Positions 1 through 64,000 of a stretch of DNA of 64,000 bases are shown in pieces. Source of the stretch: Acidimicrobiaceae bacterium (lineage in GTDB: Bacteria; Actinomycetota; Acidimicrobiia; Acidimicrobiales; RAAP-2). The notes under the pieces were generated by a model. The model had not been told where the DNA came from. It worked only from the letters and a program-made list of their open reading frames with translations, and made no database searches. The position numbers and the translations under genes are program-made. The stretch's first letter is position 1; every line of letters starts with the position of its first letter. The stretch is taken from the NCBI GenBank assembly GCA_003158855.1, contig PMLJ01000030.1, positions 1-64,000 on the forward strand. Direction: 5' to 3'.

Positions 1-2
1 TG

Positions 3-854
3 CAAGAGAACTATCCCGGCCGAAAGGTTCTCTACGTGTCAACGGAGACTTTCTTGAACGACTTCATACGCGCAATTCAGACGCGCACCCAGTTGGCACT
101 CCACGACCGCTACCGTGAGAACGATGTTCTACTGATCGACGACATCCAATTCATGGAGACTCGTGGGGAGACTTTTCACGAGGAGATCTTTCACACTTAC
201 AACGCGCTGCATGGTGAAGGAAAGCAGATCGTCCTAACGTCGGATCGCTCGCCTCGAGACCTCGCCGGTCTTCAGGATAGATTCCGCAGTCGCTTGTTGC
301 AAGGACTGGTCACCGAAATTGATCAACCCGACCTCGAAACCAGGATTGCGATCCTTCGCTCGAAGGCCGAGCGTGAGGGGATCGACCTGCCCGACGACGT
401 CGCCGAGTGGATCGCCCAGCGCGTGCGCGACAACATCCGCGAGCTCGAGGGATCAATCACCATGCTTCGGGCTTTTGCAAACCTGCGCCAGGAGCCCATC
501 TCTCTCGAGTTGGCAAAGAACCACCTCACGAACCTCGGTCAAGAGCAGATCATCCTGAAGCCTGAGACGATCCTCTCGGTGGTGTCTGACTTCTATGGAC
601 TATCCGTCGAAGACGTCCGTGGTTCCAAGCGTTTACGTCCGCTCGTCCACGCGCGCCACGTCGCGATGTATCTGGTTCGCGACCTCCTTGACAACTACTC
701 ATATCCGATGATCGCCAGAATCTTCGACGGACGAAACCACACGACGGTGATCAGCGGTGTCGAGAAGATCAAGGAACAACTCGCCATCAACTCCGAGCTC
801 TTGGCGCAGATCAATCAACTCAAGCGACGTCTACAGGGGGATGGTAGAGATTAG
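3..854 (+). CDS. dnaA: Chromosomal replication initiator DnaA (5' end outside window)
   Basis: DnaA binds DnaA boxes at oriC and, as an ATP-bound filament, melts the origin. The reading frame is already open at the window edge, so the N-terminus and Walker A are missing here. The visible part begins in the AAA+ domain (YVSTETFLNDF) and continues through Walker B (LLIDDIQF) and sensor I (TSDR). It ends in the domain IV signature for DnaA-box binding, RNHTTVISGVEKI preceded by the VRG and RHVAMYL segments. About 283 codons are visible, matching the C-terminal 60% of a normal DnaA. The gene lies directly upstream of the putative oriC and dnaN. Identity is certain from the motifs and the neighbours. 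Confidence 0.97.
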   Translation, partial: QENYPGRKVLYVSTETFLNDFIRAIQTRTQLALHDRYRENDVLLIDDIQFMETRGETFHEEIFHTYNALHGEGKQIVLTSDRSPRDLAGLQDRFRSRLLQGLVTEIDQPDLETRIAILRSKAEREGIDLPDDVAEWIAQRVRDNIRELEGSITMLRAFANLRQEPISLELAKNHLTNLGQEQIILKPETILSVVSDFYGLSVEDVRGSKRLRPLVHARHVAMYLVRDLLDNYSYPMIARIFDGRNHTTVISGVEKIKEQLAINSELLAQINQLKRRLQGDGRD

Positions 855-1104
855 TTTGTGCGCAAGCTTGGGTTCTGGCTGTGGAGTACAGGTTGATTAC
901 CGGCCAGTACTCCACATGACTTCAGGGTTGAGATCTCAAGGTTCAAACAGTTAGTCACAGAGGTGTGTACCGAGTCATACATGTAAAGTGATTCTTCATC
1001 AGGGTTCTTGAGAGGCTGTGCACATTTCCACAGACCTACTACTACTAACAGTTCTCCACATACAAAACACACCGTAACCTCAGTAGTTAAGGAAAGGCAG
1101 TCCA
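855..1104. other. oriC: Putative chromosomal origin oriC between dnaA and dnaN
   Basis: This 250-bp non-coding stretch holds several DnaA-box-like 9-mers: TGTGGAGTA at 880-888 (the reverse complement of TACTCCACA), TACTCCACA at 908-916, ATTTCCACA at 1024-1032 and TTCTCCACA at 1052-1060. The first two form a perfect 10-bp inverted repeat (880-889 and 907-916). Immediately after the third box comes CTACTACTACTAA at 1036-1048, which reads as 3'-GAT repeats on the other strand, the DnaA-trio pattern of bacterial unwinding elements. The position between dnaA and dnaN is the usual oriC site in actinobacteria. The boxes deviate from TTATCCACA, so individual assignments are tentative. Confidence 0.75.
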
Positions 1105-2205
1105 ATGAAGTTCAAGTCAGAACGTGACATCCTGGTCGAGGCACTTAGTGCCGCAAGCCGGGTTGTAGCGACACGCCTTATCGGAGCATCTTCAGGCATC
1201 CTCCTCTCCCTAACTGGAAATCATCTGACGGTGACCGGCACAGATCTCGACATCACGGTACGCACGACGGTCGACGTGATTGGCCACGAAGACGGATCGA
1301 GCGTCGTGCCCGCCCGGCTCATCGTCGACGCGGTTCGCTCCCTCGAGGCAGGGGCGGTGACAATCTCGAGTAATGACGAGACCGTCGAGGTCTCCCTTGG
1401 TCGAGCCAAGTTCTCGCTTCGTACGTTCTCGGTGATGGACTACCCAAAACTTCCTCCTGTGGCCGGATCACTCACCACAATCGTCGCCCTCGACCTTGTT
1501 CAAGGCCTCAATCAAGTGGTTCGCGCGGCGGCCAACGACGACGCGCGCCCACTCCTCACCGGAGTTCTCTTCACTACGGAAGGCGGAGCACTGCGACTCA
1601 TCGCCACCGACTCCTACCGACTCGCCGTCCGTGACGTTCCGGGTGTTCAGGGAATTGGCGGAACGCACGATCTCTTGGTCCCTGCGAGGGCCCTCCAGGA
1701 GTTGCAGCGCGCTGCGGCGTCCCTTGCCCCGGACGCCGAAATCGGCGTCACGCTGACCGACGCCGAGATCTGCTTCGTGGTGGGGACCACCACCATCGCC
1801 TCGCGGCTGATTGACGGAAACTACCCCTCGGTGCTCCAACTGATTCCCGCCAGCTATCCCAATCAACTTCGTGTCGCGAAGGACACCCTGCTGACTTCAC
1901 TAAAGCGAGCGAAGCTTCTTGCGAAGGATTCGACCTCCTCGGTCCGCCTGACCATGAAGGACAAGGCCGTCGAGATTCGTACGCAAAGCCACGACGCGGG
2001 TGACGTCGAGGACAATGTCGACGCCGACTACAACGGCGAAGAGATCACCATTGCCTTCAACCCCAGCTTCCTCATCGATGGGATCGAAGCGGTACCCGGC
2101 GATGAAGTGGTACTTGAGATGTCGGACTCGGTGCGACCCGCGATGGTGCATGGAGTGGACGACACCCGGTTCCGGTACCTGTTGATGCCCGTTCGCGTTC
2201 AGTAG
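1105..2205 (+). CDS. dnaN: DNA polymerase III beta subunit (sliding clamp)
   Basis: This is the homodimeric ring that tethers DNA polymerase III to DNA. The protein has 366 residues, the usual family length, with three clamp-fold repeats: MKFKSERDILVEAL opening domain 1, the domain 2/3 segments DDARPLLTGVLF and ATDSYRLAVRD, and the C-terminal YLLMPVR that ends nearly all clamps. ATG at 1105 follows AAGGAAAGG with good spacing. It sits between oriC and recF in the standard order, and there is no gnd gene between dnaN and recF as seen in some actinobacteria. Confidence 0.97.
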   Translation: MKFKSERDILVEALSAASRVVATRLIGASSGILLSLTGNHLTVTGTDLDITVRTTVDVIGHEDGSSVVPARLIVDAVRSLEAGAVTISSNDETVEVSLGRAKFSLRTFSVMDYPKLPPVAGSLTTIVALDLVQGLNQVVRAAANDDARPLLTGVLFTTEGGALRLIATDSYRLAVRDVPGVQGIGGTHDLLVPARALQELQRAAASLAPDAEIGVTLTDAEICFVVGTTTIASRLIDGNYPSVLQLIPASYPNQLRVAKDTLLTSLKRAKLLAKDSTSSVRLTMKDKAVEIRTQSHDAGDVEDNVDADYNGEEITIAFNPSFLIDGIEAVPGDEVVLEMSDSVRPAMVHGVDDTRFRYLLMPVRVQ

Positions 2206-2211
2206 AACGGG

Positions 2212-3303
2212 TTGAACGTCGTGGGTCTCCACGAACTGCAGTTACGAAACTTCCGCCTTTTCGAGGACTTCGTCTTTGAGCCCGACTTGAGTGCGATCAC
2301 CGTACTCTTGTCGCCCAACGGCACTGGCAAGACCTCAGTGCTGGAGGCCGTGTACGCACTGGCGACGGCGTCGTCGTTTCGCACCAGCGCCGCGAGCGAC
2401 ATGATCCGCTCCGGCGGGGCACTCGCGGAAGTGCACGGCGTCCTCTTCCAGCACGAACGCCGCATCCAGGTCGATCTCACGCTTACCAGGGGAACGCGAA
2501 ACACCACCAAGAGAATGCTGGTGAACGGCCAACGGCCCGGATCGCGCGCGGCCCTCTCCGAAGTGCTCCCTATCACGATCTTCACCCCCGAGGGCGTCGA
2601 CATTGTCCGTCAGGGTCCCGAGAATCGCCGGGCCTTCCTGACACACCTGCTGACGGACGTCGACCTCAATACGGGCGAGGTCATCGAACGGTTCAACCAA
2701 GTCCTGAGCCAGCGAAACGCGCTGTTGCGCTCGCTGCAGGGTGAGTCCCCGAGCCCCATCCAACGAGACGAGCTCGAGACATGGAATGGCGAGTTCTGCG
2801 CGACGAGCGAGCAGTTGATCGACGTGCGCGTGCGAACGATCAACGAGCTCGCACCGCTCGTCACGCACTACTACCAGGCGCTCGCGGAAGACAAGCGTCT
2901 CGTGGGTGTCCACTACGAGAGGTCATGGAGCGGCGACCTCCGGGAGGCGCTCAAGCGGAGTTTCAAGGACGATCAGTTTCGCGGTCACTCAACAATCGGC
3001 CCCCAACGCGACGATCTTTCCCTCACCCTCGATGGTCGCGACGCGCGCCGCCAGGCTTCTCAAGGCGAGCAGCGCTCGCTGGCCCTCGCGCTTCGACTCG
3101 CGGGACATCAGCTCGTGCAGCGAGAGCGCGGCCTTGATCCGATGCTGCTGCTCGACGACGTCTTCAGCGAGCTCGATCCGCTGCGCAGTGACCGCTTGCT
3201 CCGGCTGCTGCCGGTGGGCCAGACGCTCGTCACGACAGCGTCACCGCTTCCCTCGGGAATGAGTCCTGCGGCGATCATCGACCTCACGAAGGCGTTGTCG
3301 TGA
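2212..3303 (+). CDS. recF: DNA replication and repair protein RecF
   Basis: RecF is an SMC-like ATPase that helps load RecA at gapped DNA. The 363-residue protein shows the N-terminal LRNFRLFEDF segment, Walker A SPNGTGKTS, the ABC-type signature SQGEQRSLALALRLA, and Walker B MLLLDDVFSELD. The open frame starts at a TTG at 2212; GTG at 2221 is an equally plausible start and better matches family N-termini. The 3' end overlaps the next gene by four bases (GTGA), which indicates translational coupling. Confidence 0.94.
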   Translation: MNVVGLHELQLRNFRLFEDFVFEPDLSAITVLLSPNGTGKTSVLEAVYALATASSFRTSAASDMIRSGGALAEVHGVLFQHERRIQVDLTLTRGTRNTTKRMLVNGQRPGSRAALSEVLPITIFTPEGVDIVRQGPENRRAFLTHLLTDVDLNTGEVIERFNQVLSQRNALLRSLQGESPSPIQRDELETWNGEFCATSEQLIDVRVRTINELAPLVTHYYQALAEDKRLVGVHYERSWSGDLREALKRSFKDDQFRGHSTIGPQRDDLSLTLDGRDARRQASQGEQRSLALALRLAGHQLVQRERGLDPMLLLDDVFSELDPLRSDRLLRLLPVGQTLVTTASPLPSGMSPAAIIDLTKALS

Positions 3304-3605
3304 GTCGAGCGAACGATACACCGAGACCTTTGAGCGATCTGCTCAACACCCTGGCCGGACGGCTTCGAAAAGTTGATCTTCGCCTCATCGACGAAGTGCG
3401 CCAACTGTGGCCGATGGTGGTCGATTCAGTGCTCGCCGAGCATTGCCGACCGGAGTTCGTGAAGAATGGCGTCCTGCTGGTGAGCGTCCCGTCGGGTGCT
3501 TTTGCGCAAAGAATCAACCTCGAGCGCGAGTCGATTTTGCGCGGATTAGCGCCGCTTGGCGACCGCGCCCCGACGTCGATCCGAACGGTGCTCGCAAACA
3601 CGTAA
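3300..3605 (+). CDS. DUF721 family protein
   Basis: This is a small protein of 101 residues, found between recF and gyrB in many actinobacteria. GTG at 3300 overlaps the recF stop. The segment RPLSDLLNTLAGRLRKVDLRLIDE followed by LWPMVVDSV and the LLVSVPSGAFAQRINLERESIL stretch fits DUF721 (DciA-like) proteins. Family members related to DciA have been linked to replicative helicase loading, but whether this short protein does that is inference. The position in the replication operon supports such a role. Confidence 0.8.
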   Translation: MSRANDTPRPLSDLLNTLAGRLRKVDLRLIDEVRQLWPMVVDSVLAEHCRPEFVKNGVLLVSVPSGAFAQRINLERESILRGLAPLGDRAPTSIRTVLANT

Positions 3606-3677
3606 AAATGTCCCAGAAATGGCTCTAATACTGCAGTCTCGCGTCTGAAGGTCACACCGTAGCGGGTAGGATATTGA

Positions 3678-5672
<1,995 letters not shown>

Positions 5673-5685
5673 GAAAGAGGGAAAC

Positions 5686-8163
5686 ATGGCACGCAAAAAC
5701 ATAACTTCTGGTTCTGACGACACCGGTGGCGAAGAGGTCATCGGCTACATCGAGCCGATCGAGATCAACCTCGAGATGGAGCGCTCGTTCCTCGAGTACT
5801 CCATGTCGGTCATCGTGTCGCGGGCGTTGCCCGACGCCCGCGACGGGTTGAAGCCCGTCCACCGGCGGATCCTGTACTCGATGTTCGACCAAGGGTTGCG
5901 TCCCGACCGGCCGCACGCGAAGTGCGCCAAGGTCGTGGGAGAGGTGATGGGTACCTATCACCCTCACGGCGACAGCGCCATCTACGACGCCCTCGTGCGC
6001 ATGGTGCAGGACTTCTCGATGCGTCACCCGCTCATCAGTGGCCACGGTAACTTCGGCGGCACTGGACCCGACGAGGGTGCCGCGGCGATGCGCTACACCG
6101 AGTGTCGACTCGCTCCGATCGCGCTGGAACTTCTCGACTCGATCGATGAGGACACCGTCGACTTCGAGGCGAACTACGACAACTCGACCCAACAGCCCAC
6201 CGTGCTGCCTTCACGGTTCCCCAACCTGCTCGTGAACGGTTCCCAGGGCATCGCCGTCGGCATGGCCACCAAGATCCCGCCCCACAACCTCGGCGAGGTC
6301 ATCGACGCCACGCTGCACCTGCTCGCCAATCCCGCGGCCACCTCGGACGACCTCATGGCGTTCGTCAAGGGGCCCGATTTCCCCACGGGAGCGCAGATCC
6401 TCGGTCGTCAGGGAATCCTGGACGCATACCGCACCGGGCGTGGCTCGGTGAAGATGCGCGCGGTCGCCGAGATTGAAGAGACCAGCAAGGACGTGCGCAT
6501 CGTCGTCACCGAGTTCCCCTACGAGGTCTCGGTCGAGGCCGTCGAGGAGAAAATCTACGACCTCGTGAAGAACGGCGACCTGGATGGAATCTCCGCCGTC
6601 CAGAACGACTCAGCCGGTCGCAAGGCTCGCCTGGTCATTCGCCTGAAGCGCGACGCCAACGCCAACGTTGTGCTCAACAAGCTCTACAAGAACACCACGC
6701 TGCAGACCACGTTCGCGGTGAACATGCTCGCGCTCGTTGATGGTGTTCCGCGCACGTTGACGCTCGCGCGAGCGCTGACCCACTACATTGCCCACCAGGT
6801 TGAGGTAGTCACCCGTCGCACCCAGTTCCGCCTTCGTAAGGCCGAGGCGCGTGCCCACATCGTCGAGGGGCTCCTGAAGGCCATCGACATGCTCGATCTC
6901 GTCATCGCCGCCATTCGCGGTTCCGACGACCGGGGCGAGGCGCGTATCGCCCTCATGGCCGAGCCCTTCTCGTTCTCCGAGGAGCAGGCGAACCACATCC
7001 TGGACATGACCCTCGGCCGGCTCACCAGGCTGGGCCGCAGCGAACTCGAGGACGAGATGGCGAAGCTTCGCGAGACCATCGCCGAGCTGCAGTCAATCCT
7101 CGCGAGCGACGTGAAGTTGCGCGGGATCATCGCCGACGAACTAGGTGCCATCCGTAACAAGTACGCCAACGACCGGGTGACCCAGATCGTGAACGACCCG
7201 GGCGAGCTCGGCGTCGAGGACCTCATCGACGACGAGGACATCGTCATCACGATGACTCAGGCCGGCTACGTGAAGTCCGTGGCCGCGGACTCGTTCAGGG
7301 TTCAAGGTCGCGGCGGACGCGGCGTGCAGGGCGCAAAACTCAAGGACGAGGACTTCGTCGAACAGATTGTCCACACGACCACCCATGCCTACGTGCTCAT
7401 GTTCTCCAACCGAGGGCGCGTGTTCCGACTCCGGGGCCACGAGATTCCAATGAAGGAACGCACCGCGAAGGGCACCGCCATCGTCAACCTGCTGAACCTG
7501 CAGCCCAACGAGAAGATCCAGGCGATTGTGACCACGACGGACTTTCCGAAGGACAAGTTTCTCGTCTTTGCGACTGCGAACGGAACGGTGAAGAAGACGG
7601 CCTTCAGTGAATACGACAAGTCTCGGCGTGAGGGCTGGATCGCGATCAACCTGCGCGAGGGTGACGAAGTCGTCCGCGTGGTCGCCACGAGCGGCAGCGA
7701 CGACCTCATGGTCGTGACCTTTCGCGGAATGTCGATCCGGTTCAACGAGGAAGAGGTCCGTGAGGTCGGACGTGACTCGATGGGCGTTCGAGGGATCAAG
7801 TTGAGGGACGACGACAAGGCCATCTCGCTCGACGTCGTTCGTCCCGACGCCGACCTCTTTCTCGTGACCGACACCGGCTTCGGCAAGCGCGTAAAGACTG
7901 AGCGCTTCAATCGCCAGGGCCGGGGCGGCCAAGGAGTGCGGGCCATCAAGCTTTCCGCGGCGAGAGGGTTCATCGTGGCGGCGTTCATGGTGAGTCTCGA
8001 CGACGAGTTGCTGCTGGCCTCGAGTGGGGGAGTGCTGATTAGGACCCCGGTCCGCGAGGTCTCCTCCCAGGGCCGAGACGCCACCGGCGTGCGAGTCATG
8101 AATCTTGACGAGGGGCACTCCGTGGCGACCGCCGCGGTTGTTCCTGCCGAAGAAGAGGACTAA
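5686..8163 (+). CDS. gyrA: DNA gyrase subunit A
   Basis: This is the DNA-breaking subunit of gyrase, 825 residues long. The catalytic tyrosine is Tyr137 in AAMRYTECRL. The quinolone-determining region reads HPHGDSAIYD, keeping the Ser and Asp that are replaced in resistant mutants, so no target-site fluoroquinolone resistance is apparent at those two positions. The GyrA-box-like QGRGGRGVQGAKL and further beta-pinwheel blades are present in the C-terminal domain. The ATG at 5686 follows GAAAGAGGG. The stop overlaps the end of the convergent downstream gene by four bases. Confidence 0.98.
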   Translation: MARKNITSGSDDTGGEEVIGYIEPIEINLEMERSFLEYSMSVIVSRALPDARDGLKPVHRRILYSMFDQGLRPDRPHAKCAKVVGEVMGTYHPHGDSAIYDALVRMVQDFSMRHPLISGHGNFGGTGPDEGAAAMRYTECRLAPIALELLDSIDEDTVDFEANYDNSTQQPTVLPSRFPNLLVNGSQGIAVGMATKIPPHNLGEVIDATLHLLANPAATSDDLMAFVKGPDFPTGAQILGRQGILDAYRTGRGSVKMRAVAEIEETSKDVRIVVTEFPYEVSVEAVEEKIYDLVKNGDLDGISAVQNDSAGRKARLVIRLKRDANANVVLNKLYKNTTLQTTFAVNMLALVDGVPRTLTLARALTHYIAHQVEVVTRRTQFRLRKAEARAHIVEGLLKAIDMLDLVIAAIRGSDDRGEARIALMAEPFSFSEEQANHILDMTLGRLTRLGRSELEDEMAKLRETIAELQSILASDVKLRGIIADELGAIRNKYANDRVTQIVNDPGELGVEDLIDDEDIVITMTQAGYVKSVAADSFRVQGRGGRGVQGAKLKDEDFVEQIVHTTTHAYVLMFSNRGRVFRLRGHEIPMKERTAKGTAIVNLLNLQPNEKIQAIVTTTDFPKDKFLVFATANGTVKKTAFSEYDKSRREGWIAINLREGDEVVRVVATSGSDDLMVVTFRGMSIRFNEEEVREVGRDSMGVRGIKLRDDDKAISLDVVRPDADLFLVTDTGFGKRVKTERFNRQGRGGQGVRAIKLSAARGFIVAAFMVSLDDELLLASSGGVLIRTPVREVSSQGRDATGVRVMNLDEGHSVATAAVVPAEEED

Positions 8164-8810
8164 GCCGTCGCTCGGCGGACCCAGGTTCGCTGCAGGACCG
8201 CGAGAATCTGGTCGGCGCCTTGCGCGCCGACCACCATGAACTTCCCATCGAGGAGCATCGAGGGGACGCCCGAGATACCCAGTTCGCGCGCGTCGGCCTC
8301 GTCGTTTCGCACCTCCGGGCTGAAGGCGTCGTCGCTCCAGAGCTCATCGACTCCGATGACTCCGACCTCCATCGCGAGCGCCGTGAGGACGTCATGGTCG
8401 CTCACGAGTTGGCCCTCGCTGAAGTACGCGCGAAAGAGCCGCTCGCTCATGGGCCGGTCGAGGTCCTGGGTGGCGCTCAGCGCGATGACGCGATGGGCGT
8501 CGAACGTATTTGTTGACCGTGCGTTCTTCATCGACCACGACATGCCGAGCGCGCTGGCTTCGTTCTCCAAGCGCTCGTTCAGGGCCCGCGCGCGCTCGAC
8601 GGGCATCGAGTACTTCTTGGCCAACAGCTCAGGCAGTGACAAGTTGCAGTCCACTGGAGCCTGCGGATCCAACTCGAAGGCACGCTGGCGGAGCACGACG
8701 TCGTCGCGGTGTTCGAAGCGGTCGAGAGCCACGTCGAGTTGGCGGGCGCCCAAGTAGCAAAAGGGGCAAACGACGTCGCTCCAGATATCGATGACAAGCG
8801 GCTCGTTCAT
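8160..8810 (-). CDS. DsbA-family oxidoreductase (FrnE-like)
   Basis: This is a cytoplasmic thioredoxin-fold protein of 216 residues. The active-site motif CPFC sits near the N-terminus in IDIWSDVVCPFCYLG. A helical insertion follows, and then the conserved cis-Pro loop GVPSMLL near the C-terminus, the layout of the FrnE/2-hydroxychromene-2-carboxylate isomerase-like group. No signal peptide is present, so it is not a periplasmic DsbA. I chose the ATG at 8810 (MNEPLVIDIW) over an in-frame upstream ATG because it matches family N-termini. It is convergent with gyrA and divergent from the CoA-transferase gene. The substrate is unknown. Confidence 0.85.
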   Translation of the reverse strand: MNEPLVIDIWSDVVCPFCYLGARQLDVALDRFEHRDDVVLRQRAFELDPQAPVDCNLSLPELLAKKYSMPVERARALNERLENEASALGMSWSMKNARSTNTFDAHRVIALSATQDLDRPMSERLFRAYFSEGQLVSDHDVLTALAMEVGVIGVDELWSDDAFSPEVRNDEADARELGISGVPSMLLDGKFMVVGAQGADQILAVLQRTWVRRATA

Positions 8811-8854
8811 CAGATAATCGTGCCACAACCCGCAGTATCGGACAGAATATCCCG

Positions 8855-10153
8855 ATGACTGCGCGTGAACTCAGTGCTGAAGAGGCCATCGGGCTCGTCC
8901 GACCGGTCGACGCCATTGGGTTGGGGCTGGTGACGGCGACCCCGGCCGGCCTCTTGAAGGAGCTTTCTCTTCGCCGCGACTGGGAGAACCTCACGTTCAG
9001 TGGCGGACTGCTCCTCGGCGTCTACGACGTCTTCATGCACCCCAACGTCCACTATCGCTCGAGCTTCTACGGCGCAGGGGAGCGCCACTACCAAGCCAAC
9101 GGTGCCGACATCCAGTTCGTCCCGTCCTTCTTTCGCCACTACGGCCTGCTGATTCAACATCTGGCGCCGCGCGTGATGATGATGCAGGGCTCCATGCCCG
9201 ACGCCAACGGCAGGGTGAGCCTCTCGCTCTACAACGGCGCCCACTTCGACGAGTTCCTCGCGGCGGGGCGAGACCCCGATCGCCTGCTCATCGTGGAGTG
9301 CTCGCCGCACTTTCCGAGGACCCTGGCCCTCGAGGGTTTCACCAACGATATCTCGGTGGAGGATATCGACGTCATCGTGCACACCGACGAGCATCCGACG
9401 GTGCTGATTAACGAGGTCGGCACGCCCGAGGACACGGCCATCGCCGACTTTGCGGCCACGTTCGTGAAGGACGGCACGACGCTCCAGACCGGCATCGGCG
9501 CGGTGCCCAACATGGTGGCGAACGCGCTCGTGGAGCGAAACGGCGGCGACTACGGCGTTCACTCGGAGATGTTCACCGACGGGCTCTACGCACTCTGCGC
9601 CTCGGGCAAGGTCACCAACGCCAGAAAGGACGTCCATCGCGGGAAGTCGGTGATCACGTTCGGCCTCGGCTCTTCGCAGATGTACGAGTTCCTCCACGAG
9701 AATCCGACAATCGGCTTCGCGCCCGTGTCGTACGTCAACGATCCCTCGGTCATCGCGACGAACCCCCGCATGGTCTCGATCAACTCCGCACTCGAGGTCG
9801 ACCTGCACGGCCAGATCATCGCCGATACCATCGGCCCGCGCCAGTACACGGGGGTCGGCGGGCACATGGACTTCGTCGAGGGAACGAGCCTCTCGCTTGA
9901 GCACACGTCGCTGATTTGCCTTCAATCCACCTGCCGGGTCAACGGTGAACTAAAGAGCCGTATCATTGGAGGCATGACTCCGTACTCCGTCGTGACAACG
10001 CCGCGCCACCTCAGTGGTGTCATCGTGACGGAATACGGCTTTGCCGATCTACGAGGACTCACGGTAAGAGAACGAGCAAAAGCGATGATCTCCATTGCCC
10101 ACCCGCAGTTCCGAGACGAGTTAACTGCTGCCGCTGAGTTGCTAGGGCACTAG
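8855..10153 (+). CDS. Acetyl-CoA hydrolase/transferase family protein (4-hydroxybutyrate CoA-transferase-like)
   Basis: Family enzymes move CoA between acyl groups through a glutamyl-CoA thioester. At 432 residues the protein has the usual length of the single-chain family. The probable catalytic Glu lies in GVHSEMFTDG, and the C-terminal CoA-binding loops GGHMDFVEG and YGFADLRG are present. The gene is followed with zero spacing by the ABC-F gene, so both are probably on one transcript, although no functional link is obvious. The acyl specificity cannot be read from the sequence. Confidence 0.85.
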   Translation: MTARELSAEEAIGLVRPVDAIGLGLVTATPAGLLKELSLRRDWENLTFSGGLLLGVYDVFMHPNVHYRSSFYGAGERHYQANGADIQFVPSFFRHYGLLIQHLAPRVMMMQGSMPDANGRVSLSLYNGAHFDEFLAAGRDPDRLLIVECSPHFPRTLALEGFTNDISVEDIDVIVHTDEHPTVLINEVGTPEDTAIADFAATFVKDGTTLQTGIGAVPNMVANALVERNGGDYGVHSEMFTDGLYALCASGKVTNARKDVHRGKSVITFGLGSSQMYEFLHENPTIGFAPVSYVNDPSVIATNPRMVSINSALEVDLHGQIIADTIGPRQYTGVGGHMDFVEGTSLSLEHTSLICLQSTCRVNGELKSRIIGGMTPYSVVTTPRHLSGVIVTEYGFADLRGLTVRERAKAMISIAHPQFRDELTAAAELLGH

Positions 10154-11752
10154 ATGCTTATAGTCCGGGATTTGGGTATAGAGATTGGCGCACGCCGTAT
10201 TCTCGACCCGGTGTCCTTCACGGTCGGAAACGGCGAGAAGGTCGGCCTGGTCGGGCGAAACGGCGCCGGCAAGTCAACACTGCTTTCGGTGTTGCTCGGC
10301 TACACGCCAGAGCATCTGCGCATTACCGGCTCGGTACAGCACCAGGGAAAGATCAGCCACCTTCCTCAGGAGCCGGTTCCGGGAGGTCTCGGCGTCGAGC
10401 CGATCGGCCTCTCGCACGTCTTGTCGGCGAGGGGGCTCGATCAACTCGACGCCGACATGCAGCACGCCCGCCACGCGCTCGCCGCTGATCCGACCGAAGA
10501 GACCATCGAGCGCTTCACCGAACTTGAAGAGGCGTTTCGCGAGCGCGGCGGCTACGAGGCCGAGTCCGAAGTGGCACGGCTCGCCGCGGGCCTGGGACTC
10601 GACGAGGGACTGCTTCTCGAGGACCTGAGCTCGCTGTCGGGCGGTCAGCGCCGCCGCGTGGACCTGATGCGCGTGCTCTACGAGATGCCAGAAACGATGG
10701 TTCTCGACGAGCCCACGAACCACCTCGACAAAGCGGCCAAGCGCTGGCTCTTCGACGAGCTCGAGCGCTTTCGCGGCACCGTGCTCGTGATCAGCCACGA
10801 CCTGCCGCTGCTCGACAAGTCGATCGACCGCGTGTTGGCGCTGCGCGACGGGCAGTTGCGCGAGTACAAGGGCAACTACACGAAGTTCCTCGAGCAGGAA
10901 GAGACCCGCCGTCTCAGCGAAGAGAAGATGGCCTCCCACCAGGACGAGCAGATAGGGCGCATGAAGAACCTGGCGGACTCGATGCGCGGCCAGACTGCCG
11001 CTCGGGCGCGCCTCGCCAAGGTCCTCGACCGCAAGGTGGAGAAACTCGAAGACAATCGCGTGGAAGTCACCAAGAAGGAGCGCAAGGTGACCTTCAAGCT
11101 TCCCGCCCCCCCGAGAAGCGGTGACGTGCCGATGACCGTCGAGCACGTTGGTGTGCGTTACGGATCACTTGATGTTCTGAAGGACGTCAACTTCATCAGT
11201 CGACGTGGCGATCGGATCCTCATTGTGGGAAAGAACGGCGCAGGCAAGTCGTCGCTGCTGCGATGCCTCGCCGGAACCCAGGGGGCGCAGAGCGGGGTTG
11301 TGAAATTCGGTGCGAACGTCAAGGTCGGCTACTTCGCCCAGGAGCACGAGCAGTTGGATTTCTCGAGGTCGGTGCTCGATCACCTGGAGAACGCCACGGT
11401 GCAAACCGAGGTCCAGCGCCGGTCTCTTCTCGGCGCGTTCGGACTGAAGGGATCGGCCGCGCACCAGATGCCCGGAACGCTCTCAGGCGGAGAACGCGCC
11501 AAGTTGGCGCTGGCGATCCTCGCCGCCTCCGATGCCAATCTCCTCCTGCTCGACGAGCCAACGAACAACCTCGACCCCGCGAGCGTCGAGGCGCTGGGCG
11601 TGATGATGCACCAGTGGAAGGGCACGATCGTCGCGGTGAGCCACGAGCGCGAGTTCGTCGAGGCCTTAGAGCCAACCCACGCCGTGATGCTGCCCGAGGA
11701 GTACTTTGACCTCTGGCGTGACGACTACATGGATCTCATCGAGCGTCGCTAG
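10154..11752 (+). CDS. ABC-F family ATPase (ribosome-associated, duplicated ABC domains)
   Basis: A soluble 532-residue protein with two ABC cassettes and no membrane segments. Walker A motifs are GRNGAGKSTL and GKNGAGKSSL, signatures are LSGGQRRRVDL and LSGGERAKLAL, and Walker B motifs end in DEPTNHLD and DEPTNNLD. A charged linker rich in Arg/Lys (residues about 240-320) joins them. ABC-F proteins act on the ribosome as translation factors, and some protect against antibiotics; this one lacks features that would assign it to a resistance class. ATG at 10154 follows the preceding stop directly. Confidence 0.92.
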   Translation: MLIVRDLGIEIGARRILDPVSFTVGNGEKVGLVGRNGAGKSTLLSVLLGYTPEHLRITGSVQHQGKISHLPQEPVPGGLGVEPIGLSHVLSARGLDQLDADMQHARHALAADPTEETIERFTELEEAFRERGGYEAESEVARLAAGLGLDEGLLLEDLSSLSGGQRRRVDLMRVLYEMPETMVLDEPTNHLDKAAKRWLFDELERFRGTVLVISHDLPLLDKSIDRVLALRDGQLREYKGNYTKFLEQEETRRLSEEKMASHQDEQIGRMKNLADSMRGQTAARARLAKVLDRKVEKLEDNRVEVTKKERKVTFKLPAPPRSGDVPMTVEHVGVRYGSLDVLKDVNFISRRGDRILIVGKNGAGKSSLLRCLAGTQGAQSGVVKFGANVKVGYFAQEHEQLDFSRSVLDHLENATVQTEVQRRSLLGAFGLKGSAAHQMPGTLSGGERAKLALAILAASDANLLLLDEPTNNLDPASVEALGVMMHQWKGTIVAVSHEREFVEALEPTHAVMLPEEYFDLWRDDYMDLIERR

Positions 11753-11888
11753 TTCTCACTTGGCGTTCGAGCGGATCCTCTGCCTCGCCATCATTGGCTG
11801 GTTCGCGACGCTTCTGGTCGCTCGCGTTACCCAGCCTCGTTGAAGCCATCGCGTCGCAGATGGCTGACTATCTCGCAACCTCGGTCAA

Positions 11889-12863
11889 CTACTGCGCGCC
11901 GCGCAGGAGTTGCGCCTCTTGGTTGCTCGTGAGCCAGTGGGCGGGCCACGCTCGATCGGCCCACCAGGCTACAACGTCGTCGATGCTTTCCTCGAGGGGC
12001 CGCAGACGAAGTCCGTTGGCGAGGGCTCGGGAGTTGTCGACGTCGAGCATGTTCTCGCTCTGCGTACCCGTCCACAGCGGGAACTTGGCGTCGAGATGGG
12101 CTTCGGCAACAGATTCAGGGCTGACTTCGCGAATCGTGGTGTGAGGCGGCGCGAGGTGCTTCGCAATCTGCTCGACCATCTCGACGAAATGGTTGGCGGG
12201 GTAGGGTCCGGCGGCGTGGAACGGGCCGCGCAGCGACTGATCGGCGATGCGCACGACGAAGTCTCCGAGGTCGCGGGCGTCGATGTACTGGATGACGTTC
12301 GAGCGTGGTCCGGGAACCGCGATCTCGCCTCCGCGACGAGCGCGTTCCACCCAGTAGGGGAAGCGAAGCGTCGCGTCGTGCGAGCCGATCACGAACGTCG
12401 GGCGCACGAGGGTGGTCTGGGTACCGAAGAGTCGAGTCGCGGCCCGTTCGCAGGCCGCCTTCAGCGGCCCGTAGGTTTCGCCGGTGACCGGACCGTTCGG
12501 ATCAAGGTCGGGGTCGCCAATAGTCATGGCGGTGTCCTCGGTTGCTCCTGGGGTCGGGGGCTCGACGTAGGCCGACACCGAGGAGATCTGGATGTGGTGG
12601 CCGCCGCGGCCGCCGATGGCCTCGGCGAGGACCTCGACGTCGCGGGGCAGATAGGCAACGGTGTCGATCGTCGCATCGAACGACAAGCCGTCGAGGGCCG
12701 AGAAGTCGCCCTTGCGGTCACCGACCAAGCGGCGGACGTTGTCGGGTAGGTCGCTCGGCGTGACTCCTCGGTTGATGACCGTGACGTCGTGGCCTTCGCG
12801 CAGGGCCGACCACGCAATGGCGCGGCCCACGAACGATGTTCCCCCGGCAATCAGAATCCGCAT
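11889..12863 (-). CDS. NAD-dependent epimerase/dehydratase-like (atypical SDR) protein
   Basis: A Rossmann-fold protein of 324 residues. The N-terminal dinucleotide motif is MRILIAGGTSFVGRAI. The SDR active-site tyrosine/lysine pair appears as ETYGPLKAACE. Sequence between them (SSVSAY) supplies the expected Ser. This subgroup includes reductases and isoflavone-reductase-like proteins, so a specific reaction cannot be assigned. ATG at 12863 was chosen because it immediately precedes the beta-1 strand and has GGGAGAGG upstream. The 136-bp gap to the ABC-F gene contains nothing recognisable. Confidence 0.85.
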   Translation of the reverse strand: MRILIAGGTSFVGRAIAWSALREGHDVTVINRGVTPSDLPDNVRRLVGDRKGDFSALDGLSFDATIDTVAYLPRDVEVLAEAIGGRGGHHIQISSVSAYVEPPTPGATEDTAMTIGDPDLDPNGPVTGETYGPLKAACERAATRLFGTQTTLVRPTFVIGSHDATLRFPYWVERARRGGEIAVPGPRSNVIQYIDARDLGDFVVRIADQSLRGPFHAAGPYPANHFVEMVEQIAKHLAPPHTTIREVSPESVAEAHLDAKFPLWTGTQSENMLDVDNSRALANGLRLRPLEESIDDVVAWWADRAWPAHWLTSNQEAQLLRGAQ

Positions 12864-12953
12864 GGCCTCTCCCAACTCCACGAACAGTTAGACACTAGGG
12901 AGTGCCGACCGACGTCCGATCGCCGCCGACGAGGATGCCGCTGGCACCGCCAC

Positions 12954-13667
12954 TCATTCGCGCGCGGCCGCGTCGAAGGCGTAACTGGTGAAGTTGGCGC
13001 GCAGCGAGAACCCCGCTCTTTCGTACACGCGCTGAGCCGCGATATTGCGGTGACTGACCCCCAGGCCCAGCCACTCGATGCCCTGCTCGCGGGCGCGGGC
13101 AATGATCCCCTGAGTGAGTTCTTGGGCGTAGCCGTTGCCCCGTAGTTCGGTGACGGTGACGATGGACGCCAGCACGTGCAGCCCGGACTCCCATCGAACG
13201 AGAGCGCCGAGTGAGACCAGGCAATCATTCTCGTCACGAAGGCCGTACCAATTGACGACCTCGGGATCCGCCGGCCACACCGAGGAGTCCACGGCGTGGA
13301 TCTGCAGGAGCTCGGTGATCTCCGCCTCGTTCTCGAGGGTCTCCACGTCGCCGTCCACCTGGGTCAGCGAGGCGTTGGCCGAGTAGAAATCCCAGCGATC
13401 GCTGGCCCGAAGCAGCCCGAAGCGTTCGCCCTCGGTTGGTCGGTCAATGACGCAGTGCGTCCACGCCGGGTTGAACGGCGGATGCGGTCCAAGGCCCATG
13501 CCGAAGATCTGTTGGCCCGAGAGCGTCAAGGAGAAGGAGTCGGCGGTTCGCACGGCCAACTCAAGACGTTCGGGCGCGAGGAAGAATGCGGCCGGATTGC
13601 CCATGCCGAGTATTTCGTTGGACCAGTCGAGGGCCAGTCCGGCGTCGAATGTCGAAGTTTCAACCAC
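12954..13667 (-). CDS. GNAT-family N-acetyltransferase
   Basis: A 237-residue protein with a C-terminal GNAT domain. Acetyl-CoA-binding motif A is recognisable in VTVTELRGNGYAQELTQGII, with the RGNGY variant of the Q/RxxGxG/A loop. The following helix and the NIAAQRVYERAGF segment are typical of the FR47-like branch. The N-terminal half is degenerate and may be a second, vestigial GNAT fold. It starts with GTG at 13667. The acceptor substrate is unknown. Confidence 0.85.
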   Translation of the reverse strand: MVETSTFDAGLALDWSNEILGMGNPAAFFLAPERLELAVRTADSFSLTLSGQQIFGMGLGPHPPFNPAWTHCVIDRPTEGERFGLLRASDRWDFYSANASLTQVDGDVETLENEAEITELLQIHAVDSSVWPADPEVVNWYGLRDENDCLVSLGALVRWESGLHVLASIVTVTELRGNGYAQELTQGIIARAREQGIEWLGLGVSHRNIAAQRVYERAGFSLRANFTSYAFDAAARE

Positions 13668-13702
13668 AGGCCTTGACAGTACCGCTGCTCGGGAGTGCGG
13701 GA

Positions 13703-14761
13703 TTACCTTTTCGGATCCTTCGGCGCCGGACGCCCCCTCTTGCGCTGCTTCATCATCTCTTCGGGACTGCGGCGATGCTCCTGATGAGCCAACTCGGCTT
13801 GGATGAGTCGCCAGTTCTCCAGGCGCCGCGCCGCCAGTTCGCCCGAGGCAACGGCCGCCTCAACCGCGCAACCCAGGTCCCCAGTGTGGCTGCAGTCCCG
13901 GAAGCGACAGCCGAGCGCGATCTCGCCGATATCGGAGAAGGTCTCGTCAACCCCCTCTTGTCCGACCATCAAGTCGAGTAGACGGATGCCGGGAATGTCG
14001 AGCAGCACGCCGCCAGAGCGCAAGCGGTAGAGCTTGCGCGTGGTGGTCGCGTGGCGGCCCTCGCCACTTCGATTCAAAGTGCGCGTCACCTCCTCGCTGC
14101 CCTCGAGCGTATTCAAGAGCGAGGTCTTGCCGGCTCCGGACGCGCCGAGCATCACAGCGGTCACTCCTTCATGGAGCAGATCGCGCAGGTGCTCGATGCC
14201 TTCGCCGCTCTGCGAGCTGGTGGTGAGGACATCCACCCCGGGTACCGCCAACTTCGTTTCCTCGAGTAGCGCGTCGGCGTCGCTGGCTTCGTCGGACTTG
14301 GTGAGCACGACAAACGGCCGTGCCCCGCTCTCCCACGCCATGATCGCGAAGCGTTCGAGCATGCGCACATTGAGGCCGCGGTCGATCGGTACGACGAGGA
14401 GGACGAGGTCCAAATTCGCGGCGAGGACCTGGATGTCACGCCCGTTCGGGTCAGGCCGGCGCAGGGCGCTGCGCCGAGGCAGCACGGTGACAATCTGGTC
14501 GTCCCTCAGGCCAACCCAGTCTCCGGCGACAGGGCGAACATCGAGGCTCGGCGACAGGTGACACGTGGAGATGAACTCCTGACCCGCGGCATCGCACCAA
14601 ATGACCTCGCCGGTCGCGCCGTGCACGATGCTCACGCGGCCCACGTTGAGTCCCTCGTCCACCTCCAGAATGTCGTCCGACGTGAGGCCCAACGTGCGAA
14701 GTACATCGACGGCGGGCCCGTCATATGGGCCGGCGCCCTCTGCTCGTGGTTGCTCATTCAT
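13703..14761 (-). CDS. rsgA: Ribosome small-subunit biogenesis GTPase RsgA
   Basis: RsgA is a circularly permuted GTPase that checks late maturation of the 30S subunit. Motif order shows the permutation: G4 (TKSD) comes before G1 (GASGAGKTSLLN) and G3 (DIPG). The N-terminal OB-fold region contains GDWVGLRD, and the C-terminal zinc site reads CRFRDCSHTGDLGC. The 352-residue length from ATG at 14761 is normal; longer open frame upstream is low-complexity and non-homologous. The C-terminus ends in a basic tail (KQRKRGR) typical of an rRNA-binding protein. Confidence 0.93.
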   Translation of the reverse strand: MNEQPRAEGAGPYDGPAVDVLRTLGLTSDDILEVDEGLNVGRVSIVHGATGEVIWCDAAGQEFISTCHLSPSLDVRPVAGDWVGLRDDQIVTVLPRRSALRRPDPNGRDIQVLAANLDLVLLVVPIDRGLNVRMLERFAIMAWESGARPFVVLTKSDEASDADALLEETKLAVPGVDVLTTSSQSGEGIEHLRDLLHEGVTAVMLGASGAGKTSLLNTLEGSEEVTRTLNRSGEGRHATTTRKLYRLRSGGVLLDIPGIRLLDLMVGQEGVDETFSDIGEIALGCRFRDCSHTGDLGCAVEAAVASGELAARRLENWRLIQAELAHQEHRRSPEEMMKQRKRGRPAPKDPKR

Positions 14762-14919
14762 TGACTGCCAGTATCGCCCGCCGGGCGCTCTGAGTGCGAG
14801 AAGTGGTGCAAAGGCCGTCGAGAAGGACCGTATGAAGGCTCTACACCCAAGGCGCCCACCGCCTACGAGGTGCCGGCGCCCGGATGAAGATCGATGGCGC
14901 GGATGGGATACTTGGCTGA

Positions 14920-16086
14920 ATGGAGCAAAGAGAAGCGGTTGCGGAAGATGCCACCCCCCTATCGAGTGCACTCTCGTGGCTTCTCGCCTCGGCGGGAATA
15001 GTCGGCTGCGCCGTTGCGTTCGCGGTCGACTTCCGCAAGGCCTCGTCCGCGGCGTCGCAGGACTGGTCGCCGTTCGTGCTGGTGACGGGGCTCCTCCTGG
15101 TGGGTTTGGTTGCGAACGAGGATGGGCTGTTCGAGGCCGCCGGCAACCGTCTCGCTCGGTTGTCAAAGAACGGAGCCGTGCTCTTCTTGGGGGCCGCTCT
15201 CCTCATTGGCGCCGTCACGGCGGTTCTCAATCTGGACACGTCGGTCGCCTTCCTGACCCCGGTGCTCATCTATACGGCGAGGAGTCGCGGTGGTGGCGAA
15301 GCGCCCCTGCTGTATGGTTGCCTGCTGCTGTCGAACGCCGGCTCGCTCTTCCTCCCGGGTTCGAACCTTACGAACCTGATCGTGCTCGGACATTCGCGCC
15401 CGACCGGAGCGGGATTCATCTCCCACATGTGGGCCCCCGCCACGGCGGCGCTGGTGGTCACCGCGCTGGTCATCGCGGTCCTCGAGCACCGTGAACTTCG
15501 AATAGAGCCTTCGAGGATCGCCGCGTCGGTCAAGCCCACGCTGGGACTCGGCCTCGCCGCGGTCCTGGTGTCCGCGGTCCTGGTGCTGGTGCTGCCCGCG
15601 CCCGATCCCGCGCCTGCGGTGTTGATGGTGGGGGTGGTGGTGATCGTTGTCCGCCTCATCCGTGGCAAGGACAGCGTTGGTCACGTCTTCGAGGTCCTGA
15701 GCGTGCCGCTGCTGGTGGGGCTGTTCGGAATAGCGGTGGCGCTCGGAACGATCGGTCGCGCGTGGTCGTTTCCTTCGACGCTGCTCTCGCATCTGGACGT
15801 CTGGAGCACGGCTGTGGTCGCCGCGTTCAGTGCCGTACTCTTCAACAACCTTCCCGCGGCGTCACTCCTGGCGGCCCACGCGCCGACTCATCCGTACGCG
15901 CTGCTCATCGGACTCAATCTGGGTCCCAACCTCTGCATCACCGGATCTTTGGCGTGGCTTCTGTGGATTCGAGCGGCCCGTGTCGCGGGCGCTCGCCCGT
16001 CGCTGATGCGAGCCAGTCGACTCGGCATGGTGGCCGTCCCGCTCTCGGTGCTCGCCGCCCTCGCCGTGCTGGTGATGATGGGCTGA
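14920..16086 (+). CDS. ArsB/NhaD-type (ion transporter superfamily) membrane permease
   Basis: A polytopic membrane protein of 388 residues with about ten hydrophobic segments. The N-terminal half contains the NLDTSVAFLTPVLI and LFLPGSNLTNLIVLG motifs and the C-terminal half FNNLPAASLLAAHAPTHPYALLIGLNLGPNLCITGSLA, the duplicated hairpin and Asn-containing loops of the ion transporter (ArsB, SLC13-like) superfamily. No ars genes are adjacent (the arsenic locus is 17 kb away and has its own ACR3), so arsenite transport is not supported. The ion or anion carried is unknown. Confidence 0.75.
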   Translation: MEQREAVAEDATPLSSALSWLLASAGIVGCAVAFAVDFRKASSAASQDWSPFVLVTGLLLVGLVANEDGLFEAAGNRLARLSKNGAVLFLGAALLIGAVTAVLNLDTSVAFLTPVLIYTARSRGGGEAPLLYGCLLLSNAGSLFLPGSNLTNLIVLGHSRPTGAGFISHMWAPATAALVVTALVIAVLEHRELRIEPSRIAASVKPTLGLGLAAVLVSAVLVLVLPAPDPAPAVLMVGVVVIVVRLIRGKDSVGHVFEVLSVPLLVGLFGIAVALGTIGRAWSFPSTLLSHLDVWSTAVVAAFSAVLFNNLPAASLLAAHAPTHPYALLIGLNLGPNLCITGSLAWLLWIRAARVAGARPSLMRASRLGMVAVPLSVLAALAVLVMMG

Positions 16087-16096
16087 AGGCGGAACC

Positions 16097-17425
16097 TCAG
16101 TAGTTGACTATGCCCCTCGGGACGGCCTCGTCGAGGTGCACGTAGGCCGGGTCAACAGCCACCGTTGACCAGCTGCCGGGGTACGAACTCCCATCAGCGT
16201 TGGTCGCCGTGCCCGTGTACTGGTAGACGGGAATGAGCCACGCCGATCCGTCCTGCAGCTGATACGTGCCGAGCATCACGGTGACGTCGTTCAGCACGAC
16301 GGTCACGAGCGGGGGTCCCGAGGGAATCGTGGTCGTTGTGGACGGACCGGAGGAACCATCGCTCAATCCGGTATCGGTGGTCGTGGGGGCAGTCGTTGCC
16401 GGGGGGTTGACGAATCCACCTCCGTTGGTGCCTTCCTGCTTCACCGTGCCGGTTGCCGGAGCGAAACCATTCTGCTGTTGGGTATTGAGTGACGCTACGC
16501 CGTCAACCGGGCTCTGGAGGGGGTAGTTGGTGCTCGAGGCAACGCTGAAGGCCGGACCCGAAGCCTGGACGAGGGTGTTGGAGCCGTCGACGGTGAATTG
16601 AACTGATTGATCGGTGGTGGTGCCATCGATCGCGACGCCGTAGTTGGCCGTCTCTTCGTTGATCGTGGCGCTCGTCGAATTCAAGTCAGTGTACGCCGCC
16701 TGCGTGGAGAAGCTCGGACTGGCGAGCGAGTAGCCGTAGTTCAGCATCTTGAAGTAGACCTCGGCATCGCTCGCCACCGTCGACTGGGCGGGTACCGGTC
16801 CCGCGGCGCCTTGGCCCGCGACCAGACCCGAAGAGTCCGGGGTGGGCGGGCCGCTCGTGACCGATGAAGAGGAGATCGACGAGGCTGAGTTGTAGTACCA
16901 CTTCGACGCCCCACCGTAGGACTGGTACACGAGGGTGTCGCCAGCGCGGTCGGTGACCGTCCAATCCGTGCCGTCGCCATTGACATTCTGGGGGGTTCCG
17001 GTCACGCCGAATATCAAGGCGAGCCTCGCGGCCTCGACGTTGCCGTCCGGCGGGGTCCGAAGTTGATAGGCCGTGGCGAGCGACGGGGCCGAACCGAGAT
17101 CTGGTCCCGCGGTGAAATGCAACTTCTCGTAGATCATCATCATCGAACCAGCGGGAGCCGCCACGGAGCCATGTGTTGCAGCACTGAGTTCAAGGACCGG
17201 CAGGCTCGGCCCGACGGCCTGCAGCGTCGTGATGGCGCCCGCCATCACGAGTGAGGTGACGGCCACCGCGGAGGCCATCCTTAACTTGAAGAGACGCCAC
17301 TGACCTTCGAGGCGTGCCGTCGAAGGCGAGGTAATCCGTGAAACCATTGCATCGAGGTTGGGGTGTTGGTACGGGTGGGCGGCTACTAGGTCCGCGGCGC
17401 GCAAGCGATCGTCAATGTTGCCCAT
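16097..17425 (-). CDS. Membrane-anchored partner of the upstream ECF sigma factor (possible anti-sigma factor)
   Basis: A 442-residue protein starting at ATG 17425 behind an ideal AAGGAGG. An N-terminal cytoplasmic stretch of about 47 residues precedes one hydrophobic segment (MASAVAVTSLVMAGAITTL). The remaining 370 residues are predicted outside the membrane and include Ser/Thr/Pro/Gly-rich linkers (for example PPATTAPTTTDTG). The gene starts 50 bp downstream of the sigma-factor gene on the same strand. One-TM anti-sigma factors are often encoded in this position, so the cytoplasmic stub may bind the sigma factor. I see no canonical zinc anti-sigma HxxxCxxC motif, so this role is inference. 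Confidence 0.6.
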   Translation of the reverse strand: MGNIDDRLRAADLVAAHPYQHPNLDAMVSRITSPSTARLEGQWRLFKLRMASAVAVTSLVMAGAITTLQAVGPSLPVLELSAATHGSVAAPAGSMMMIYEKLHFTAGPDLGSAPSLATAYQLRTPPDGNVEAARLALIFGVTGTPQNVNGDGTDWTVTDRAGDTLVYQSYGGASKWYYNSASSISSSSVTSGPPTPDSSGLVAGQGAAGPVPAQSTVASDAEVYFKMLNYGYSLASPSFSTQAAYTDLNSTSATINEETANYGVAIDGTTTDQSVQFTVDGSNTLVQASGPAFSVASSTNYPLQSPVDGVASLNTQQQNGFAPATGTVKQEGTNGGGFVNPPATTAPTTTDTGLSDGSSGPSTTTTIPSGPPLVTVVLNDVTVMLGTYQLQDGSAWLIPVYQYTGTATNADGSSYPGSWSTVAVDPAYVHLDEAVPRGIVNY

Positions 17426-17474
17426 GAACTACCTCCTTTTCTTACTTGTTTCTGTATCGAGTCCACCGAAACTT

Positions 17475-17978
17475 TCAGGCAACTTCGACCGAAGCGAAGA
17501 ATTCCCTGAAACGAGACTGAGCTCTGGTGAGTCGCACGGCGGCGACGTTGGTCGTGACGGAGAGCGTGGCCGCGATTGCGTGAACGTCGAGACCGTCCCA
17601 CGCGCTCAACATGAGAATCTCCCGGTCGTCGTCGGTGAGCCGGGCGAGCGCTTCGCGGACGGTCACGTCAGCGACGACGTAGTCCTCGGCGGAGGAGTCG
17701 TTGGGTCCAACCTTGAGCGAGGACTCGTGCGAGCTCTTTCGCTGTCGCGCCCTACGCGCATTGCGCAGCACGTTGCGCGCGACGCCAATCATCCAGGCCA
17801 ACTCGGCCTCCGCGGGAATTTCGGAACGCTTCTTCCACACGACTATCAGCGTCTCTTCGACGAGGTCATCCAAATCGCTTGACGTGAGGGGGTAGAGGCG
17901 ACGTCGAAGATAGTTGCCAATGGCGGGGCTGTGTTCGTGAACAAGTCGGCGGAACTGATCGTCGTCAATTGAGCCCAT
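17475..17978 (-). CDS. ECF-type RNA polymerase sigma factor
   Basis: A 167-residue protein with sigma-70 region 2 (NYLRRRLYPLTSSDLDDLVEETLIVVWKK, with the conserved DDLVEET) and region 4 (LARLTDDDREILMLSAWDGLDVHAIAATLSV). The linker is acidic. I chose ATG at 17978 (MGSIDDDQF) because upstream open frame is not sigma-like. Downstream on the same strand is a membrane protein that may act as its anti-sigma factor. The signal and regulon are unknown. Confidence 0.88.
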   Translation of the reverse strand: MGSIDDDQFRRLVHEHSPAIGNYLRRRLYPLTSSDLDDLVEETLIVVWKKRSEIPAEAELAWMIGVARNVLRNARRARQRKSSHESSLKVGPNDSSAEDYVVADVTVREALARLTDDDREILMLSAWDGLDVHAIAATLSVTTNVAAVRLTRAQSRFREFFASVEVA

Positions 17979-18385
17979 ACCTCTATCCTTGTCCGACGGG
18001 ATGGAATAATTACCTTGAAGCAGCTCGTGGCGCCTCGCGGCAACCGGCCTTGCTCGAAGATGGGACACCACTCGGCGGAGGTCTTGGTCGGCGAATATCC
18101 TGTGGTTTCGCATGACCACTCGAGCCCTCCTCTCACTAGCGAGCCTGCTGGTCAGGGTATATACCAACTCGACGGCCTCTCATTGCAGCGAAATATCGAA
18201 TACGTCAACGCATCGACCAACATGAATACGGTGTTCATTCGCTCCCCGGGGAGTTTCAACATCGCGCGTTCAATTGGCTCTCAACGCAAGCAATATCGAA
18301 GATGCCGTGGCGTTCTGTTCGAAGCTATTGCCGCCGAAAGCCGACGGCGTGGTGACGAGACTCGAGAGCTCGTGCGTCGAACTGG
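17979..18385. other. Intergenic stretch between the sigma factor and the SDR gene
   Basis: About 400 bp with no open frame that resembles a protein. It is upstream of the ECF sigma gene and downstream of the SDR gene, both on the minus strand, so it should contain the sigma-factor promoter. I could not identify a convincing ECF-type -35/-10 pair by eye. Confidence 0.4.
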
Positions 18386-19369
18386 CTAGTTCGGCTGTAT
18401 TGAACCCGCCACCGCAGCACCAACACCGGTGTAGTCGTACGCCGTTTCGGGGCTCGCACGGACCTGTTCATCGAGGAGTTTGGCGTCCTCGCCCACCAAG
18501 ATCCTCCACTTGCCGGAGCGAACCCCCTCGAGGATGATCTCGGCGGCGTCAGCCGCGCTGAGTGGAGCGCTGTCGCGGAAGTCCCTTCCGAACTCGCTGA
18601 CCATCAATTGAAGGTCGATGATCAATTGTCGGATGTCATCGGTCGATGCTCCTACAGGAAGAACGCCTGCGCGCTCCAGGTCCGCCCGCCGTCCCTCGAG
18701 ATCCTCGTCACTCAGAACCGCCGGATCCACATCATCGTGGACGCGCTGGCTGTTGGCGACGATGTCGGTGCCGACGTGGCCGGGCATCACGACGGCGACC
18801 TTGACGTGAGGGGCGTGGAGGCGAAGGTCCTCGATGAGCGCCTCCGAGAACCCCTTCACGGCGAACTTCGCCGTGCTGTAGGCGGTGTGGGGGATTCCCG
18901 GACCGAGTGACGCCCAAAAGCCGTTGATACTGCTCGTGTTGACGAGCACCGAGTCGTCGCTCTTGATGAGCAGCGCCAAAAATGCGCGGGTGCAGTAGTA
19001 GACACCCCACCAGTCGACGCCGAACGTCCGCTCCCACGTTGCGCGAGGATCGGTCACAAAACTTCCGCCCCCGGCGATGCCAGCGTTGTTGAAGACGAGA
19101 TCAACGTGGTCGCTGTCGTGGCGCGCAACGACTTCGTCGCGGAATCGAAGCACCTGTTCCTCGTCGCTCACGTCACAGAGATGGCCAGTGACCCGTGTGC
19201 CCGGTGGCGCGCCAGCCACGGCGATTGAAACCGTCTTGGCGATGCTCTGCGCGTTGACGTCACATGTGGCGACCGAGCAGCCCTCGGCGGCCAACTGGCG
19301 AACGAGTTCACGCCCCATTCCAGATCCGCCACCGGTGACAACCGCCAACTTTTGATTGAACGAGTCCAT
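18386..19369 (-). CDS. Short-chain dehydrogenase/reductase
   Basis: A classical SDR of 327 residues. Cofactor motif TGGGSGMGREL lies near the N-terminus, NNAG is present (LVFNNAGIAGGGS), and the catalytic triad is spread over NTSSINGF and the YSTAK segment (TAYSTAKFAVKGFSEAL). The C-terminal extension of about 70 residues is longer than a minimal SDR, as in many steroid/short-chain alcohol dehydrogenases of actinobacteria. ATG at 19369 follows GGGGGCTGG. The substrate is not predictable from the sequence. Confidence 0.88.
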   Translation of the reverse strand: MDSFNQKLAVVTGGGSGMGRELVRQLAAEGCSVATCDVNAQSIAKTVSIAVAGAPPGTRVTGHLCDVSDEEQVLRFRDEVVARHDSDHVDLVFNNAGIAGGGSFVTDPRATWERTFGVDWWGVYYCTRAFLALLIKSDDSVLVNTSSINGFWASLGPGIPHTAYSTAKFAVKGFSEALIEDLRLHAPHVKVAVVMPGHVGTDIVANSQRVHDDVDPAVLSDEDLEGRRADLERAGVLPVGASTDDIRQLIIDLQLMVSEFGRDFRDSAPLSAADAAEIILEGVRSGKWRILVGEDAKLLDEQVRASPETAYDYTGVGAAVAGSIQPN

Positions 19370-19669
19370 CCAGCCCCCTAATCCATGAAGAGGTTCTAGC
19401 ACGGCCCGTACCGCCAACCTGTCGATCGTTGGCCCCCGCAGGCGCGTCGACATCGTCTCTCGCTGACTCTGCTACGTGTCGAACGATTATTCGGACTTCG
19501 CGAATCAGTGCGAGTTCATCATGAGCGGCATTATTGCCAAGTTCTTACAGTCCATTGAGGTACTGCTTAATACTGATGACCTAGCCTCTTCCTTGCCGTT
19601 GCCAAGGCATCCCGCACACCGTGCGATGCAGTTGGTCACCGGCATCAAATCGCAATTGAAAGGTATTCC
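19370..19669. other. Intergenic stretch upstream of the secreted protein
   Basis: About 300 bp, more AT-rich than its surroundings, with no convincing gene. It separates the divergent SDR and secreted-protein genes and so should carry both promoters. No clear operator is visible. Confidence 0.4.
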
Positions 19670-20266
19670 ATGCGTCGTCACTCCTATCTCCCCCCGGTTG
19701 CAGCCGGACTCCTCGTCGCGGGCTCGCTCACCCTCGGCGCTGGATTCTCGACGATTGCCGGGGCGGCGACCACCACGTCAGCCTGCAGCGCCATCACGAA
19801 GGCGGCCGTCGTTCCGGACGGCTTTACCGGCGCGACATCGCCGAAGATTACCAACTACAACTACTCGAAGCCCTCGGCGAATGCCGCGAACTCTCTCGGC
19901 ACGACCATTGACTTCGGAGCGAAGGCCCTGGTCGTTAGTTGCGTCAGTCCCGCCGACATCAAGAAGCTCTCGGTGACCGCGCAGGGCGCATCGAAGCCAG
20001 CGATGACGGCGACGCAGTACATGGCGTACATGGTCAAGCAATCGGCAGGCGCCATGAAGAAGACCCCGGTCGGTGGCGTGAGCGACTACCTGGACTTCGG
20101 CAGTGGCAAGGAAGACGGCCTCGGTTCGACGGCGAAGGCCGGCAGTGTCCGCCTTGACGCATGGGTCGCGGGAAACTACATCGTCTTGACCTTCACGGCT
20201 CCGGTGGCTACGACGCCATCGAAGGCCTTGCTTAGTTTCATTAAGACAACCGGGAAGGTCCTCTAG
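19670..20266 (+). CDS. Secreted protein of unknown function
   Basis: A 198-residue protein with a clear Sec signal peptide: basic start MRRHSYLPP, hydrophobic core, and a likely cleavage after an AxA-type site (STIAGAA). The mature part contains two Cys residues (SACSAITK and VVSCVSPAD) that could form a disulfide, and no catalytic motif I recognise. ATG follows AAAGGTATTCC. The function is unknown; its small size and Ala/Thr/Lys richness suggest an extracytoplasmic accessory protein. Confidence 0.7.
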   Translation: MRRHSYLPPVAAGLLVAGSLTLGAGFSTIAGAATTTSACSAITKAAVVPDGFTGATSPKITNYNYSKPSANAANSLGTTIDFGAKALVVSCVSPADIKKLSVTAQGASKPAMTATQYMAYMVKQSAGAMKKTPVGGVSDYLDFGSGKEDGLGSTAKAGSVRLDAWVAGNYIVLTFTAPVATTPSKALLSFIKTTGKVL

Positions 20267-20275
20267 GAGATTCCG

Positions 20276-21808
20276 CTACCCGTGAGGAGGCCAACCCGGG
20301 ATCGGTCCGCGCCCTGATGGGAAGCGAACATTCTTCGCCCGAACGAACTCGTGCAGGGTCTCGGGTCCGTACTCACGCCCGTAGCCGCTTCCCTTGACGC
20401 CTCCGAACGGCGAGCCGATGAAGGTTCGACGGGTGTAGTTGTTGACGAAGACCATGCCCACCTCAAGGCGCTGGGCCAGATGGCTCGCGCGAACCTCGTC
20501 GCGCGTGCAGATTGCGGCAGTCAGTCCGTACTGGGTGCCGTTGGCGATGGCGACCGCCTCATCGTCGGTGTCGTAGCGCATCAGGCAAGCCACCGGGCCG
20601 AAGATCTCGTCCTGAGCGACGGTCATCTGCTCGGTCACGTCGCCGAGGACGCAGGGCGCGACGAAGAATCCATGGGAGAACTCGGGATCATCGGCCAACT
20701 CACCCTGGTAGAGGAGGCGCGCGCCTTCCTTGACCCCCGCTACCGCGTACTGTCTCGCCCGCTCTTGCTGGCGCGCGTCGACAAGTGGACCGATGTCAGT
20801 CGAAGCCTCGAGAGGATGGCCGACGACAAGTTTGGACGTCTTATCGACGAATCGGCTGGCGAACTCCTCGTAGAGCGACGAGTGCACCAGTATTCGTGAC
20901 GTTGACGTGCAGGCTTCGCCCTGGTTGTAGAACATCCCCTCGATCGCGATCGCGACGGCGTCCTCGAGGTCCGCGTCATCAAGGACGATGAGCGCGTTTT
21001 TGCCACCCAGCTCCAGGGTGGCGTAGGTGAGGTTCTTCGCGGCGCTTTCCATGACCCGCCGTCCGGTTGCGGTGGATCCGGTGAACGAGATGCGCTCCAC
21101 CCTCGGGTGCGAGGCCAACGCAGCGCCGGCGGAGATTCCGCCCACCGCATTGATGACGCCGGGTGGAAGGACCTCATTCGCGATCTCGACCAAGCGCATC
21201 ACGGTGAGCGGCGCCTGCTCGCCGGGTTTGATGACCACGGTGTTGCCAACGGCAAGTGCCGGCGCACACTTCTTCGAGAAATGGATCGGGGGCCAATTGA
21301 AGGGGAGGATGGCCGCGACGACGCCGTAGGGTTCGTACGCGACGCGGGCTTCGATGGGGCCCTGATCGAGGATCTGGCCGTGCACCGTGTCGGCGATGCC
21401 GGCGTAGTAGTCGAAGCTCGAGTGGCTCGAGACGACATCGACCCGCAGCGCATCGCGCTTCGGCTTTCCCACTTCGCGGGCGCACAGTTCGCCCAGTTCC
21501 TCCGCGTGTTCGCGGATACGGACGGCGACCTGTCGCATGAGCGCCCCACGCTCCTTCGGGGAGAGCTGCCGCCAGGTGTCTTCGTAGGCGCGTCGGGAGT
21601 CCATGACCGCACGGTTAACCATCTCGTCATCCGCCGCCACCACCCGTGCCAGGGGTCGCCCGTTCACCGCCTCGAGGACCTCGAAGGTGTCCGCGCCGTC
21701 GGTGTCGACGAACGAGCCGCCGATGAATGATCCCCATACGGGTCGGTGTCGCAACAGCTCATCGGTGATGCTCGAGTCAACGCCCGGGCGTTTCTGAGAA
21801 ACTGTCAT
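20276..21808 (-). CDS. Aldehyde dehydrogenase (NAD(P)-dependent)
   Basis: ALDH oxidises an aldehyde to the acid through a thiohemiacetal. The 510-residue protein shows the ILPFNWPP segment, NAD-loop GSTATGRRVMESAA, the catalytic Glu in LELGGKNALIV, the catalytic Cys in NQGEACTSTSRILVH, and the C-terminal SPFGGVKGSGYGREYG. These resemble vanillin/benzaldehyde and succinate-semialdehyde dehydrogenase-like branches. ATG at 21808 with AAGGG upstream gives the normal family length. The substrate is unassigned. A decayed ALDH C-terminus also occurs at 51203-51360 in the island. Confidence 0.9.
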   Translation of the reverse strand: MTVSQKRPGVDSSITDELLRHRPVWGSFIGGSFVDTDGADTFEVLEAVNGRPLARVVAADDEMVNRAVMDSRRAYEDTWRQLSPKERGALMRQVAVRIREHAEELGELCAREVGKPKRDALRVDVVSSHSSFDYYAGIADTVHGQILDQGPIEARVAYEPYGVVAAILPFNWPPIHFSKKCAPALAVGNTVVIKPGEQAPLTVMRLVEIANEVLPPGVINAVGGISAGAALASHPRVERISFTGSTATGRRVMESAAKNLTYATLELGGKNALIVLDDADLEDAVAIAIEGMFYNQGEACTSTSRILVHSSLYEEFASRFVDKTSKLVVGHPLEASTDIGPLVDARQQERARQYAVAGVKEGARLLYQGELADDPEFSHGFFVAPCVLGDVTEQMTVAQDEIFGPVACLMRYDTDDEAVAIANGTQYGLTAAICTRDEVRASHLAQRLEVGMVFVNNYTRRTFIGSPFGGVKGSGYGREYGPETLHEFVRAKNVRFPSGRGPIPGWPPHG

Positions 21809-21995
21809 TTCGTCCCTTTTCTCGAGAATCATCGTCCCGGAAGGCTGCTCTCGGGTTGTGGACCACCTTACCGACGCCGGCCGGAGCTTTGCGTTGAAGA
21901 AAATTCAATCGGCGAGGGTCGCGTCGTCATGGTCTCTGGCGTGAAGAGTTCGTCGCGATGACCACGAAACGAGGTCCAGGTTGAGCCGCCGAGGG

Positions 21996-22907
21996 TCAGG
22001 TCAACGCACGATCCGTCACCACCTGCGAAAGCGCGCCCTCGATGGAGTCGAGTTCAACCGCCGGCATGTACGTTCGTCGTAGGTTGATCAGCGTTGCGAT
22101 CGAAGCGCGATCAACTTTTCCGTTCGCGATGAGCCCGGTCGTCGGGGCCAACAGGCACTCGTGGTGGGCGCGAGCCTCCGTTTCGGTGAGGCCGAGTAGC
22201 AGCATGGCGGCTTCAACGACTTCGGCTTCCCTCGTCCCCGTGACGATCTCGTTCGCGGTCGTGAGCATCACGTCGATGAATCTCCGTTTGGAGTCATCGT
22301 TCTTCGATTGCTGGGTGTCGAGGGATGCGAGCACCGTTCCGAGGTACGGACCGAGTTCCACGGCGGAGCTCACGATGGTGCAACCCGCACCCCGGGCTCG
22401 CAGTTCGTTGCCCGCGTTGAGGATGGTAGCCGCGCAGCCACCTTCGACCAGGGCTGACGCCCGGCGCGGCGTCGAGCCGAGGGCTTCGACTGCGTAGTCG
22501 CCTGGATGAAGACCTTCGCGCTCCAGCAGTGCGTAGGCGACGAAGGCGAAGCCTGATCCCGCCACGTCAACGCCGACCGTCTTGCCACGGAGATCTTCGG
22601 GCGAACCGATCGATGGGGCGGTGCAGAGCGACAGTCCGAGACCTCGATCGATCGCGCTCTCGATTCGTACCGGGAGGTTTCGCCCTAGCGGATTGTGGGA
22701 CAGGAACCTGTAGGCGAGGACGTTGTCGGGACTCGTGAAGATGAGGTCGAACTCTCCCGAACCGAGGGAGTTGAACTGCGCGGGAGACGAAGTCACCGAG
22801 GTTTCATGAACGTCAATTCCGGCCCTGTTGAGACTTCCGTCGTTGCGCGCTAGGTGAATCAACACGGACCGAGTGAACGTGCCGACGTTCAGTTGGGTAT
22901 CTTGCAT
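21996..22907 (-). CDS. NMT1/SsuA-like substrate-binding-fold protein without signal peptide
   Basis: A 303-residue protein resembling type 2 periplasmic binding proteins of the NMT1/THI5/SsuA group, for example FDLIFTSPDNVLAYR and SPEDLRGKTVGVDVAGSGFAFVAYALL. It starts directly at MQDTQLNVGTFTRS with no signal peptide or lipobox, and there are no adjacent permease or ATPase genes. It may therefore be a cytoplasmic sensor or enzyme with this fold, or an uptake protein that lost its export signal. The ligand is unknown. Confidence 0.65.
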   Translation of the reverse strand: MQDTQLNVGTFTRSVLIHLARNDGSLNRAGIDVHETSVTSSPAQFNSLGSGEFDLIFTSPDNVLAYRFLSHNPLGRNLPVRIESAIDRGLGLSLCTAPSIGSPEDLRGKTVGVDVAGSGFAFVAYALLEREGLHPGDYAVEALGSTPRRASALVEGGCAATILNAGNELRARGAGCTIVSSAVELGPYLGTVLASLDTQQSKNDDSKRRFIDVMLTTANEIVTGTREAEVVEAAMLLLGLTETEARAHHECLLAPTTGLIANGKVDRASIATLINLRRTYMPAVELDSIEGALSQVVTDRALT

Positions 22908-23080
22908 GGCGCCATGATGCCACGCCCGGAAGACGGCTTCGTTACCGAGTGCGCTCAAGGGGCCCTGTGCGAGTTCCTGGAGCGATCCGAAATCATCGAA
23001 GTGCGCTCAACTCGCTGCGCGTGGCGAGGTTGTGGCTTGAGCGAATCTTCGCGCGCTGAATCCGGATCCGCGTCCATCGT

Positions 23081-24316
23081 TCACACGTGCGATGGCACGC
23101 GGGGTTGTTTCCGGCCAGCCAGCAAGAACACCAGCAGCGCCAACGTCGCGCATCCGGCGGCGAATGTGAAGGTCGCCCAAGAACCGACCAGCGACCAGAG
23201 CAATCCGCCAATCACTGAAGCCGATACCAGACCGATACTGATGATGGTTTGCAGCAGGCCGAAGATGCCCGCGGCCTCGTTATCGTTCTCTATGAAACTC
23301 CCAACGAGCGCCCTCGACACACTGTCGGTCATCGCGATGTAGAAGCCGTAGATGGTGAAGAGAACCCACACTCCAATCACGGACCTGTTGAGGGCGAAAC
23401 CGATGTACACGACCACGTAGATGACGATGCCCGCTGCATAGACGCGTCTCGGGCCGACCCTGTCCGCCAAGCTTCCGGCGGGAGTCGATGCGGCGCCGTA
23501 GACGAAGTTGTAGGCGACATAGGCAAGGACGACGAACGACAGGCTCAACCCAACGTTCTTCGAACGCAGGATGAGGAAGCTATCCGAACTGTTTCCGAGG
23601 GCGAAGAGCCCACTAGCGAGCAAGAAGATCTTAAGTTCCCGCGGCTGGGACCGAAGATTGAGGATTGGAGATGTTGCGTCGACCTCACCGGCCGCACGTG
23701 CCTTGCGCGTTGCGACCCTTGCTTCTTCTCTCGGCGTGGCATCTCGCACGAAGAGAACCACGAGGACGCCAATCACCGAGGGGACAAGCGCGATGTACAG
23801 AACGGTCCGTATGTCACCGCTGAAAGCCCGAAGCAGGATCAGAGCGATCAACGGCCCGACGACCGCGCCAGCGCTATCCAGACTTTGCTGGAGCCCGAAC
23901 ACGAGGCCTCGATTCGTGGCGTTGGTGGCATCGAGCAAGAGGGCATCGCGGGCGCCGGTACGGATGCCCTTGCCGAATTTATCGAGGGCTCTGCCGACGA
24001 ACACCAGGCCCCAGGTACTCGACAACGCCACGACAAGCTTTGACACCGTCGAAGCGAAGTATCCGAAGAAGACGAAAGGCTTGCGCTTTCCCAGTCGATC
24101 CGACCAGCGACCAAACAAGGTCTTGAATACTGCGGCACTTCCCTCGGCGACGCCGTCGATAAGGCCGAGGATGGCCACCGGCGCGCCCAGCACCTGTGTG
24201 ATGAAGATGGGCAACAGTGGATAGAGCATTTCACTCGCGATGTCGTTGAAGAAACTGACGACGCCAAGAATCCACACCGAGCCCGGTAGTTTCTTCATCG
24301 ATCTGTTTTTCTGCAT
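23081..24316 (-). CDS. Major facilitator superfamily permease
   Basis: A 411-residue protein with about twelve hydrophobic segments. The MFS loop 2-3 motif appears as FGRWSDRLGKRKP and a related loop as SLADRVGPRRVYAAG, with DKFGKGIRTGARDALL in the middle. The latter is characteristic of a bacterial MFS subgroup of unknown substrate that carries the DKxGKGIR(T) motif. ATG at 24316 was chosen; a second ATG at 24298 (MKKLPG) is also possible. No neighbouring gene indicates the substrate. Confidence 0.85.
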   Translation of the reverse strand: MQKNRSMKKLPGSVWILGVVSFFNDIASEMLYPLLPIFITQVLGAPVAILGLIDGVAEGSAAVFKTLFGRWSDRLGKRKPFVFFGYFASTVSKLVVALSSTWGLVFVGRALDKFGKGIRTGARDALLLDATNATNRGLVFGLQQSLDSAGAVVGPLIALILLRAFSGDIRTVLYIALVPSVIGVLVVLFVRDATPREEARVATRKARAAGEVDATSPILNLRSQPRELKIFLLASGLFALGNSSDSFLILRSKNVGLSLSFVVLAYVAYNFVYGAASTPAGSLADRVGPRRVYAAGIVIYVVVYIGFALNRSVIGVWVLFTIYGFYIAMTDSVSRALVGSFIENDNEAAGIFGLLQTIISIGLVSASVIGGLLWSLVGSWATFTFAAGCATLALLVFLLAGRKQPRVPSHV

Positions 24317-25155
24317 CCCAACCCTCGACCAGTCGTCCAAGCTGCGAAGTGCGGATTCCAGTTGACACGCCGAACGACATCAGCGTTCACTTCATTTCGC
24401 TGATGTTACCGCCCGACGTGGCTGAGCGAAGGTGAGTCCGGTTTTGGGTCTTCGCCTCGTTCTCAGCAGGTTCGTCCACTACCGAGCGGCCGATGAGTGC
24501 ACTGGAATACGGGAACGGTCCGCTTGGGTCACCGGGAGCGATGCGCCGACCCTTTGGGCGAAGTGTTGTAACGCTTGGCTCTAGGGCCTTCCGTGGTGAA
24601 GTACAAGCATCCAGAGGACGGGGCGGGCTGGGCTCTTCCGTCAATTGGACCGTCGTATGTTTCGAGGAAGGCCGGCTCATGAGGGCGTGGATAGCGACCG
24701 GTCTTGAGGATATGAACATTGCGAGATTGGAAGGTGACTTTCAAATCGACGCCATGTTCCGACTTTTCGACCACTACGACCGTTACGGCATCACGGGCAA
24801 CTCGAATGGCCTCAGCGGGGTCTTGAACCTTGCTCCGACGAGTCTTGAGCAATGCGTGGGCCGCAATCCTTGGCGTCATCGCAGGTACGGAAGAGGTTGG
24901 ACGCAGCCTGGAAATGGACGAGTATCAGACGATTGAAAGATCAACTGAGACAGGCGTCCGCCCCGTGTTGGCTAATGGTAGGACGGCGGGTTGTTCAGGC
25001 GAGGAGAGCATGAGTCACTCGACGCATTGCGGATCGTCGCATAGGACAGACCATTCCGAAGGGCGATGGAGCGGGTCATTTGGAGTGACTCCTAGAGCGT
25101 CCTCAGGCGAGTTGGTTAAAACACGCCAATCGCTGGGTTAAATCCGTTTGATCAG
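24317..25155. other. Gene-poor stretch
   Basis: About 840 bp in which no open frame has convincing codon use or recognisable domains. A short stretch on the plus strand near 24640-24740 (VVCFEEGRLMRAW) resembles the end of a SnoaL/NTF2-like domain, so a decayed gene is possible. I would not annotate a functional CDS here. Confidence 0.4.
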
Positions 25156-25365
25156 TTAGGAATGACCAGGAATCGTGTAGCGCGCGAATAGATGAACACC
25201 GACGAATATCCAAATCAGAATCAGGACTACTCGACCAAGGATCCGTGATGCGAGCATTGCTCCGAGTCGAGCCAGTGTCGAGATTCTCGCGGGGCGGAGT
25301 CGTCCGAGCACTTCAATGAGGAGACCTGCACCGAGCAGCACGAGCCAACCGATTGTTGCGTACAT
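25156..25365 (-). CDS. Small two-TM membrane protein (DUF6186-like)
   Basis: A 69-residue protein starting at MYATIGWLVLLGAGLLIEVL with a second hydrophobic segment VVLILIWIFVGVHLFARY. Two TM helices with an intervening basic loop containing Arg residues resemble small actinobacterial proteins of the DUF6186 type. It begins next to the stop of the upstream membrane gene, so the two are probably coexpressed and may interact. The function is unknown, and the family call is from memory of the pattern only. Confidence 0.55.
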   Translation of the reverse strand: MYATIGWLVLLGAGLLIEVLGRLRPARISTLARLGAMLASRILGRVVLILIWIFVGVHLFARYTIPGHS

Positions 25366-25366
25366 C

Positions 25367-25798
25367 TCAGCGCGAACTCTCTTGAAGTTCCCGCCGCATG
25401 CGCCAGAGCCAATTCGTCCCGACCAGCAGCCAAAGGATGTAGAGGATGCTGCGTTCCCAGCGCGTCGCCAGTAGATGATCCACGGCGGTGCTGAGTGTGG
25501 GGAAGCTTTGGGACCGACCACCGAGCGCTAGCCCGATGTCTTCGAGAACTGTTGCGCAGATGAGTACGGCCAACCATGGGGCAATGCTCGTGAGCGACGG
25601 GTGGCCAGCTCTCATTCGGTAGTAGTTCGCAGTATCTGGCCGCCGGCGCGAAAAGGCGCCCATGGCCGCGCACGTCACCACTGCGAGGATTGAGGGGATC
25701 GCGACGAGCACGTAGGAGAGCGTGGTGAACGGGCGAACACCTGCGGCCCACCACGCGTAGGTGAGGATAATCACTGCAGCGACCATGAGGCGCTTCAC
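25367..25798 (-). CDS. Small integral membrane protein of unknown function
   Basis: A 143-residue protein with about four hydrophobic segments (MVAAVIILTYAWWAAGV, TLSYVLVAIPSILAVVTC, SIAPWLAVLICATVLEDI, SILYILWLLVGTNWLWR). It directly precedes the two-TM gene on the minus strand, so they form a two-gene unit. No catalytic motif is visible. The arrangement is reminiscent of a small membrane complex, but no function can be assigned. Confidence 0.6.
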   Translation of the reverse strand: MKRLMVAAVIILTYAWWAAGVRPFTTLSYVLVAIPSILAVVTCAAMGAFSRRRPDTANYYRMRAGHPSLTSIAPWLAVLICATVLEDIGLALGGRSQSFPTLSTAVDHLLATRWERSILYILWLLVGTNWLWRMRRELQESSR

Positions 25799-26019
25799 GA
25801 GGTCAGACTACCGAATGACGACATCGCGCGGATGGTTGTGGCCCACACGGTGAGAATAGATTGCGACGTTTGTCCCGTACGGCACTTGATGTCGAGAAGA
25901 AAATACGTCACTACTCGCTCGTCCCACTGGGCACCGAGTGGATTGACGGCATGTGTGATCTCCGCTGAATGGAAGTGCTCGTGCGCTGGGACCGGCCACG
26001 ACGAACGTCAGTATCAATT

Positions 26020-26310
26020 ACCTGAACTCGTGCGGCGTCTCGGGCTAACCCACGGCAAGATGTCGACGGCCTTCGGCAAAGATCCGGTGGAGACGTTGCG
26101 CGAACACGTGTGGGTTGCTCCGTTCCAAGAGGACCGCATCACTCCGTCATCGATGCGCTCGGGGTGGACCACGTGATGATGGGCTCGAACTGGCCGCGCC
26201 CGAAGGGACTAGCGATTCCATCGACCTTCCTCGAGGACGTCGCGGAGCTATCGCCCGATCAGCAGCGCCGTGTCATAAGCAACAACCTGAGTGGGCTAAT
26301 CACGTCCTAA
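26020..26310 (+). pseudogene. Amidohydrolase (TIM-barrel, ACMSD-like) C-terminal remnant
   Basis: The plus strand carries the C-terminal part of a metal-dependent amidohydrolase in two frames. The first piece reads FGKDPVETLREHVWVAPFQED and the second DALGVDHVMMGSNWP followed by LAIPSTFLEDVAELSP. Together they match the last strand and helix of the ACMSD/gamma-resorcylate decarboxylase family, where G-S-D-W/F-P is normal; here Asn replaces the metal-binding Asp. A frameshift near 26140-26160 separates the pieces and the rest of the gene is missing. It is a clear relic. Confidence 0.7.
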
Positions 26311-26455
26311 GGCCGCGAGGGCGCGGCAATGCAGGGACCCTCAGTTGATCGTCATCGTCATCGACGAGAATCGGGCGTTCGCTGGCGGCAACGAGATCGA
26401 GCTGATGACCGTCACGGTTCGAACGACGCTCGCGCATGGCTGCGCGAGCGCTGGC

Positions 26456-27184
26456 TCAGGTTCCCATCTTGGTGAGGTTGGCGCTCGTCACGCTTGCTCG
26501 AACGCCCCCGATGAGCAGCCGGAGCCCGCTTTCGAACTGCTCATTGCCGAGGTTCGCGATGCGGCTGAGACCGATCTTGGCGATCAGCGGGTACTTGCTC
26601 GCATCAACATAGTTTGGTTGGGACTCGTCGGTCCTGTCGCCACCTTGTCCGTTCGAACTGCGCCCCGTTTCGAGTCCGTGTTCCAGGATCACGAAGCCGC
26701 GCACGAAGTTCGAGGACGCGTTGAATGCGACGGTGGCCTCTTCAAGGGAGAGTCCGTTTTGAACGAGATAGGAGAGCCCGAATTCGAGATGGTGAAGCAC
26801 TGATGGGCGCATCGCAGCTCGCTCGAAGAGGAACTGAATCCGATAGGCGAAGACCTCGCGGTAGACGGGACTCGTCTCCGTCACGATTCGGAATTCCGCG
26901 AAGTACCGGTACAGCTCTTCGTGCCACGGTCCGTCCCCGAAGGGAGGCAGGTCGTGGTAGATCTGGTACGAGACGCGGTCAGTGAGAGCCTGGAGCAGTT
27001 CGTCCTTGCTCCGGAAGTACCAGTAGATGCTGGTGACCCCCGAGTTCATGCGCTTGGCGAGTGCGCCCATGCTGAGTTGGGCCAAGCCGTTCTTCTCGAT
27101 CAGTTGGGTGGCCGCCTCGAGGATCTCCTCCTGACTGAGCGATCCGCGCGCCCGCCGTGAACTGGTCCTCTCGGTATTCGCCAT
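26456..27184 (-). CDS. TetR-family transcriptional regulator
   Basis: A 242-residue protein with an N-terminal TetR helix-turn-helix (LSQEEILEAATQLIEKNGL followed by LSMGALAKRMNSGVTSIYWYFRSKDELLQAL). The C-terminal ligand-binding part is divergent, as usual, and includes an unusual Asn/Gly/Arg-rich insertion around residues 180-200. ATG at 27184 (MANTERTSS) was preferred over an in-frame upstream ATG. It is divergent from the L,D-transpeptidase gene, and adjacent to an amidohydrolase relic. The target is unknown; no clear palindrome lies in the short upstream gap. Confidence 0.85.
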   Translation of the reverse strand: MANTERTSSRRARGSLSQEEILEAATQLIEKNGLAQLSMGALAKRMNSGVTSIYWYFRSKDELLQALTDRVSYQIYHDLPPFGDGPWHEELYRYFAEFRIVTETSPVYREVFAYRIQFLFERAAMRPSVLHHLEFGLSYLVQNGLSLEEATVAFNASSNFVRGFVILEHGLETGRSSNGQGGDRTDESQPNYVDASKYPLIAKIGLSRIANLGNEQFESGLRLLIGGVRASVTSANLTKMGT

Positions 27185-27569
27185 CAGCGTGAACACCCGA
27201 GACCAAGCAGTTCCAAGGGCGGGAGCGTCGCACGCGTAGTTGCCGCGATCGTGGAGGAGCCGAATGCCCGGCCGGCGACCCTCGGTTTCTCTCCGTCCGA
27301 CACCGCTTGCTCCAACTGTCGGGCGGATCGATCAAGAGGTCAACCCGTACGTGTCGGCGGTTTTCCCGCCCGCGTTTGGGAGCGGCGACGAGACGATGAT
27401 GCGCGCCATTCGTCACGAGACCCGCCTCCCGGACGAACTCGCGCCTTGGCGTGCAGGTGCCGCTCGAGTCTTTCTTCGTCGTGAGACGACCCACGATCAC
27501 TTTTCGGTTTCGGACGATTCGGGCAGTTCGGCACTTGACATGGCCGTGTTCGAGTTCCATGATGCGCGC

Positions 27570-28385
27570 ATGGTTGATCTAGCTTCAACGCAACGCCGCA
27601 TGGCGGCGGTGGGCGTGGTCCTTGTCGCGTTCGTCGGGGGTTTCGTGGTTCCGGGCGGGGTGTCGTCGGCAGATTCGAGCACGACGAGTTCTTCTTCATC
27701 CACGACGTCCACCGTCACGCCAGGTTCCAGCACGACGGTTGTGGCGCCGCCCACCACCACGACTACCGTAAGGAAGCCTCACCCAGCTCCGGTACTGAGG
27801 CTGGGCAGCAGCGGACCGTCCGTGCTCGTCCTTCAGCGACGCCTCTCCTCGCTGGGGTACTGGCTCGGCCAACCGAACGGGATCTTCGGCGACAGCACCC
27901 AGCAGGCCGTCTACGCGCTGCAGAAGGCGGCTTCGATTCGACGCGATGGCGCGGTGGGTCCGGTGACCGCCGCCGCGATTGCACGGGGCGTCAGAGCCCG
28001 ACCCCGGAGCAGATCCGGCAACGTGGTTGAGGTCGACCTGGGCGATGATCTGCTCATGATCGTGAAGGGCGGCAAGCTCGTGGCGGCACTCAACACCTCG
28101 ACGGGGGGTGGCTACACCTACCGCAGCGATGGCGTCACCGCCGTCGCGGACACGCCACTCGGGGTCTTCCACATCTATCGTCAAGTGAACGGCCTCGTCA
28201 TCGACTCGCTCGGCGAGCTGTGGCGTCCGAAGTACTTCGACAGCGGGTTCGCGATCCACGGAGACTCCTTCGTGCCGCCCTATCCGGTCTCGCACGGGTG
28301 CGTGCGAGTGAGCAACGAGGCGATCGATTGGATCTGGGCGAGGAACCTGCTCACCGTCGGTACCAAAGTCTTGGTCTACGACTGA
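27570..28385 (+). CDS. L,D-transpeptidase (YkuD) with peptidoglycan-binding domain
   Basis: L,D-transpeptidases make 3-3 cross-links in peptidoglycan. The order is an N-terminal hydrophobic signal/anchor (VVLVAFVGGFVVPGG), a Ser/Thr/Pro-rich linker, a PG_binding_1 domain (LRLGSSGPSVLVLQRRLSSLGYW and YALQKAASIRRDGAVGPVT), and a YkuD domain ending in the catalytic SHGCVRVSN with Cys as nucleophile. I chose ATG at 27570 because the upstream 110 codons of open frame are unlike any exported-protein N-terminus; ATG at 27600 is also possible. About 385 bp upstream hold no other gene. Confidence 0.85.
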   Translation: MVDLASTQRRMAAVGVVLVAFVGGFVVPGGVSSADSSTTSSSSSTTSTVTPGSSTTVVAPPTTTTTVRKPHPAPVLRLGSSGPSVLVLQRRLSSLGYWLGQPNGIFGDSTQQAVYALQKAASIRRDGAVGPVTAAAIARGVRARPRSRSGNVVEVDLGDDLLMIVKGGKLVAALNTSTGGGYTYRSDGVTAVADTPLGVFHIYRQVNGLVIDSLGELWRPKYFDSGFAIHGDSFVPPYPVSHGCVRVSNEAIDWIWARNLLTVGTKVLVYD

Positions 28386-28532
28386 GCGCCACCGACGGCA
28401 TTGCACCGATCGGGCGGGCCTGATCGGGTCATCATCGCGCAGGACCAGCATCGGTGGTCTCGTGCCAACACTGGCACGACGACAGCGACCATCGAATTCT
28501 CGGGTGGCTCTTCGTCACCTCGGACGGTTGAT

Positions 28533-29258
28533 CTACTTGGTTGTTCGTCGAAGCGTGGCGGCCCCCACGGCGAGGGCCGCGATGATGTAGGCGACCATGA
28601 TGGCGACTTGGCCAAGGTAGTACTCGCTGGACTGCAAGGGTGCAATGGCGTGCACTGCTGCAGTCATCGGAAGTACGTCAGCGACATATCGCAGGGCCGT
28701 CGGCAACTCATTCACGGGGACTACAAGTCCGCACAGAAGAAGTTGGGGCAAGATGAACGCGGGCATGAACTGTACGGCTTGAAACTCGGAGTGGGCCAGT
28801 GCGCTCAGCGCGAGCCCGAAGGCCGTGCCGAGCAGTCCGGCACAGAGTGCCACGACACTTATTCTCCACGGCACGCCGTGATGCGCCAAGCCGAACCAGG
28901 TGTAAGAGAGCGTCGAGACCAATGCACTCTGTGCGACGGCGACGAGCCCGAAGGCGAGGGCGTACCCATCGACGAACTCCGCCTTAGTGAGCGGGAGTGT
29001 GAGGAGCCGTTCGAGGGTGCCGACGGATCGTTCACGAAGCGTCGTCACCGATGTCACGAGGAACATGACAATCAGGGGAAAGACCCCGAGAAGTTTTGGG
29101 CCGACGGCGTTGAACGATCCCGGACTCTTCTGCAGGGACCACGCCAGGAGACCGACCAAAGCGGATGGAACCAGCATCAACAACGCAACCGTCCGAGGGT
29201 CGTGGCGCAGTTGTTGAACAATTCGACGGGTGGTCAGGAATGTGCGGCGCATGCTCAT
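28533..29258 (-). CDS. ABC-2 type exporter permease
   Basis: A 241-residue membrane protein with about six hydrophobic segments and the ABC-2 pattern of a large first loop (SFNAVGPKLLGVFP), then TSVTTLRERSVGTLERLLTLPL, the ERxxGTLE(R/Q)L coupling motif. It overlaps the upstream ATPase gene by four bases (ATGA at 29255-29258), so both are translationally coupled. The pair forms a complete small exporter, possibly for a drug or lipid; the substrate is unknown. Confidence 0.88.
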   Translation of the reverse strand: MSMRRTFLTTRRIVQQLRHDPRTVALLMLVPSALVGLLAWSLQKSPGSFNAVGPKLLGVFPLIVMFLVTSVTTLRERSVGTLERLLTLPLTKAEFVDGYALAFGLVAVAQSALVSTLSYTWFGLAHHGVPWRISVVALCAGLLGTAFGLALSALAHSEFQAVQFMPAFILPQLLLCGLVVPVNELPTALRYVADVLPMTAAVHAIAPLQSSEYYLGQVAIMVAYIIAALAVGAATLRRTTK

Positions 29259-29983
29259 CGGGCGCCCTCGATGAGGCGGATAAACGCTTCGTCGTACGTT
29301 GCAGCCCCTGTGGCGCTCAGCAGCTCACCAGGGGTTGTGTCGAAGAGGAGCTCACCGTTGCGTAGAAGCAGGATCCGACCGCAACGAGCAGCCCCGTCAA
29401 GCACATGGCTCGAGACCACGACCGTGGTACCTCGGTCGGCAAGGCCTTCGAACGTACGCCACAGATCCCGACGAAGGAGAGGGTCAAGTCCAACAGTGGG
29501 TTCATCCAGCATCAGGACCGGAGGCGACCCTAGTAGCGCAATCGCTAGGGAGACCCTGATCTGTTCGCCACCGGACAGTGACGAGACAATCCGATTCGCC
29601 AACGCGGCGAGTTCGACTTGATCGATGACGCGGCTCACTTCTGAACGGGAGAGTTCCAGGACGCCCGCAAAATAGACGAGATTCTCTTCAATGGTCAGGT
29701 CGAAATAGACGGCGGGACTCTGGGCCATGTAGCCAATTCGATTGCGGAGGGAAGGCGCTCCGGCTCGTTCACCCAAGGCCTTGATCGTTCCACCCGTAAT
29801 TGCCTGCACTCCGAGAATGGATCGCATCAGAGTACTCTTCCCGCTGCCGCTCGGACCGAGCAGACCTACGAGTTCTCCGCGTTTGACGGTGAAGGAAATC
29901 GACTTGAGGATCTCGTTCTTGTGGCGAACGACTCGAAGATCTTCTGCCGCCAGAGCCCACGGGAGCGGGGGGTTCACAGTCAC
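29255..29983 (-). CDS. ABC exporter ATP-binding protein
   Basis: A 242-residue nucleotide-binding domain. Walker A is GPSGSGKSTL, the Q-loop YMAQSP, signature LSGGEQIRVSLA, Walker B LMLDEPTVGLDP, and the switch His in VVSSHVLD. It is partner of the ABC-2 permease encoded just downstream. The DrrA/CcmA-type layout matches the exporter role. No regulator is next to it. Confidence 0.92.
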   Translation of the reverse strand: MTVNPPLPWALAAEDLRVVRHKNEILKSISFTVKRGELVGLLGPSGSGKSTLMRSILGVQAITGGTIKALGERAGAPSLRNRIGYMAQSPAVYFDLTIEENLVYFAGVLELSRSEVSRVIDQVELAALANRIVSSLSGGEQIRVSLAIALLGSPPVLMLDEPTVGLDPLLRRDLWRTFEGLADRGTTVVVSSHVLDGAARCGRILLLRNGELLFDTTPGELLSATGAATYDEAFIRLIEGAR

Positions 29984-31313
29984 TGACCGATTCTAATTTC
30001 GTCTTGTCGAAACACCTCACTGGCCAGCTCTTCGTCCACGTCCGGCAGTGCCACCGGACTATTTGGTCACCTTTCGGGCCTAGTCCAGACACCAAGGATC
30101 AGCAATGATGAGTGGGGGACCCGTACTTCCCGGGGCATCCTTTCGAGCGCCTAGACGACTTCTGGATGAGTTCGTGCCCCTCGATGGAGGTCACCAGGGA
30201 AGGATCTGGTCGGGCCTGCCACTTCGCGGCAAGGCTCCAATCGAATCTGAACCAAGGATCGCCCCTTGGTCGTTGCCTTCGGGGTTTCGTTCAGCGCTTC
30301 AATGTTGCAAGTGTGTTCGATCATCTTTCGCGTCCAGGACATCCGATGGACAACGCCCCCCAAGCATTCCGGCCATGGTTTTGTACAGCGCAGAGCACCC
30401 GGGGCATGACCCACCTTGCGCCGGTTGGCCTGCTGCGCATTCGCCGCGTCAAGGCCGAGGGACATCAACACGCTCGCTAAGGGCACATCGAAGTGTCCTC
30501 GAGTCCCCGGCCTGCTTCCGGGCGAGGCGTTGGCGTAAGGTCGCTCAGTGGAGAGGTAATGGCACCAAGAACCTCCTCAGGCTCGGATCGAGTGTGTGGG
30601 ACAATTGGCGAATGGGATCCAGCGGAGATAAGCCTAGAAAGTTTCGGCGCCGAATGGAAAAGGTGCCGAGGGCTGAAGAAGTCACGAATATCCACCTTGC
30701 GGGACTTGGCGAAAGCAGTTCCGGTGTTTCGGGGACGCGCCTCGGCCACGAGGCAGCTCACGGACGAAGTCAGGACATCGGACCAGTTGGCAAGTTCGTG
30801 CTTTGGTGCCTGGGACGCCGTCCCAAGGAGCCTCAGCCGGAGCGCGGGCCAGATCAAGAGTCTGGACACGAGCAGTAGTAGCGCTCGAGCGCTGCCCGGT
30901 TCTGGCAGCCCTCCCGATGTACGGGCGACTCGCTCACGTCGGCTGCGGCCTAATTGGATCATTTCCGACATCGGTCAGCTTTTGTCGGGTTCCGATGGAG
31001 ATACGTCTCCGATCAGCGGATTCACTTTGGCGGACCGATCGGTTTCCAAGTGGATTCACGTGTACCCGCGTGGCGCGGATCGTGGCATTCGGAGGAGCAA
31101 GGCATCTCTTCTCAATCGGTGCTTGGAGGGGGCCATCACAGCCAGTTCGTTGGACTACACCATGTTCAATGGTGGTTGGAACGAATCGGAGGAGGCAGGG
31201 TCATAAGGCCCTAGTCAGGGCGGACTTCCATTCCTAGGATTGTGAACAGTGGGGGTTGGAATTTGGCGTCTCCCGCCTGGCAAACGATCAGGGAAAAGAG
31301 AGAGAGGTGCGAA
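29984..31313. other. Gene-poor 1.3-kb stretch
   Basis: No open frame here has recognisable domains. Frames on both strands up to about 240 codons are rich in Ser/Arg/Pro and look like chance ORFs. One short plus-strand candidate, MGSSGDKPRKFRRRMEK onward (30612-30878, 88 codons), has a start but no clear ribosome site. I record the stretch as unassigned; it may be the debris of an earlier insertion. Confidence 0.4.
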
Positions 31314-31577
31314 ATGGGCCTTCCTGGAATGGTGCTAAGTGCCATCGCAGCTGTCGCAGGGGCGATTATGTACTGGGCCGTCACCTATCAAGGTACGGGC
31401 TTTCGTCTGTCCACCGTCGGTCTCATCCTCATGATTGCCGGGGCGGCCGGATTCGTCGTCTCGTCGATTGTCTTTGCTACGTCGCGACGTCAGGTGAGCA
31501 CCGGCACGCACTCCATGGACCGCCAGGTCACCGACTCGCAAGGTGGCTCAAGTTCAGTGCACGAGGAGCGTAAGTAA
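31314..31577 (+). CDS. DUF6458-like small two-TM membrane protein
   Basis: An 87-residue protein starting at MGLPGMVLSAIAAVAGAIMYWAV behind AGAGAGGTG. A second TM segment reads STVGLILMIAGAAGFVVSSIVF, followed by a soluble Ser/Thr/Gln tail. The pattern IMYWAVT...GFRLSTVGLILMIAG matches DUF6458, common in actinobacteria. It is the first of three small genes on the plus strand (31314-32177). The function is unknown; the following CsbD-like gene suggests a general-stress setting. Confidence 0.75.
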   Translation: MGLPGMVLSAIAAVAGAIMYWAVTYQGTGFRLSTVGLILMIAGAAGFVVSSIVFATSRRQVSTGTHSMDRQVTDSQGGSSSVHEERK

Positions 31578-31704
31578 CGGATTCTGGGCACGTTGAGTTC
31601 ACGTTGCGAATGTTCCAGGTTCCTCATTGAGGGTGAATTGGTTCGCACGCAGCCGAAGTTGGCGGACTGTTTTCAATTATCACAACGAAGAAGGATGGTG
31701 CGTC

Positions 31705-31929
31705 ATGGCAGGAAAGATTGAGAAGTCGAAGGGCAAGGTCAAGGAAGCCGTCGGAACCCTTACTGGTAACAAGGAGTTGGAATCCGAGGGCAAGATCGAC
31801 CGTCGCGCTGGCGAGGCGAAGGAGAAGGTTGGCCGTGTGAAGAGCAAGGTCGAAGCGGCGGCCGAGCAGGCAGAACGCAAGGCCGTAAAGGCGATTGACA
31901 AGGCCAAGGGCGCTGCGCATCGCAAGTAG
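31705..31929 (+). CDS. CsbD-family stress protein
   Basis: A 74-residue, highly charged helical protein beginning MAGKIEKSKGKVKEAVG and continuing with TLTGNKELESEGKIDR, the CsbD family signature. These proteins are induced by general stress in Bacillus and others; their molecular role is unknown. ATG at 31705 has AAGGATGG upstream. The second half repeats EAKEKVGRVKSKVEAA-like heptads, consistent with one long amphipathic helix. Confidence 0.9.
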   Translation: MAGKIEKSKGKVKEAVGTLTGNKELESEGKIDRRAGEAKEKVGRVKSKVEAAAEQAERKAVKAIDKAKGAAHRK

Positions 31930-32021
31930 TTCTTGATTTCCGCGCTCGTCTCCCTTTTTTCAAAACGGCGAACTGGCGGCAGTCAGCAATATGAAGATTA
32001 GGTACTAGCAGTGGAGGCATT

Positions 32022-32177
32022 GTGATTATTCTCGGTTTGATTCTTCTCCTCATTGGGTTCGTTACGGGGATTGCAATTGTGTGGACAATCGGGATGATTG
32101 TGCTTGTAGTTGGACTGGTTCTCTGGCTTCTCGGAGCGTTGGGTCACGCTGTTGGAGGTCGACGGCACTACTACTGA
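32022..32177 (+). CDS. DUF6131-like small membrane protein (51 aa)
   Basis: This short gene starts with GTG at 32022, four bases after a strong GGAGG. It encodes a 51-residue protein, MIILGLILLLIGFV then TGIAIVWTIGMIVLVVGLV, ending in GGRRHYY. Two hydrophobic helices with the C-terminal GGRRHYY tag match DUF6131, a small actinobacterial membrane family. It lies 92 bp after the CsbD gene on the same strand. The function is unknown. Confidence 0.8.
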   Translation: MIILGLILLLIGFVTGIAIVWTIGMIVLVVGLVLWLLGALGHAVGGRRHYY

Positions 32178-32533
32178 CCTTCAACGTGGGCGTAGGCACC
32201 GCTGGAACCCTTAGAACCGGATGACAGCGGCGTAATCAGTCGGTCGTGACGCTCGAGCGCTTGGTGCATACCGCGTGATCGCCAGGTGCACAAACGTCAG
32301 GTGGATGAAGGAGTTGAGCCTCACTCTCACGCCGTTGGCGGAACCGACGAGGGGGACTGACCCACCCTCTGGACCCTTCACCATCCTGGAGCGAACTTGC
32401 ACGCCCTTCGTGCGGTGGTTTGCCATGGCGGGGAGATTAGGCGAGGCCAACCACAGCGGCAACCGTGCTCAACCAGATCTCCCTGATACGAAGGCTGAGT
32501 AATGGCCCGCTGCGCCCACAGGCGAAAGGTTGC
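32178..32533. other. Intergenic stretch before the arsenic locus
   Basis: About 355 bp with only short chance frames on both strands; no domain or RNA gene is recognisable. It marks the boundary between the small stress genes and the arsR gene, whose 3' end is at 32534. Confidence 0.35.
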
Positions 32534-32878
32534 TCACTCGGACAGAATCCGCGCGACGACCTTGAGACGCTCCGGCACGACGCGCCACCACATCCACCGT
32601 CCCCGTTTCTCGCCAGCGATAAGGCCAGCCTCGGCAAGAATTCTCGTGTGATGTGAAATGGTCGGCTGGCTCTTGCCGAGTGGCTCCTCCAGCGCGCAAC
32701 TGCAGACCTCGTCTTCCGAAGCGATGAGAGACAGCATTCGGAGTCTGGCCGGATCACTGAGAGCCCCAAAGATCTGGGCCATGTCACCCGCCTCAAGTTC
32801 GGATAATGCGCCAGCGCCTATTGGGCTGCAGCAGTTGACTACGGCCTCGTCGACGGTGATGGTCTTGGGATGCGACAT
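32534..32878 (-). CDS. arsR: ArsR/SmtB-family metalloregulator
   Basis: A 114-residue winged-helix repressor that should leave its operator on binding arsenite or a related thiophilic metal. The DNA-binding helix is KSQPTISHHTRILAEAGLI, preceded by the metal-binding EVCSCALEE (CxC). A second Cys pair NCCSP lies at the N-terminus and could supply a third ligand. ATG at 32878 (MSHPKTITV) is the natural start. It is divergent from the cadI-like gene with two operator-like palindromes in the 79-bp gap. Confidence 0.92.
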   Translation of the reverse strand: MSHPKTITVDEAVVNCCSPIGAGALSELEAGDMAQIFGALSDPARLRMLSLIASEDEVCSCALEEPLGKSQPTISHHTRILAEAGLIAGEKRGRWMWWRVVPERLKVVARILSE

Positions 32879-32893
32879 TGGACTCATCATACT

Positions 32894-32909
32894 ATTGACA
32901 ACAGTCAAT
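32894..32909. promoter_or_regulatory. Putative ArsR operator 1
   Basis: Perfect palindrome ATTGAC-AACA-GTCAAT between the divergent arsR and cadI-like genes. The half-site is identical to that of operator 2, 34 bp away centre to centre. Such paired sites fit control by the adjacent ArsR dimer. Confidence 0.75.
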
Positions 32910-32927
32910 GTATTCACTACTCTCTTC

Positions 32928-32943
32928 ATTGACAAACGTCAAT
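32928..32943. promoter_or_regulatory. Putative ArsR operator 2
   Basis: Perfect palindrome ATTGAC-AAAC-GTCAAT, the same half-sites and 4-bp spacer length as operator 1. It ends just before the AAGGAG ribosome site of the cadI-like gene, so bound repressor would block transcription start or elongation. Confidence 0.75.
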
Positions 32944-32957
32944 CTAAGGAGCCCAGC

Positions 32958-33404
32958 GTGTCCAGACTGCAACTCGCCCTCAACGTATCCAACCTCGATG
33001 AGGCCGTGGAGTTCTACGCGAAGTTCTTCGGCACCCAGCCGTCCAAATTGCGTCCGGGATACGCGAATTTCGCGATTGATGAGCCGCCTCTCAAGTTGGT
33101 GCTCTTTGAGAACCCCGAGGCCCCCGGCACCATCAACCACCTCGGGGTCGAGGTCTTCTCGGCAGATGAGGTGAAAGTGGCTGCCCAGCATCTCTCCGAA
33201 CAAGGATTCGTCACCGACCTCGAAGATCAGACAACTTGTTGCTACGCGGTCCAGGACAAGGTCTGGGTCGATGGTCCCGACGGTTCTCGCTGGGAGGTAT
33301 ATACGGTCCTCGCCGACGCAAGCGACACGTCATCGTCGGCCAGCGACGACACGTGTTGCACGCCAGTGACGGTGACGACGACCGAGACCGCGCCGTGCTG
33401 CTGA
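32958..33404 (+). CDS. cadI: CadI/ArsI-type VOC-fold metal/arsenic protein
   Basis: A 148-residue glyoxalase/VOC-fold protein. It opens MSRLQLALNVSNLDEAVEFY, has NHLGVEV (His61), the vicinal pair TTCCYA (Cys94-Cys95) and WEVYTV (Glu113). ArsI C-As lyases use a similar His/His/Glu plus Cys pair, but position 5 is Gln here as I recall for mycobacterial CadI, so organoarsenical demethylation is uncertain. The C-terminus adds Cys-rich CCTPV and a terminal APCC. GTG at 32958 follows AAGGAG. It precedes acr3 and arsC. Confidence 0.85.
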   Translation: MSRLQLALNVSNLDEAVEFYAKFFGTQPSKLRPGYANFAIDEPPLKLVLFENPEAPGTINHLGVEVFSADEVKVAAQHLSEQGFVTDLEDQTTCCYAVQDKVWVDGPDGSRWEVYTVLADASDTSSSASDDTCCTPVTVTTTETAPCC

Positions 33405-33435
33405 ACTTTCGCTTGAGCGCAACTTGCGGGCGACC

Positions 33436-34548
33436 ATGAGTGGCGCCATCTCTCCTCACGCGCCGGAAAGCGAAGTAGCCGCACCGGTAGGCGCTCAATT
33501 GTCGTTTCTCAACCGGTTCCTGCCGATATGGATCCTCTTGGCCATGGCTTTGGGCCTCGTGCTCGGCCGGACCGTGCCGAGTCTCAACAGGCACCTCAAC
33601 GCAGTGCAGGTGACGTCGGGTACGTCGCTTCCAATCTTCTTGGGACTGCTGGTGATGATGTATCCGGTGTTGGCGAAGGTCCGCTACGACCGGCTGGGCA
33701 CGGTGACGCGCGATCGACCGTTGCTGGTCGCGTCGCTAGTGCTCAACTGGCTGGTCGGCCCGGCAGTAATGTTCGCCCTCGCGTGGCTGCTGTTGCCCGA
33801 CTTGCCAACGTATCGAACCGGCCTGATCATCGTCGGCCTTGCACGTTGCATTGCGATGGTGCTGATCTGGAACGACTTGGCGGGCGGCGACCGTGAGGCG
33901 GCGGCCGTGCTCGTGGCACTGAACTCCTTGTTCCAGATCGTCGCCTTCGCCCTGCTCGGCTACTTCTATCTGAAGGTGCTGCCCGGATGGCTTGGTCTCA
34001 GCACGCAGGGGCTGCATCTGTCGATATTGCGCATCGCCGAGACCGTCGCCATCTTCCTCGGGATACCGCTTGTCGCTGGCTATCTGACGCGCACCATGGG
34101 TGAACGCATGCGGGGCCGAGAATGGTACGAATCGAAGTTGTTGCCCCGCCTCGGCCCCTTCGCCCTCTACGGGTTGCTCTACACCATCGTGATCCTCTTC
34201 GCCCTACAGGGCCACACCATCACCTCTCGGCCCGGAGACGTGGCGCGCATCGCGTTGCCGCTCCTGGGCTATTTCGCAATCATGTGGTTCGGGTCGTTCG
34301 CAATCGGCCGAGCTCTCGGGCTGCCCTACGACCGAACGGCGACCTTGGCATTCACCGCGGCGGGGAACAACTTTGAGTTGGCCATCGCGGTCGCAATTGG
34401 CGTCTTTGGCGTCACGAGCGGAGAGGCGCTGGCCGGGGTGGTCGGTCCGCTCATTGAGGTGCCGGTGCTCGTCGGATTGGTCTATGTTTCGTTGTGGGCG
34501 AAGCGCCGCTTTTACGGGCCGGTTACCGTCGTTGAAGTGGCTCCATGA
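33436..34548 (+). CDS. acr3: ACR3-family arsenite efflux permease
   Basis: A 370-residue, ten-TM permease that exports arsenite. The essential cysteine is in GLARCIAMVLIWNDLAGG, and the C-terminal half has FTAAGNNFELAIAVAIGVFG, both diagnostic for ACR3. ATG at 33436 gives a short cytoplasmic N-terminus. The end overlaps the arsC-like start by four bases (ATGA), indicating coupled translation. It probably works with the arsenate reductase downstream, which would supply arsenite. Confidence 0.93.
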   Translation: MSGAISPHAPESEVAAPVGAQLSFLNRFLPIWILLAMALGLVLGRTVPSLNRHLNAVQVTSGTSLPIFLGLLVMMYPVLAKVRYDRLGTVTRDRPLLVASLVLNWLVGPAVMFALAWLLLPDLPTYRTGLIIVGLARCIAMVLIWNDLAGGDREAAAVLVALNSLFQIVAFALLGYFYLKVLPGWLGLSTQGLHLSILRIAETVAIFLGIPLVAGYLTRTMGERMRGREWYESKLLPRLGPFALYGLLYTIVILFALQGHTITSRPGDVARIALPLLGYFAIMWFGSFAIGRALGLPYDRTATLAFTAAGNNFELAIAVAIGVFGVTSGEALAGVVGPLIEVPVLVGLVYVSLWAKRRFYGPVTVVEVAP

Positions 34549-34958
34549 ACGTTCGCCCTCACATGCTCTTCCTGTGCGTGCACAACGCTGGGCGTTTTCA
34601 GATGGCCGCGGCCTTTGCTCGAGAGATTGGTGGAGACCGCATCGTCGTGCTCTCGGCGGGTTCCTCGCCCGGAGAGACATTGAATCCCGCCGTGGTCAGC
34701 GCAATGCTGGAAAAGGGCGTCGATATCTCAAATGAGACGCCTCGGAAGTTGACGGACGAAATGGGACGAGGCGCCGACGTTGTCGTCACTATGGGTTGCG
34801 GCGACGTCTGTCCCGTCTACTCGGGCAAGCGATATCTCGACTGGGAGTTGACCGACCCAGCGGGAAGGCGGATCGATGAAGTCCGCGCGATTCGAGACGA
34901 CATTGAAGAGCGCGTTCGTGACCTCGTCGGCGAACTTCTTGCGACGATTGAAACGTAA
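34545..34958 (+). CDS. arsC: Low-molecular-weight phosphatase-type arsenate reductase (active-site loop Ser replaced by Phe)
   Basis: A 137-residue protein of the LMW-PTP/ArsC family that reduces arsenate. The P-loop is CVHNAGRFQMAA: the nucleophile Cys11 and Arg17 are kept, but the usual Ser after Arg is Phe18. Downstream Cys85 and Cys89 (MGCGDVCPV) and the acid in LTDPAG are present. The Ser helps position the loop and lower the Cys pKa in the family, so reduced activity is possible. It overlaps acr3 by four bases. Confidence 0.88.
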   Translation: MNVRPHMLFLCVHNAGRFQMAAAFAREIGGDRIVVLSAGSSPGETLNPAVVSAMLEKGVDISNETPRKLTDEMGRGADVVVTMGCGDVCPVYSGKRYLDWELTDPAGRRIDEVRAIRDDIEERVRDLVGELLATIET

Positions 34959-35051
34959 GCGTTGCAGCCATCAAGCACCGTGTCGACCCCCAGAGGTCGT
35001 GGTTGAGCTGCACAGAGGGCCGATCCCCCGCCGCTCTGGATCTTGAGAAAA

Positions 35052-35072
35052 TGGTGGGCGAGGGGGACTTGA
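35052..35072 (+). repeat. att-like direct repeat of the tRNA-Leu 3' end (left island boundary)
   Basis: The 21 bases TGGTGGGCGAGGGGG plus ACTTGA here match bases 53723-53744 of the tRNA-Leu gene in the same orientation, except for one G fewer in the G run. The match covers the CCA end and the 3' T-arm/acceptor side of the tRNA and stops on both sides. Integrases of tRNA-targeting islands leave exactly such a duplicated tRNA 3' end. It is taken as the distal attachment site. Confidence 0.7.
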
Positions 35073-35219
35073 GAGTCTCCAGAGGTCTAAACGGACCCCT
35101 CGGCCACTTTCCGACTAACTCGCACCCTTTTAGGGGAGTGGTTGGTCATGGGCGACATGGTAGCGCGGTGGCGACACTTCCGCCAGCGTGGTGTCACATG
35201 GTTGGGGCACGATGGTGGT

Positions 35220-35405
35220 ATGCGGATCCAAGACCTTTCCGATGTCCAGCGACTTATGGACGAGAGGGCGTGTGAGGTTGCCGCGCTCGAGTTCAAGTCG
35301 GATGCCCCGCTCGATTACAGAGAGGCGAAGAAGAAGTTTGCTAGGGACGTCACTTCGTTGGGCAAGGACTCGGCGTTTGATGGCCTTTTGGGTTGGTTAC
35401 GATAA
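35220..35405 (+). pseudogene. AlbA_2-type (Schlafen-like) domain fragment
   Basis: A 61-codon open frame, MRIQDLSDVQRLMDERACEV followed by AALEFKSDAPLDYREAKKKF and ARDVTSLGK, resembling the start of AlbA_2 domains (the E-x-x-LEFK pattern and the following helix). The domain normally continues with an N/G-rich nucleotide-binding segment, which is missing; the frame ends at 35405. It lies just inside the island boundary. It is probably a truncated gene, although a short functional protein cannot be excluded. Confidence 0.45.
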
Positions 35406-35544
35406 AAACGACCCACGTTAGGGCGATTTAGGCAGCCTTCGCGGGGCCGTGAGTGGCGAAAACGCCAGTAGCACCACGGTGTTCCGAGCGGAACCGCATC
35501 GAGACAGCTACGCGACCGGCACGTCCACGGCAGCACGTAATTGG

Positions 35545-36425
35545 TCAGGACCGCTGCTCATTGCGCAGCCAGTCGCGGAAGAACGGATCTGCGACGGTGA
35601 CTACGCCATCACGCTCTACGACCGTTTCGTCGTCCTCAAACTCTCGAAGAGCTTTAGCCACAGAGGCCGCGTTGGCGTAGCCCACCGAGCGTACGAACCG
35701 TGCGGCCGTTGGCTGGCGCACCTCAGCGCTCGCCAGCCCCCACAGCACGCGCCGATGTCCGAAGGCGAGCTTGGAAAAGCGCTCTGCGTAAACCACGGAC
35801 TCATGCGCTACAACCTGATGCGTCGCAACGGCGACTCGCGCGGATGTGATGGTCTGGCTCGAGGCATCGAATGCCTCGTAGGCAAGGCGCTGGATGTCGT
35901 GGGGAATCGGACCAGCTTGATCGCAAATGTCTAGCGCCACCGCGGCGCTCATCGACTTGCCTCCGGATTTCGCACGTCGTTGAAGGTAGCGCTGCATGAC
36001 TGGAACCTCGACGGGCCCGAGCGCCAGCCGTTCAGCCATGTTGTAGAGCGGTGCGCCGGGGGCGAGCACCAGTGACTCCATGAGGTGGCGCCGTGATCCG
36101 GCAAGCACGAGTGACACGCCAGGGTGCTCATCGCACAGGGCTTTGAGAAGTTCGGGCAGTCGCGGGCTCAACTCGGCCGTGGCTTGGAACTCATCAAGCA
36201 TCAACACAGCGGGGCCGCTCATGGCCAACTCCGCCAAGATGCGGAACACATCGTCGATTAGTTGCTCGGCCTCGCGAGGGGTGGTGCTCGGAGCGAGGCT
36301 AAAAGAGGGGTGGCCGGCATCGTCGAACGTGACTGTGAATTGTGGACGTAGTCGCTTGGCAAACTCCACCACTGCCTGAGCGCTGCGACGCCAACTCCCA
36401 CCAGTGAGCCACGTCGAAGAACACC
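35545..36425 (-). pseudogene. AAA-type ATPase (DUF234/archaeal-type) lacking its N-terminus
   Basis: The minus strand encodes about 275 residues of a P-loop ATPase of the archaeal ATPase type: Walker B in AVLMLDEFQATAEL, sensor region SLVLAGSRRHLME, and the C-terminal winged helix ending VADPFFRDWLRNEQRS. Walker A and the first 60-80 residues are missing; traces (MVFFDVAH) continue in another frame to about 36425, where the sequence changes to the IclR gene. The ATPase was probably cut when the carboxylase module arrived. Confidence 0.65.
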
Positions 36426-36462
36426 ATTGTCCACTCCTCCAGTTCAGGTCACCTTATAGTCG

Positions 36463-37257
36463 CTATTCAAGTCCGCTGAGGCTCGGATAGGCAGTTCCCT
36501 CAACGTCCTCGAGTCTCAGTGCCAGACCGTTCGTGGCACGGAGCAGAGCGGGAACATACTGCGCCAGATCGTCGCGTGCGGAATAGTTGACGATGCCGAT
36601 CGCGGCTTTCACTGTTCCCCTGACGACCACCGGTGCGGCAATCGAGGTGGCGCCGAGCTGATACTCGGCATCGCTTTGGGCGTACCCACGCTGAGCGATC
36701 TGATTTAGTTGGCGGGACAACACCCGGCGCTCGGTCAGCGTCGACGAAGTGTGTGCCTTCAGCGGCATGGTGAGAATCGCGTCGATGAACGCGTCGGGGC
36801 TGAACGCCAGCAGGGCTTTGCCGACGCCGGTGGCGTGGAGGGGGATGTGTGCACCAACCCGGCTCTTCACCGGCACGGACACCTCAGAGGTCAACTTCTC
36901 GATGTAAATCGCGTCAGTACCCTCACAGACCGCCAGCTGCACAGTTTCACCGCACTCATAGTGCAAATTGAGCAGGAAGGGCATCGCAGTCTCACGCAAT
37001 CCGCCGTGAACGGGCGTGAGTAGACCCATCTCCCACAAGCGCACGCCGAGGCCGTAGCGCCCGGCGCCGTCGCGATGCAGGAAGCGGCCGTCTTCAAGTT
37101 CACCGGCCAGCCGGTACACGGTGGCGACCGGCAAACCGGCGCGACGGGCAAGCTGGCTGAGCGTGAGCAGCGGATGCTCGACGTCGAATGCCCCGAGAAC
37201 AGCCAGTGCACGCGCGATGACGGACTTCGCCTGGTTCTTGTAGAGTTCCTCGGTCAC
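36463..37257 (-). CDS. IclR-family regulator A
   Basis: A 264-residue IclR regulator. The winged-helix domain reads VIARALAVLGAFDVEHPLLTLSQLARRAGLPVATVYRLAGEL; the C-terminal effector domain has VGAHIPLHATGVGKALLAF and ATSIAAPVVVRGTVKAAIGI. GTG at 37257 overlaps the stop of the upstream IclR gene (GTGA); the longer open frame upstream is antisense to that gene. Both regulators are transcribed away from the carboxylase operon. The effector domain usually binds small acids or ketones in this family. Confidence 0.88.
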   Translation of the reverse strand: MTEELYKNQAKSVIARALAVLGAFDVEHPLLTLSQLARRAGLPVATVYRLAGELEDGRFLHRDGAGRYGLGVRLWEMGLLTPVHGGLRETAMPFLLNLHYECGETVQLAVCEGTDAIYIEKLTSEVSVPVKSRVGAHIPLHATGVGKALLAFSPDAFIDAILTMPLKAHTSSTLTERRVLSRQLNQIAQRGYAQSDAEYQLGATSIAAPVVVRGTVKAAIGIVNYSARDDLAQYVPALLRATNGLALRLEDVEGTAYPSLSGLE

Positions 37258-38042
37258 GCCCTGGTCCTCGCTTCGAGGTTGCCGGAGCCCGACAGGATAG
37301 TCGCAAGCCCGTGCGCGACGTGCCGAAGCTCCCGAATGAGACTCGGTGCGGGAGCGGCCGGGCCTGAGTCGGCATCCGTGTGGACCACAGCCTTCGTCGG
37401 GGTACTGACCGACAACGCCATCGGCGGGCGCCCTTCGGCGGGCACGGCGACAGCGTATTCGACACCCCCGTTGGCCTGCGCCATCCGTGCCCAACCCTGC
37501 GTCCTGATGAGAGCCAGGTTCTCTTCCAGCCGGTCGAAGTGGGTGCGGGTCAACGGAATAGCGCTCCTGTCCGCGGGGCTCAGACCGGCCAGGAGAACGC
37601 GTCCGGCGGCCGAATCGACTAACGACAGAGTCAGCCCGGGTCCGCCTGCGGGGGCGTTCGGACCCTGGCGCGCCACCTCTTGAACGTGTAGCGTGCTTTG
37701 CCCGCTGAAGACGAAGACCCGCACAACCATCCCTGAATCGGTCGTCAGCCGGGTCAGGAGGGGAAGCGTTCCCAGGCCGATCACATCATGCGTGGGCGCG
37801 AGAATGCCGAGTTCCCAGATTGTGGCGCCGATGCTGTACAGGCCGGCCGTGTTCCGTTCGACGGCCACGATGCCTTCCAGGCTGTTGAGCAGGCGGAAGG
37901 TTGTGGCGACGGGCAGACCGCTGGGGCGCGAGATCTGCGAAAGGGTCATTCGCCGATGGGTGATATCGAAAGCCATCAGCACAGCGAAGACCCGCTCGGT
38001 AACCGACTTCCCGGGTGTCCCCGTTCCGGATATCGCCATCAT
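37254..38042 (-). CDS. IclR-family regulator B
   Basis: A 262-residue IclR regulator, first gene of a two-gene unit. The helix-turn-helix segment is RRMTLSQISRPSGLPVATTFRLLNSLEG. The C-terminal domain contains DSAAGRVLLAGLSPADR and NGGVEYAVAVPAEGRPP, more divergent than regulator A. Start: tandem ATGATG at 38042/38039 behind GCGGGAGAG. Its promoter faces the carboxylase operon across 206 bp that hold two palindromes. The pair may form a heteromeric or hierarchical switch. Confidence 0.86.
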   Translation of the reverse strand: MMAISGTGTPGKSVTERVFAVLMAFDITHRRMTLSQISRPSGLPVATTFRLLNSLEGIVAVERNTAGLYSIGATIWELGILAPTHDVIGLGTLPLLTRLTTDSGMVVRVFVFSGQSTLHVQEVARQGPNAPAGGPGLTLSLVDSAAGRVLLAGLSPADRSAIPLTRTHFDRLEENLALIRTQGWARMAQANGGVEYAVAVPAEGRPPMALSVSTPTKAVVHTDADSGPAAPAPSLIRELRHVAHGLATILSGSGNLEARTRA

Positions 38043-38055
38043 CTCTCCCGCTTTC

Positions 38056-38068
38056 ATAACGTTGTTAT
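38056..38068. promoter_or_regulatory. Small palindrome upstream of IclR regulator B
   Basis: ATAAC-GTT-GTTAT, a perfect 5-3-5 palindrome 14 bp upstream of the regulator B start codon. Its position suggests an operator for autoregulation, but its short length makes chance occurrence possible. Confidence 0.4.
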
Positions 38069-38126
38069 TACACCCTAAATTGCTTTGCGCCGAATGGAAA
38101 CCCAACTCTCAATACCGCGGAACCCT

Positions 38127-38155
38127 TTGACTTTTCGGGGCTCGCTCAGTATTCT
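38127..38155 (+). promoter_or_regulatory. Predicted promoter of the carboxylase operon
   Basis: TTGACT at 38127-38132 and TATTCT at 38150-38155 are separated by 17 bp, a good sigma-70-type promoter. The predicted start point near 38162 lies about 87 bp upstream of the first gene of the operon. The -10 box and start point are inside the 33-bp palindrome. Confidence 0.65.
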
Positions 38156-38179
38156 TTTCATTGAATGAAAAGAATACTG
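38147..38179. promoter_or_regulatory. 33-bp perfect palindrome overlapping the operon promoter (likely IclR operator)
   Basis: CAGTATTCTTTTCATT, one central G, then AATGAAAAGAATACTG: two 16-bp arms that are exact reverse complements. It covers the -10 box and its centre coincides with the predicted transcription start. No T run follows, so it does not look like a terminator. IclR proteins bind palindromes at such positions, and two iclR genes are adjacent. Confidence 0.8.
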
Positions 38180-38248
38180 GCGTACCGTGACGCGGATGCT
38201 TACAATTGAGGCGATCCCACGGTCCCCCGTGAACGCAAAGGAGCAGTC

Positions 38249-40135
38249 ATGACTACTACGGACAATGCACGAGACGGCGTCCCGATCTCCACGCCGCTGC
38301 CTCAGGCTCCGGAACTGCGCAGTTTCCCCGATCCATACGATCTCGAGACCCCCGCCGGCGCCGAAGGGTGGGAAGAGATGTACGCCTACCACAACCGGTT
38401 CCTTGAGAGCCGCCGGGCGGAAGACTCCGCCAAGACCTGGTTCCGGAATTCGCTGCACTACCCGGAGGTCTCGTACCCCTTCGACCAGGTGACAATCGAC
38501 GGCGCCTTCACCGGCACCGGCGTCACCAACACCCGCATTTTCGCCCTGCCTCCTGCCAAGGGCCTCGACGTGCGGGTTATCAATGGGTACACATACATGA
38601 GCGCCATTCCGAGCCCTGACCAGGAAGAGCAGGCCCGCCGCGCAGTCGAGTTCAGCAAACGCGCCGGCTACTACTTCCAGAATTGGGATGCCCTCTACGG
38701 GGAGTGGGAAACACGCGTCACCGTCGCTATTCGCGGCGTGCACGACCTCGAGGTTCCCCCGCTCTCTGAATTCGAGCCGATTGAACGCGTCCTGGAAGAC
38801 CGGGGCCCCTCGCAGGGCAACCAGCTGCTCGCCTCCTACCACCGCCTACTGGAATACATCGATCAGATTTGGACCCTGCACTCCGAGTTCCTGAACCTGG
38901 GTTACACGGCGTACCTGCAATTCCTCACCCTGTGCAAGGAGCACTTCCCCGAGATCGATGACCAGACGATCTCGCGCATGGTCAGCGGAGTCGACGTGTT
39001 GCTCTTCCGCCCAGACGACGAGTTGCGTGCGCTGGCCCGCAAGGCGGAGGAACTCGGCGTCGGCGACATCGTGCGCGCCGCGTCCACCGAGGCCGACCTG
39101 AACAGCGGCCTGGGCGAAACCGACGCAGGCCGCGAATGGCTCGCCGCACTGGAGGAGAGCAAGGACCCGTGGTTCTACTTCTCTTACGGCTCGGGAATGT
39201 ACCACTCCCACCGCAGCTGGATCGACGATCTGTCCCTGCCGATCCAGGCGATCGGCGACTACATCGCACGCCTGCGCACCGGCGACGAGCTGAGCCGGCC
39301 GATCAAGAAGCTCCAGACGGAGCGCGACGAACTCGTCGCCCACTACCGCTCATTGCTTGACGACGAGGACGTCAGTGCTTTCGATGAAGCGCTCGGGTTG
39401 TCCCGTACCGTGTTCCCCTACGTGGAAAACCACAACTTCTACGTGGAGCACTGGTTTCTCACCAACTTTTGGAACAAGGCCCGCGAGTTCAGCCGGCTGT
39501 TGCAGAAGTGGGGTTTCTGGGACGATGTCGAGGACATTTTCTTCCTGCGTCGGGCTGAGGTCGAAGAGGCGATCGTGGACCTTCAGATGGCTTGGGCTGC
39601 CGGCGGAAAAGCACAGGGCGGGCACTACTGGCCAGGGATCATTGCCCGCCGCAAGGAGATTTATTCGACACTGACTGAGTGGTCCCCGCCCCCGGCACTC
39701 GGGCCGGTACCCGACGAGATCAATGAACCGCTCACCATCATGCTCTGGGGAATCACCCCAGAGACCGTCGAGCGCTGGCTGGCAGCCCAGAACGGCGACA
39801 GCAGCAACAACACCCTGACCGGATTCGCTGGTTCCCCCGGAATCGCTGAAGGTCCCGCCCGCGTGGTGCTGCGACCGGATCAACTGGACACCGTGCAGGA
39901 AGGTGAGATCCTCGTCGCACCGGTCACCAGCCCGAGCTGGACGCCCGTCTTCGGCCGCATCCGGGGAGCGGTCAGCGACATCGGCGGCATCATGTGCCAC
40001 GCGGCCATCGTTTCCCGTGAGTATGGCCTACCTGCCGTGGTTGGAACGGGTTTCGGCACTTCCACGATCAAGACCGGTCAGATGATCCGGGTCGACGGCA
40101 ACGCCGGCACTGTGACCATCCTCGACGGAATCTGA
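38249..40135 (+). CDS. PEP-synthase-like phosphotransferase, swivelling-His subunit (phenylphosphate synthase 70-kDa-like)
   Basis: This 628-residue protein has a C-terminal PEP-utilising 'swivelling' domain: GFAGSPGIAEGPARVV, then IGGIMCHAAIVSREYG, with His584 as the residue that would carry phosphate. The first ~500 residues lack the ATP-grasp and TIM-barrel domains of full PEP synthase and match the mobile-subunit pattern. The size (about 70 kDa) and the separate ATP-grasp partner downstream copy phenylphosphate synthase (PpsA + PpsB), where phosphate is moved from ATP via His to phenol. Here the acceptor is unknown; the operon context suggests an enolisable ketone (inference). ATG follows AAGGAG. 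Confidence 0.85.
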   Translation: MTTTDNARDGVPISTPLPQAPELRSFPDPYDLETPAGAEGWEEMYAYHNRFLESRRAEDSAKTWFRNSLHYPEVSYPFDQVTIDGAFTGTGVTNTRIFALPPAKGLDVRVINGYTYMSAIPSPDQEEQARRAVEFSKRAGYYFQNWDALYGEWETRVTVAIRGVHDLEVPPLSEFEPIERVLEDRGPSQGNQLLASYHRLLEYIDQIWTLHSEFLNLGYTAYLQFLTLCKEHFPEIDDQTISRMVSGVDVLLFRPDDELRALARKAEELGVGDIVRAASTEADLNSGLGETDAGREWLAALEESKDPWFYFSYGSGMYHSHRSWIDDLSLPIQAIGDYIARLRTGDELSRPIKKLQTERDELVAHYRSLLDDEDVSAFDEALGLSRTVFPYVENHNFYVEHWFLTNFWNKAREFSRLLQKWGFWDDVEDIFFLRRAEVEEAIVDLQMAWAAGGKAQGGHYWPGIIARRKEIYSTLTEWSPPPALGPVPDEINEPLTIMLWGITPETVERWLAAQNGDSSNNTLTGFAGSPGIAEGPARVVLRPDQLDTVQEGEILVAPVTSPSWTPVFGRIRGAVSDIGGIMCHAAIVSREYGLPAVVGTGFGTSTIKTGQMIRVDGNAGTVTILDGI

Positions 40136-40151
40136 TCCAGGGACAAACGCC

Positions 40152-41255
40152 GTGGCTAACTACACCAAGAAATTCGAGGAGTTGTCCTCGGGCGACCGCG
40201 CACTGGTGGGTGGCAAGTGCGCGAGTCTCGGGGAGATGGTGCAGGCCGGTCTCCCCGTGCCGGCCGGTTTCGCCGTCACAGTGGATGCGTATGAGGACTT
40301 CCGCGACACCGGTGACCTGCGCCAGCGGCTGCTCGGCATCGTCATGGGTGCCGACGCCTCGAGCAACGCCGGATTGCAGCGGGCGCACGACGAAGCGGTC
40401 GCGCTGATCCTGGGACGTAACCTGGCGTCCGCCATCGAGCAGCAGATCCGCGAGGCTTATCTCGAGCTCTCCCGGGAGACGGCTCTGCGCCGCGGAGCAG
40501 GAGATGCGGACCGGATTCCGGTCGCGGTTCGCTCTTCCTCCACCGATGAGGACGGCGACGCCGCCAGCTTCGCGGGCCAGCAGGAAACGTACCTGTGGGT
40601 CGTCGGCGCTGACGAGGTGATCGCGAAGGTGCGCGAATGCTGGGCCAGCCTGTACACCCCGCAGGCCATCGCCTACCGCTCGGGCATGAGCGCGACGGAT
40701 GCTGCGGAGGCGTCCAAGATCTCGGTGGCCGTGCAGTTGATGGCCCACGCTGACGTCGCGGGCGTCACCTTCACGGTCAGCCCCCGCACCGGTGACCGCT
40801 CCCTCATTGCCATCAATGCCAGCTGGGGTCTCGGCCAGGCCGTGGTCTCGGGTGAAGTGACGCCGGACGAATACTGGCTGAGCAAGATCGGCCCGGCTGT
40901 CACCAGCAGCCGAATCGCCTCGAAGGCCCACGAGTATGTGCCGGATCCGAGCGGCGTCGGGGTGGTCTTCCGCGATGTCGAGGAGTCACGCCGCGAGATC
41001 CCCTGCCTGACCGAGGCGGAGCTCGTGCAGCTGGCCGAGATCGGACTCCAGGTCGAGAGGCACTACGGCTCTCCCCAGGACATCGAATGGGCGCTGGAGC
41101 ACAACGTCGACGGCACCTCCCAGGTGATGCTGCTTCAAGCCCGACCGGAAACCAACTGGAAAAAGCGCAAAGAAGAGAAGGGTAAGAACACGTCGTCGGC
41201 CACCGCCGGCCTGCTCGGATTCCTCTCACAGGCCACGAAGGGAAACGACAAGTGA
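40152..41255 (+). CDS. PEP-synthase-like ATP-grasp subunit (phenylphosphate synthase 40-kDa-like)
   Basis: A 367-residue protein equal to the N-terminal ATP-binding domain of PEP synthase/PPDK: LVGGKCASLGEMVQAGLPVPAGFAV at the start, then VAVRSSSTDEDGDAASFAGQQ, INASWGLGQAVVSGEVTPDEY and the C-terminal DIEWALEHN with LLQARPET. All are nucleotide-binding motifs of the family. It has no His domain of its own, so it must work with the preceding subunit, 16 bp upstream. GTG start at 40152. The C-terminus adds a short Lys-rich tail (WKKRKEEKGK). It ends in a GTGA overlap with the biotin carrier gene. Confidence 0.88.
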   Translation: MANYTKKFEELSSGDRALVGGKCASLGEMVQAGLPVPAGFAVTVDAYEDFRDTGDLRQRLLGIVMGADASSNAGLQRAHDEAVALILGRNLASAIEQQIREAYLELSRETALRRGAGDADRIPVAVRSSSTDEDGDAASFAGQQETYLWVVGADEVIAKVRECWASLYTPQAIAYRSGMSATDAAEASKISVAVQLMAHADVAGVTFTVSPRTGDRSLIAINASWGLGQAVVSGEVTPDEYWLSKIGPAVTSSRIASKAHEYVPDPSGVGVVFRDVEESRREIPCLTEAELVQLAEIGLQVERHYGSPQDIEWALEHNVDGTSQVMLLQARPETNWKKRKEEKGKNTSSATAGLLGFLSQATKGNDK

Positions 41256-41719
41256 CCGACAACACCACACCCAGTTGGCAGCACCTCCTCGACTTGGTGA
41301 CCCAACTGGACTCGGGGTCGTATGACTCGGCATTCGTTGCCTATGGCAATATCTCGGTGCAGCTGTCCCGCTCCGGGGCTCTTGCCGCTCCGGTGGCGAC
41401 CGCTCCCGCTCCCGCTCCCGCTCCCGCTCCCGCGAGTACATCCCCTGCAGCGACGTCGCCGGAGCCGTCCGAAACGATCATCCCCTCGCCCATGATCGGT
41501 GTCTTCTACCGCTGCCCCTCTCCGGGTGCGCCCCCGTTCGTCGAACTCGGGGCGCGCGTCGAACCCGACACGACAGTCGGCATCGTCGAGGTCATGAAGT
41601 TGATGAACCCGGTGACCGCCGGAGTGGACGGCACGCTCACGAGTTTTCTGGTGAAAGACAACGAGCAGGTCGAGTACGGCCAGGCCCTCGCCGTCGTCTC
41701 CGAAGTCGGCACGCCATGA
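41252..41719 (+). CDS. Biotin carboxyl carrier subunit (BCCP)
   Basis: A 155-residue carrier. The biotinyl domain is C-terminal, with the biotin-accepting Lys116 in VEVMKLMNPV. It begins with a helical segment (residues 1-40) followed by an Ala-Pro linker encoded by a short DNA repeat. The organisation resembles AccB of acetyl-CoA carboxylase, but the context (no accA/accD nearby, and a pyruvate-carboxylase-type transferase two genes on) shows it belongs to a different carboxylase. GTG start overlaps the preceding stop; its stop overlaps the next ATG. Confidence 0.9.
   Translation: MTDNTTPSWQHLLDLVTQLDSGSYDSAFVAYGNISVQLSRSGALAAPVATAPAPAPAPAPASTSPAATSPEPSETIIPSPMIGVFYRCPSPGAPPFVELGARVEPDTTVGIVEVMKLMNPVTAGVDGTLTSFLVKDNEQVEYGQALAVVSEVGTP
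41401..41432 (+). repeat. CGCTCC tandem repeat encoding the Ala-Pro linker
   Basis: Five consecutive copies of the 6-mer CGCTCC, plus a partial copy, inside the biotin carrier gene. In frame this encodes an alternating Ala-Pro linker between the N-terminal helix and the biotinyl domain. Because the unit is 6 bp, length changes would keep the frame and merely lengthen or shorten the linker. Confidence 0.8.
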
Positions 41720-43116
41720 TCGAGGTGGGCAACGGGAACTCGGATGCCGCACCCGTCGTTCTGGTGGCCAACCGGGGCGAAATCGCGGTGCGAATCATCG
41801 CTGCGGCGCGGCGCATCGGGGCCAGTCCCGTTCTGGCCGCCAGCGCAGCCGACTCGGATTCCCCGGCCGCCCGACTCGCCGACCGCGTCATCGTGATCGG
41901 TCCTGCACAGGCTGGCCAGTCATACCTGCGCCCCGAACTGATCGCGACCGCCGCGCTGCAGGCCGGGGCAGCCGTGGTGCACCCGGGCTACGGTTTCCTA
42001 AGCGAGCAGCCCGAGTTGGCCGAACTGCTCGAGCGGGAGAACATCGCCTTCGCAGGTCCTCGACCGGAGACGCTGCGAGCCGTCGGAGACAAGAGCAGCG
42101 CACGCAAAGTTGCAGTGGCGGCCGGGGTGCCCGTTGCCCCCGCCGTCGAAATCGACGATGTCGAAGCCGCAGCGGGCCTCGGCGAATCCATCGGTTACCC
42201 GCTGCTGATCAAAGCAGTCTTCGGGGGCGGCGGGCGCGGCATCCGTCTGGTGAAAGACGCCGGGGAACTGGCCCGGTTGGCCCCTCAGGCGGCGGCTGAA
42301 GCCCAGGCGGCCTTCGGCAACGGCGCCCTGTATCTCGAACGTTTTTATCCGGCTGCCCGGCACGTGGAGGTGCAGGTGTTCGGCGACGGCGAGGGCCGGG
42401 CACAGATCTTCGGCGACCGGGACTGCTCTGTGCAGCGGCGGCACCAGAAACTCATCGAGGAGTGCCCCGCGCCCGGGCTCTCCGCAGCGACCCGAGCCGT
42501 GCTGCACGATGCATCGCGTGCCCTCGTGCAGGCGCTTGCCTACCGCGGCGCTGGCACGGTGGAGTTCCTCGTGGACACCGAATCAGAGGCTGTGGTGTTC
42601 CTGGAGGTCAACGCCCGCATCCAGGTCGAACATCCCGTCACCGAGGAGGCCTATGGCATCGACCTGGTGGCCGCCCAACTGCGCCTGGCACTCGGTTGGG
42701 ACCCCGAACTTCCGGACGTCCCTCCCGTCCCTCCCGCCACGGTCATCGAACTGAGGATCAACGCCGAAGATCCGGAGAACGATTTCCGGCCCAGCCCAGG
42801 CACGATCAGCCAGGTGCGGTGGCCGACCGGGCCCGGCATCCGCGTGGACACCCAGCTCGAAAGCGGCTACCGCTTCCCCCCGTTCTACGACAGCCTGATG
42901 GCAAAACTCATCGTGCGCGCCCACAGCCGGGACGCCGCAGTAGCGGCGGCCCGGTCAGCGGCCGAAACGGTCGTGATCGACGGGGTGACTACCACTCTTC
43001 CGCTGCACGAGTTCGTACTCTCCCACCCTGATTTCATTCGAGGCGGCGTCACCACCTCGTGGTTCGGCCCCACCTGGGAAAATCGAAGCGAACAACGGAT
43101 GGAGTCCGTTCGATGA
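41716..43116 (+). CDS. Biotin carboxylase subunit
   Basis: A 466-residue ATP-grasp enzyme that carboxylates biotin with bicarbonate and ATP. Motifs are VLVANRGEIAVRIIAAARRIG, HPGYGFLSE, the ATP-grasp loop KAVFGGGGRGIRLV, RDCSVQRRHQKLIEE and FLEVNARIQVEHPVTEE (family consensus EMNxRLQVEH). Length is typical of a stand-alone AccC-type subunit. ATG at 41716 overlaps the carrier stop, and its own stop overlaps the start of the transferase gene. The gene pair carrier-biotin carboxylase is complete and apparently functional. Confidence 0.93.
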   Translation: MIEVGNGNSDAAPVVLVANRGEIAVRIIAAARRIGASPVLAASAADSDSPAARLADRVIVIGPAQAGQSYLRPELIATAALQAGAAVVHPGYGFLSEQPELAELLERENIAFAGPRPETLRAVGDKSSARKVAVAAGVPVAPAVEIDDVEAAAGLGESIGYPLLIKAVFGGGGRGIRLVKDAGELARLAPQAAAEAQAAFGNGALYLERFYPAARHVEVQVFGDGEGRAQIFGDRDCSVQRRHQKLIEECPAPGLSAATRAVLHDASRALVQALAYRGAGTVEFLVDTESEAVVFLEVNARIQVEHPVTEEAYGIDLVAAQLRLALGWDPELPDVPPVPPATVIELRINAEDPENDFRPSPGTISQVRWPTGPGIRVDTQLESGYRFPPFYDSLMAKLIVRAHSRDAAVAAARSAAETVVIDGVTTTLPLHEFVLSHPDFIRGGVTTSWFGPTWENRSEQRMESVR

Positions 43117-44651
43117 CCCTTCAGCGCCAGCCGATCCGCCTGGTCGACACCAGCCTGCGCGACGGCAACCAGAGCCTGTGGGGTGCCACCGGGCTGACCA
43201 CCGGCATGGTGGAGGCGGTCGGCCCCCATCTGGACCGGGTGGGCTACGAAGCGATCGACTTCACCAGCTCCACAAACCTTTCTGTGGGCGTGAAGTGGCA
43301 CAAGGAGAATCCGTGGGAACGAATCTCACGGATGCGCGACGTCATGCCGAACACCCCGCTCTCCGCTATCACCACCGGAATGCGCTTCATGTCCTGGGAG
43401 AAGGCCGCTGAGCCGGTCATTCGCATGGCATTGCGGCTGATGGCCAGCCACGGACTGCGCCGGCTGCAGATCATCGAACCCATGAACGACCTCGACGCTC
43501 TGCTCCGAGTTGCCCAGTGGTCCAAGGAGGAGGGCTTCGAGACCGTCGTGGCAGCGGTCACCTTCACCGAAAGCCCCGTGCACACTGACGCCCGCTACAG
43601 CCACAACATCGCCGCCTACGCCGCCAGCGAGTATGTCGATTCCGTCTATCTCAAAGACCCGGGCGGCCTGCTCACGGCCGAGCGCACCCGTCAGTTGATT
43701 CCCGGTGTTCGAACGGCCGCGGGCAGCAAGACCCTGGAACTGCACAGCCACACCACGACAGGCGCGGCATCCCACCTCTACCTGATCGCCGCTGAACTCG
43801 GCGTCGATGTGCTGCATACGGGACTCGGTCCGCTGTCCAACGGCACGGCCCAGCCCAGCCTCGAGAACCTCCTGACGAACTTGGATGCCCTGGGCATTCC
43901 GGTCCAGGCCGACCGCGACGCTGCAGCCGCTGCAGCCGACGTTCTGTACTCCATCGCCAGGTCACAGGGTCTGCCGGCCGGGGTGCCCACCGAATACAAC
44001 CTGAGTTCCCACGTGCATCAGGTCCCGGGCGGCATGATGGGCACCCTCAGACGCCAGCTCAGCGAGCTTCGCATGCTGGACAAATTGCCCGCCGTGATCG
44101 AGGAGTCGGGTCGCGTACGCGCCGACCTCGGATATCCGATCATGGTCACGCCCTTCAGCCAGTTCGTCGGCAGCCAGGCGCTGATGAACGTGCTGGCCGC
44201 CACGAGCGGCCAGGAGCGTTACAGCCGGATTCCGGACGAGGTCGTGCGGTTCGTCCTCGGCCACTTCGGCACTCCGGAAGGCGAGATCGCGCCGGAGGTG
44301 CTGGACAAGATCTCCCGCCTGCCCCGCGCGAGGGAACTCGCCGAGCCTCCGGTCGAGAAGTCTCTGGAGCAACTCCACGAAGAGTACTCGGCGCGGCTCG
44401 GCCGCCCACTGGCCGAGGAAGAGCTCCTGCTGCGCATCGTCCTTGCCGAGGATCTCGTCGACACCATGCTCGCCGCCGGGCCGGCGCCGCGCTGGTCCGC
44501 AGGCGGAGTGGTCCGAACCGGGAAAGCGGTGGCTTCGATCCCTGAATTCATCCGGGCGGCCCACGAGCTCCCGAACTGGAAATACCTTGCCGTGAACTTC
44601 GGGACCGAAAAAGTGGAGCTGCACCGAACCGTGAACGAAGGAACGTCGTGA
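43113..44651 (+). CDS. Biotin-dependent carboxyltransferase, pyruvate carboxylase/OadA-type with altered active-site motifs
   Basis: A 512-residue TIM-barrel transferase. It keeps the fold's landmarks in changed form: VDTSLRDGNQSLW (pyruvate carboxylase has TTLRDAHQSL), the carbamylatable Lys181 in YLKDPGGLL (MKDMAGLL), metal His211/His213 in LHSHTTTG (HTHDTxG), then LGPLSNGTAQPSLE and HQVPGGMMGTL (PGGQYTNL). The metal and Lys residues are conserved, the acceptor-site residues are not, so a substrate other than pyruvate/oxaloacetate is likely. It has no C-terminal biotinyl domain. ATG at 43113 overlaps the biotin carboxylase stop. The upstream M at 43059 lies inside that gene. Confidence 0.85.
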   Translation: MTLQRQPIRLVDTSLRDGNQSLWGATGLTTGMVEAVGPHLDRVGYEAIDFTSSTNLSVGVKWHKENPWERISRMRDVMPNTPLSAITTGMRFMSWEKAAEPVIRMALRLMASHGLRRLQIIEPMNDLDALLRVAQWSKEEGFETVVAAVTFTESPVHTDARYSHNIAAYAASEYVDSVYLKDPGGLLTAERTRQLIPGVRTAAGSKTLELHSHTTTGAASHLYLIAAELGVDVLHTGLGPLSNGTAQPSLENLLTNLDALGIPVQADRDAAAAAADVLYSIARSQGLPAGVPTEYNLSSHVHQVPGGMMGTLRRQLSELRMLDKLPAVIEESGRVRADLGYPIMVTPFSQFVGSQALMNVLAATSGQERYSRIPDEVVRFVLGHFGTPEGEIAPEVLDKISRLPRARELAEPPVEKSLEQLHEEYSARLGRPLAEEELLLRIVLAEDLVDTMLAAGPAPRWSAGGVVRTGKAVASIPEFIRAAHELPNWKYLAVNFGTEKVELHRTVNEGTS

Positions 44652-45538
44652 ATCCGGAAGAACTGACAAGAAGACTCGCGACTGTTCGGGGGGTCATGTT
44701 CGATATCGACGGATGCCTGATCCTCTCCGACGGACCGAGTGGGCTGGGCGGGAGCGTTCTCCCCGGTGCGCGCGAGGCGATCGACCTGGTCAGGAACAGC
44801 GGGCGCAGCTTGGCCGTCTTCACCAACGGCTCTGGGCATGCACCCCACCAGATCGCCGATTCCCTGCGCGGATTGGGCCTGGACATCCGCGACCACGAGG
44901 TGCTCACCCCGGCCGTCGTCGCCGCCGAGACGATGCAGGCGCTTTACCAGCAGCAACCGCTCCTGGTCTTCGGCGGAATCGGAATGCATTATGACTTCCA
45001 GAAGCGCGGGCTCAACGTTGTCGACCTGGACCGCGCCGTGGCCGGCGAACCTACGAATGCCGTCGCTGTCGTGATTGGCTGGGACACCGACTTTGGCCGG
45101 GACAAACTCCAGGTCGCCGCCGAGGCAGTTCTGGCCGGCGCGGAAATTTACTGCACCTCTGATGCCCCGTCATTCGCCTCTGAGCACCGCCTCAACGTGG
45201 GGGTTTCGGGTTTCATCGCAGCCGGGCTCTCCCACGTCACGAGGCGCCCTTACCGGGTGTTGGGCAAGCCGTCAGCAGAAGCGATGGAGATCCTGGTGCA
45301 GAGGCTCGGGGTTTCCGCAGAGCAGGTGTTGATCATCGGCGACGACCTGATCCTGGAATGCTCCATGGCCCGCGCGAGCGGCGCCCTCGGATTCCTGGTC
45401 ACGACCGGAACGAACTCGGCTGCCGACGCCGAATCCGCGCCTGCTGACCGGAAGCCGGATGTGGTGGTCGACAGCATGACCGAATTTGTCGAGCTTCTTT
45501 CGCTGGTTTCCGAGCCCTCCGTACCCCGTGCCGTATAG
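44648..45538 (+). CDS. HAD superfamily IIA phosphatase (NagD-like)
   Basis: A 296-residue HAD hydrolase of the NagD/PGP group. Motif I MFDIDGCLILSD has the nucleophile Asp19 and Asp21; motif II is VFTNGSG; motif III Lys is in RVLGKPSAEAMEIL; motif IV is IIGDDLILE. The cap domain lies between motifs II and III. GTG at 44648 overlaps the transferase stop by four bases. Its place in a phosphorylation/carboxylation operon suggests that it removes phosphate from a pathway intermediate or a dead-end side product (inference). Confidence 0.86.
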   Translation: MNPEELTRRLATVRGVMFDIDGCLILSDGPSGLGGSVLPGAREAIDLVRNSGRSLAVFTNGSGHAPHQIADSLRGLGLDIRDHEVLTPAVVAAETMQALYQQQPLLVFGGIGMHYDFQKRGLNVVDLDRAVAGEPTNAVAVVIGWDTDFGRDKLQVAAEAVLAGAEIYCTSDAPSFASEHRLNVGVSGFIAAGLSHVTRRPYRVLGKPSAEAMEILVQRLGVSAEQVLIIGDDLILECSMARASGALGFLVTTGTNSAADAESAPADRKPDVVVDSMTEFVELLSLVSEPSVPRAV

Positions 45539-45584
45539 CCCGACCCACGCCATGCCAACAGAATCCGCACAGGAAAGGACACAG

Positions 45585-47615
45585 ATGTTCGATCGAAGCG
45601 CACCCGCCGATACCCGTCAGGTGACGTGGCAGCCGACGAGCGAACAACGACAGCAGACCCGAATCTGGGACTTCTTGAGCTGGGTCGAAGCGACCCGCAG
45701 CGTGCACCTGGCCGACTACCGCGAGCTCTGGCGCTGGTCGGTGGATGACCTCTCGGGCTTCTGGGACGCGGTGCGGGAGTACTTCGACGTTGTGGGTGAA
45801 GGTTTCGACGGACCGGCGTTGACCGAGGAACGGATGCCCGGGGCGGTCTGGTACCCGCGCGCGCGGCTGAACTTCGCCGAAAATGTTCTTCGCTACGCCG
45901 ATTCTCCTGGGTTTTGTGACAGGACAGCCGTGCTGACCATTCGCGAGGACGACTCCACCTCCGAGCTGACCTGGCACGAACTCCGCGACAGGGTCGCTTC
46001 CCTCGCCGGGAGGCTGCGGGGGCTCGGAGTCGAACCGGGCGACCGCGTCGCGGCTGTCCTTCCCAATCTTCCTGAGGCCATCATCGGTCTGCTCGCGACG
46101 GCCAGCATCGGTGCGATCTGGAGCATCAACTCCCCGGATCTGTCTGCGACTGCGACCTTGGAGCGGCTGCGTCAACTCGAGCCCACCGTTCTAATCGGCG
46201 TGGATGGCTACCGATTCAACGGCAAAGACATCGACCGCGTCGATTACCTCGCCGAGGTCGAAGCCGGCCTGCCGTCCCTGGCGCACACCATCCTGGTCCG
46301 AAACCCTGACCGAGCACACAGCGCGACCACCTCAGAAAATGCACGCGCGGGACGGCTGGATTTCAGTGCGCTGGTCACGGATACCGTCGAACCACGGTAC
46401 GAGCGCGTGCCATTCGACCACCCGCTCTGGGTACTGTTCTCCTCCGGCACCACCGGTGCGCCGAAGGGCATTGTGCATGGGCACGGCGGGATGACCCTGG
46501 AGGCGCTCAAAGGCACCGCGCTCAACCAGAACATGGGAGCGGGAGACCGGTACTACGTCGCCGCGAACACCTCCTGGATGGTCTGGAACACCCTCGTCAA
46601 CAACCTCATGTCCGGTGCCTCGGTGGTCACTTACAGTGGCTCCCCGCTTTTCGGCAGCCCGGACCGCCAATTCGACATCATTGCCCGCACCGGAACCACG
46701 ATGTTCGCCACCGGCGCGGCTTACCTCTCCCTGGTCGAAAAGTCCGGCCTCGAACCGGGCCGCACCCACGACCTCTCCGCGCTTGCCTCGGTCATGTCCA
46801 CCGGATCTCCACTGCCCGGTTCCACCTGGCGCTGGGTTCATGACCATGTCAAGCACGATGTGCACCTGGGGTCCGACAGCGGCGGTACAGACATCTGCAG
46901 CGGCTTCATCGGTTCCAATCCGCTGGAGCCGGTGCACGTCGGCGAGATTCAGGGGCCACTGCTCGGCGTCGCTGTCGAAGCCTGGTCCGAAAGCGGACGC
47001 CGTGTCGTCGGCGAGGTGGGGGAGATGGTGATCACCCGTCCGATGCCTTCCATGCCCGTGTTCTTCTGGGGCGACGACGACGGGTCGCGGTATCTCGGTT
47101 CCTACTTCGAGAAATTTCCCGGCATCTGGGCCCAGGGCGACTGGATCACCGAGACCATGGACGGGGCATTCGTCGTGCACGGCCGCTCCGACGCGACCCT
47201 GAACCGGGCGGGTGTACGTCTCGGAAGCGCGGACATCTACGCCGCGCTCCAGCACATTCCCGACGTTCGCGAGTCACTGGTGATCGGGCTCGAACAACCC
47301 GATGGCGACTATTACATGCCGCTCTTCGTCGTCCTTGCCAACGGATGCCAGCTCAGCGAAGAACTCGAGAAGAGAATCCGGGCCACGATCCGGGATCTGG
47401 CCTCGGCCCGTCATGTGCCGGACGACATCATCCTCGCCCCGGCCATCCCCGTCACCCACGCCCAGAAGAAGATCGAGGTGCCACTGAAAAAGCTCTTCTC
47501 CGGGCACAGCCCGGACACGGCGATCAACCGCGGCTCACTTGCCAACCCCGAATCCATCGACTGGTTCGTCGACCGGGCCGAACGCTACCTCACCGAACTC
47601 AAACACCACCAGTAG
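45585..47615 (+). CDS. Acetoacetyl-CoA synthetase-type acid-CoA ligase
   Basis: A 676-residue adenylate-forming enzyme with the features of acetoacetyl-CoA synthetase: N-terminal WDFLSWVEATRSVHLADYRELWRWSV, the core P-loop LFSSGTTGAPKGIVHGHGG, LGSDSGGTDICSGF, and C-terminal GRSDATLNRAGVRLGSADIY with Lys in THAQKKIEVPLKKL. Acetoacetate-CoA ligase and benzoylacetate-CoA ligase belong to this branch, so the substrate is a beta-keto acid. ATG at 45585 was chosen because AGGAAAGGA lies just upstream; the longer frame to 45486 overlaps the HAD gene. It is the last gene of the operon. Confidence 0.9.
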   Translation: MFDRSAPADTRQVTWQPTSEQRQQTRIWDFLSWVEATRSVHLADYRELWRWSVDDLSGFWDAVREYFDVVGEGFDGPALTEERMPGAVWYPRARLNFAENVLRYADSPGFCDRTAVLTIREDDSTSELTWHELRDRVASLAGRLRGLGVEPGDRVAAVLPNLPEAIIGLLATASIGAIWSINSPDLSATATLERLRQLEPTVLIGVDGYRFNGKDIDRVDYLAEVEAGLPSLAHTILVRNPDRAHSATTSENARAGRLDFSALVTDTVEPRYERVPFDHPLWVLFSSGTTGAPKGIVHGHGGMTLEALKGTALNQNMGAGDRYYVAANTSWMVWNTLVNNLMSGASVVTYSGSPLFGSPDRQFDIIARTGTTMFATGAAYLSLVEKSGLEPGRTHDLSALASVMSTGSPLPGSTWRWVHDHVKHDVHLGSDSGGTDICSGFIGSNPLEPVHVGEIQGPLLGVAVEAWSESGRRVVGEVGEMVITRPMPSMPVFFWGDDDGSRYLGSYFEKFPGIWAQGDWITETMDGAFVVHGRSDATLNRAGVRLGSADIYAALQHIPDVRESLVIGLEQPDGDYYMPLFVVLANGCQLSEELEKRIRATIRDLASARHVPDDIILAPAIPVTHAQKKIEVPLKKLFSGHSPDTAINRGSLANPESIDWFVDRAERYLTELKHHQ

Positions 47616-47699
47616 AAATCGCACCGCTCCACATGCTCCACCTGCTTCACCGCACCTCGCTCCAGACAATGAAGTCCTCCCACGAGACATGCATCAGTA

Positions 47700-47983
47700 A
47701 TGTCAGAGAACATCATCAACAATATGGACCGCCGTCGCGCACTCAAGGTCCTGGGCATCGGCGCTGACGCTGTCGGAAGCACAGCCCTCCTGAGTGCCTG
47801 CGGACCACTCAAGGGTGCAAGTTCCACGGCGAGCGACGTGCTCAAAATCGGCCTGGTCAGTCCACAAACCGGTCCACTCGCGAGCTTTGCCAGTGGAGAT
47901 GCCTACGTCGTCGCGCAGGTGAAGAAAGCCCTGAGCAAGGGGTTCACGGCGGGCGGGAAAAAGGGCTCTCCTGCCGTTCAAGT
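47700..47983 (+). pseudogene. Branched-chain-amino-acid-type ABC substrate-binding lipoprotein, cut off by an IS fragment
   Basis: The N-terminal ~95 codons of a type 1 periplasmic binding protein: a twin-arginine-type start DRRRALKVLG, a lipobox-like LLSAC, then KIGLVSPQTGPLASFASGDAYVV, the usual Leu/Ile/Val-binding protein opening. At 47983 the sequence becomes the terminus of an ISL3-type element (GGGTAGTTTCGGACGC) and the gene stops at 48002. The missing part and the transporter genes are not in the window. It may once have supplied uptake for the operon's substrate. Confidence 0.8.
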
Positions 47984-48335
47984 GGGTAGTTTCGGACGCT
48001 GACCACTGAGCGTGAGTCGAGCAAGGGCAATGAGGGCGTTCACGTTGTGGAACCCAAAAGCTCTTCGAGTAATCAAACGGATCTCCGTGTTGAACGATTC
48101 GACGAGCGCGTTGGTGAGGCCGTTCTCAATCGTTGCGACAATCGCTTCTCGGTATTCACGAATCCTTTTGGCGAGCCGAACGAACGGTGCGATGCGGCTT
48201 CGTTGCGCCCATGCCACCCAGCGATCGAGCGCTGCGATGGCACCCGTTCCCGTTCCAGTGACCGCGACGCGAGGTCCCTCTTTGAGGGCCCAGACTCGGT
48301 GGAGTCGCGGATGCGTGGCGGCGATGTAGTCGAGA
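47983..48335 (-). mobile_element. ISL3-family element, 3' fragment of the transposase
   Basis: The minus strand encodes the C-terminal part of an ISL3-type transposase: RLHRVWALKEGP, then VAWAQRSRIAPFVRLAKRI and TNALVESFNTEIRLITRRAFGFHNVNALIALARL, ending RPKLPT. The LVESFNTEIRLITRRAFGF segment is the family signature that includes the last catalytic Glu. The terminal sequence GGGTAGTTTCGGACGC at 47983 is the element end and interrupts the binding-protein gene. The 5' part is lost at about 48335, where the IS3 fragment begins. Confidence 0.8.
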
Positions 48336-49141
48336 CGGGTTCGCTAGGCGTCGTTGAGATTCTCGGGCTTCTTCCAGAGCGACCAACGCGAGTCATTGAG
48401 GACCTTGCCCTCGCCAAGCGCCATCCGCGCTGGGGTTGGCGCCGCGGTCTCGACGCCCTGCGCGATGCCGGCTGGCGCGTGAACCACAAGAAAGTCCAGC
48501 GCCTGTGGCGCGACGAGGGCCTGAAAGTCCCTTATCGCAAGAAGAAGCGCCTGACCGGCGTCGGTGTGGTCGTGGGCGCGATGCGCCCCATTGCTCCCAA
48601 CGTCATCTGGGCCATGGACTTCCAGTTCGACCAGACGAGTGACCTGCGCACCGTGAAGTTGCTCAACATCATCGACGAGTTCACGAGGGAGTGCCTCACC
48701 ATCGACGTCGGACGCTCCATCACCGCCGACGACGTCGTCAACCGGTTGGACCAACTCGTCCTCGAGCGAGGCGCGCCGTGCTACCTGCGCATGGACAACG
48801 GGCCCGAGTTCGTGGCCCACGCGCTCGTCGACTGGTGCCGATTCAACGGAGCAGGATCGCCCTTCATCGACCCCGGCTCACCTTGGCAGAACGGCTGGAT
48901 CGAGTCGTTCAACGCCCGTCTCCGCGACGAGTTCTTGAACGGCCAGCAGTTCGACAGTCTCTTCGAGGCGAAGGTGCTCCTCGGGGACTGGCGAGACGAA
49001 TACAATCACGAGAGAACCCACAGCGCACTTCGTCGGCAAACGCCAGCAAAGTTCGCCGAGACCTGGAAGCTCAGGAACCAGCAACGACTCGCAGAGTTAG
49101 TTGGCTTAGGAATCGGGGTCCGGCCAGTTCGACACGGTTAA
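48335..49141 (+). mobile_element. IS3-family transposase OrfB, N-terminally truncated
   Basis: The plus strand carries about 265 residues of an IS3 OrfB (DDE) transposase: RHPRWGWRRGLDALRDAGW, HKKVQRLWRDEGLKVP, the DDE core IWAMDFQFD, RMDNGPEFVAHAL and PWQNGWIESFNARLRDE. The C-terminal YNHERTHSALRRQTPAKFAE is intact. The start is missing: upstream of about 48335 the frame is antisense to the ISL3 fragment. OrfA is absent. The element is thus a dead remnant joined to the ISL3 fragment. Confidence 0.85.
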
Positions 49142-49191
49142 TCCCTTCGTGCGTCGAGATGGTCACACGTCGCCCAAAGGGGCCCAGCGTG

Positions 49192-50154
49192 ATGAGCGTC
49201 ACAAAGAAGCAGCGAGAACTGTGCGCGCTAGTGCGCGCGTTCGTCGTCGAGCGGACTCTGCCGCTGGAAGAGAGCCCGGACCCCGACGAGAGCGAAGTTG
49301 CCCCTGAAACGTTTGCGGCCCTCGTCGCCGAGACTTGGGCGATGGGCCTCTACAACTACGACGTGCCCGCCGAATACGGAGGTCCTGGACTCGACACGGT
49401 CACCACGACATTGCTCGCAATGGAGATGTGCCAGCACCGTGGGGTCTCTGCACCCCTTGTTTTGGAGCGTTCGGCCCTTCGGGATTCGTCCAGCTCCACG
49501 ACGCCACCCCCGAACAGCACGAGCGTTCTTTTATCCGGCCCTGCGCGGCAAGAAACGGGTCTTCTTTGGCCTTACCGAACCGGCGGGGGCAGCGACCCCG
49601 CCAACGCCATCGCGACTAGTGCCGTGCGTAACGGGGATGAATGGGTGCTCAACGGGACCAAGATCTTCATCGGCGAGGCGCACCGGGCCGACTTCGGATT
49701 GGTGTTCGCTCGCACCGGTGGCTCCGGTCGCGAGCGCATTAGCCGCTTGTCGTCGAAACCAGTTCTCCTGGTTTTGAAGTGGTACGGCTATCCATACGTT
49801 GCGATCGGGTGCGACGCCGAGCGAGATCCGTTTCAACCAAGTTCGCGTGGCCGCCGAAGATTTGATTGGCAAGGAGGGTGGAGGATTCGCCCTGGGGAAC
49901 GCCGCGCTCGTGTGCATCCCTATCCCGTACTCGGCGGTGTGCAGTGGATGCTGTGCGACAACGATATGGACATTCACGGCGCGACGCTCATGGTGCTCTG
50001 CGCGGCGTCGCAAGCCGACGACGGCCTGAGCTTCCGCGAGGAGACCGCGCTGGCCAAGATAACTGCGACCGAAGCCAGCGCGCGAGGAGTCGATCGCTCT
50101 ATGCAGCTCTTTGGTGCGTGGGGGGTCACCAAGGATCTGCCCTTTGAGAGTTAG
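49192..50154 (+). pseudogene. Acyl-CoA dehydrogenase, multiply frameshifted
   Basis: Pieces of an acyl-CoA dehydrogenase lie in all three plus frames. An opening MSVTKKQRELCALVRAFV with EYGGPGLDTV, a middle FFGLTEPAGA that continues in another frame as GGSDPANAIATSAVRNGDEWVLNGTKIFIGEA, then FNQVRVAAEDLIGKEGGGFALG in the third frame, and finally GVQWMLCDNDMDIHGATLMV to FGAWGVTKDLPFES. The family's flavin-binding loops are recognisable, but at least four frameshifts make it non-functional. It begins 50 bp after the IS3 remnant. Confidence 0.85.
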
Positions 50155-50267
50155 TACCAGGAACTACGCACCAGACGTATTGGCGAAGGGACGAGCTAAA
50201 CTTAATGGATGGTGATCTTGCGCGATTTGCTCGGCGCTGCAGGCTACAACGCACTATTGGAGGCCAC

Positions 50268-51146
50268 ATGACGAAGGGCACGCTACACGTTGAGACGCTC
50301 ACGGCGATTGACATGCACGTGCACGTCGAACAAGACTCGCACGGACACTTTTCACTCGATCAAGAGTTGATGGACGCTTCAGCGAAATACTTCAAGTCGG
50401 GCGAGGACCGCGCGCCGAGACTTGGGGCGATTGCCGAACGGTACCGTTCCCTTAACATGGCAGCAGTTGTCTTCACCGTCGACGCGACGATCGCGACGGG
50501 GCACGTGGCAATTTCGAGTGAGGAGATCGCTCAGGAAGCGCAAGACTTCGCTGATGTCTTGATTCCGTTTGGCTCGGTGGATCCGCACGAGGGAACCGTG
50601 GCGCTCGACAAGGCGCGCCATTTGGTAGAGGACTGCGGAGTCAGGGGGTTCAAGTTTCACCCGAGTTTGCAGGATTTCCGTCCGAACGCACCCGAATACT
50701 TTCAGCTTTACGAACTGCTGCAAGACCTCGCGGTGCCGACGATCTTTCACACGGGGCAAACAGGTATTGGCGCCAATCTTCCGGGGGGACGCGGCATTAA
50801 GCTCGCCGTGTCGGATCCGCTGTTGCTCGACGAGGTAGCGGCAACCTTTCCGGGTCTGACAATAGTGCTCGCGCACGCGGGCATGCCATGGTACGAGAAC
50901 GCCCTCGCCATGGCGACGCACAAATCCAACGTGTTCATTGATCTTTCAGGTTGGTCGCCGAAGTATCTACCCGCGCCCCTCGTACGAGCGGCGAGCAGTT
51001 ACATGAGCCACAAGATGCTTTTCGGTTCCGATTTTCCCGTCATCACACCCGAGCGTTGGCTTCGTGATTTTGAAGGTCTCGAGATCGCTGACGAGGTGCG
51101 AACACGCATACTGAAGGAGAACGCCGTTCGCGTGCTCGGTCTATGA
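50268..51146 (+). CDS. Amidohydrolase-family TIM-barrel protein (gamma-resorcylate decarboxylase-like)
   Basis: A 292-residue metal-dependent amidohydrolase. Metal ligands are AIDMHVHVEQD (HxH on strand 1), KFHPSLQDF, IFHTGQTGIG, VLAHAGMPW and LFGSDFPVI (final Asp). ATG at 50268 follows GGAGG, so a functional start is clear. The group includes decarboxylases of aromatic and muconate acids as well as hydrolases. It is the only apparently intact catabolic gene between the IS remnants and the integrase. A related relic is at 26020-26310. Confidence 0.82.
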   Translation: MTKGTLHVETLTAIDMHVHVEQDSHGHFSLDQELMDASAKYFKSGEDRAPRLGAIAERYRSLNMAAVVFTVDATIATGHVAISSEEIAQEAQDFADVLIPFGSVDPHEGTVALDKARHLVEDCGVRGFKFHPSLQDFRPNAPEYFQLYELLQDLAVPTIFHTGQTGIGANLPGGRGIKLAVSDPLLLDEVAATFPGLTIVLAHAGMPWYENALAMATHKSNVFIDLSGWSPKYLPAPLVRAASSYMSHKMLFGSDFPVITPERWLRDFEGLEIADEVRTRILKENAVRVLGL

Positions 51147-51202
51147 ACCGAGCGCGTCGATGACGTCGCACGTGGTCATGCTTTTGCGACCGTGAATGGT
51201 GT

Positions 51203-51360
51203 CTAAAAGGAGTAGTCCGGGAGCGCGCTTTGGGCGGTGTCCCACTGCGTCTCGGTGAAGGCTTAATGGTTAGCCATTCCGCAAACCCTTGACCCATTGC
51301 CCGAGGCACCGGTGCCGCCAAAGGGGATGACGGCCTCATCGCCCACGGTCTGATGGCCGC
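51203..51360 (-). pseudogene. Aldehyde dehydrogenase C-terminal remnant
   Basis: The minus strand reads QTVGDEAVIPFGGTGASGNGSR, then after an in-frame stop AFTETQWDTAQSALPDYSF. These are the final strands of the vanillin/benzaldehyde-type aldehyde dehydrogenase family (PFGGxxASGxGSR and EAFTETxWVT). The stop (51263-51265) and missing catalytic domain show decay. No further ALDH sequence is recognisable up to the integrase. Confidence 0.65.
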
Positions 51361-51720
51361 CTCCTTGGCCCTTCGTTTCGGGGCGCTCTGCCCGCGAAGG
51401 ACAGTCGGCCGGGGATTGGGACGCCCGCAGTGAGAGTAGAAGTCAGAGCCATTCTTTCTGCCATCTTGTTGAGTTCGGTGGCCTGGGCGAAGCAGCAAGG
51501 GGTCGAAGGTTGGTCGTTGGTCGGGCCGCAAACGGTGGCGTCTCCGGTCATGGGGTTGCGGATGCGCTGGGCGAGTTCGGGACTGCGGTAGGTGCTCTTC
51601 ATGCACCTGACGGTCCGAACCGCTCGCATCGCGGCAATTCACCCCACAATCCGCGTCAGGCGCCACGTCGCAGCGTGAGTCGGCCGAGCATCGTCTAGCC
51701 ATGAGGTGACGCCTGCCGCT
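51361..51720. other. Unassigned stretch between ALDH remnant and recombinase
   Basis: About 360 bp without a convincing gene. Minus-strand frames continue upstream of the ALDH remnant (for example RNPMTGDATVCGPTNDQ) but match no domain I recognise. It is probably further decayed sequence. Confidence 0.35.
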
Positions 51721-52925
51721 CTATTGGGCGAGCGGGTGAGGGCACCCCGTGATCTCTGAGATGGCCCTCGCGACCTCGGCCGGCCCTGCCATCACGTAGG
51801 TGTCGGTGGTGCTCGAGCGTTTGTGGCGCAGCATGCTCTTGGCCACCTCGAACCCGGCCTGGCGTTCGACGATGGTGCCGATCGTGTGTCGAAGGGCGTG
51901 GCCGCTGTAGCTCATTGAGTTTGCCCAGGGCAGGGTCAATTGGATGCGTCGGTGCAGCGTATCGAAGCGCCGACTGGTGAAGGGATGGGGGTGTTCGGGC
52001 GTGCTGTCCTTGAAGTTGAAGACCGGGGTGTTCGGGTCGTAGATGGTCGATCCCGGCACGCAGACGTCGCCCCTCGCGATGCGGCGAAGTCCATCAGGAA
52101 GTCGATGAGCTCGAGTGAGCACGGCTGGACCTCGTAACGGTTGCTCTTCTCCAACAGCCCGATCATCTGCGCCTCGCGGTCGAGCTCACCGATGATGAGC
52201 GAGAGGACTCCACCGCGACGTGCGGCGAGCTCGAACTCTGACCACGTGAGTGCGAGGTCGAGCACCGCATCGTCACCGCCGGACGCGACGGTCGAGAAGA
52301 CTTCGGCAAGTTCGTCGTCGGTCAATGCTCGACGCTTGGGCTGACCACGCTCGCCCTTCTTGGACCCCTTCTCAGTGTCGGGTTCGATCAGTTTGTTCTC
52401 AATCATGCGCGCCTTCAAACGGTGCAACGCAGTGACGCACATCTCGCGAGCGCCCTGGCCGTGCGTGGGCTTGATCGAGAGTCCCTGGCGGGCTCGGATG
52501 AAGTTCTCGCCCTGGGCTCGCTTGACCGCCATTATGTGCACGAGTTCGACCATGAGCTCGAGGTCGATGGACGCGATCGCGCTCGTCGAGATGAAGACGT
52601 CTCCCTGGGCGGGAAACGTGCGGGCCGTGGCGCACGTCGTGCACGTGCACGTGCCGGATCGGGCAAAATCTTTGATGCACGCCGAGCAGACGCACTCGCA
52701 CTGACGCACGATGCCCTCAATCAGGTGGTTGAAGTGCGTGTGGTAGCTCCGTTGCGAGTTCTTGCTCAAGCCGCCTAGGATCTTCGTCGCTACGAATGCC
52801 TTGATCGTCGGTCGAGAGGACGGGGCACCTTCGTCGTTCCGGGTGAACTCAGCGAGGTCGGCCATGGTGAGACCTTGGGCCTCGAGCATCGCCGCGATGG
52901 GTCCGAGGAGGTCGTCCTTGTTCAT
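51721..52925 (-). pseudogene. Tyrosine recombinase (island integrase), frameshifted
   Basis: A phage-type integrase in two frames. The N-terminal piece starts with MNKDDLLGPIAAML (ATG at 52925), includes a Cys-rich segment CECVCSACIKDF and CTCTTCATA that could bind zinc, and reaches LAARRGGVLSLIIGELD, which has the first catalytic Arg. After a frameshift near 52090 the C-terminal piece supplies HALRHTIGTIVERQ (HxxR), the following His (LRHKRSS) and the nucleophile Tyr (TDTYVMA). All catalytic residues survive, but the frame is broken. It lies next to tRNA-Leu and is transcribed away from it. Confidence 0.8.
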
Positions 52926-53459
52926 CGGCTTACCAGCTCTCGTGTCACAGTCGCTGTGGTGGCGAGTGCGAGTGGCGCACCGAGCAGGAGTCGCGAGGGG
53001 TTCGTGAGGGCGAGCGCACCTTCGTCGCGAAGCGCCAGGAGCTCGACCTCGTCGCCGAAGTTGAGGGCAAAATTTACGCACACGGCTGCGGTGATGCGCA
53101 GTCGCTGATCGTCGAGGTACGTGCAGCGCCCGTCGTTGCGCCGCGGCGCTCGGCTCGACGCGTCGGGTCGAAGCACGACCCAGGGACCGTGGAGCTCGAC
53201 CGACAGCGGACCCGGCGCCCAGCCAAGCTGTGTGCCGAGCGACCGGCCTGCGAGGGTGACGCGGATCCGGCCGGACGCTCCGATCGCGCGAGTGACGGGG
53301 GGCGAGGCCGAGGGTCGGCACCGGGGCGGTGAGGGGCAGGATCCGCGCCAGCTGGACCCGTGGTGGCTTGACGGCAGCGAGGCAGCGCTCGTGGCGGCGG
53401 CGGATGTTCGCGACGAGGGTGTCGCTCTGGTGTTTGAGGGAGAGTCCGCTGGTAGTCAT
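52922..53459 (-). pseudogene. Integrase-associated protein of unknown function, frameshifted
   Basis: A minus-strand gene directly upstream of the recombinase and overlapping its start (stop TGA within ATGA at 52922-52925). It begins MTTSGLSLKHQSDTLVANI in one frame and continues after a run of six G at 53297-53302 as VTRAIGASGRIRVTLAGRS, GPWVVLRPD and ITAAVCVNFALNFGDEVEL to the end. The joined product would be about 178 residues. No domain is recognised; the beta-rich C-terminal half could be a DNA-binding accessory protein. The homopolymer position makes a sequencing error possible. Confidence 0.55.
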
Positions 53460-53722
53460 GGACTCGACGGTCCGCGTCTCGCCCAGCGGGGCAGACGCCG
53501 CACTAATGGATTCGGGAGCGGATTCGGCGTCCACGTCGCCGAGACTGGCGGGAATCTGCGGGGACCGCGGCGGGTGGCGTCGCTCGGGCGTCGCCGCTCG
53601 GGCGTCGCCGCTCGTGAACCCGCGTCATCGCGCCGCGGCCACTTGTCGGTCGATTGCTCGGACGATGGTGCATCGGGACGGTACGAGTCGCCGGAGGTGC
53701 TTCGGACCAAAAGGACCTCAGC

Positions 53723-53744
53723 TGGTGGGCGAGGGGGGACTTGA
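53723..53744 (+). repeat. att-like direct repeat within tRNA-Leu (right island boundary)
   Basis: TGGTGGGCGAGGGGGG then ACTTGA, the 3' end of the tRNA-Leu gene on the opposite strand. The same sequence, with one G fewer, is at 35052-35072 in direct orientation. The pair delimits about 18.7 kb that contain the recombinase at this end. Confidence 0.7.
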
Positions 53745-53809
53745 ACCCCCACATCCTTTCGGATACAGGCACCTGAAGCCTGCGCGTCTGCCAATTTCGC
53801 CACTCGCCC
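53723..53809 (-). tRNA. tRNA-Leu (anticodon CAG)
   Basis: The minus strand folds as a class II tRNA: acceptor GGGCGAG pairs with CTCGCCC, the anticodon stem CAGGC/GCCTG encloses TTCAGGT with anticodon CAG, a variable arm follows (TATCCGAAAGGATG), and the T arm reads GGGGGTTCAAGTCCCCC. The CCA end is encoded. Length 87 bases with the long variable arm fits tRNA-Leu. It is the integration target: a 21-bp copy of its 3' end occurs at 35052. Confidence 0.95.
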
Positions 53810-53896
53810 TAAGACCTTGCAACAATAGTCCAACTACGGAACCCTTATATTTGCGTCTCATCAGGCTGGGTGCCTGCCGGTACAGTTAAAGATGTC

Positions 53897-54544
53897 ATGG
53901 TTCTGAAAAAAGTGGAAAATCGCCTGGAGCGACTCTTCGAACGCACGCTTTCGCGACCGTTCAAGAACGCCCTGCAGCCGGTCGAGATCGGCACCCGGAT
54001 CGTCCGAGAGGTCGACCTCACGAGGCGCCTCTCCAGCCAAGGGCCCCTTTCGCCCAATCAAATCAGGGTCTGGCTCGGACCGGTGGACGCCGCTCGATTC
54101 GACGGATTCCAGAAGGCGCTGGTCAGCGAGCTGCAAGAGACGGTGCGCCAGCATGCGGTCAGCGAGGGCTACAGCTTCGTCGGACCGGTGGCCGTCGAGA
54201 TCTTCATCGACGATGACATCAAGGTCGGCGACATGGCGGTGAAGGCCGATTTCGTTGGAGGTGAGAGCCAGCCGAGGCTCATCGCAAGCGACGGCCGGTC
54301 ATTTGCGGTTGGCGAACACCCGCTCGTTATTGGCAGAAGCCCCGATGTTGCCGTTGTGGTGAACGACAGCAACGTCTCTCGCCGCCACGCCGAAGTGTGG
54401 CGAACGAGCGAGGGCGTCGCGGTGCGTGACCTGCAGTCAACCAACGGAACGTTCGTGAACGGGCACCGCATCACTGCCGTTTCGCTCTCGCCCCGCGACG
54501 AGGTCACCGTGGGCACGCTTCATTTTCGAATTGAGCTCGCTTGA
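53897..54544 (+). CDS. fhaA: FHA-domain protein FhaA (DUF3662 + FHA)
   Basis: A 215-residue signalling adaptor that binds phospho-threonine. The N-terminal DUF3662 domain begins VENRLERLFERTLSRPFKNALQPVEI; the C-terminal FHA domain has PLVIGRSPDVAVVVNDSNVSRRHAEV and LQSTNGTFVNG. FhaA of mycobacteria recruits cell-wall proteins to the Ser/Thr-kinase system. ATG at 53897 was chosen over a GTG at 53870 because it matches the family N-terminus. First gene of the cluster; about 90 bp separate it from tRNA-Leu. Confidence 0.92.
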   Translation: MVLKKVENRLERLFERTLSRPFKNALQPVEIGTRIVREVDLTRRLSSQGPLSPNQIRVWLGPVDAARFDGFQKALVSELQETVRQHAVSEGYSFVGPVAVEIFIDDDIKVGDMAVKADFVGGESQPRLIASDGRSFAVGEHPLVIGRSPDVAVVVNDSNVSRRHAEVWRTSEGVAVRDLQSTNGTFVNGHRITAVSLSPRDEVTVGTLHFRIELA

Positions 54545-54993
54545 GTCTTTTCGTCGCGTCGACGAACTACGCCGCAGTGGTTCGGCCACTGCAGCTTTTG
54601 GTCATGGGAGTGGCCGTCCTCTTCTTTGCGAGGGTGCTCCGCCTCGCGAAGGTCGAGTCGCGTCCAGTTGATGAAGTCGTCTCGGGACGAAGGCGCAGGG
54701 GCGGCAACCTGGCCCTCGAATTCATCGAGCCGCTGGACCGCACGAACGAGCGGATCGAAGTCGAGGACGCCGTCACCATTGGACGGAGTCAGGACTGCGA
54801 CCTCATGCTCCAGGACAACTACCTATCGTCGCGCCACGCTCGCGTCGCCAACGACGGCGGCGATCTCTCGATCGAGGACCTGGGCTCAACGAACGGAACG
54901 TACGTGAACCAGGAACTGGTCAAGGGACGCGTGCACCTCGAACGCGGTGACATCGTTCAGGTTGGCGGCGTCCTATTCGAGGTGGTTCGTTGA
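54541..54993 (+). CDS. fhaB: FHA-domain protein FhaB (FipA-type), membrane anchored
   Basis: A 150-residue protein with one TM helix (LQLLVMGVAVLFFARVLRLA) near the N-terminus and a C-terminal FHA domain (AVTIGRSQDCDLMLQDNYLSSRHARV, LGSTNGTYVNQELV). The start appears to be TTG at 54541, overlapping the fhaA stop (TTGA). In actinobacteria FhaB acts with PstP and the PknB kinase at division sites. Translational coupling on both sides ties it to the operon. Confidence 0.9.
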   Translation: MSLFVASTNYAAVVRPLQLLVMGVAVLFFARVLRLAKVESRPVDEVVSGRRRRGGNLALEFIEPLDRTNERIEVEDAVTIGRSQDCDLMLQDNYLSSRHARVANDGGDLSIEDLGSTNGTYVNQELVKGRVHLERGDIVQVGGVLFEVVR

Positions 54994-56180
54994 CGCGCTG
55001 GCGTTACGCCGCAGCCACTGACACCGGACTGGTACGCGAAACGAACCAGGACGCGGTCTTCGTTGACGATTCGCTCGCCATCGTCGCGGACGGGATGGGT
55101 GGGCACGCGGCCGGAGAGGTCGCCTCGGCCATGACCGTTGAGGCGGTCTGCGAAGGATTTCTCGAAAGTCCGACGGTCGAGGGGCTCCATACGGCGATTG
55201 AGACCGCCAACGAGTCGGTGCTTCGAGAGGCCCAAGAGAACCCCGATCACTTTGGAATGGGAACGACGGTTATTGCGGTTGGCTTGACGCGCGACGACTC
55301 CGGCGTGAGTTCGCCCACGTTGTTCCACGTGGGCGATTCACGGGCGTACCAACTCCGTGACGGGGCCCTTCGCCAGTTGAGCGATGACCACAGCGTCGCC
55401 GAGGAGTGGGTCCGCATGGGTCGCCTGACCCCCGAAGAGGCGTTGACGCATCCGCGACGCCACCAGCTCACCCGGGGCGTAGGCGTCGAGGGAAGCATCG
55501 ACATCGACGTGCTGTCGGTCAACGCGCAGGTCGGCGACCGCCTGCTTCTCTGCAGCGACGGGCTTTCTAACGAACTGTCGGATGAATCGATTGCTCGGCT
55601 CGCGAGTTCGCCGGTACCCCTTGACGACGCGGTGAGCGAGCTCATCGAGGCGGCGAAGCAGGCCGGGGGGCGTGACAATATCTCGGTGGTACTGCTCGAG
55701 TTCGACGAGGTCGACGTCGCGGCCATGCCAATTAAGAAGACCACGAGCTCCCTCGCACCTCCGGTTGCTCCGCCCGTGCGCACCGCCGCTCAGTCGTCGC
55801 AGCGCTACCGCCGCTTCACGTGGCGGGTGTGGGCGGGCGTGGCGTTCTTCCTGGCGATCGTGGCTGGCTCTTACGCGGTCCTGCACTGGTACGCCTATTC
55901 GACGTACTACCTGGGCAACGACAACAGCACCATCGCGGTGTATCAGGGCCAGCCGTCGGGCGTGCTGTGGTTCAAGCCGTTGAAGGTGGTCGATACCCAG
56001 TACTCGTCGGCCCAGCTGCGGGTGGCCGATCAGATCGACCTCGGCGCCACCATCAGCGAGCCGACGCTGGAAGCCGCGTTGCAGTACGCGGCAAACCTCC
56101 ATAACGAATGGAAGAAAACCCAGACGACTGCCACGACGACGACCGTCGCCGGTGCCACGACGACACTGAAGAGGGGATAG
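54990..56180 (+). CDS. pstP: Membrane PP2C-type Ser/Thr phosphatase PstP
   Basis: A 396-residue phosphatase that reverses PknB phosphorylation. The PP2C motifs are AATDTGLVRETNQD, AIVADGMGGHAAGEVAS, LFHVGDSRAYQLRDG, LLLCSDGLSN and GGRDNISVVLLEF with the metal-binding Asp residues. A TM helix (GVAFFLAIVAGSYAVLHW) follows near residue 290, and an extracellular tail ends in Thr-rich sequence. TTG start overlaps fhaB (TTGA). In many actinobacteria rodA follows; here pbpA begins 3 bp after. Confidence 0.93.
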   Translation: MTRWRYAAATDTGLVRETNQDAVFVDDSLAIVADGMGGHAAGEVASAMTVEAVCEGFLESPTVEGLHTAIETANESVLREAQENPDHFGMGTTVIAVGLTRDDSGVSSPTLFHVGDSRAYQLRDGALRQLSDDHSVAEEWVRMGRLTPEEALTHPRRHQLTRGVGVEGSIDIDVLSVNAQVGDRLLLCSDGLSNELSDESIARLASSPVPLDDAVSELIEAAKQAGGRDNISVVLLEFDEVDVAAMPIKKTTSSLAPPVAPPVRTAAQSSQRYRRFTWRVWAGVAFFLAIVAGSYAVLHWYAYSTYYLGNDNSTIAVYQGQPSGVLWFKPLKVVDTQYSSAQLRVADQIDLGATISEPTLEAALQYAANLHNEWKKTQTTATTTTVAGATTTLKRG

Positions 56181-56183
56181 CTC

Positions 56184-57683
56184 GTGTCACGCCGACTCAG
56201 CATCCTCTCCTCGATCATTCTCGTGCTCTTCGTGCTCGTCGCCGTGCAGGCGGCGAACATCCAATTCCTCCGCGCCCCGAGCCTCAACGCCTCGAGTCTG
56301 AACCCGCGCAACCACACCGACTCGACGAAGTATCCGAGGGGCGAGATAGTGGCCGCCGACGGCACCATCCTGGCTCAGTCGCAAGCGACGGGCGACGCCT
56401 TCTACCCCTACAGGCGGATCTATCCTCTGGGATCGCTCACCGCGGGCGTCGTCGGATTCACCTCGCCCTACACCGAGCCGTGGGGACTCGAGGCCCAGTA
56501 CAACAGTTACCTGACCGCGCACGCCCAACCCGCGGCGAGCTTCGAGCAGCTTCTGTCGCCGACGAGCGCGGCCGACAGCGTGACGCTCACGCTGCAGCCG
56601 GCAATCGACCGGATCGCCGCGAAGGCAATGGCGGGACAAGATGGTGCCGCGGTCGTCATGGATCCTCGTTCGGGATCGGTGCTCGGCATGTATTCGAACC
56701 CGACGTACAATCCGGTGCCCTTGGAGTCGACGAACTCCAAGGTGGTTCTCGCGGCGTACAAGAAGTACGTCACCCCCAACACGCACGGATTCGCGCCGCT
56801 CGGTCTCGTCGCCACCGCGCAGACCTTTCCACCCGGCTCCACCTTCAAGGTCATCACGACCGCGGCCGCCGTGGTCGGAAGGCCGGATCTGCTCATGAAG
56901 TCCTATCACCACGGTTCGTTCACGGCGCTCCCGCACTCGAACAAGCTGCTGTACAACAGCGGCGGCTCGAGTTGCGGCGGGACCATCGCCGAGATGCTGC
57001 CGGTCTCGTGCGACCCCGGTTACGCGCTGGTGGGACTCGACCTCGGCGCCAGCCTCATGTCGTCAACCGCGAATTCATTCGGCTACAACGCCGTGCCGCC
57101 GCTGGATTACCCGGGCGTGGCGGCCAGTTACTTCCCGAGCGCCGCGTCCTTCTCCAACAACCTCCCGGGACTCGCCTACTCCGCGATCGGTCAGGAGAAC
57201 GTCCGCGCGACCGCCCTGCAGCAGGCATTGGTGGCATCGGCGGTCGCCGACGGGGGGGCCATTATGGCCCCGCACCTGATGTCGTATATCAGCGGGCCCG
57301 ACGGCACGGTCGTCAAGCGCTACAAGGATTCAGTGTGGCAGAAGCCGATGACGTCGACCCAGGCCGCCCAGATCGTACCTCTGATGGAAAACGTGGTGAA
57401 GAGGGGCACGGCCTACGGGATCTTCCTTCCCGCCGACAATGTGGCGGCGAAGACGGGCACCGCCCAGACCGGCAACAGCGTGGACAACACCGACGACTGG
57501 ATGATCGCCTTCGCCCCGGCCAATGCCCCGACCGTGGCGGTGGCCGTGGTCATGCCGTTCCAGGCCAAGAACGCCTTTGGCGCCACGGTCGCGGGGCCGA
57601 TCGTGAAGTGTCTCATCGAGGGAGCGCTGGCGCTGCAAGCCGGACTGCCGACGTCGGGGACTTCGACGACGTGCGCGAGGTAG
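56184..57683 (+). CDS. pbpA: Class B penicillin-binding protein (PbpA-like) with SxN changed to SxD
   Basis: A 499-residue transpeptidase with one N-terminal TM helix (LSILSSIILVLFVLVAVQA) and a penicillin-binding dimerisation region. The active site SxxK is Ser219 in PPGSTFKVITT, KTG is Lys423 in AAKTGTAQTG. The SxN motif expected as SCN reads VSCDPGYA, with Asp277 in place of Asn. This is uncommon because the Asn contacts the substrate backbone. GTG at 56184. The gene lies between pstP and pknB; the shape-determining glycosyltransferase rodA that usually sits here is missing. Confidence 0.92.
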   Translation: MSRRLSILSSIILVLFVLVAVQAANIQFLRAPSLNASSLNPRNHTDSTKYPRGEIVAADGTILAQSQATGDAFYPYRRIYPLGSLTAGVVGFTSPYTEPWGLEAQYNSYLTAHAQPAASFEQLLSPTSAADSVTLTLQPAIDRIAAKAMAGQDGAAVVMDPRSGSVLGMYSNPTYNPVPLESTNSKVVLAAYKKYVTPNTHGFAPLGLVATAQTFPPGSTFKVITTAAAVVGRPDLLMKSYHHGSFTALPHSNKLLYNSGGSSCGGTIAEMLPVSCDPGYALVGLDLGASLMSSTANSFGYNAVPPLDYPGVAASYFPSAASFSNNLPGLAYSAIGQENVRATALQQALVASAVADGGAIMAPHLMSYISGPDGTVVKRYKDSVWQKPMTSTQAAQIVPLMENVVKRGTAYGIFLPADNVAAKTGTAQTGNSVDNTDDWMIAFAPANAPTVAVAVVMPFQAKNAFGATVAGPIVKCLIEGALALQAGLPTSGTSTTCAR

Positions 57684-57725
57684 CGCATAGTGATGTCTAG
57701 GTCGAGAGCGTAGGCTATTTCAAGT

Positions 57726-59636
57726 ATGGAGCCCGTCAGCGACCCCCGCATCTACTCAAATCGCTACCAGGTGACCCACCTGATCGCACGCGGCGGCATG
57801 GCGATGGTCTACCGCGCCCAGGACCTGCTGTTGAACCGTCCGGTGGCGCTGAAGATTCTTTACCCCGAGCTCGGCGCTGACCCGTTGTTCGTCGAGCGGT
57901 TCCGCCGTGAAGCGCAGGCGGCCGCGAATCTTTCGCATCCGAATATCGTCCCGGTCTTCGACTGGGGAGAAGAGGACGGCACCTACTTCATCGTGATGGA
58001 GCTGGTCGACGGAACGTCCCTCGCCGATGTTCTTCGCGGCTCCAAGACGCTGACGGCGTCGCGTTCGGCGTTGATCATCGCCCAAGTCGCGGCCGCCCTT
58101 GGTTACGCCCACCGAAACGGTGTCGTGCACCGCGACGTGAAGCCGGGCAACATCCTCATCACGAGCGACGGCCAGGTGAAGGTCACGGACTTCGGTATCG
58201 CCCAAGCGATCTCCACCGAGGATCTCCTCGCCGAGGAGGGTTCGGTCATGGGTACCGCGACGTACTTCTCGCCCGAGCAAGCTGAGGGCGCGTCCGTCGA
58301 TGGGCGCAGTGACGTCTACTCACTGGGCGTCGTACTCTTCGAGATGTTGGTGGGCCGTCCTCCATTCATCGGTGATTCGCCGGTCGCGGTTTCGAGCCAG
58401 CACGTGCACGGCACAGTGCCGAAGCCCTCGGAGTTCAACGACACGGTTCCACGCGACCTTGAAGCGATCGTGATGCAGGCTCTGGCGAAGTCGCCGAGCG
58501 AGCGTTACCAGTCCGCCGACGAATTTCGCGCCGACCTGATTCGATTCAGCGAGGGGCAGCCGGTTCGCGCCGCCGGTTACGGCGGCGCCTTCTTCGGCGC
58601 CGACGCGACGCGCGCGGTGTCGGCGGTGCCGGCGGGTGAGAGGACTCAGTCGGTGCCGATCATGACCGGTCCTCGCACCGATGTCCGGCGTCGGAAGAAC
58701 AGCCGTGCCGGGTGGGCCTCGGCGGCCGTGATCGTGCTGCTCGCGTGCGCGGGCCTCGGCTACTTCCTGTTGGCGGGAAAGGCCACGATCACGCAGATGC
58801 CGAATTTCGTCGGCCAGCCGATCGCGTTGGTCTCCGGGCAGCTCACCGCCGATCATCTCGTCATTGGCTCCTTGCACGAGGTTTCGTCGTCGCAGCCAAA
58901 AGGAACGGTCGTGTCGACGAATCCCGCGGCCGGGGCAAAGATCAAGAGGGGCGAATCGGTCTCGTTGCGGGTGAGCCTTGGTACGACGTCGACGCCCGTC
59001 ACCGTGCCCGACACCACCACCATGACGCTCGCTGCCGCGGAGGGCATCCTGCAGGCGAAGGGTTTGGCGTACAAGATCAACTACAGCACGACTGCAACGC
59101 CGGGCGCGACTCCCGGGACGGTCTTGTCGCAATCGCCCAAGGGCGGAACGAGTTCGAGGACCGGCAACACGGTGATCCTGACGATCCTGGCGCCGACGCA
59201 GACCTATCCGGTCCCGTCGGTCGCCGGCCAGACCCAGGTCGGCGCCACGTCGACGCTGGTCGGCGAAGGCCTCACCGTGAGCACGACGACGATAGCGAGA
59301 TGCTCGAACACGGTCGCTTCCGGACTCGTGGTGCGCACCCTTCCCCCGAGCGGGACTGAAGTGAAGTCGGGCACGCAGATTGAGCTCGTGACGTCGTCGG
59401 GCGTCTGCAACGTCGTCGTCCCGAGCGTGGTGGGCCGGACCCAGACAGCCGCGCAGGCGGCGATGTCCTCACAGGGACTCCAGACGTCGGTCTCGGCCGC
59501 TGACCCGACGCTCTGCACGCCGGGCCAGATCGGAACGGTTCTTGCGCAAAGCGCCAACCCGGGCTCGTTGGCCCCCTACAACTCAACCGTCGACCTGTCG
59601 ATCTGCGACGCCAGCACCCAGCCCGGCAGCAGCTGA
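57726..59636 (+). CDS. pknB: Ser/Thr protein kinase PknB with four PASTA repeats
   Basis: A 636-residue receptor kinase. The kinase domain (residues about 14-275) has IARGGMAMVYRA (glycine loop), Lys43 in ALKIL, the catalytic loop VVHRDVKPGN (Asp137) and DFGIA (Asp155). A juxtamembrane linker and TM helix (WASAAVIVLLACAGLGYF, about residue 330-350) are followed by four PASTA repeats of about 67 residues, beginning at ITQMPNFVGQ, PVTVPDTTTM, YPVPSVAGQT and VVVPSVVGRT. PASTA domains sense muropeptide and peptidoglycan. It is the only kinase of the cluster. Confidence 0.94.
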   Translation: MEPVSDPRIYSNRYQVTHLIARGGMAMVYRAQDLLLNRPVALKILYPELGADPLFVERFRREAQAAANLSHPNIVPVFDWGEEDGTYFIVMELVDGTSLADVLRGSKTLTASRSALIIAQVAAALGYAHRNGVVHRDVKPGNILITSDGQVKVTDFGIAQAISTEDLLAEEGSVMGTATYFSPEQAEGASVDGRSDVYSLGVVLFEMLVGRPPFIGDSPVAVSSQHVHGTVPKPSEFNDTVPRDLEAIVMQALAKSPSERYQSADEFRADLIRFSEGQPVRAAGYGGAFFGADATRAVSAVPAGERTQSVPIMTGPRTDVRRRKNSRAGWASAAVIVLLACAGLGYFLLAGKATITQMPNFVGQPIALVSGQLTADHLVIGSLHEVSSSQPKGTVVSTNPAAGAKIKRGESVSLRVSLGTTSTPVTVPDTTTMTLAAAEGILQAKGLAYKINYSTTATPGATPGTVLSQSPKGGTSSRTGNTVILTILAPTQTYPVPSVAGQTQVGATSTLVGEGLTVSTTTIARCSNTVASGLVVRTLPPSGTEVKSGTQIELVTSSGVCNVVVPSVVGRTQTAAQAAMSSQGLQTSVSAADPTLCTPGQIGTVLAQSANPGSLAPYNSTVDLSICDASTQPGSS

Positions 59637-59669
59637 GTCCGACGCTCGCTTTCGCTAACATCAAGTCCT

Positions 59670-59945
59670 ATGGCAAAGTCCCAATCGAAGCAAAACAAGG
59701 CCAAGACAGTCGGCCGTTACGTTTCTGCGGAGAATCGTGGACGCGTCACCGCCCGCCGTCCGGTGGGCGCGGACCACAGTCCCCACTGGTACGCCTGGCT
59801 GCTCATTGACCTGCTGATCTTCGGCATGCTGGTCATCACGCTCAACTACCTGCAGGTGCTTCCGGGCTCCACGTCGTCGTGGTACCTGGTGATGGGGCTC
59901 GTCTCGATGTTCAGCGCGTTCTACCTCGCGACCCGATACCGCTAA
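59670..59945 (+). CDS. crgA: Cell-division protein CrgA
   Basis: A 91-residue membrane protein with a basic N-terminus (MAKSQSKQNKAKTVGRYVS), two TM helices (WYAWLLIDLLIFGMLVITLNYL and SSWYLVMGLVSMFSAFYLA) and the short polar hairpin between. This is the CrgA pattern; CrgA recruits PBPs to the septum in actinobacteria. It follows pknB by 33 bp. Convergent thiolase gene lies beyond the terminator at 59953. Confidence 0.9.
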   Translation: MAKSQSKQNKAKTVGRYVSAENRGRVTARRPVGADHSPHWYAWLLIDLLIFGMLVITLNYLQVLPGSTSSWYLVMGLVSMFSAFYLATRYR

Positions 59946-59952
59946 CAACGAA

Positions 59953-59976
59953 GCCCCCGTGGCGAACCACGGGGGC
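59953..59976. terminator. Bidirectional transcription terminator hairpin
   Basis: GCCCCCGTGG, loop CGAA, CCACGGGGGC: a perfect 10-bp G+C-rich stem with a stable 4-base loop, placed between the convergent crgA and thiolase genes. No long U run follows, so its efficiency may depend on the stem alone. Confidence 0.85.
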
Positions 59977-59989
59977 CGTTGGGCGACTA

Positions 59990-61168
59990 TTAGCCGAGAC
60001 GCTCGATGATCGTGGCGTTGGCGAGTCCGCCGCCCTCGCACATCGTGATCAGTCCGTAGCGGCCGCCGGTGCGCTCGAGTTCGTTGAGCAGCGTCGCGCA
60101 GAGTTTCGCGCCCGAGGCGCCGAGCGGGTGACCAAGCGCAATGGCGCCACCGTTGACGTTGACCTTTGAGAGGTCCGCGTTGTGCTCCTTTTGCCACGCG
60201 AGCACCACCGACGCGAAGGCCTCGTTGATCTCGACGAGGTCGATGTCGCCAAGGGTGAGGCCGGAACGCTCGAGCACTTTGGTCGTCGCCGGAATCGGGC
60301 CGGTCAACATGGTGACGGGGTCGACGCCCGCGAGCGCGAACGTGTGGAACTTGGCGCGTGGGGTGTAGCCGAGCTCGCGGGCCTTCTCCTCGCTCATGAT
60401 CAACACGGCGGACGCGCCGTCGGTGATCTGCGATGAGTTGCCGGCGGTGACCTTGCCGTTCTCCTTGTACGCGGGCTTCAGGTTTCTGAGGGTTTCGACC
60501 GACGAGTCGGGACGGATCCCCTCGTCGGCGGTCATGAGCTCGTCGGTGGGTTCGCCGTTCTCGTCGCGCACGTAGACCGGGATGATCTCTCGCTCGAAGC
60601 GGCCTTCGGCGGTCGCCTGCGCGGCGCGACGGTGGCTTTCGGCGGAGAAGGCGTCGAGATCCTCGCGAGAGATTCCCCATTGGTCGGCGATCATCTCTGC
60701 GCCGATGCCCTGATTCACGAGCCCGCCCACCGGCTCGTAGCGCTCGCGGACGCGAGGGCCGTACGGGAATCCGGAGTCCTTGCCGATGGAGGATCCCATG
60801 GTGACTCGACTCATGACCTCGACGCCGGCCGCGACGACGATGTCGTACGCGCCGGACATGACGCCCTGGGCGCCGAAGTGGAGAGCCTGCTGGGATGATC
60901 CGCACTGACGGTCGATCGTGGTGGCGGGCACGGACTCGGGCCATCCGGCCGCGAGCACGGCGTTGCGTCCGATGTTGAACGCCTGCTCGCCGACTTGGGA
61001 GACGCAGCCCATGATGACGTCGTCGATCAGAGCCGGATCGAGGTTGTTGCGACTAGCGATGGCGCGAAGAGCCTCCGATGCGAGGTCGACCGAGTGCCAG
61101 TTCCTTAGTTTTCCGTTGCGCTTGCCCCCCGGGGTGCGAACGGCATCCACAATGACCGCTGTTGGCAT
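59990..61168 (-). CDS. Acetyl-CoA C-acyltransferase (thiolase)
   Basis: A 392-residue thiolase that cleaves or condenses 3-ketoacyl-CoA. The active-site Cys is in TIDRQCGSSQQALH, His in NVNGGAIALGHPLGASG, and second Cys in LITMCEGGGLANATI. ATG at 61168 follows AAAGGGA; the preceding open frame is not thiolase-like. It is convergent with crgA. It could in principle cleave acetoacetyl-CoA formed by the island operon, though it is outside the island and its preferred chain length is unknown. Confidence 0.93.
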   Translation of the reverse strand: MPTAVIVDAVRTPGGKRNGKLRNWHSVDLASEALRAIASRNNLDPALIDDVIMGCVSQVGEQAFNIGRNAVLAAGWPESVPATTIDRQCGSSQQALHFGAQGVMSGAYDIVVAAGVEVMSRVTMGSSIGKDSGFPYGPRVRERYEPVGGLVNQGIGAEMIADQWGISREDLDAFSAESHRRAAQATAEGRFEREIIPVYVRDENGEPTDELMTADEGIRPDSSVETLRNLKPAYKENGKVTAGNSSQITDGASAVLIMSEEKARELGYTPRAKFHTFALAGVDPVTMLTGPIPATTKVLERSGLTLGDIDLVEINEAFASVVLAWQKEHNADLSKVNVNGGAIALGHPLGASGAKLCATLLNELERTGGRYGLITMCEGGGLANATIIERLG

Positions 61169-61244
61169 TGCATTCCCTTTCTTAGATCGTGGGAAAATCC
61201 CCACCGGCGAAGCCTAGACGTGCATTCGCACTATCGTCGCAAGA

Positions 61245-61691
61245 GTGAGCGGCGACAAGAGGAACATGGACCGCTGGCTCGGCGACGGTGGAATGGCAAT
61301 CATCGCGGCGGTCGGCGGATCCCTTGACGCCTACGGCGTCGACGGCGAGGACCTGGGTTGGGTGAACGGCAGTTTCGTGCCGTTGGAGCTGGCCTGTAAT
61401 CCCCACGGCTCGGTGCAGGCGGGCGTGCACTCGGTGCTGCTCGACGCCGCGATGAACTTCGCGATCAACGCCGCGCTTCGAGGGCGGGACCGCACGAACT
61501 CGACCATCGAGATGACCACGGAACTGATGCGGCCGGCCATGCGCGCGGAGACCTACAGCGTGCGCGGCGACGTGGTCCGACTGACCCGTCAAATCGCCTA
61601 CGCCGAGGCGACGATTACTAACGCGGAGGGCAAGCTCGTGAGCCGCGCGACGGGAACCTTCCTCGTGCACCGCGACGAGAAGGGGGCCTAG
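61245..61691 (+). CDS. Hotdog-fold thioesterase (PaaI-type)
   Basis: A 148-residue hotdog protein that should hydrolyse an acyl-CoA. The active-site helix contains NPHGSVQAGVHSVLLDAAMNF, followed by the strand TTELMRPAMRAETYSVRGDV. GTG at 61245. It is divergent from the thiolase gene (77 bp between the starts) and convergent with the pirin gene. It may share a lipid/aromatic-acid pathway with the thiolase. Confidence 0.85.
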   Translation: MSGDKRNMDRWLGDGGMAIIAAVGGSLDAYGVDGEDLGWVNGSFVPLELACNPHGSVQAGVHSVLLDAAMNFAINAALRGRDRTNSTIEMTTELMRPAMRAETYSVRGDVVRLTRQIAYAEATITNAEGKLVSRATGTFLVHRDEKGA

Positions 61692-62644
61692 ATGTGGTCG
61701 GCCGGTATCTGGCCGAGCCGACCCGCCTGGTAGTCCTCGAAGGCCTGCTGCAGTTCTGATCTCGTGTTCATTACGAACGGGCCGTAGGCGGCGACCGGTT
61801 CACGGATGGGCTCGCCGCCGAGGATCAGTACCTCGAACGCCTGCGTGCGTGAGTCCTGGGTCTCGTTCGCCGAGAGGATGACCGTGTCACCGTCGACGTG
61901 GACGGCCATTTGGCCTTCGCCGAGCGGGTGGCGGTCGAGTCCGGCGGTGCCCTGGCCGGCGAGCACGTAGGTGAGCGCGTTGTAGCTCGAGTTCCACGGC
62001 AACGCCAACTGGCCGCCAGGCAGGAGCGAGGCGTGCACGACCGCAATGGGAGTGTGGGTGTTACCTGGTCCCTCGACGTCGCCGAGTGATCCGGCGATGA
62101 CGCGGATGATCGCGTCGCCGTTCCCATTGGTCAGCAGGGTTACGGCGCTCGCGCCGATGTCCTGGTAGCGCGGATTGGTCATCTTCAGTTTCGATGGCAG
62201 GTTCACCCAAAGCTGGATTCCGTGGAAGAGTCCGCCCGAGTCGATGAGGGCGTCCGGCGGGCGCTCGATGTGCAGGATCCCCGACCCGGCAGTCATCCAC
62301 TGCGTGGCACCATTCTCGATCATGCCGCCTCCGCCAATGGAATCTTGGTGCAAGAAGGTGCCCTCAATCATGTAGGTGACCGTTTCGAAGCCGCGATGCG
62401 GGTGCCAGGGGGTCCCCTTGGGTTCGCCCGGGCCGTAGTCGATCTCACCCATCTGGTCCATGTGGACGAAGGGGTCGAGGTCGGTGATCTCAATCCCAGC
62501 GAATGCCCGGCGCACAGGGAAGCCTTCGCCTTCGAGTCCGCGCGGCGCGGTGGTGATCGACTTCACACGACGTGCTCGGTCGTTGGTCTTTGGCGCGACG
62601 ACTTTCGGGAGTTCTAATGGATTATCTACGGTGATGGCAGGCAT
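61688..62644 (-). CDS. Pirin-family bicupin
   Basis: A 318-residue pirin: two cupin domains. The N-terminal cupin holds the metal motif HPHRGFETVTYMIEGTFLH with its His and Glu ligands, and GSGILHIERP. Pirins are iron proteins acting as quercetinase-like enzymes or redox-sensing cofactors. ATG at 62644. It ends with a 4-bp overlap with the convergent thioesterase gene at 61688-61691. The function in this organism is not evident. Confidence 0.92.
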   Translation of the reverse strand: MPAITVDNPLELPKVVAPKTNDRARRVKSITTAPRGLEGEGFPVRRAFAGIEITDLDPFVHMDQMGEIDYGPGEPKGTPWHPHRGFETVTYMIEGTFLHQDSIGGGGMIENGATQWMTAGSGILHIERPPDALIDSGGLFHGIQLWVNLPSKLKMTNPRYQDIGASAVTLLTNGNGDAIIRVIAGSLGDVEGPGNTHTPIAVVHASLLPGGQLALPWNSSYNALTYVLAGQGTAGLDRHPLGEGQMAVHVDGDTVILSANETQDSRTQAFEVLILGGEPIREPVAAYGPFVMNTRSELQQAFEDYQAGRLGQIPADHI

Positions 62645-62672
62645 GCAAACACGCTAGTGGCGTCGGCGAAAT

Positions 62673-63425
62673 CTACGGCCGGTTCTCCTGGAGGCGAAGT
62701 GCACCGACGACGAGGGCGATGGCTGCGCTGAGCAGCATCGCGACGTTGCCTCGCCCCCAATTGAGACCACCGCGCAAGTGCGAGACGCCCGCCCAGTCGG
62801 CGAACGATGCGCCGAGCGGGCGAGTCAGGATGTACGCCGTCCAGAATGTGCCGATGGCGTTGGCCCTCAGGCACCGGTACGCCGCCGCGGGCAGGAGAAT
62901 GAGGAGGACGAAGAGCAAGCCGGAGCTGAAATAGCCGAGGTGCAGGGTGACCGCGGTCATGTCGCCCGTCGCCGTGCCCAGGGCGAAGGTCGCCGTGACC
63001 GCGGCCCAGTAGAAGAGCTCACGCCGCGTTGACGTGATGCTGTGGATGGAGAGCGTGCGCTCGAATCGGTGCCAGAAGACAAAGACCATCGCGAGGGCTA
63101 TCGCGAACCCCACGGCCGAGATGATGTAGGGGACGCCGAAGCCCACGTGCACGACATCGGCGCACATCGTGCCAAAGACGCTCACCATCACCACGGCCGA
63201 CCAGTAGCTCAGCACGAGGAAGCGGGGGCTTCGTAGCTGCCAGTACAGGACTGCCGCAAAGACCACGCCACTGCCCAGGACCGCCGCGGCCGGGGGGAAC
63301 CTATGGACAAAGAAGTCCGACGTCGCCTCTCCCATCGCGGTCGTGAGAATCTTCAGGAACCAGAAGGTCGCGTCGATGTCGGGGACCTTGCTGGAGCGGA
63401 ATCTGCGCTGCAGAGAGAGGGGCAT
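62673..63425 (-). CDS. Membrane protein with four internal repeats (COG4705-like)
   Basis: A 250-residue membrane protein with about seven hydrophobic segments. The pattern [FY]W-x(9)-G-x(4)-D occurs four times with identical spacing: FW at 21 to Asp37, YW at 74 to Asp90, YW at 139 to Asp155 and FW at 194 to Asp210. The conserved Asp residues lie within hydrophobic stretches, so they could bind an ion or proton. It resembles COG4705 uncharacterised membrane proteins. ATG at 63425; it is on the same strand as the thioesterase gene upstream. Confidence 0.8.
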   Translation of the reverse strand: MPLSLQRRFRSSKVPDIDATFWFLKILTTAMGEATSDFFVHRFPPAAAVLGSGVVFAAVLYWQLRSPRFLVLSYWSAVVMVSVFGTMCADVVHVGFGVPYIISAVGFAIALAMVFVFWHRFERTLSIHSITSTRRELFYWAAVTATFALGTATGDMTAVTLHLGYFSSGLLFVLLILLPAAAYRCLRANAIGTFWTAYILTRPLGASFADWAGVSHLRGGLNWGRGNVAMLLSAAIALVVGALRLQENRP

Positions 63426-63440
63426 ATCGCAGGCGCCGGC

Positions 63441-63989
63441 TTACTGGTTGGGGGGTGAGAGGACTTCGAGGAACCTCTTCGGATCGACAGAGATGAAGAG
63501 CGCCGTCGCTTTCGCAATAAGCCCCCCATCCGCTTCGACGTTCGCTTCGATGGAGATCTTTCGTCCGTTTTGCTCCCGGAGCCACGCTCGCGCGGTGAGC
63601 GGCACGTTGATCGGGGCGGGCGCGACGAACGCAATGTCCAGTTGGGCGGTGAAGGCGAGTTGGCTGTTTATCGCGAGAACGAGTCCCATGGTCTCGTCGA
63701 TGATCGCGGCGATGATCCCGCCGTGCGCACGTCCCGGGGCTCCTTCGAAGGCCTTGCCCAGGGTGACTTCCTGCACGGCCACGTCGCCCTCGCGCCAGAG
63801 ATAGCCGCCCAGACCCATCGGGTTCGCGGCGCCCGTCACGATCGAGTCCGAGAACAGCTGATGCCTCTCGTCCTTGCCGACCTCGGGAATGGCCATCTTG
63901 AAGCTGGCGAGGGAGCCGGACGGGGCGGTGCGTACGCGAGGTGTCCCCGAACGCACCATGAGGAGTAGTTCGCCCAGCCGGCTGCTCAT
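63441..63989 (-). CDS. PaaI-like thioesterase
   Basis: A 182-residue hotdog-fold thioesterase with a long N-terminal extension (about 60 residues). The core has GKAFEGAPGRAHGGIIAAIIDETMG with the catalytic acidic residue in the DET segment, and LDIAFVAPAPINVPLTARAWL. It starts at ATG 63989, close to the window end, so an operon partner upstream cannot be judged. Only 15 bp separate its stop from the membrane gene start. Confidence 0.85.
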   Translation of the reverse strand: MSSRLGELLLMVRSGTPRVRTAPSGSLASFKMAIPEVGKDERHQLFSDSIVTGAANPMGLGGYLWREGDVAVQEVTLGKAFEGAPGRAHGGIIAAIIDETMGLVLAINSQLAFTAQLDIAFVAPAPINVPLTARAWLREQNGRKISIEANVEADGGLIAKATALFISVDPKRFLEVLSPPNQ

Positions 63990-64000
63990 CTCTTCAAGTC

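Follow-up and report, generated by a model that had tools for sequence, protein, structure and literature searches.

A perfect palindrome of 33 bp precedes what appears to be a carboxylase operon in an Acidimicrobiaceae bacterium. This raises the question of whether all of the element, or only a part of it, serves a regulator, and if so, which regulator and with what effect. We have examined this question in the window (the whole stretch of 64,000 nucleotides) and in a set of related loci fetched with the protein of the first operon gene, namely the best 80 of 214, of which the 16 closest (L005-L020) are at least 68% identical. The answer proposed here rests on the site itself, its conservation, its fit to an IclR motif, its co-occurrence with one IclR gene and, in five loci, a second copy at a pathway gene. 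In all likelihood, the palindrome is a single IclR-family operator that is bound by the protein we call IclR1 and controls an operon of PEP-utiliser, biotin carboxylase and acetoacetyl-CoA synthetase genes in response to a ketone or its product. This would assign a likely regulator and its site to an operon resembling a biotin-dependent ketone carboxylase pathway, although the kind of control is an ordinary and already known one. The coordinates of the features are collected in table 1.

Table 1. Features of the palindrome region, in window coordinates
Feature	Positions	Strand	Basis or remark
IclR1, divergent IclR-family regulator, probable binder	36463..37257	-	Domains; conservation beside the site
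IclR2, second IclR-family protein, intact in the window	37254..38042	-	Shortened in both L005 and L006
Degenerate second site TTTGCGCCGAATGGAAA, 4 mismatches	38084..38100		Centre 71 bp from O1
Promoter P1 of the preliminary description: TTGACT (38127-38132), 17 nt, TATTCT (38150-38155)	38127..38155	+	Strong match confined to the window and L005
Full perfect palindrome (core and two 8-bp outer arms)	38147..38179		Inverted-repeat search; chance estimate
Left outer arm CAGTATTC	38147..38154		Pairs perfectly with the right arm in the window and L005, not elsewhere
Core operator O1 TTTTCATTGAATGAAAA (IclR group 1, WTT-11-AAW type)	38155..38171		Motif fit and conservation
Right outer arm GAATACTG	38172..38179		Identical in the window, L005 and L006
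Putative promoter P2: weak -35 TGGCGT (38178-38183), 17 nt, -10 TACAAT (38201-38206)	38178..38206	+	Conserved position
First operon gene: PEP-utiliser mobile-domain protein (PRK08296 type)	38249..40135	+	Domain/model match
Rest of the presumed operon: PPDK-N ATP-binding subunit, BCCP, biotin carboxylase, carboxyltransferase, HAD phosphatase, acetoacetyl-CoA synthetase	40152..47615	+	Domain/model match

The Palindrome and Its IclR-Type Core

The palindrome has exactly the coordinates and the 16+1+16 structure first attributed to it: its two arms (38147-38162 and 38164-38179) are 100% complementary and stand 1 nt apart. With loops of 0-10 allowed, no other perfect inverted repeat in the window is as long, and the runners-up have arms of 11 bp. 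The initial opinion that such a length is improbable by chance is borne out by both estimates that we made. Only 0.0004 arms of 16 nt are expected in 64 kb from base composition alone, and the maximal arms in 20 simulated 64-kb sequences measured 9-12 bp versus the 16 bp of the palindrome. The element is also unique in the 2.7-Mb assembly (96.5% complete), with up to 3 mismatches allowed.

The central 17 bp of the palindrome, the core operator O1, agree at 16 of 17 positions with WTTYCRYW3RYGRAAW, the consensus of subgroup iii of the IclR group 1 sites (Suvorova and Gelfand 2021, PMC8222616); the sole misfit is a G in place of W at the centre. No other match with at most 1 mismatch (the centre left free) exists in the window, where 0.13 would be expected by chance. 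A 3-mismatch match also occurs at 50349 (0.14 expected by chance). Like the WTT-11-AAW sites of that study, O1 is a 17-bp palindrome of the same consensus that lies near IclR genes and a divergent operon. It differs from them in its central G (G or C in most relatives, A/T in theirs) and, in the window's lineage, in the extra perfect 8-bp arm on each side. The main text of PMC8222616, its supplements apart, makes no mention of acetone, ketone, acetoacet- or biotin. From its motif fit and conservation, the core is very probably a conserved IclR-family operator of an ordinary, known type, and the view that the palindrome serves the divergent carboxylase operon as an IclR-type operator can be retained at that same strength.

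Tandem IclR sites lie mainly 18-22 nt apart, centre to centre (PMC8222616). No second site is found at this distance from O1. In the 320 nt that precede the gene, just one further site with up to 4 mismatches turned up, 71 bp off, so a tandem arrangement was rejected. Wider spacings do recur among the relatives. In L007-L010 a second site (2-3 mismatches) lies 72-74 bp from the first, and L017, L018 and L019 have two operator copies 101 bp apart, the distal one with a central A (TTTTCACTAAATGAAAA); in L017 and L019 this second site lies on the IclR1 side.

Conservation of the Site

In 15 of the 16 closest loci, a copy of TTTTCAYTSARTGAAAA with 0-2 mismatches precedes the first gene; because such loci share ancestry, this and the following counts are not of independent cases. 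The proposed search of homologous operons for the palindrome thus turned out in favour of an operator, since these 15 retain its core. The exception, L014 (first gene 73% identical), has no site upstream and no adjacent IclR1 either. In the 64 further loci among the best 80 of 214 (L021-L084), no site within 2 mismatches was found anywhere in the DNA searched; their upstream regions match the 19-bp core at no more than 13 of 19 positions, and those of the site-bearing loci at 15 or more.

The site was also sought in two taxonomic groups. In the family of Cryobacterium glaciale (G101), the first gene was found in 30 of 398 genomes. Among the 30 best loci of this family, counted apart from nine second matches, the site (0-1 mismatch) is present in every one of the 11 with 65-84% identity and absent from the 19 with 45-48%; at least eight of the 11 repeat loci from the 80-locus set. 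In the genus of the window (99 genomes), the first gene, IclR1 and the exact core each occur in three genomes, and these are the same three. One other genome of the genus (G019) has a 1-mismatch copy of the core (L122) with neither the first gene nor IclR1, and a 1-mismatch copy in contig 23 of G000 was rejected as a site, lying as it does inside a short-chain dehydrogenase reading frame. The closest relatives, L005 (a 97% relative of the window) and L006, are bog MAGs of the same genus, also named Acidimicrobiaceae bacterium; judged by their contig coordinates, they coincide with the records G005 and G036. On a 1.39-Mb plasmid of Rhodococcus sp. JS3073 (L127), the first six operon genes are accompanied by the two IclR genes and by two sites 72 bp apart, hinting at a horizontal spread of the cluster. 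The motif should be usable for finding the pathway elsewhere.

The Presumed Operon and a Possible Second Target

The genes downstream of the palindrome are closely spaced on one strand, and for this reason we presume that they are cotranscribed. The content of the operon (38249-47615) suggests carboxylation of a ketone to an acetoacetate-like product, with acetone-like compounds as substrates. It joins a split PEP-synthase-like pair to the parts of a biotin carboxylase and an acetoacetyl-CoA synthetase; for an acetone carboxylase that depends on biotin and has a PEP-synthase-like partner, or for its regulator, no account appeared among the papers listed by literature searches.

The acetoacetyl-CoA synthetase is encoded within the main operon in the window. 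In L012, L013, L015, L016 and L020, a second copy of the site (0-2 mismatches) lies at the 5' end of the gene just beyond IclR1, and in all five the product of this gene passes the acetoacetate--CoA ligase cut-off. These second copies precede the likely start codon of the synthetase by 11-26 nt, as read by hand. In these other genomes a shared site thus links the operon to acetoacetyl-CoA synthetase. L017 and L019 complicate this link, as they also have a synthetase gene beyond IclR1 but without a site of its own in the stretch searched (best 7 mismatches). No site lies beyond IclR1 in the window or in L005-L011 (best 6-9 mismatches).

The Probable Regulator

Two IclR genes had been described as diverging from the palindrome. 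Both together do diverge from the operon, but they form a tandem on the minus strand, with IclR2 first and IclR1 behind it. IclR1 has the HTH_IclR and IclR_C domains (Pfam E 3.9e-11 and 4.8e-34, each scoring over the gathering threshold). It is like the PcaU/PobR/PcaR regulators in that its best model is theirs (TIGR02431), though its 127 bits lie far below the cut-off of 285 and do not place it in that subfamily. Orthologues of IclR1 (55-98% identical) are divergent from the operon, either adjoining it or one gene off, in 14 of the 15 site-bearing loci; the contig of the 15th, L018, ends before the IclR1 region. A reading frame of 275 aa that adjoins IclR1 in the window (35545-36372) has no Pfam match at E 0.001.

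IclR2 is present in L005 and L007-L011 and was not found in L012-L017, L019 or L020. In L005, 273 bp have been lost in frame between two 11-bp repeat copies, and with them most of the helix-turn-helix; in L006, about 580 bp have been lost. The intact gene of the window contains a direct repeat of 11-13 bp (37711-37723 and 37984-37996), of which L005 keeps one copy. The site core is intact in L005 and L006 despite the damaged IclR2. Since the two close relatives have kept the site but not an intact IclR2, the distal IclR1 is the better candidate, and the earlier notion of two IclR partners gives way to one conserved partner. One position of the recognition helix also distinguishes the two kinds of loci: IclR1 has Tyr or Phe there in all 15 site-bearing cases (window included), and the five aligned IclRs of the site-less loci L014, L021, L022, L023 and L025 have His or Gln, in an alignment that leaves aside the IclR proteins of L026-L084. 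With its Phe at this position and its nearly identical helix, the intact IclR2 may be a binder too.

Putative Promoters and the Sign of Control

The preliminary description recognized a single promoter, P1, overlapping the palindrome. Its hexamers are indeed present and are the only consensus promoter match in 38000-38300, where shuffles give 0.1; P1 is not conserved, however, and a place farther downstream is the better one in most loci. When 16 promoters (without L005 and L013, with L096 and L099) were aligned on the site, the best-scoring offset put a -10 box 30 nt past the core. For 12 of these (the same set minus L018, L020, L096 and L099), none of 400 shuffles of the downstream DNA reached the observed promoter score at the fixed distance. 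The corresponding promoter of the window would be P2, whose -10 box belongs to a stretch that L005 and L006 share unchanged.

The two places were also scored like for like in 16 loci (the window, L005-L013 and L015-L020); the sigma-70 frequency tables used here and for the two alignments above are approximate. Taking the best of three offsets, the means were 4.9 at the downstream place versus 1.8 at the P1 place, or 4.4 versus 0.3 in the 14 loci other than the window and L005; with a single offset in all 16, they were 2.0 versus -0.7. The downstream place scores higher in 14 of the 16 loci, L012 and L013 being near ties. P1 scores 11.6 in both the window and L005, where the downstream place scores 7.6 and 9.2; because P1 outscores P2 there, both promoters may be used in this lineage.

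An operator near -50 is in an activator-like position, and one that covers the -10 box and +1 is in the position of a repressor. The expected start of P2, reckoned by hand, is at about 38213, which places the operator centre near -50. Since the promoter at the conserved place lies downstream of an operator so centred, activation is slightly favoured as the sign of control. By inference, a dimer or tetramer of IclR1 would bind the 17-bp, perhaps 19-bp, site TTTTCAYTSARTGAAAA and, in response to the ketone or one of its products, would control the operon, slightly more probably than not by activation of P2 and possibly also by repression of the lineage-specific upstream promoter P1.

A somewhat less probable but serious alternative, close to the picture in the preliminary description, is that the palindrome is essentially a repressor operator, on which an IclR protein blocks the polymerase at the overlapping TTGACT/TATTCT until it is released by binding the ketone. 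The strength of P1 in the window, its presence in L005 and its placement, with the operator over the -10 box and +1, all agree with this, and the close spacing of the second sites before the acetoacetyl-CoA synthetase start is also more repressor-like. Against it, P1 is kept neither in L006 nor in the other loci, and the means for the 14 loci given above favour the downstream place, near ties included.

If the promoter is taken to be the one at the conserved place, the operator precedes it, as with the PcaU/PobR/PcaR regulators. Unlike their sites, O1 is A/T-rich and not of the GTNCG type listed for them (PMC8222616), and its operon is not one for aromatic ring cleavage. No third half-site box of the PcaU type (TGTTYCA-like) was seen in the palindrome flanks on inspection by eye.

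The Outer Arms

The 33 bp had been thought long for one IclR site, and cooperative binding or two overlapping operators had been considered. The relatives do not bear this out. With the window and L005 set aside, the eight flank positions of the remaining 14 loci pair in 27 of 112 cells, which is the chance level (about 27% expected). A core that is kept, with flank pairing at chance elsewhere, points to one operator with a lineage-specific extension, and the perfect outer arms are probably recent and dispensable for binding.

That the whole 33 bp is a functional unit, with two dimers binding cooperatively or the outer arms adding contacts, appears improbable to us. In its favour, eight extra perfect pairs would hardly arise by chance, 8 of 12 cells of L006-L009 match at flank pairs 1-3, and L007 keeps CAG/CTG at pairs 6-8. 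Yet besides the chance-level pairing, the left arm is broken in L006, a member of the same genus, and the usual spacing of tandem IclR sites (PMC8222616) is absent from a single palindrome.

A single operator with a recent extension raises the matter of how the extension arose. Compared with the window, the left arm of L006 has one substitution and one extra base and the centre base differs too, the right arm being identical. Template switching between inverted repeats homogenises their arms and inverts their spacers (PMC8604942). Such an event fits the differences between L006 and the window, as do separate point changes. It is conceivable, if rather speculative, that in the window's lineage one template switch acted on a quasi-palindrome. 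The left arm would then have been made to match the right one and the centre base inverted, which would have perfected an old IclR operator and at the same stroke produced the -10 box TATTCT; the operator, until then located upstream of an activated promoter, would have acquired a further promoter under its direct control.

Finally, a hairpin, cruciform element or terminator with no protein site is very improbable, since no terminator match was found (the terminator reading was rejected on this ground) and what is conserved is the IclR motif and not the outer-arm pairing, even though the sequence, as single-stranded DNA, forms a strong fold (-17.2 kcal/mol, z -9.3).
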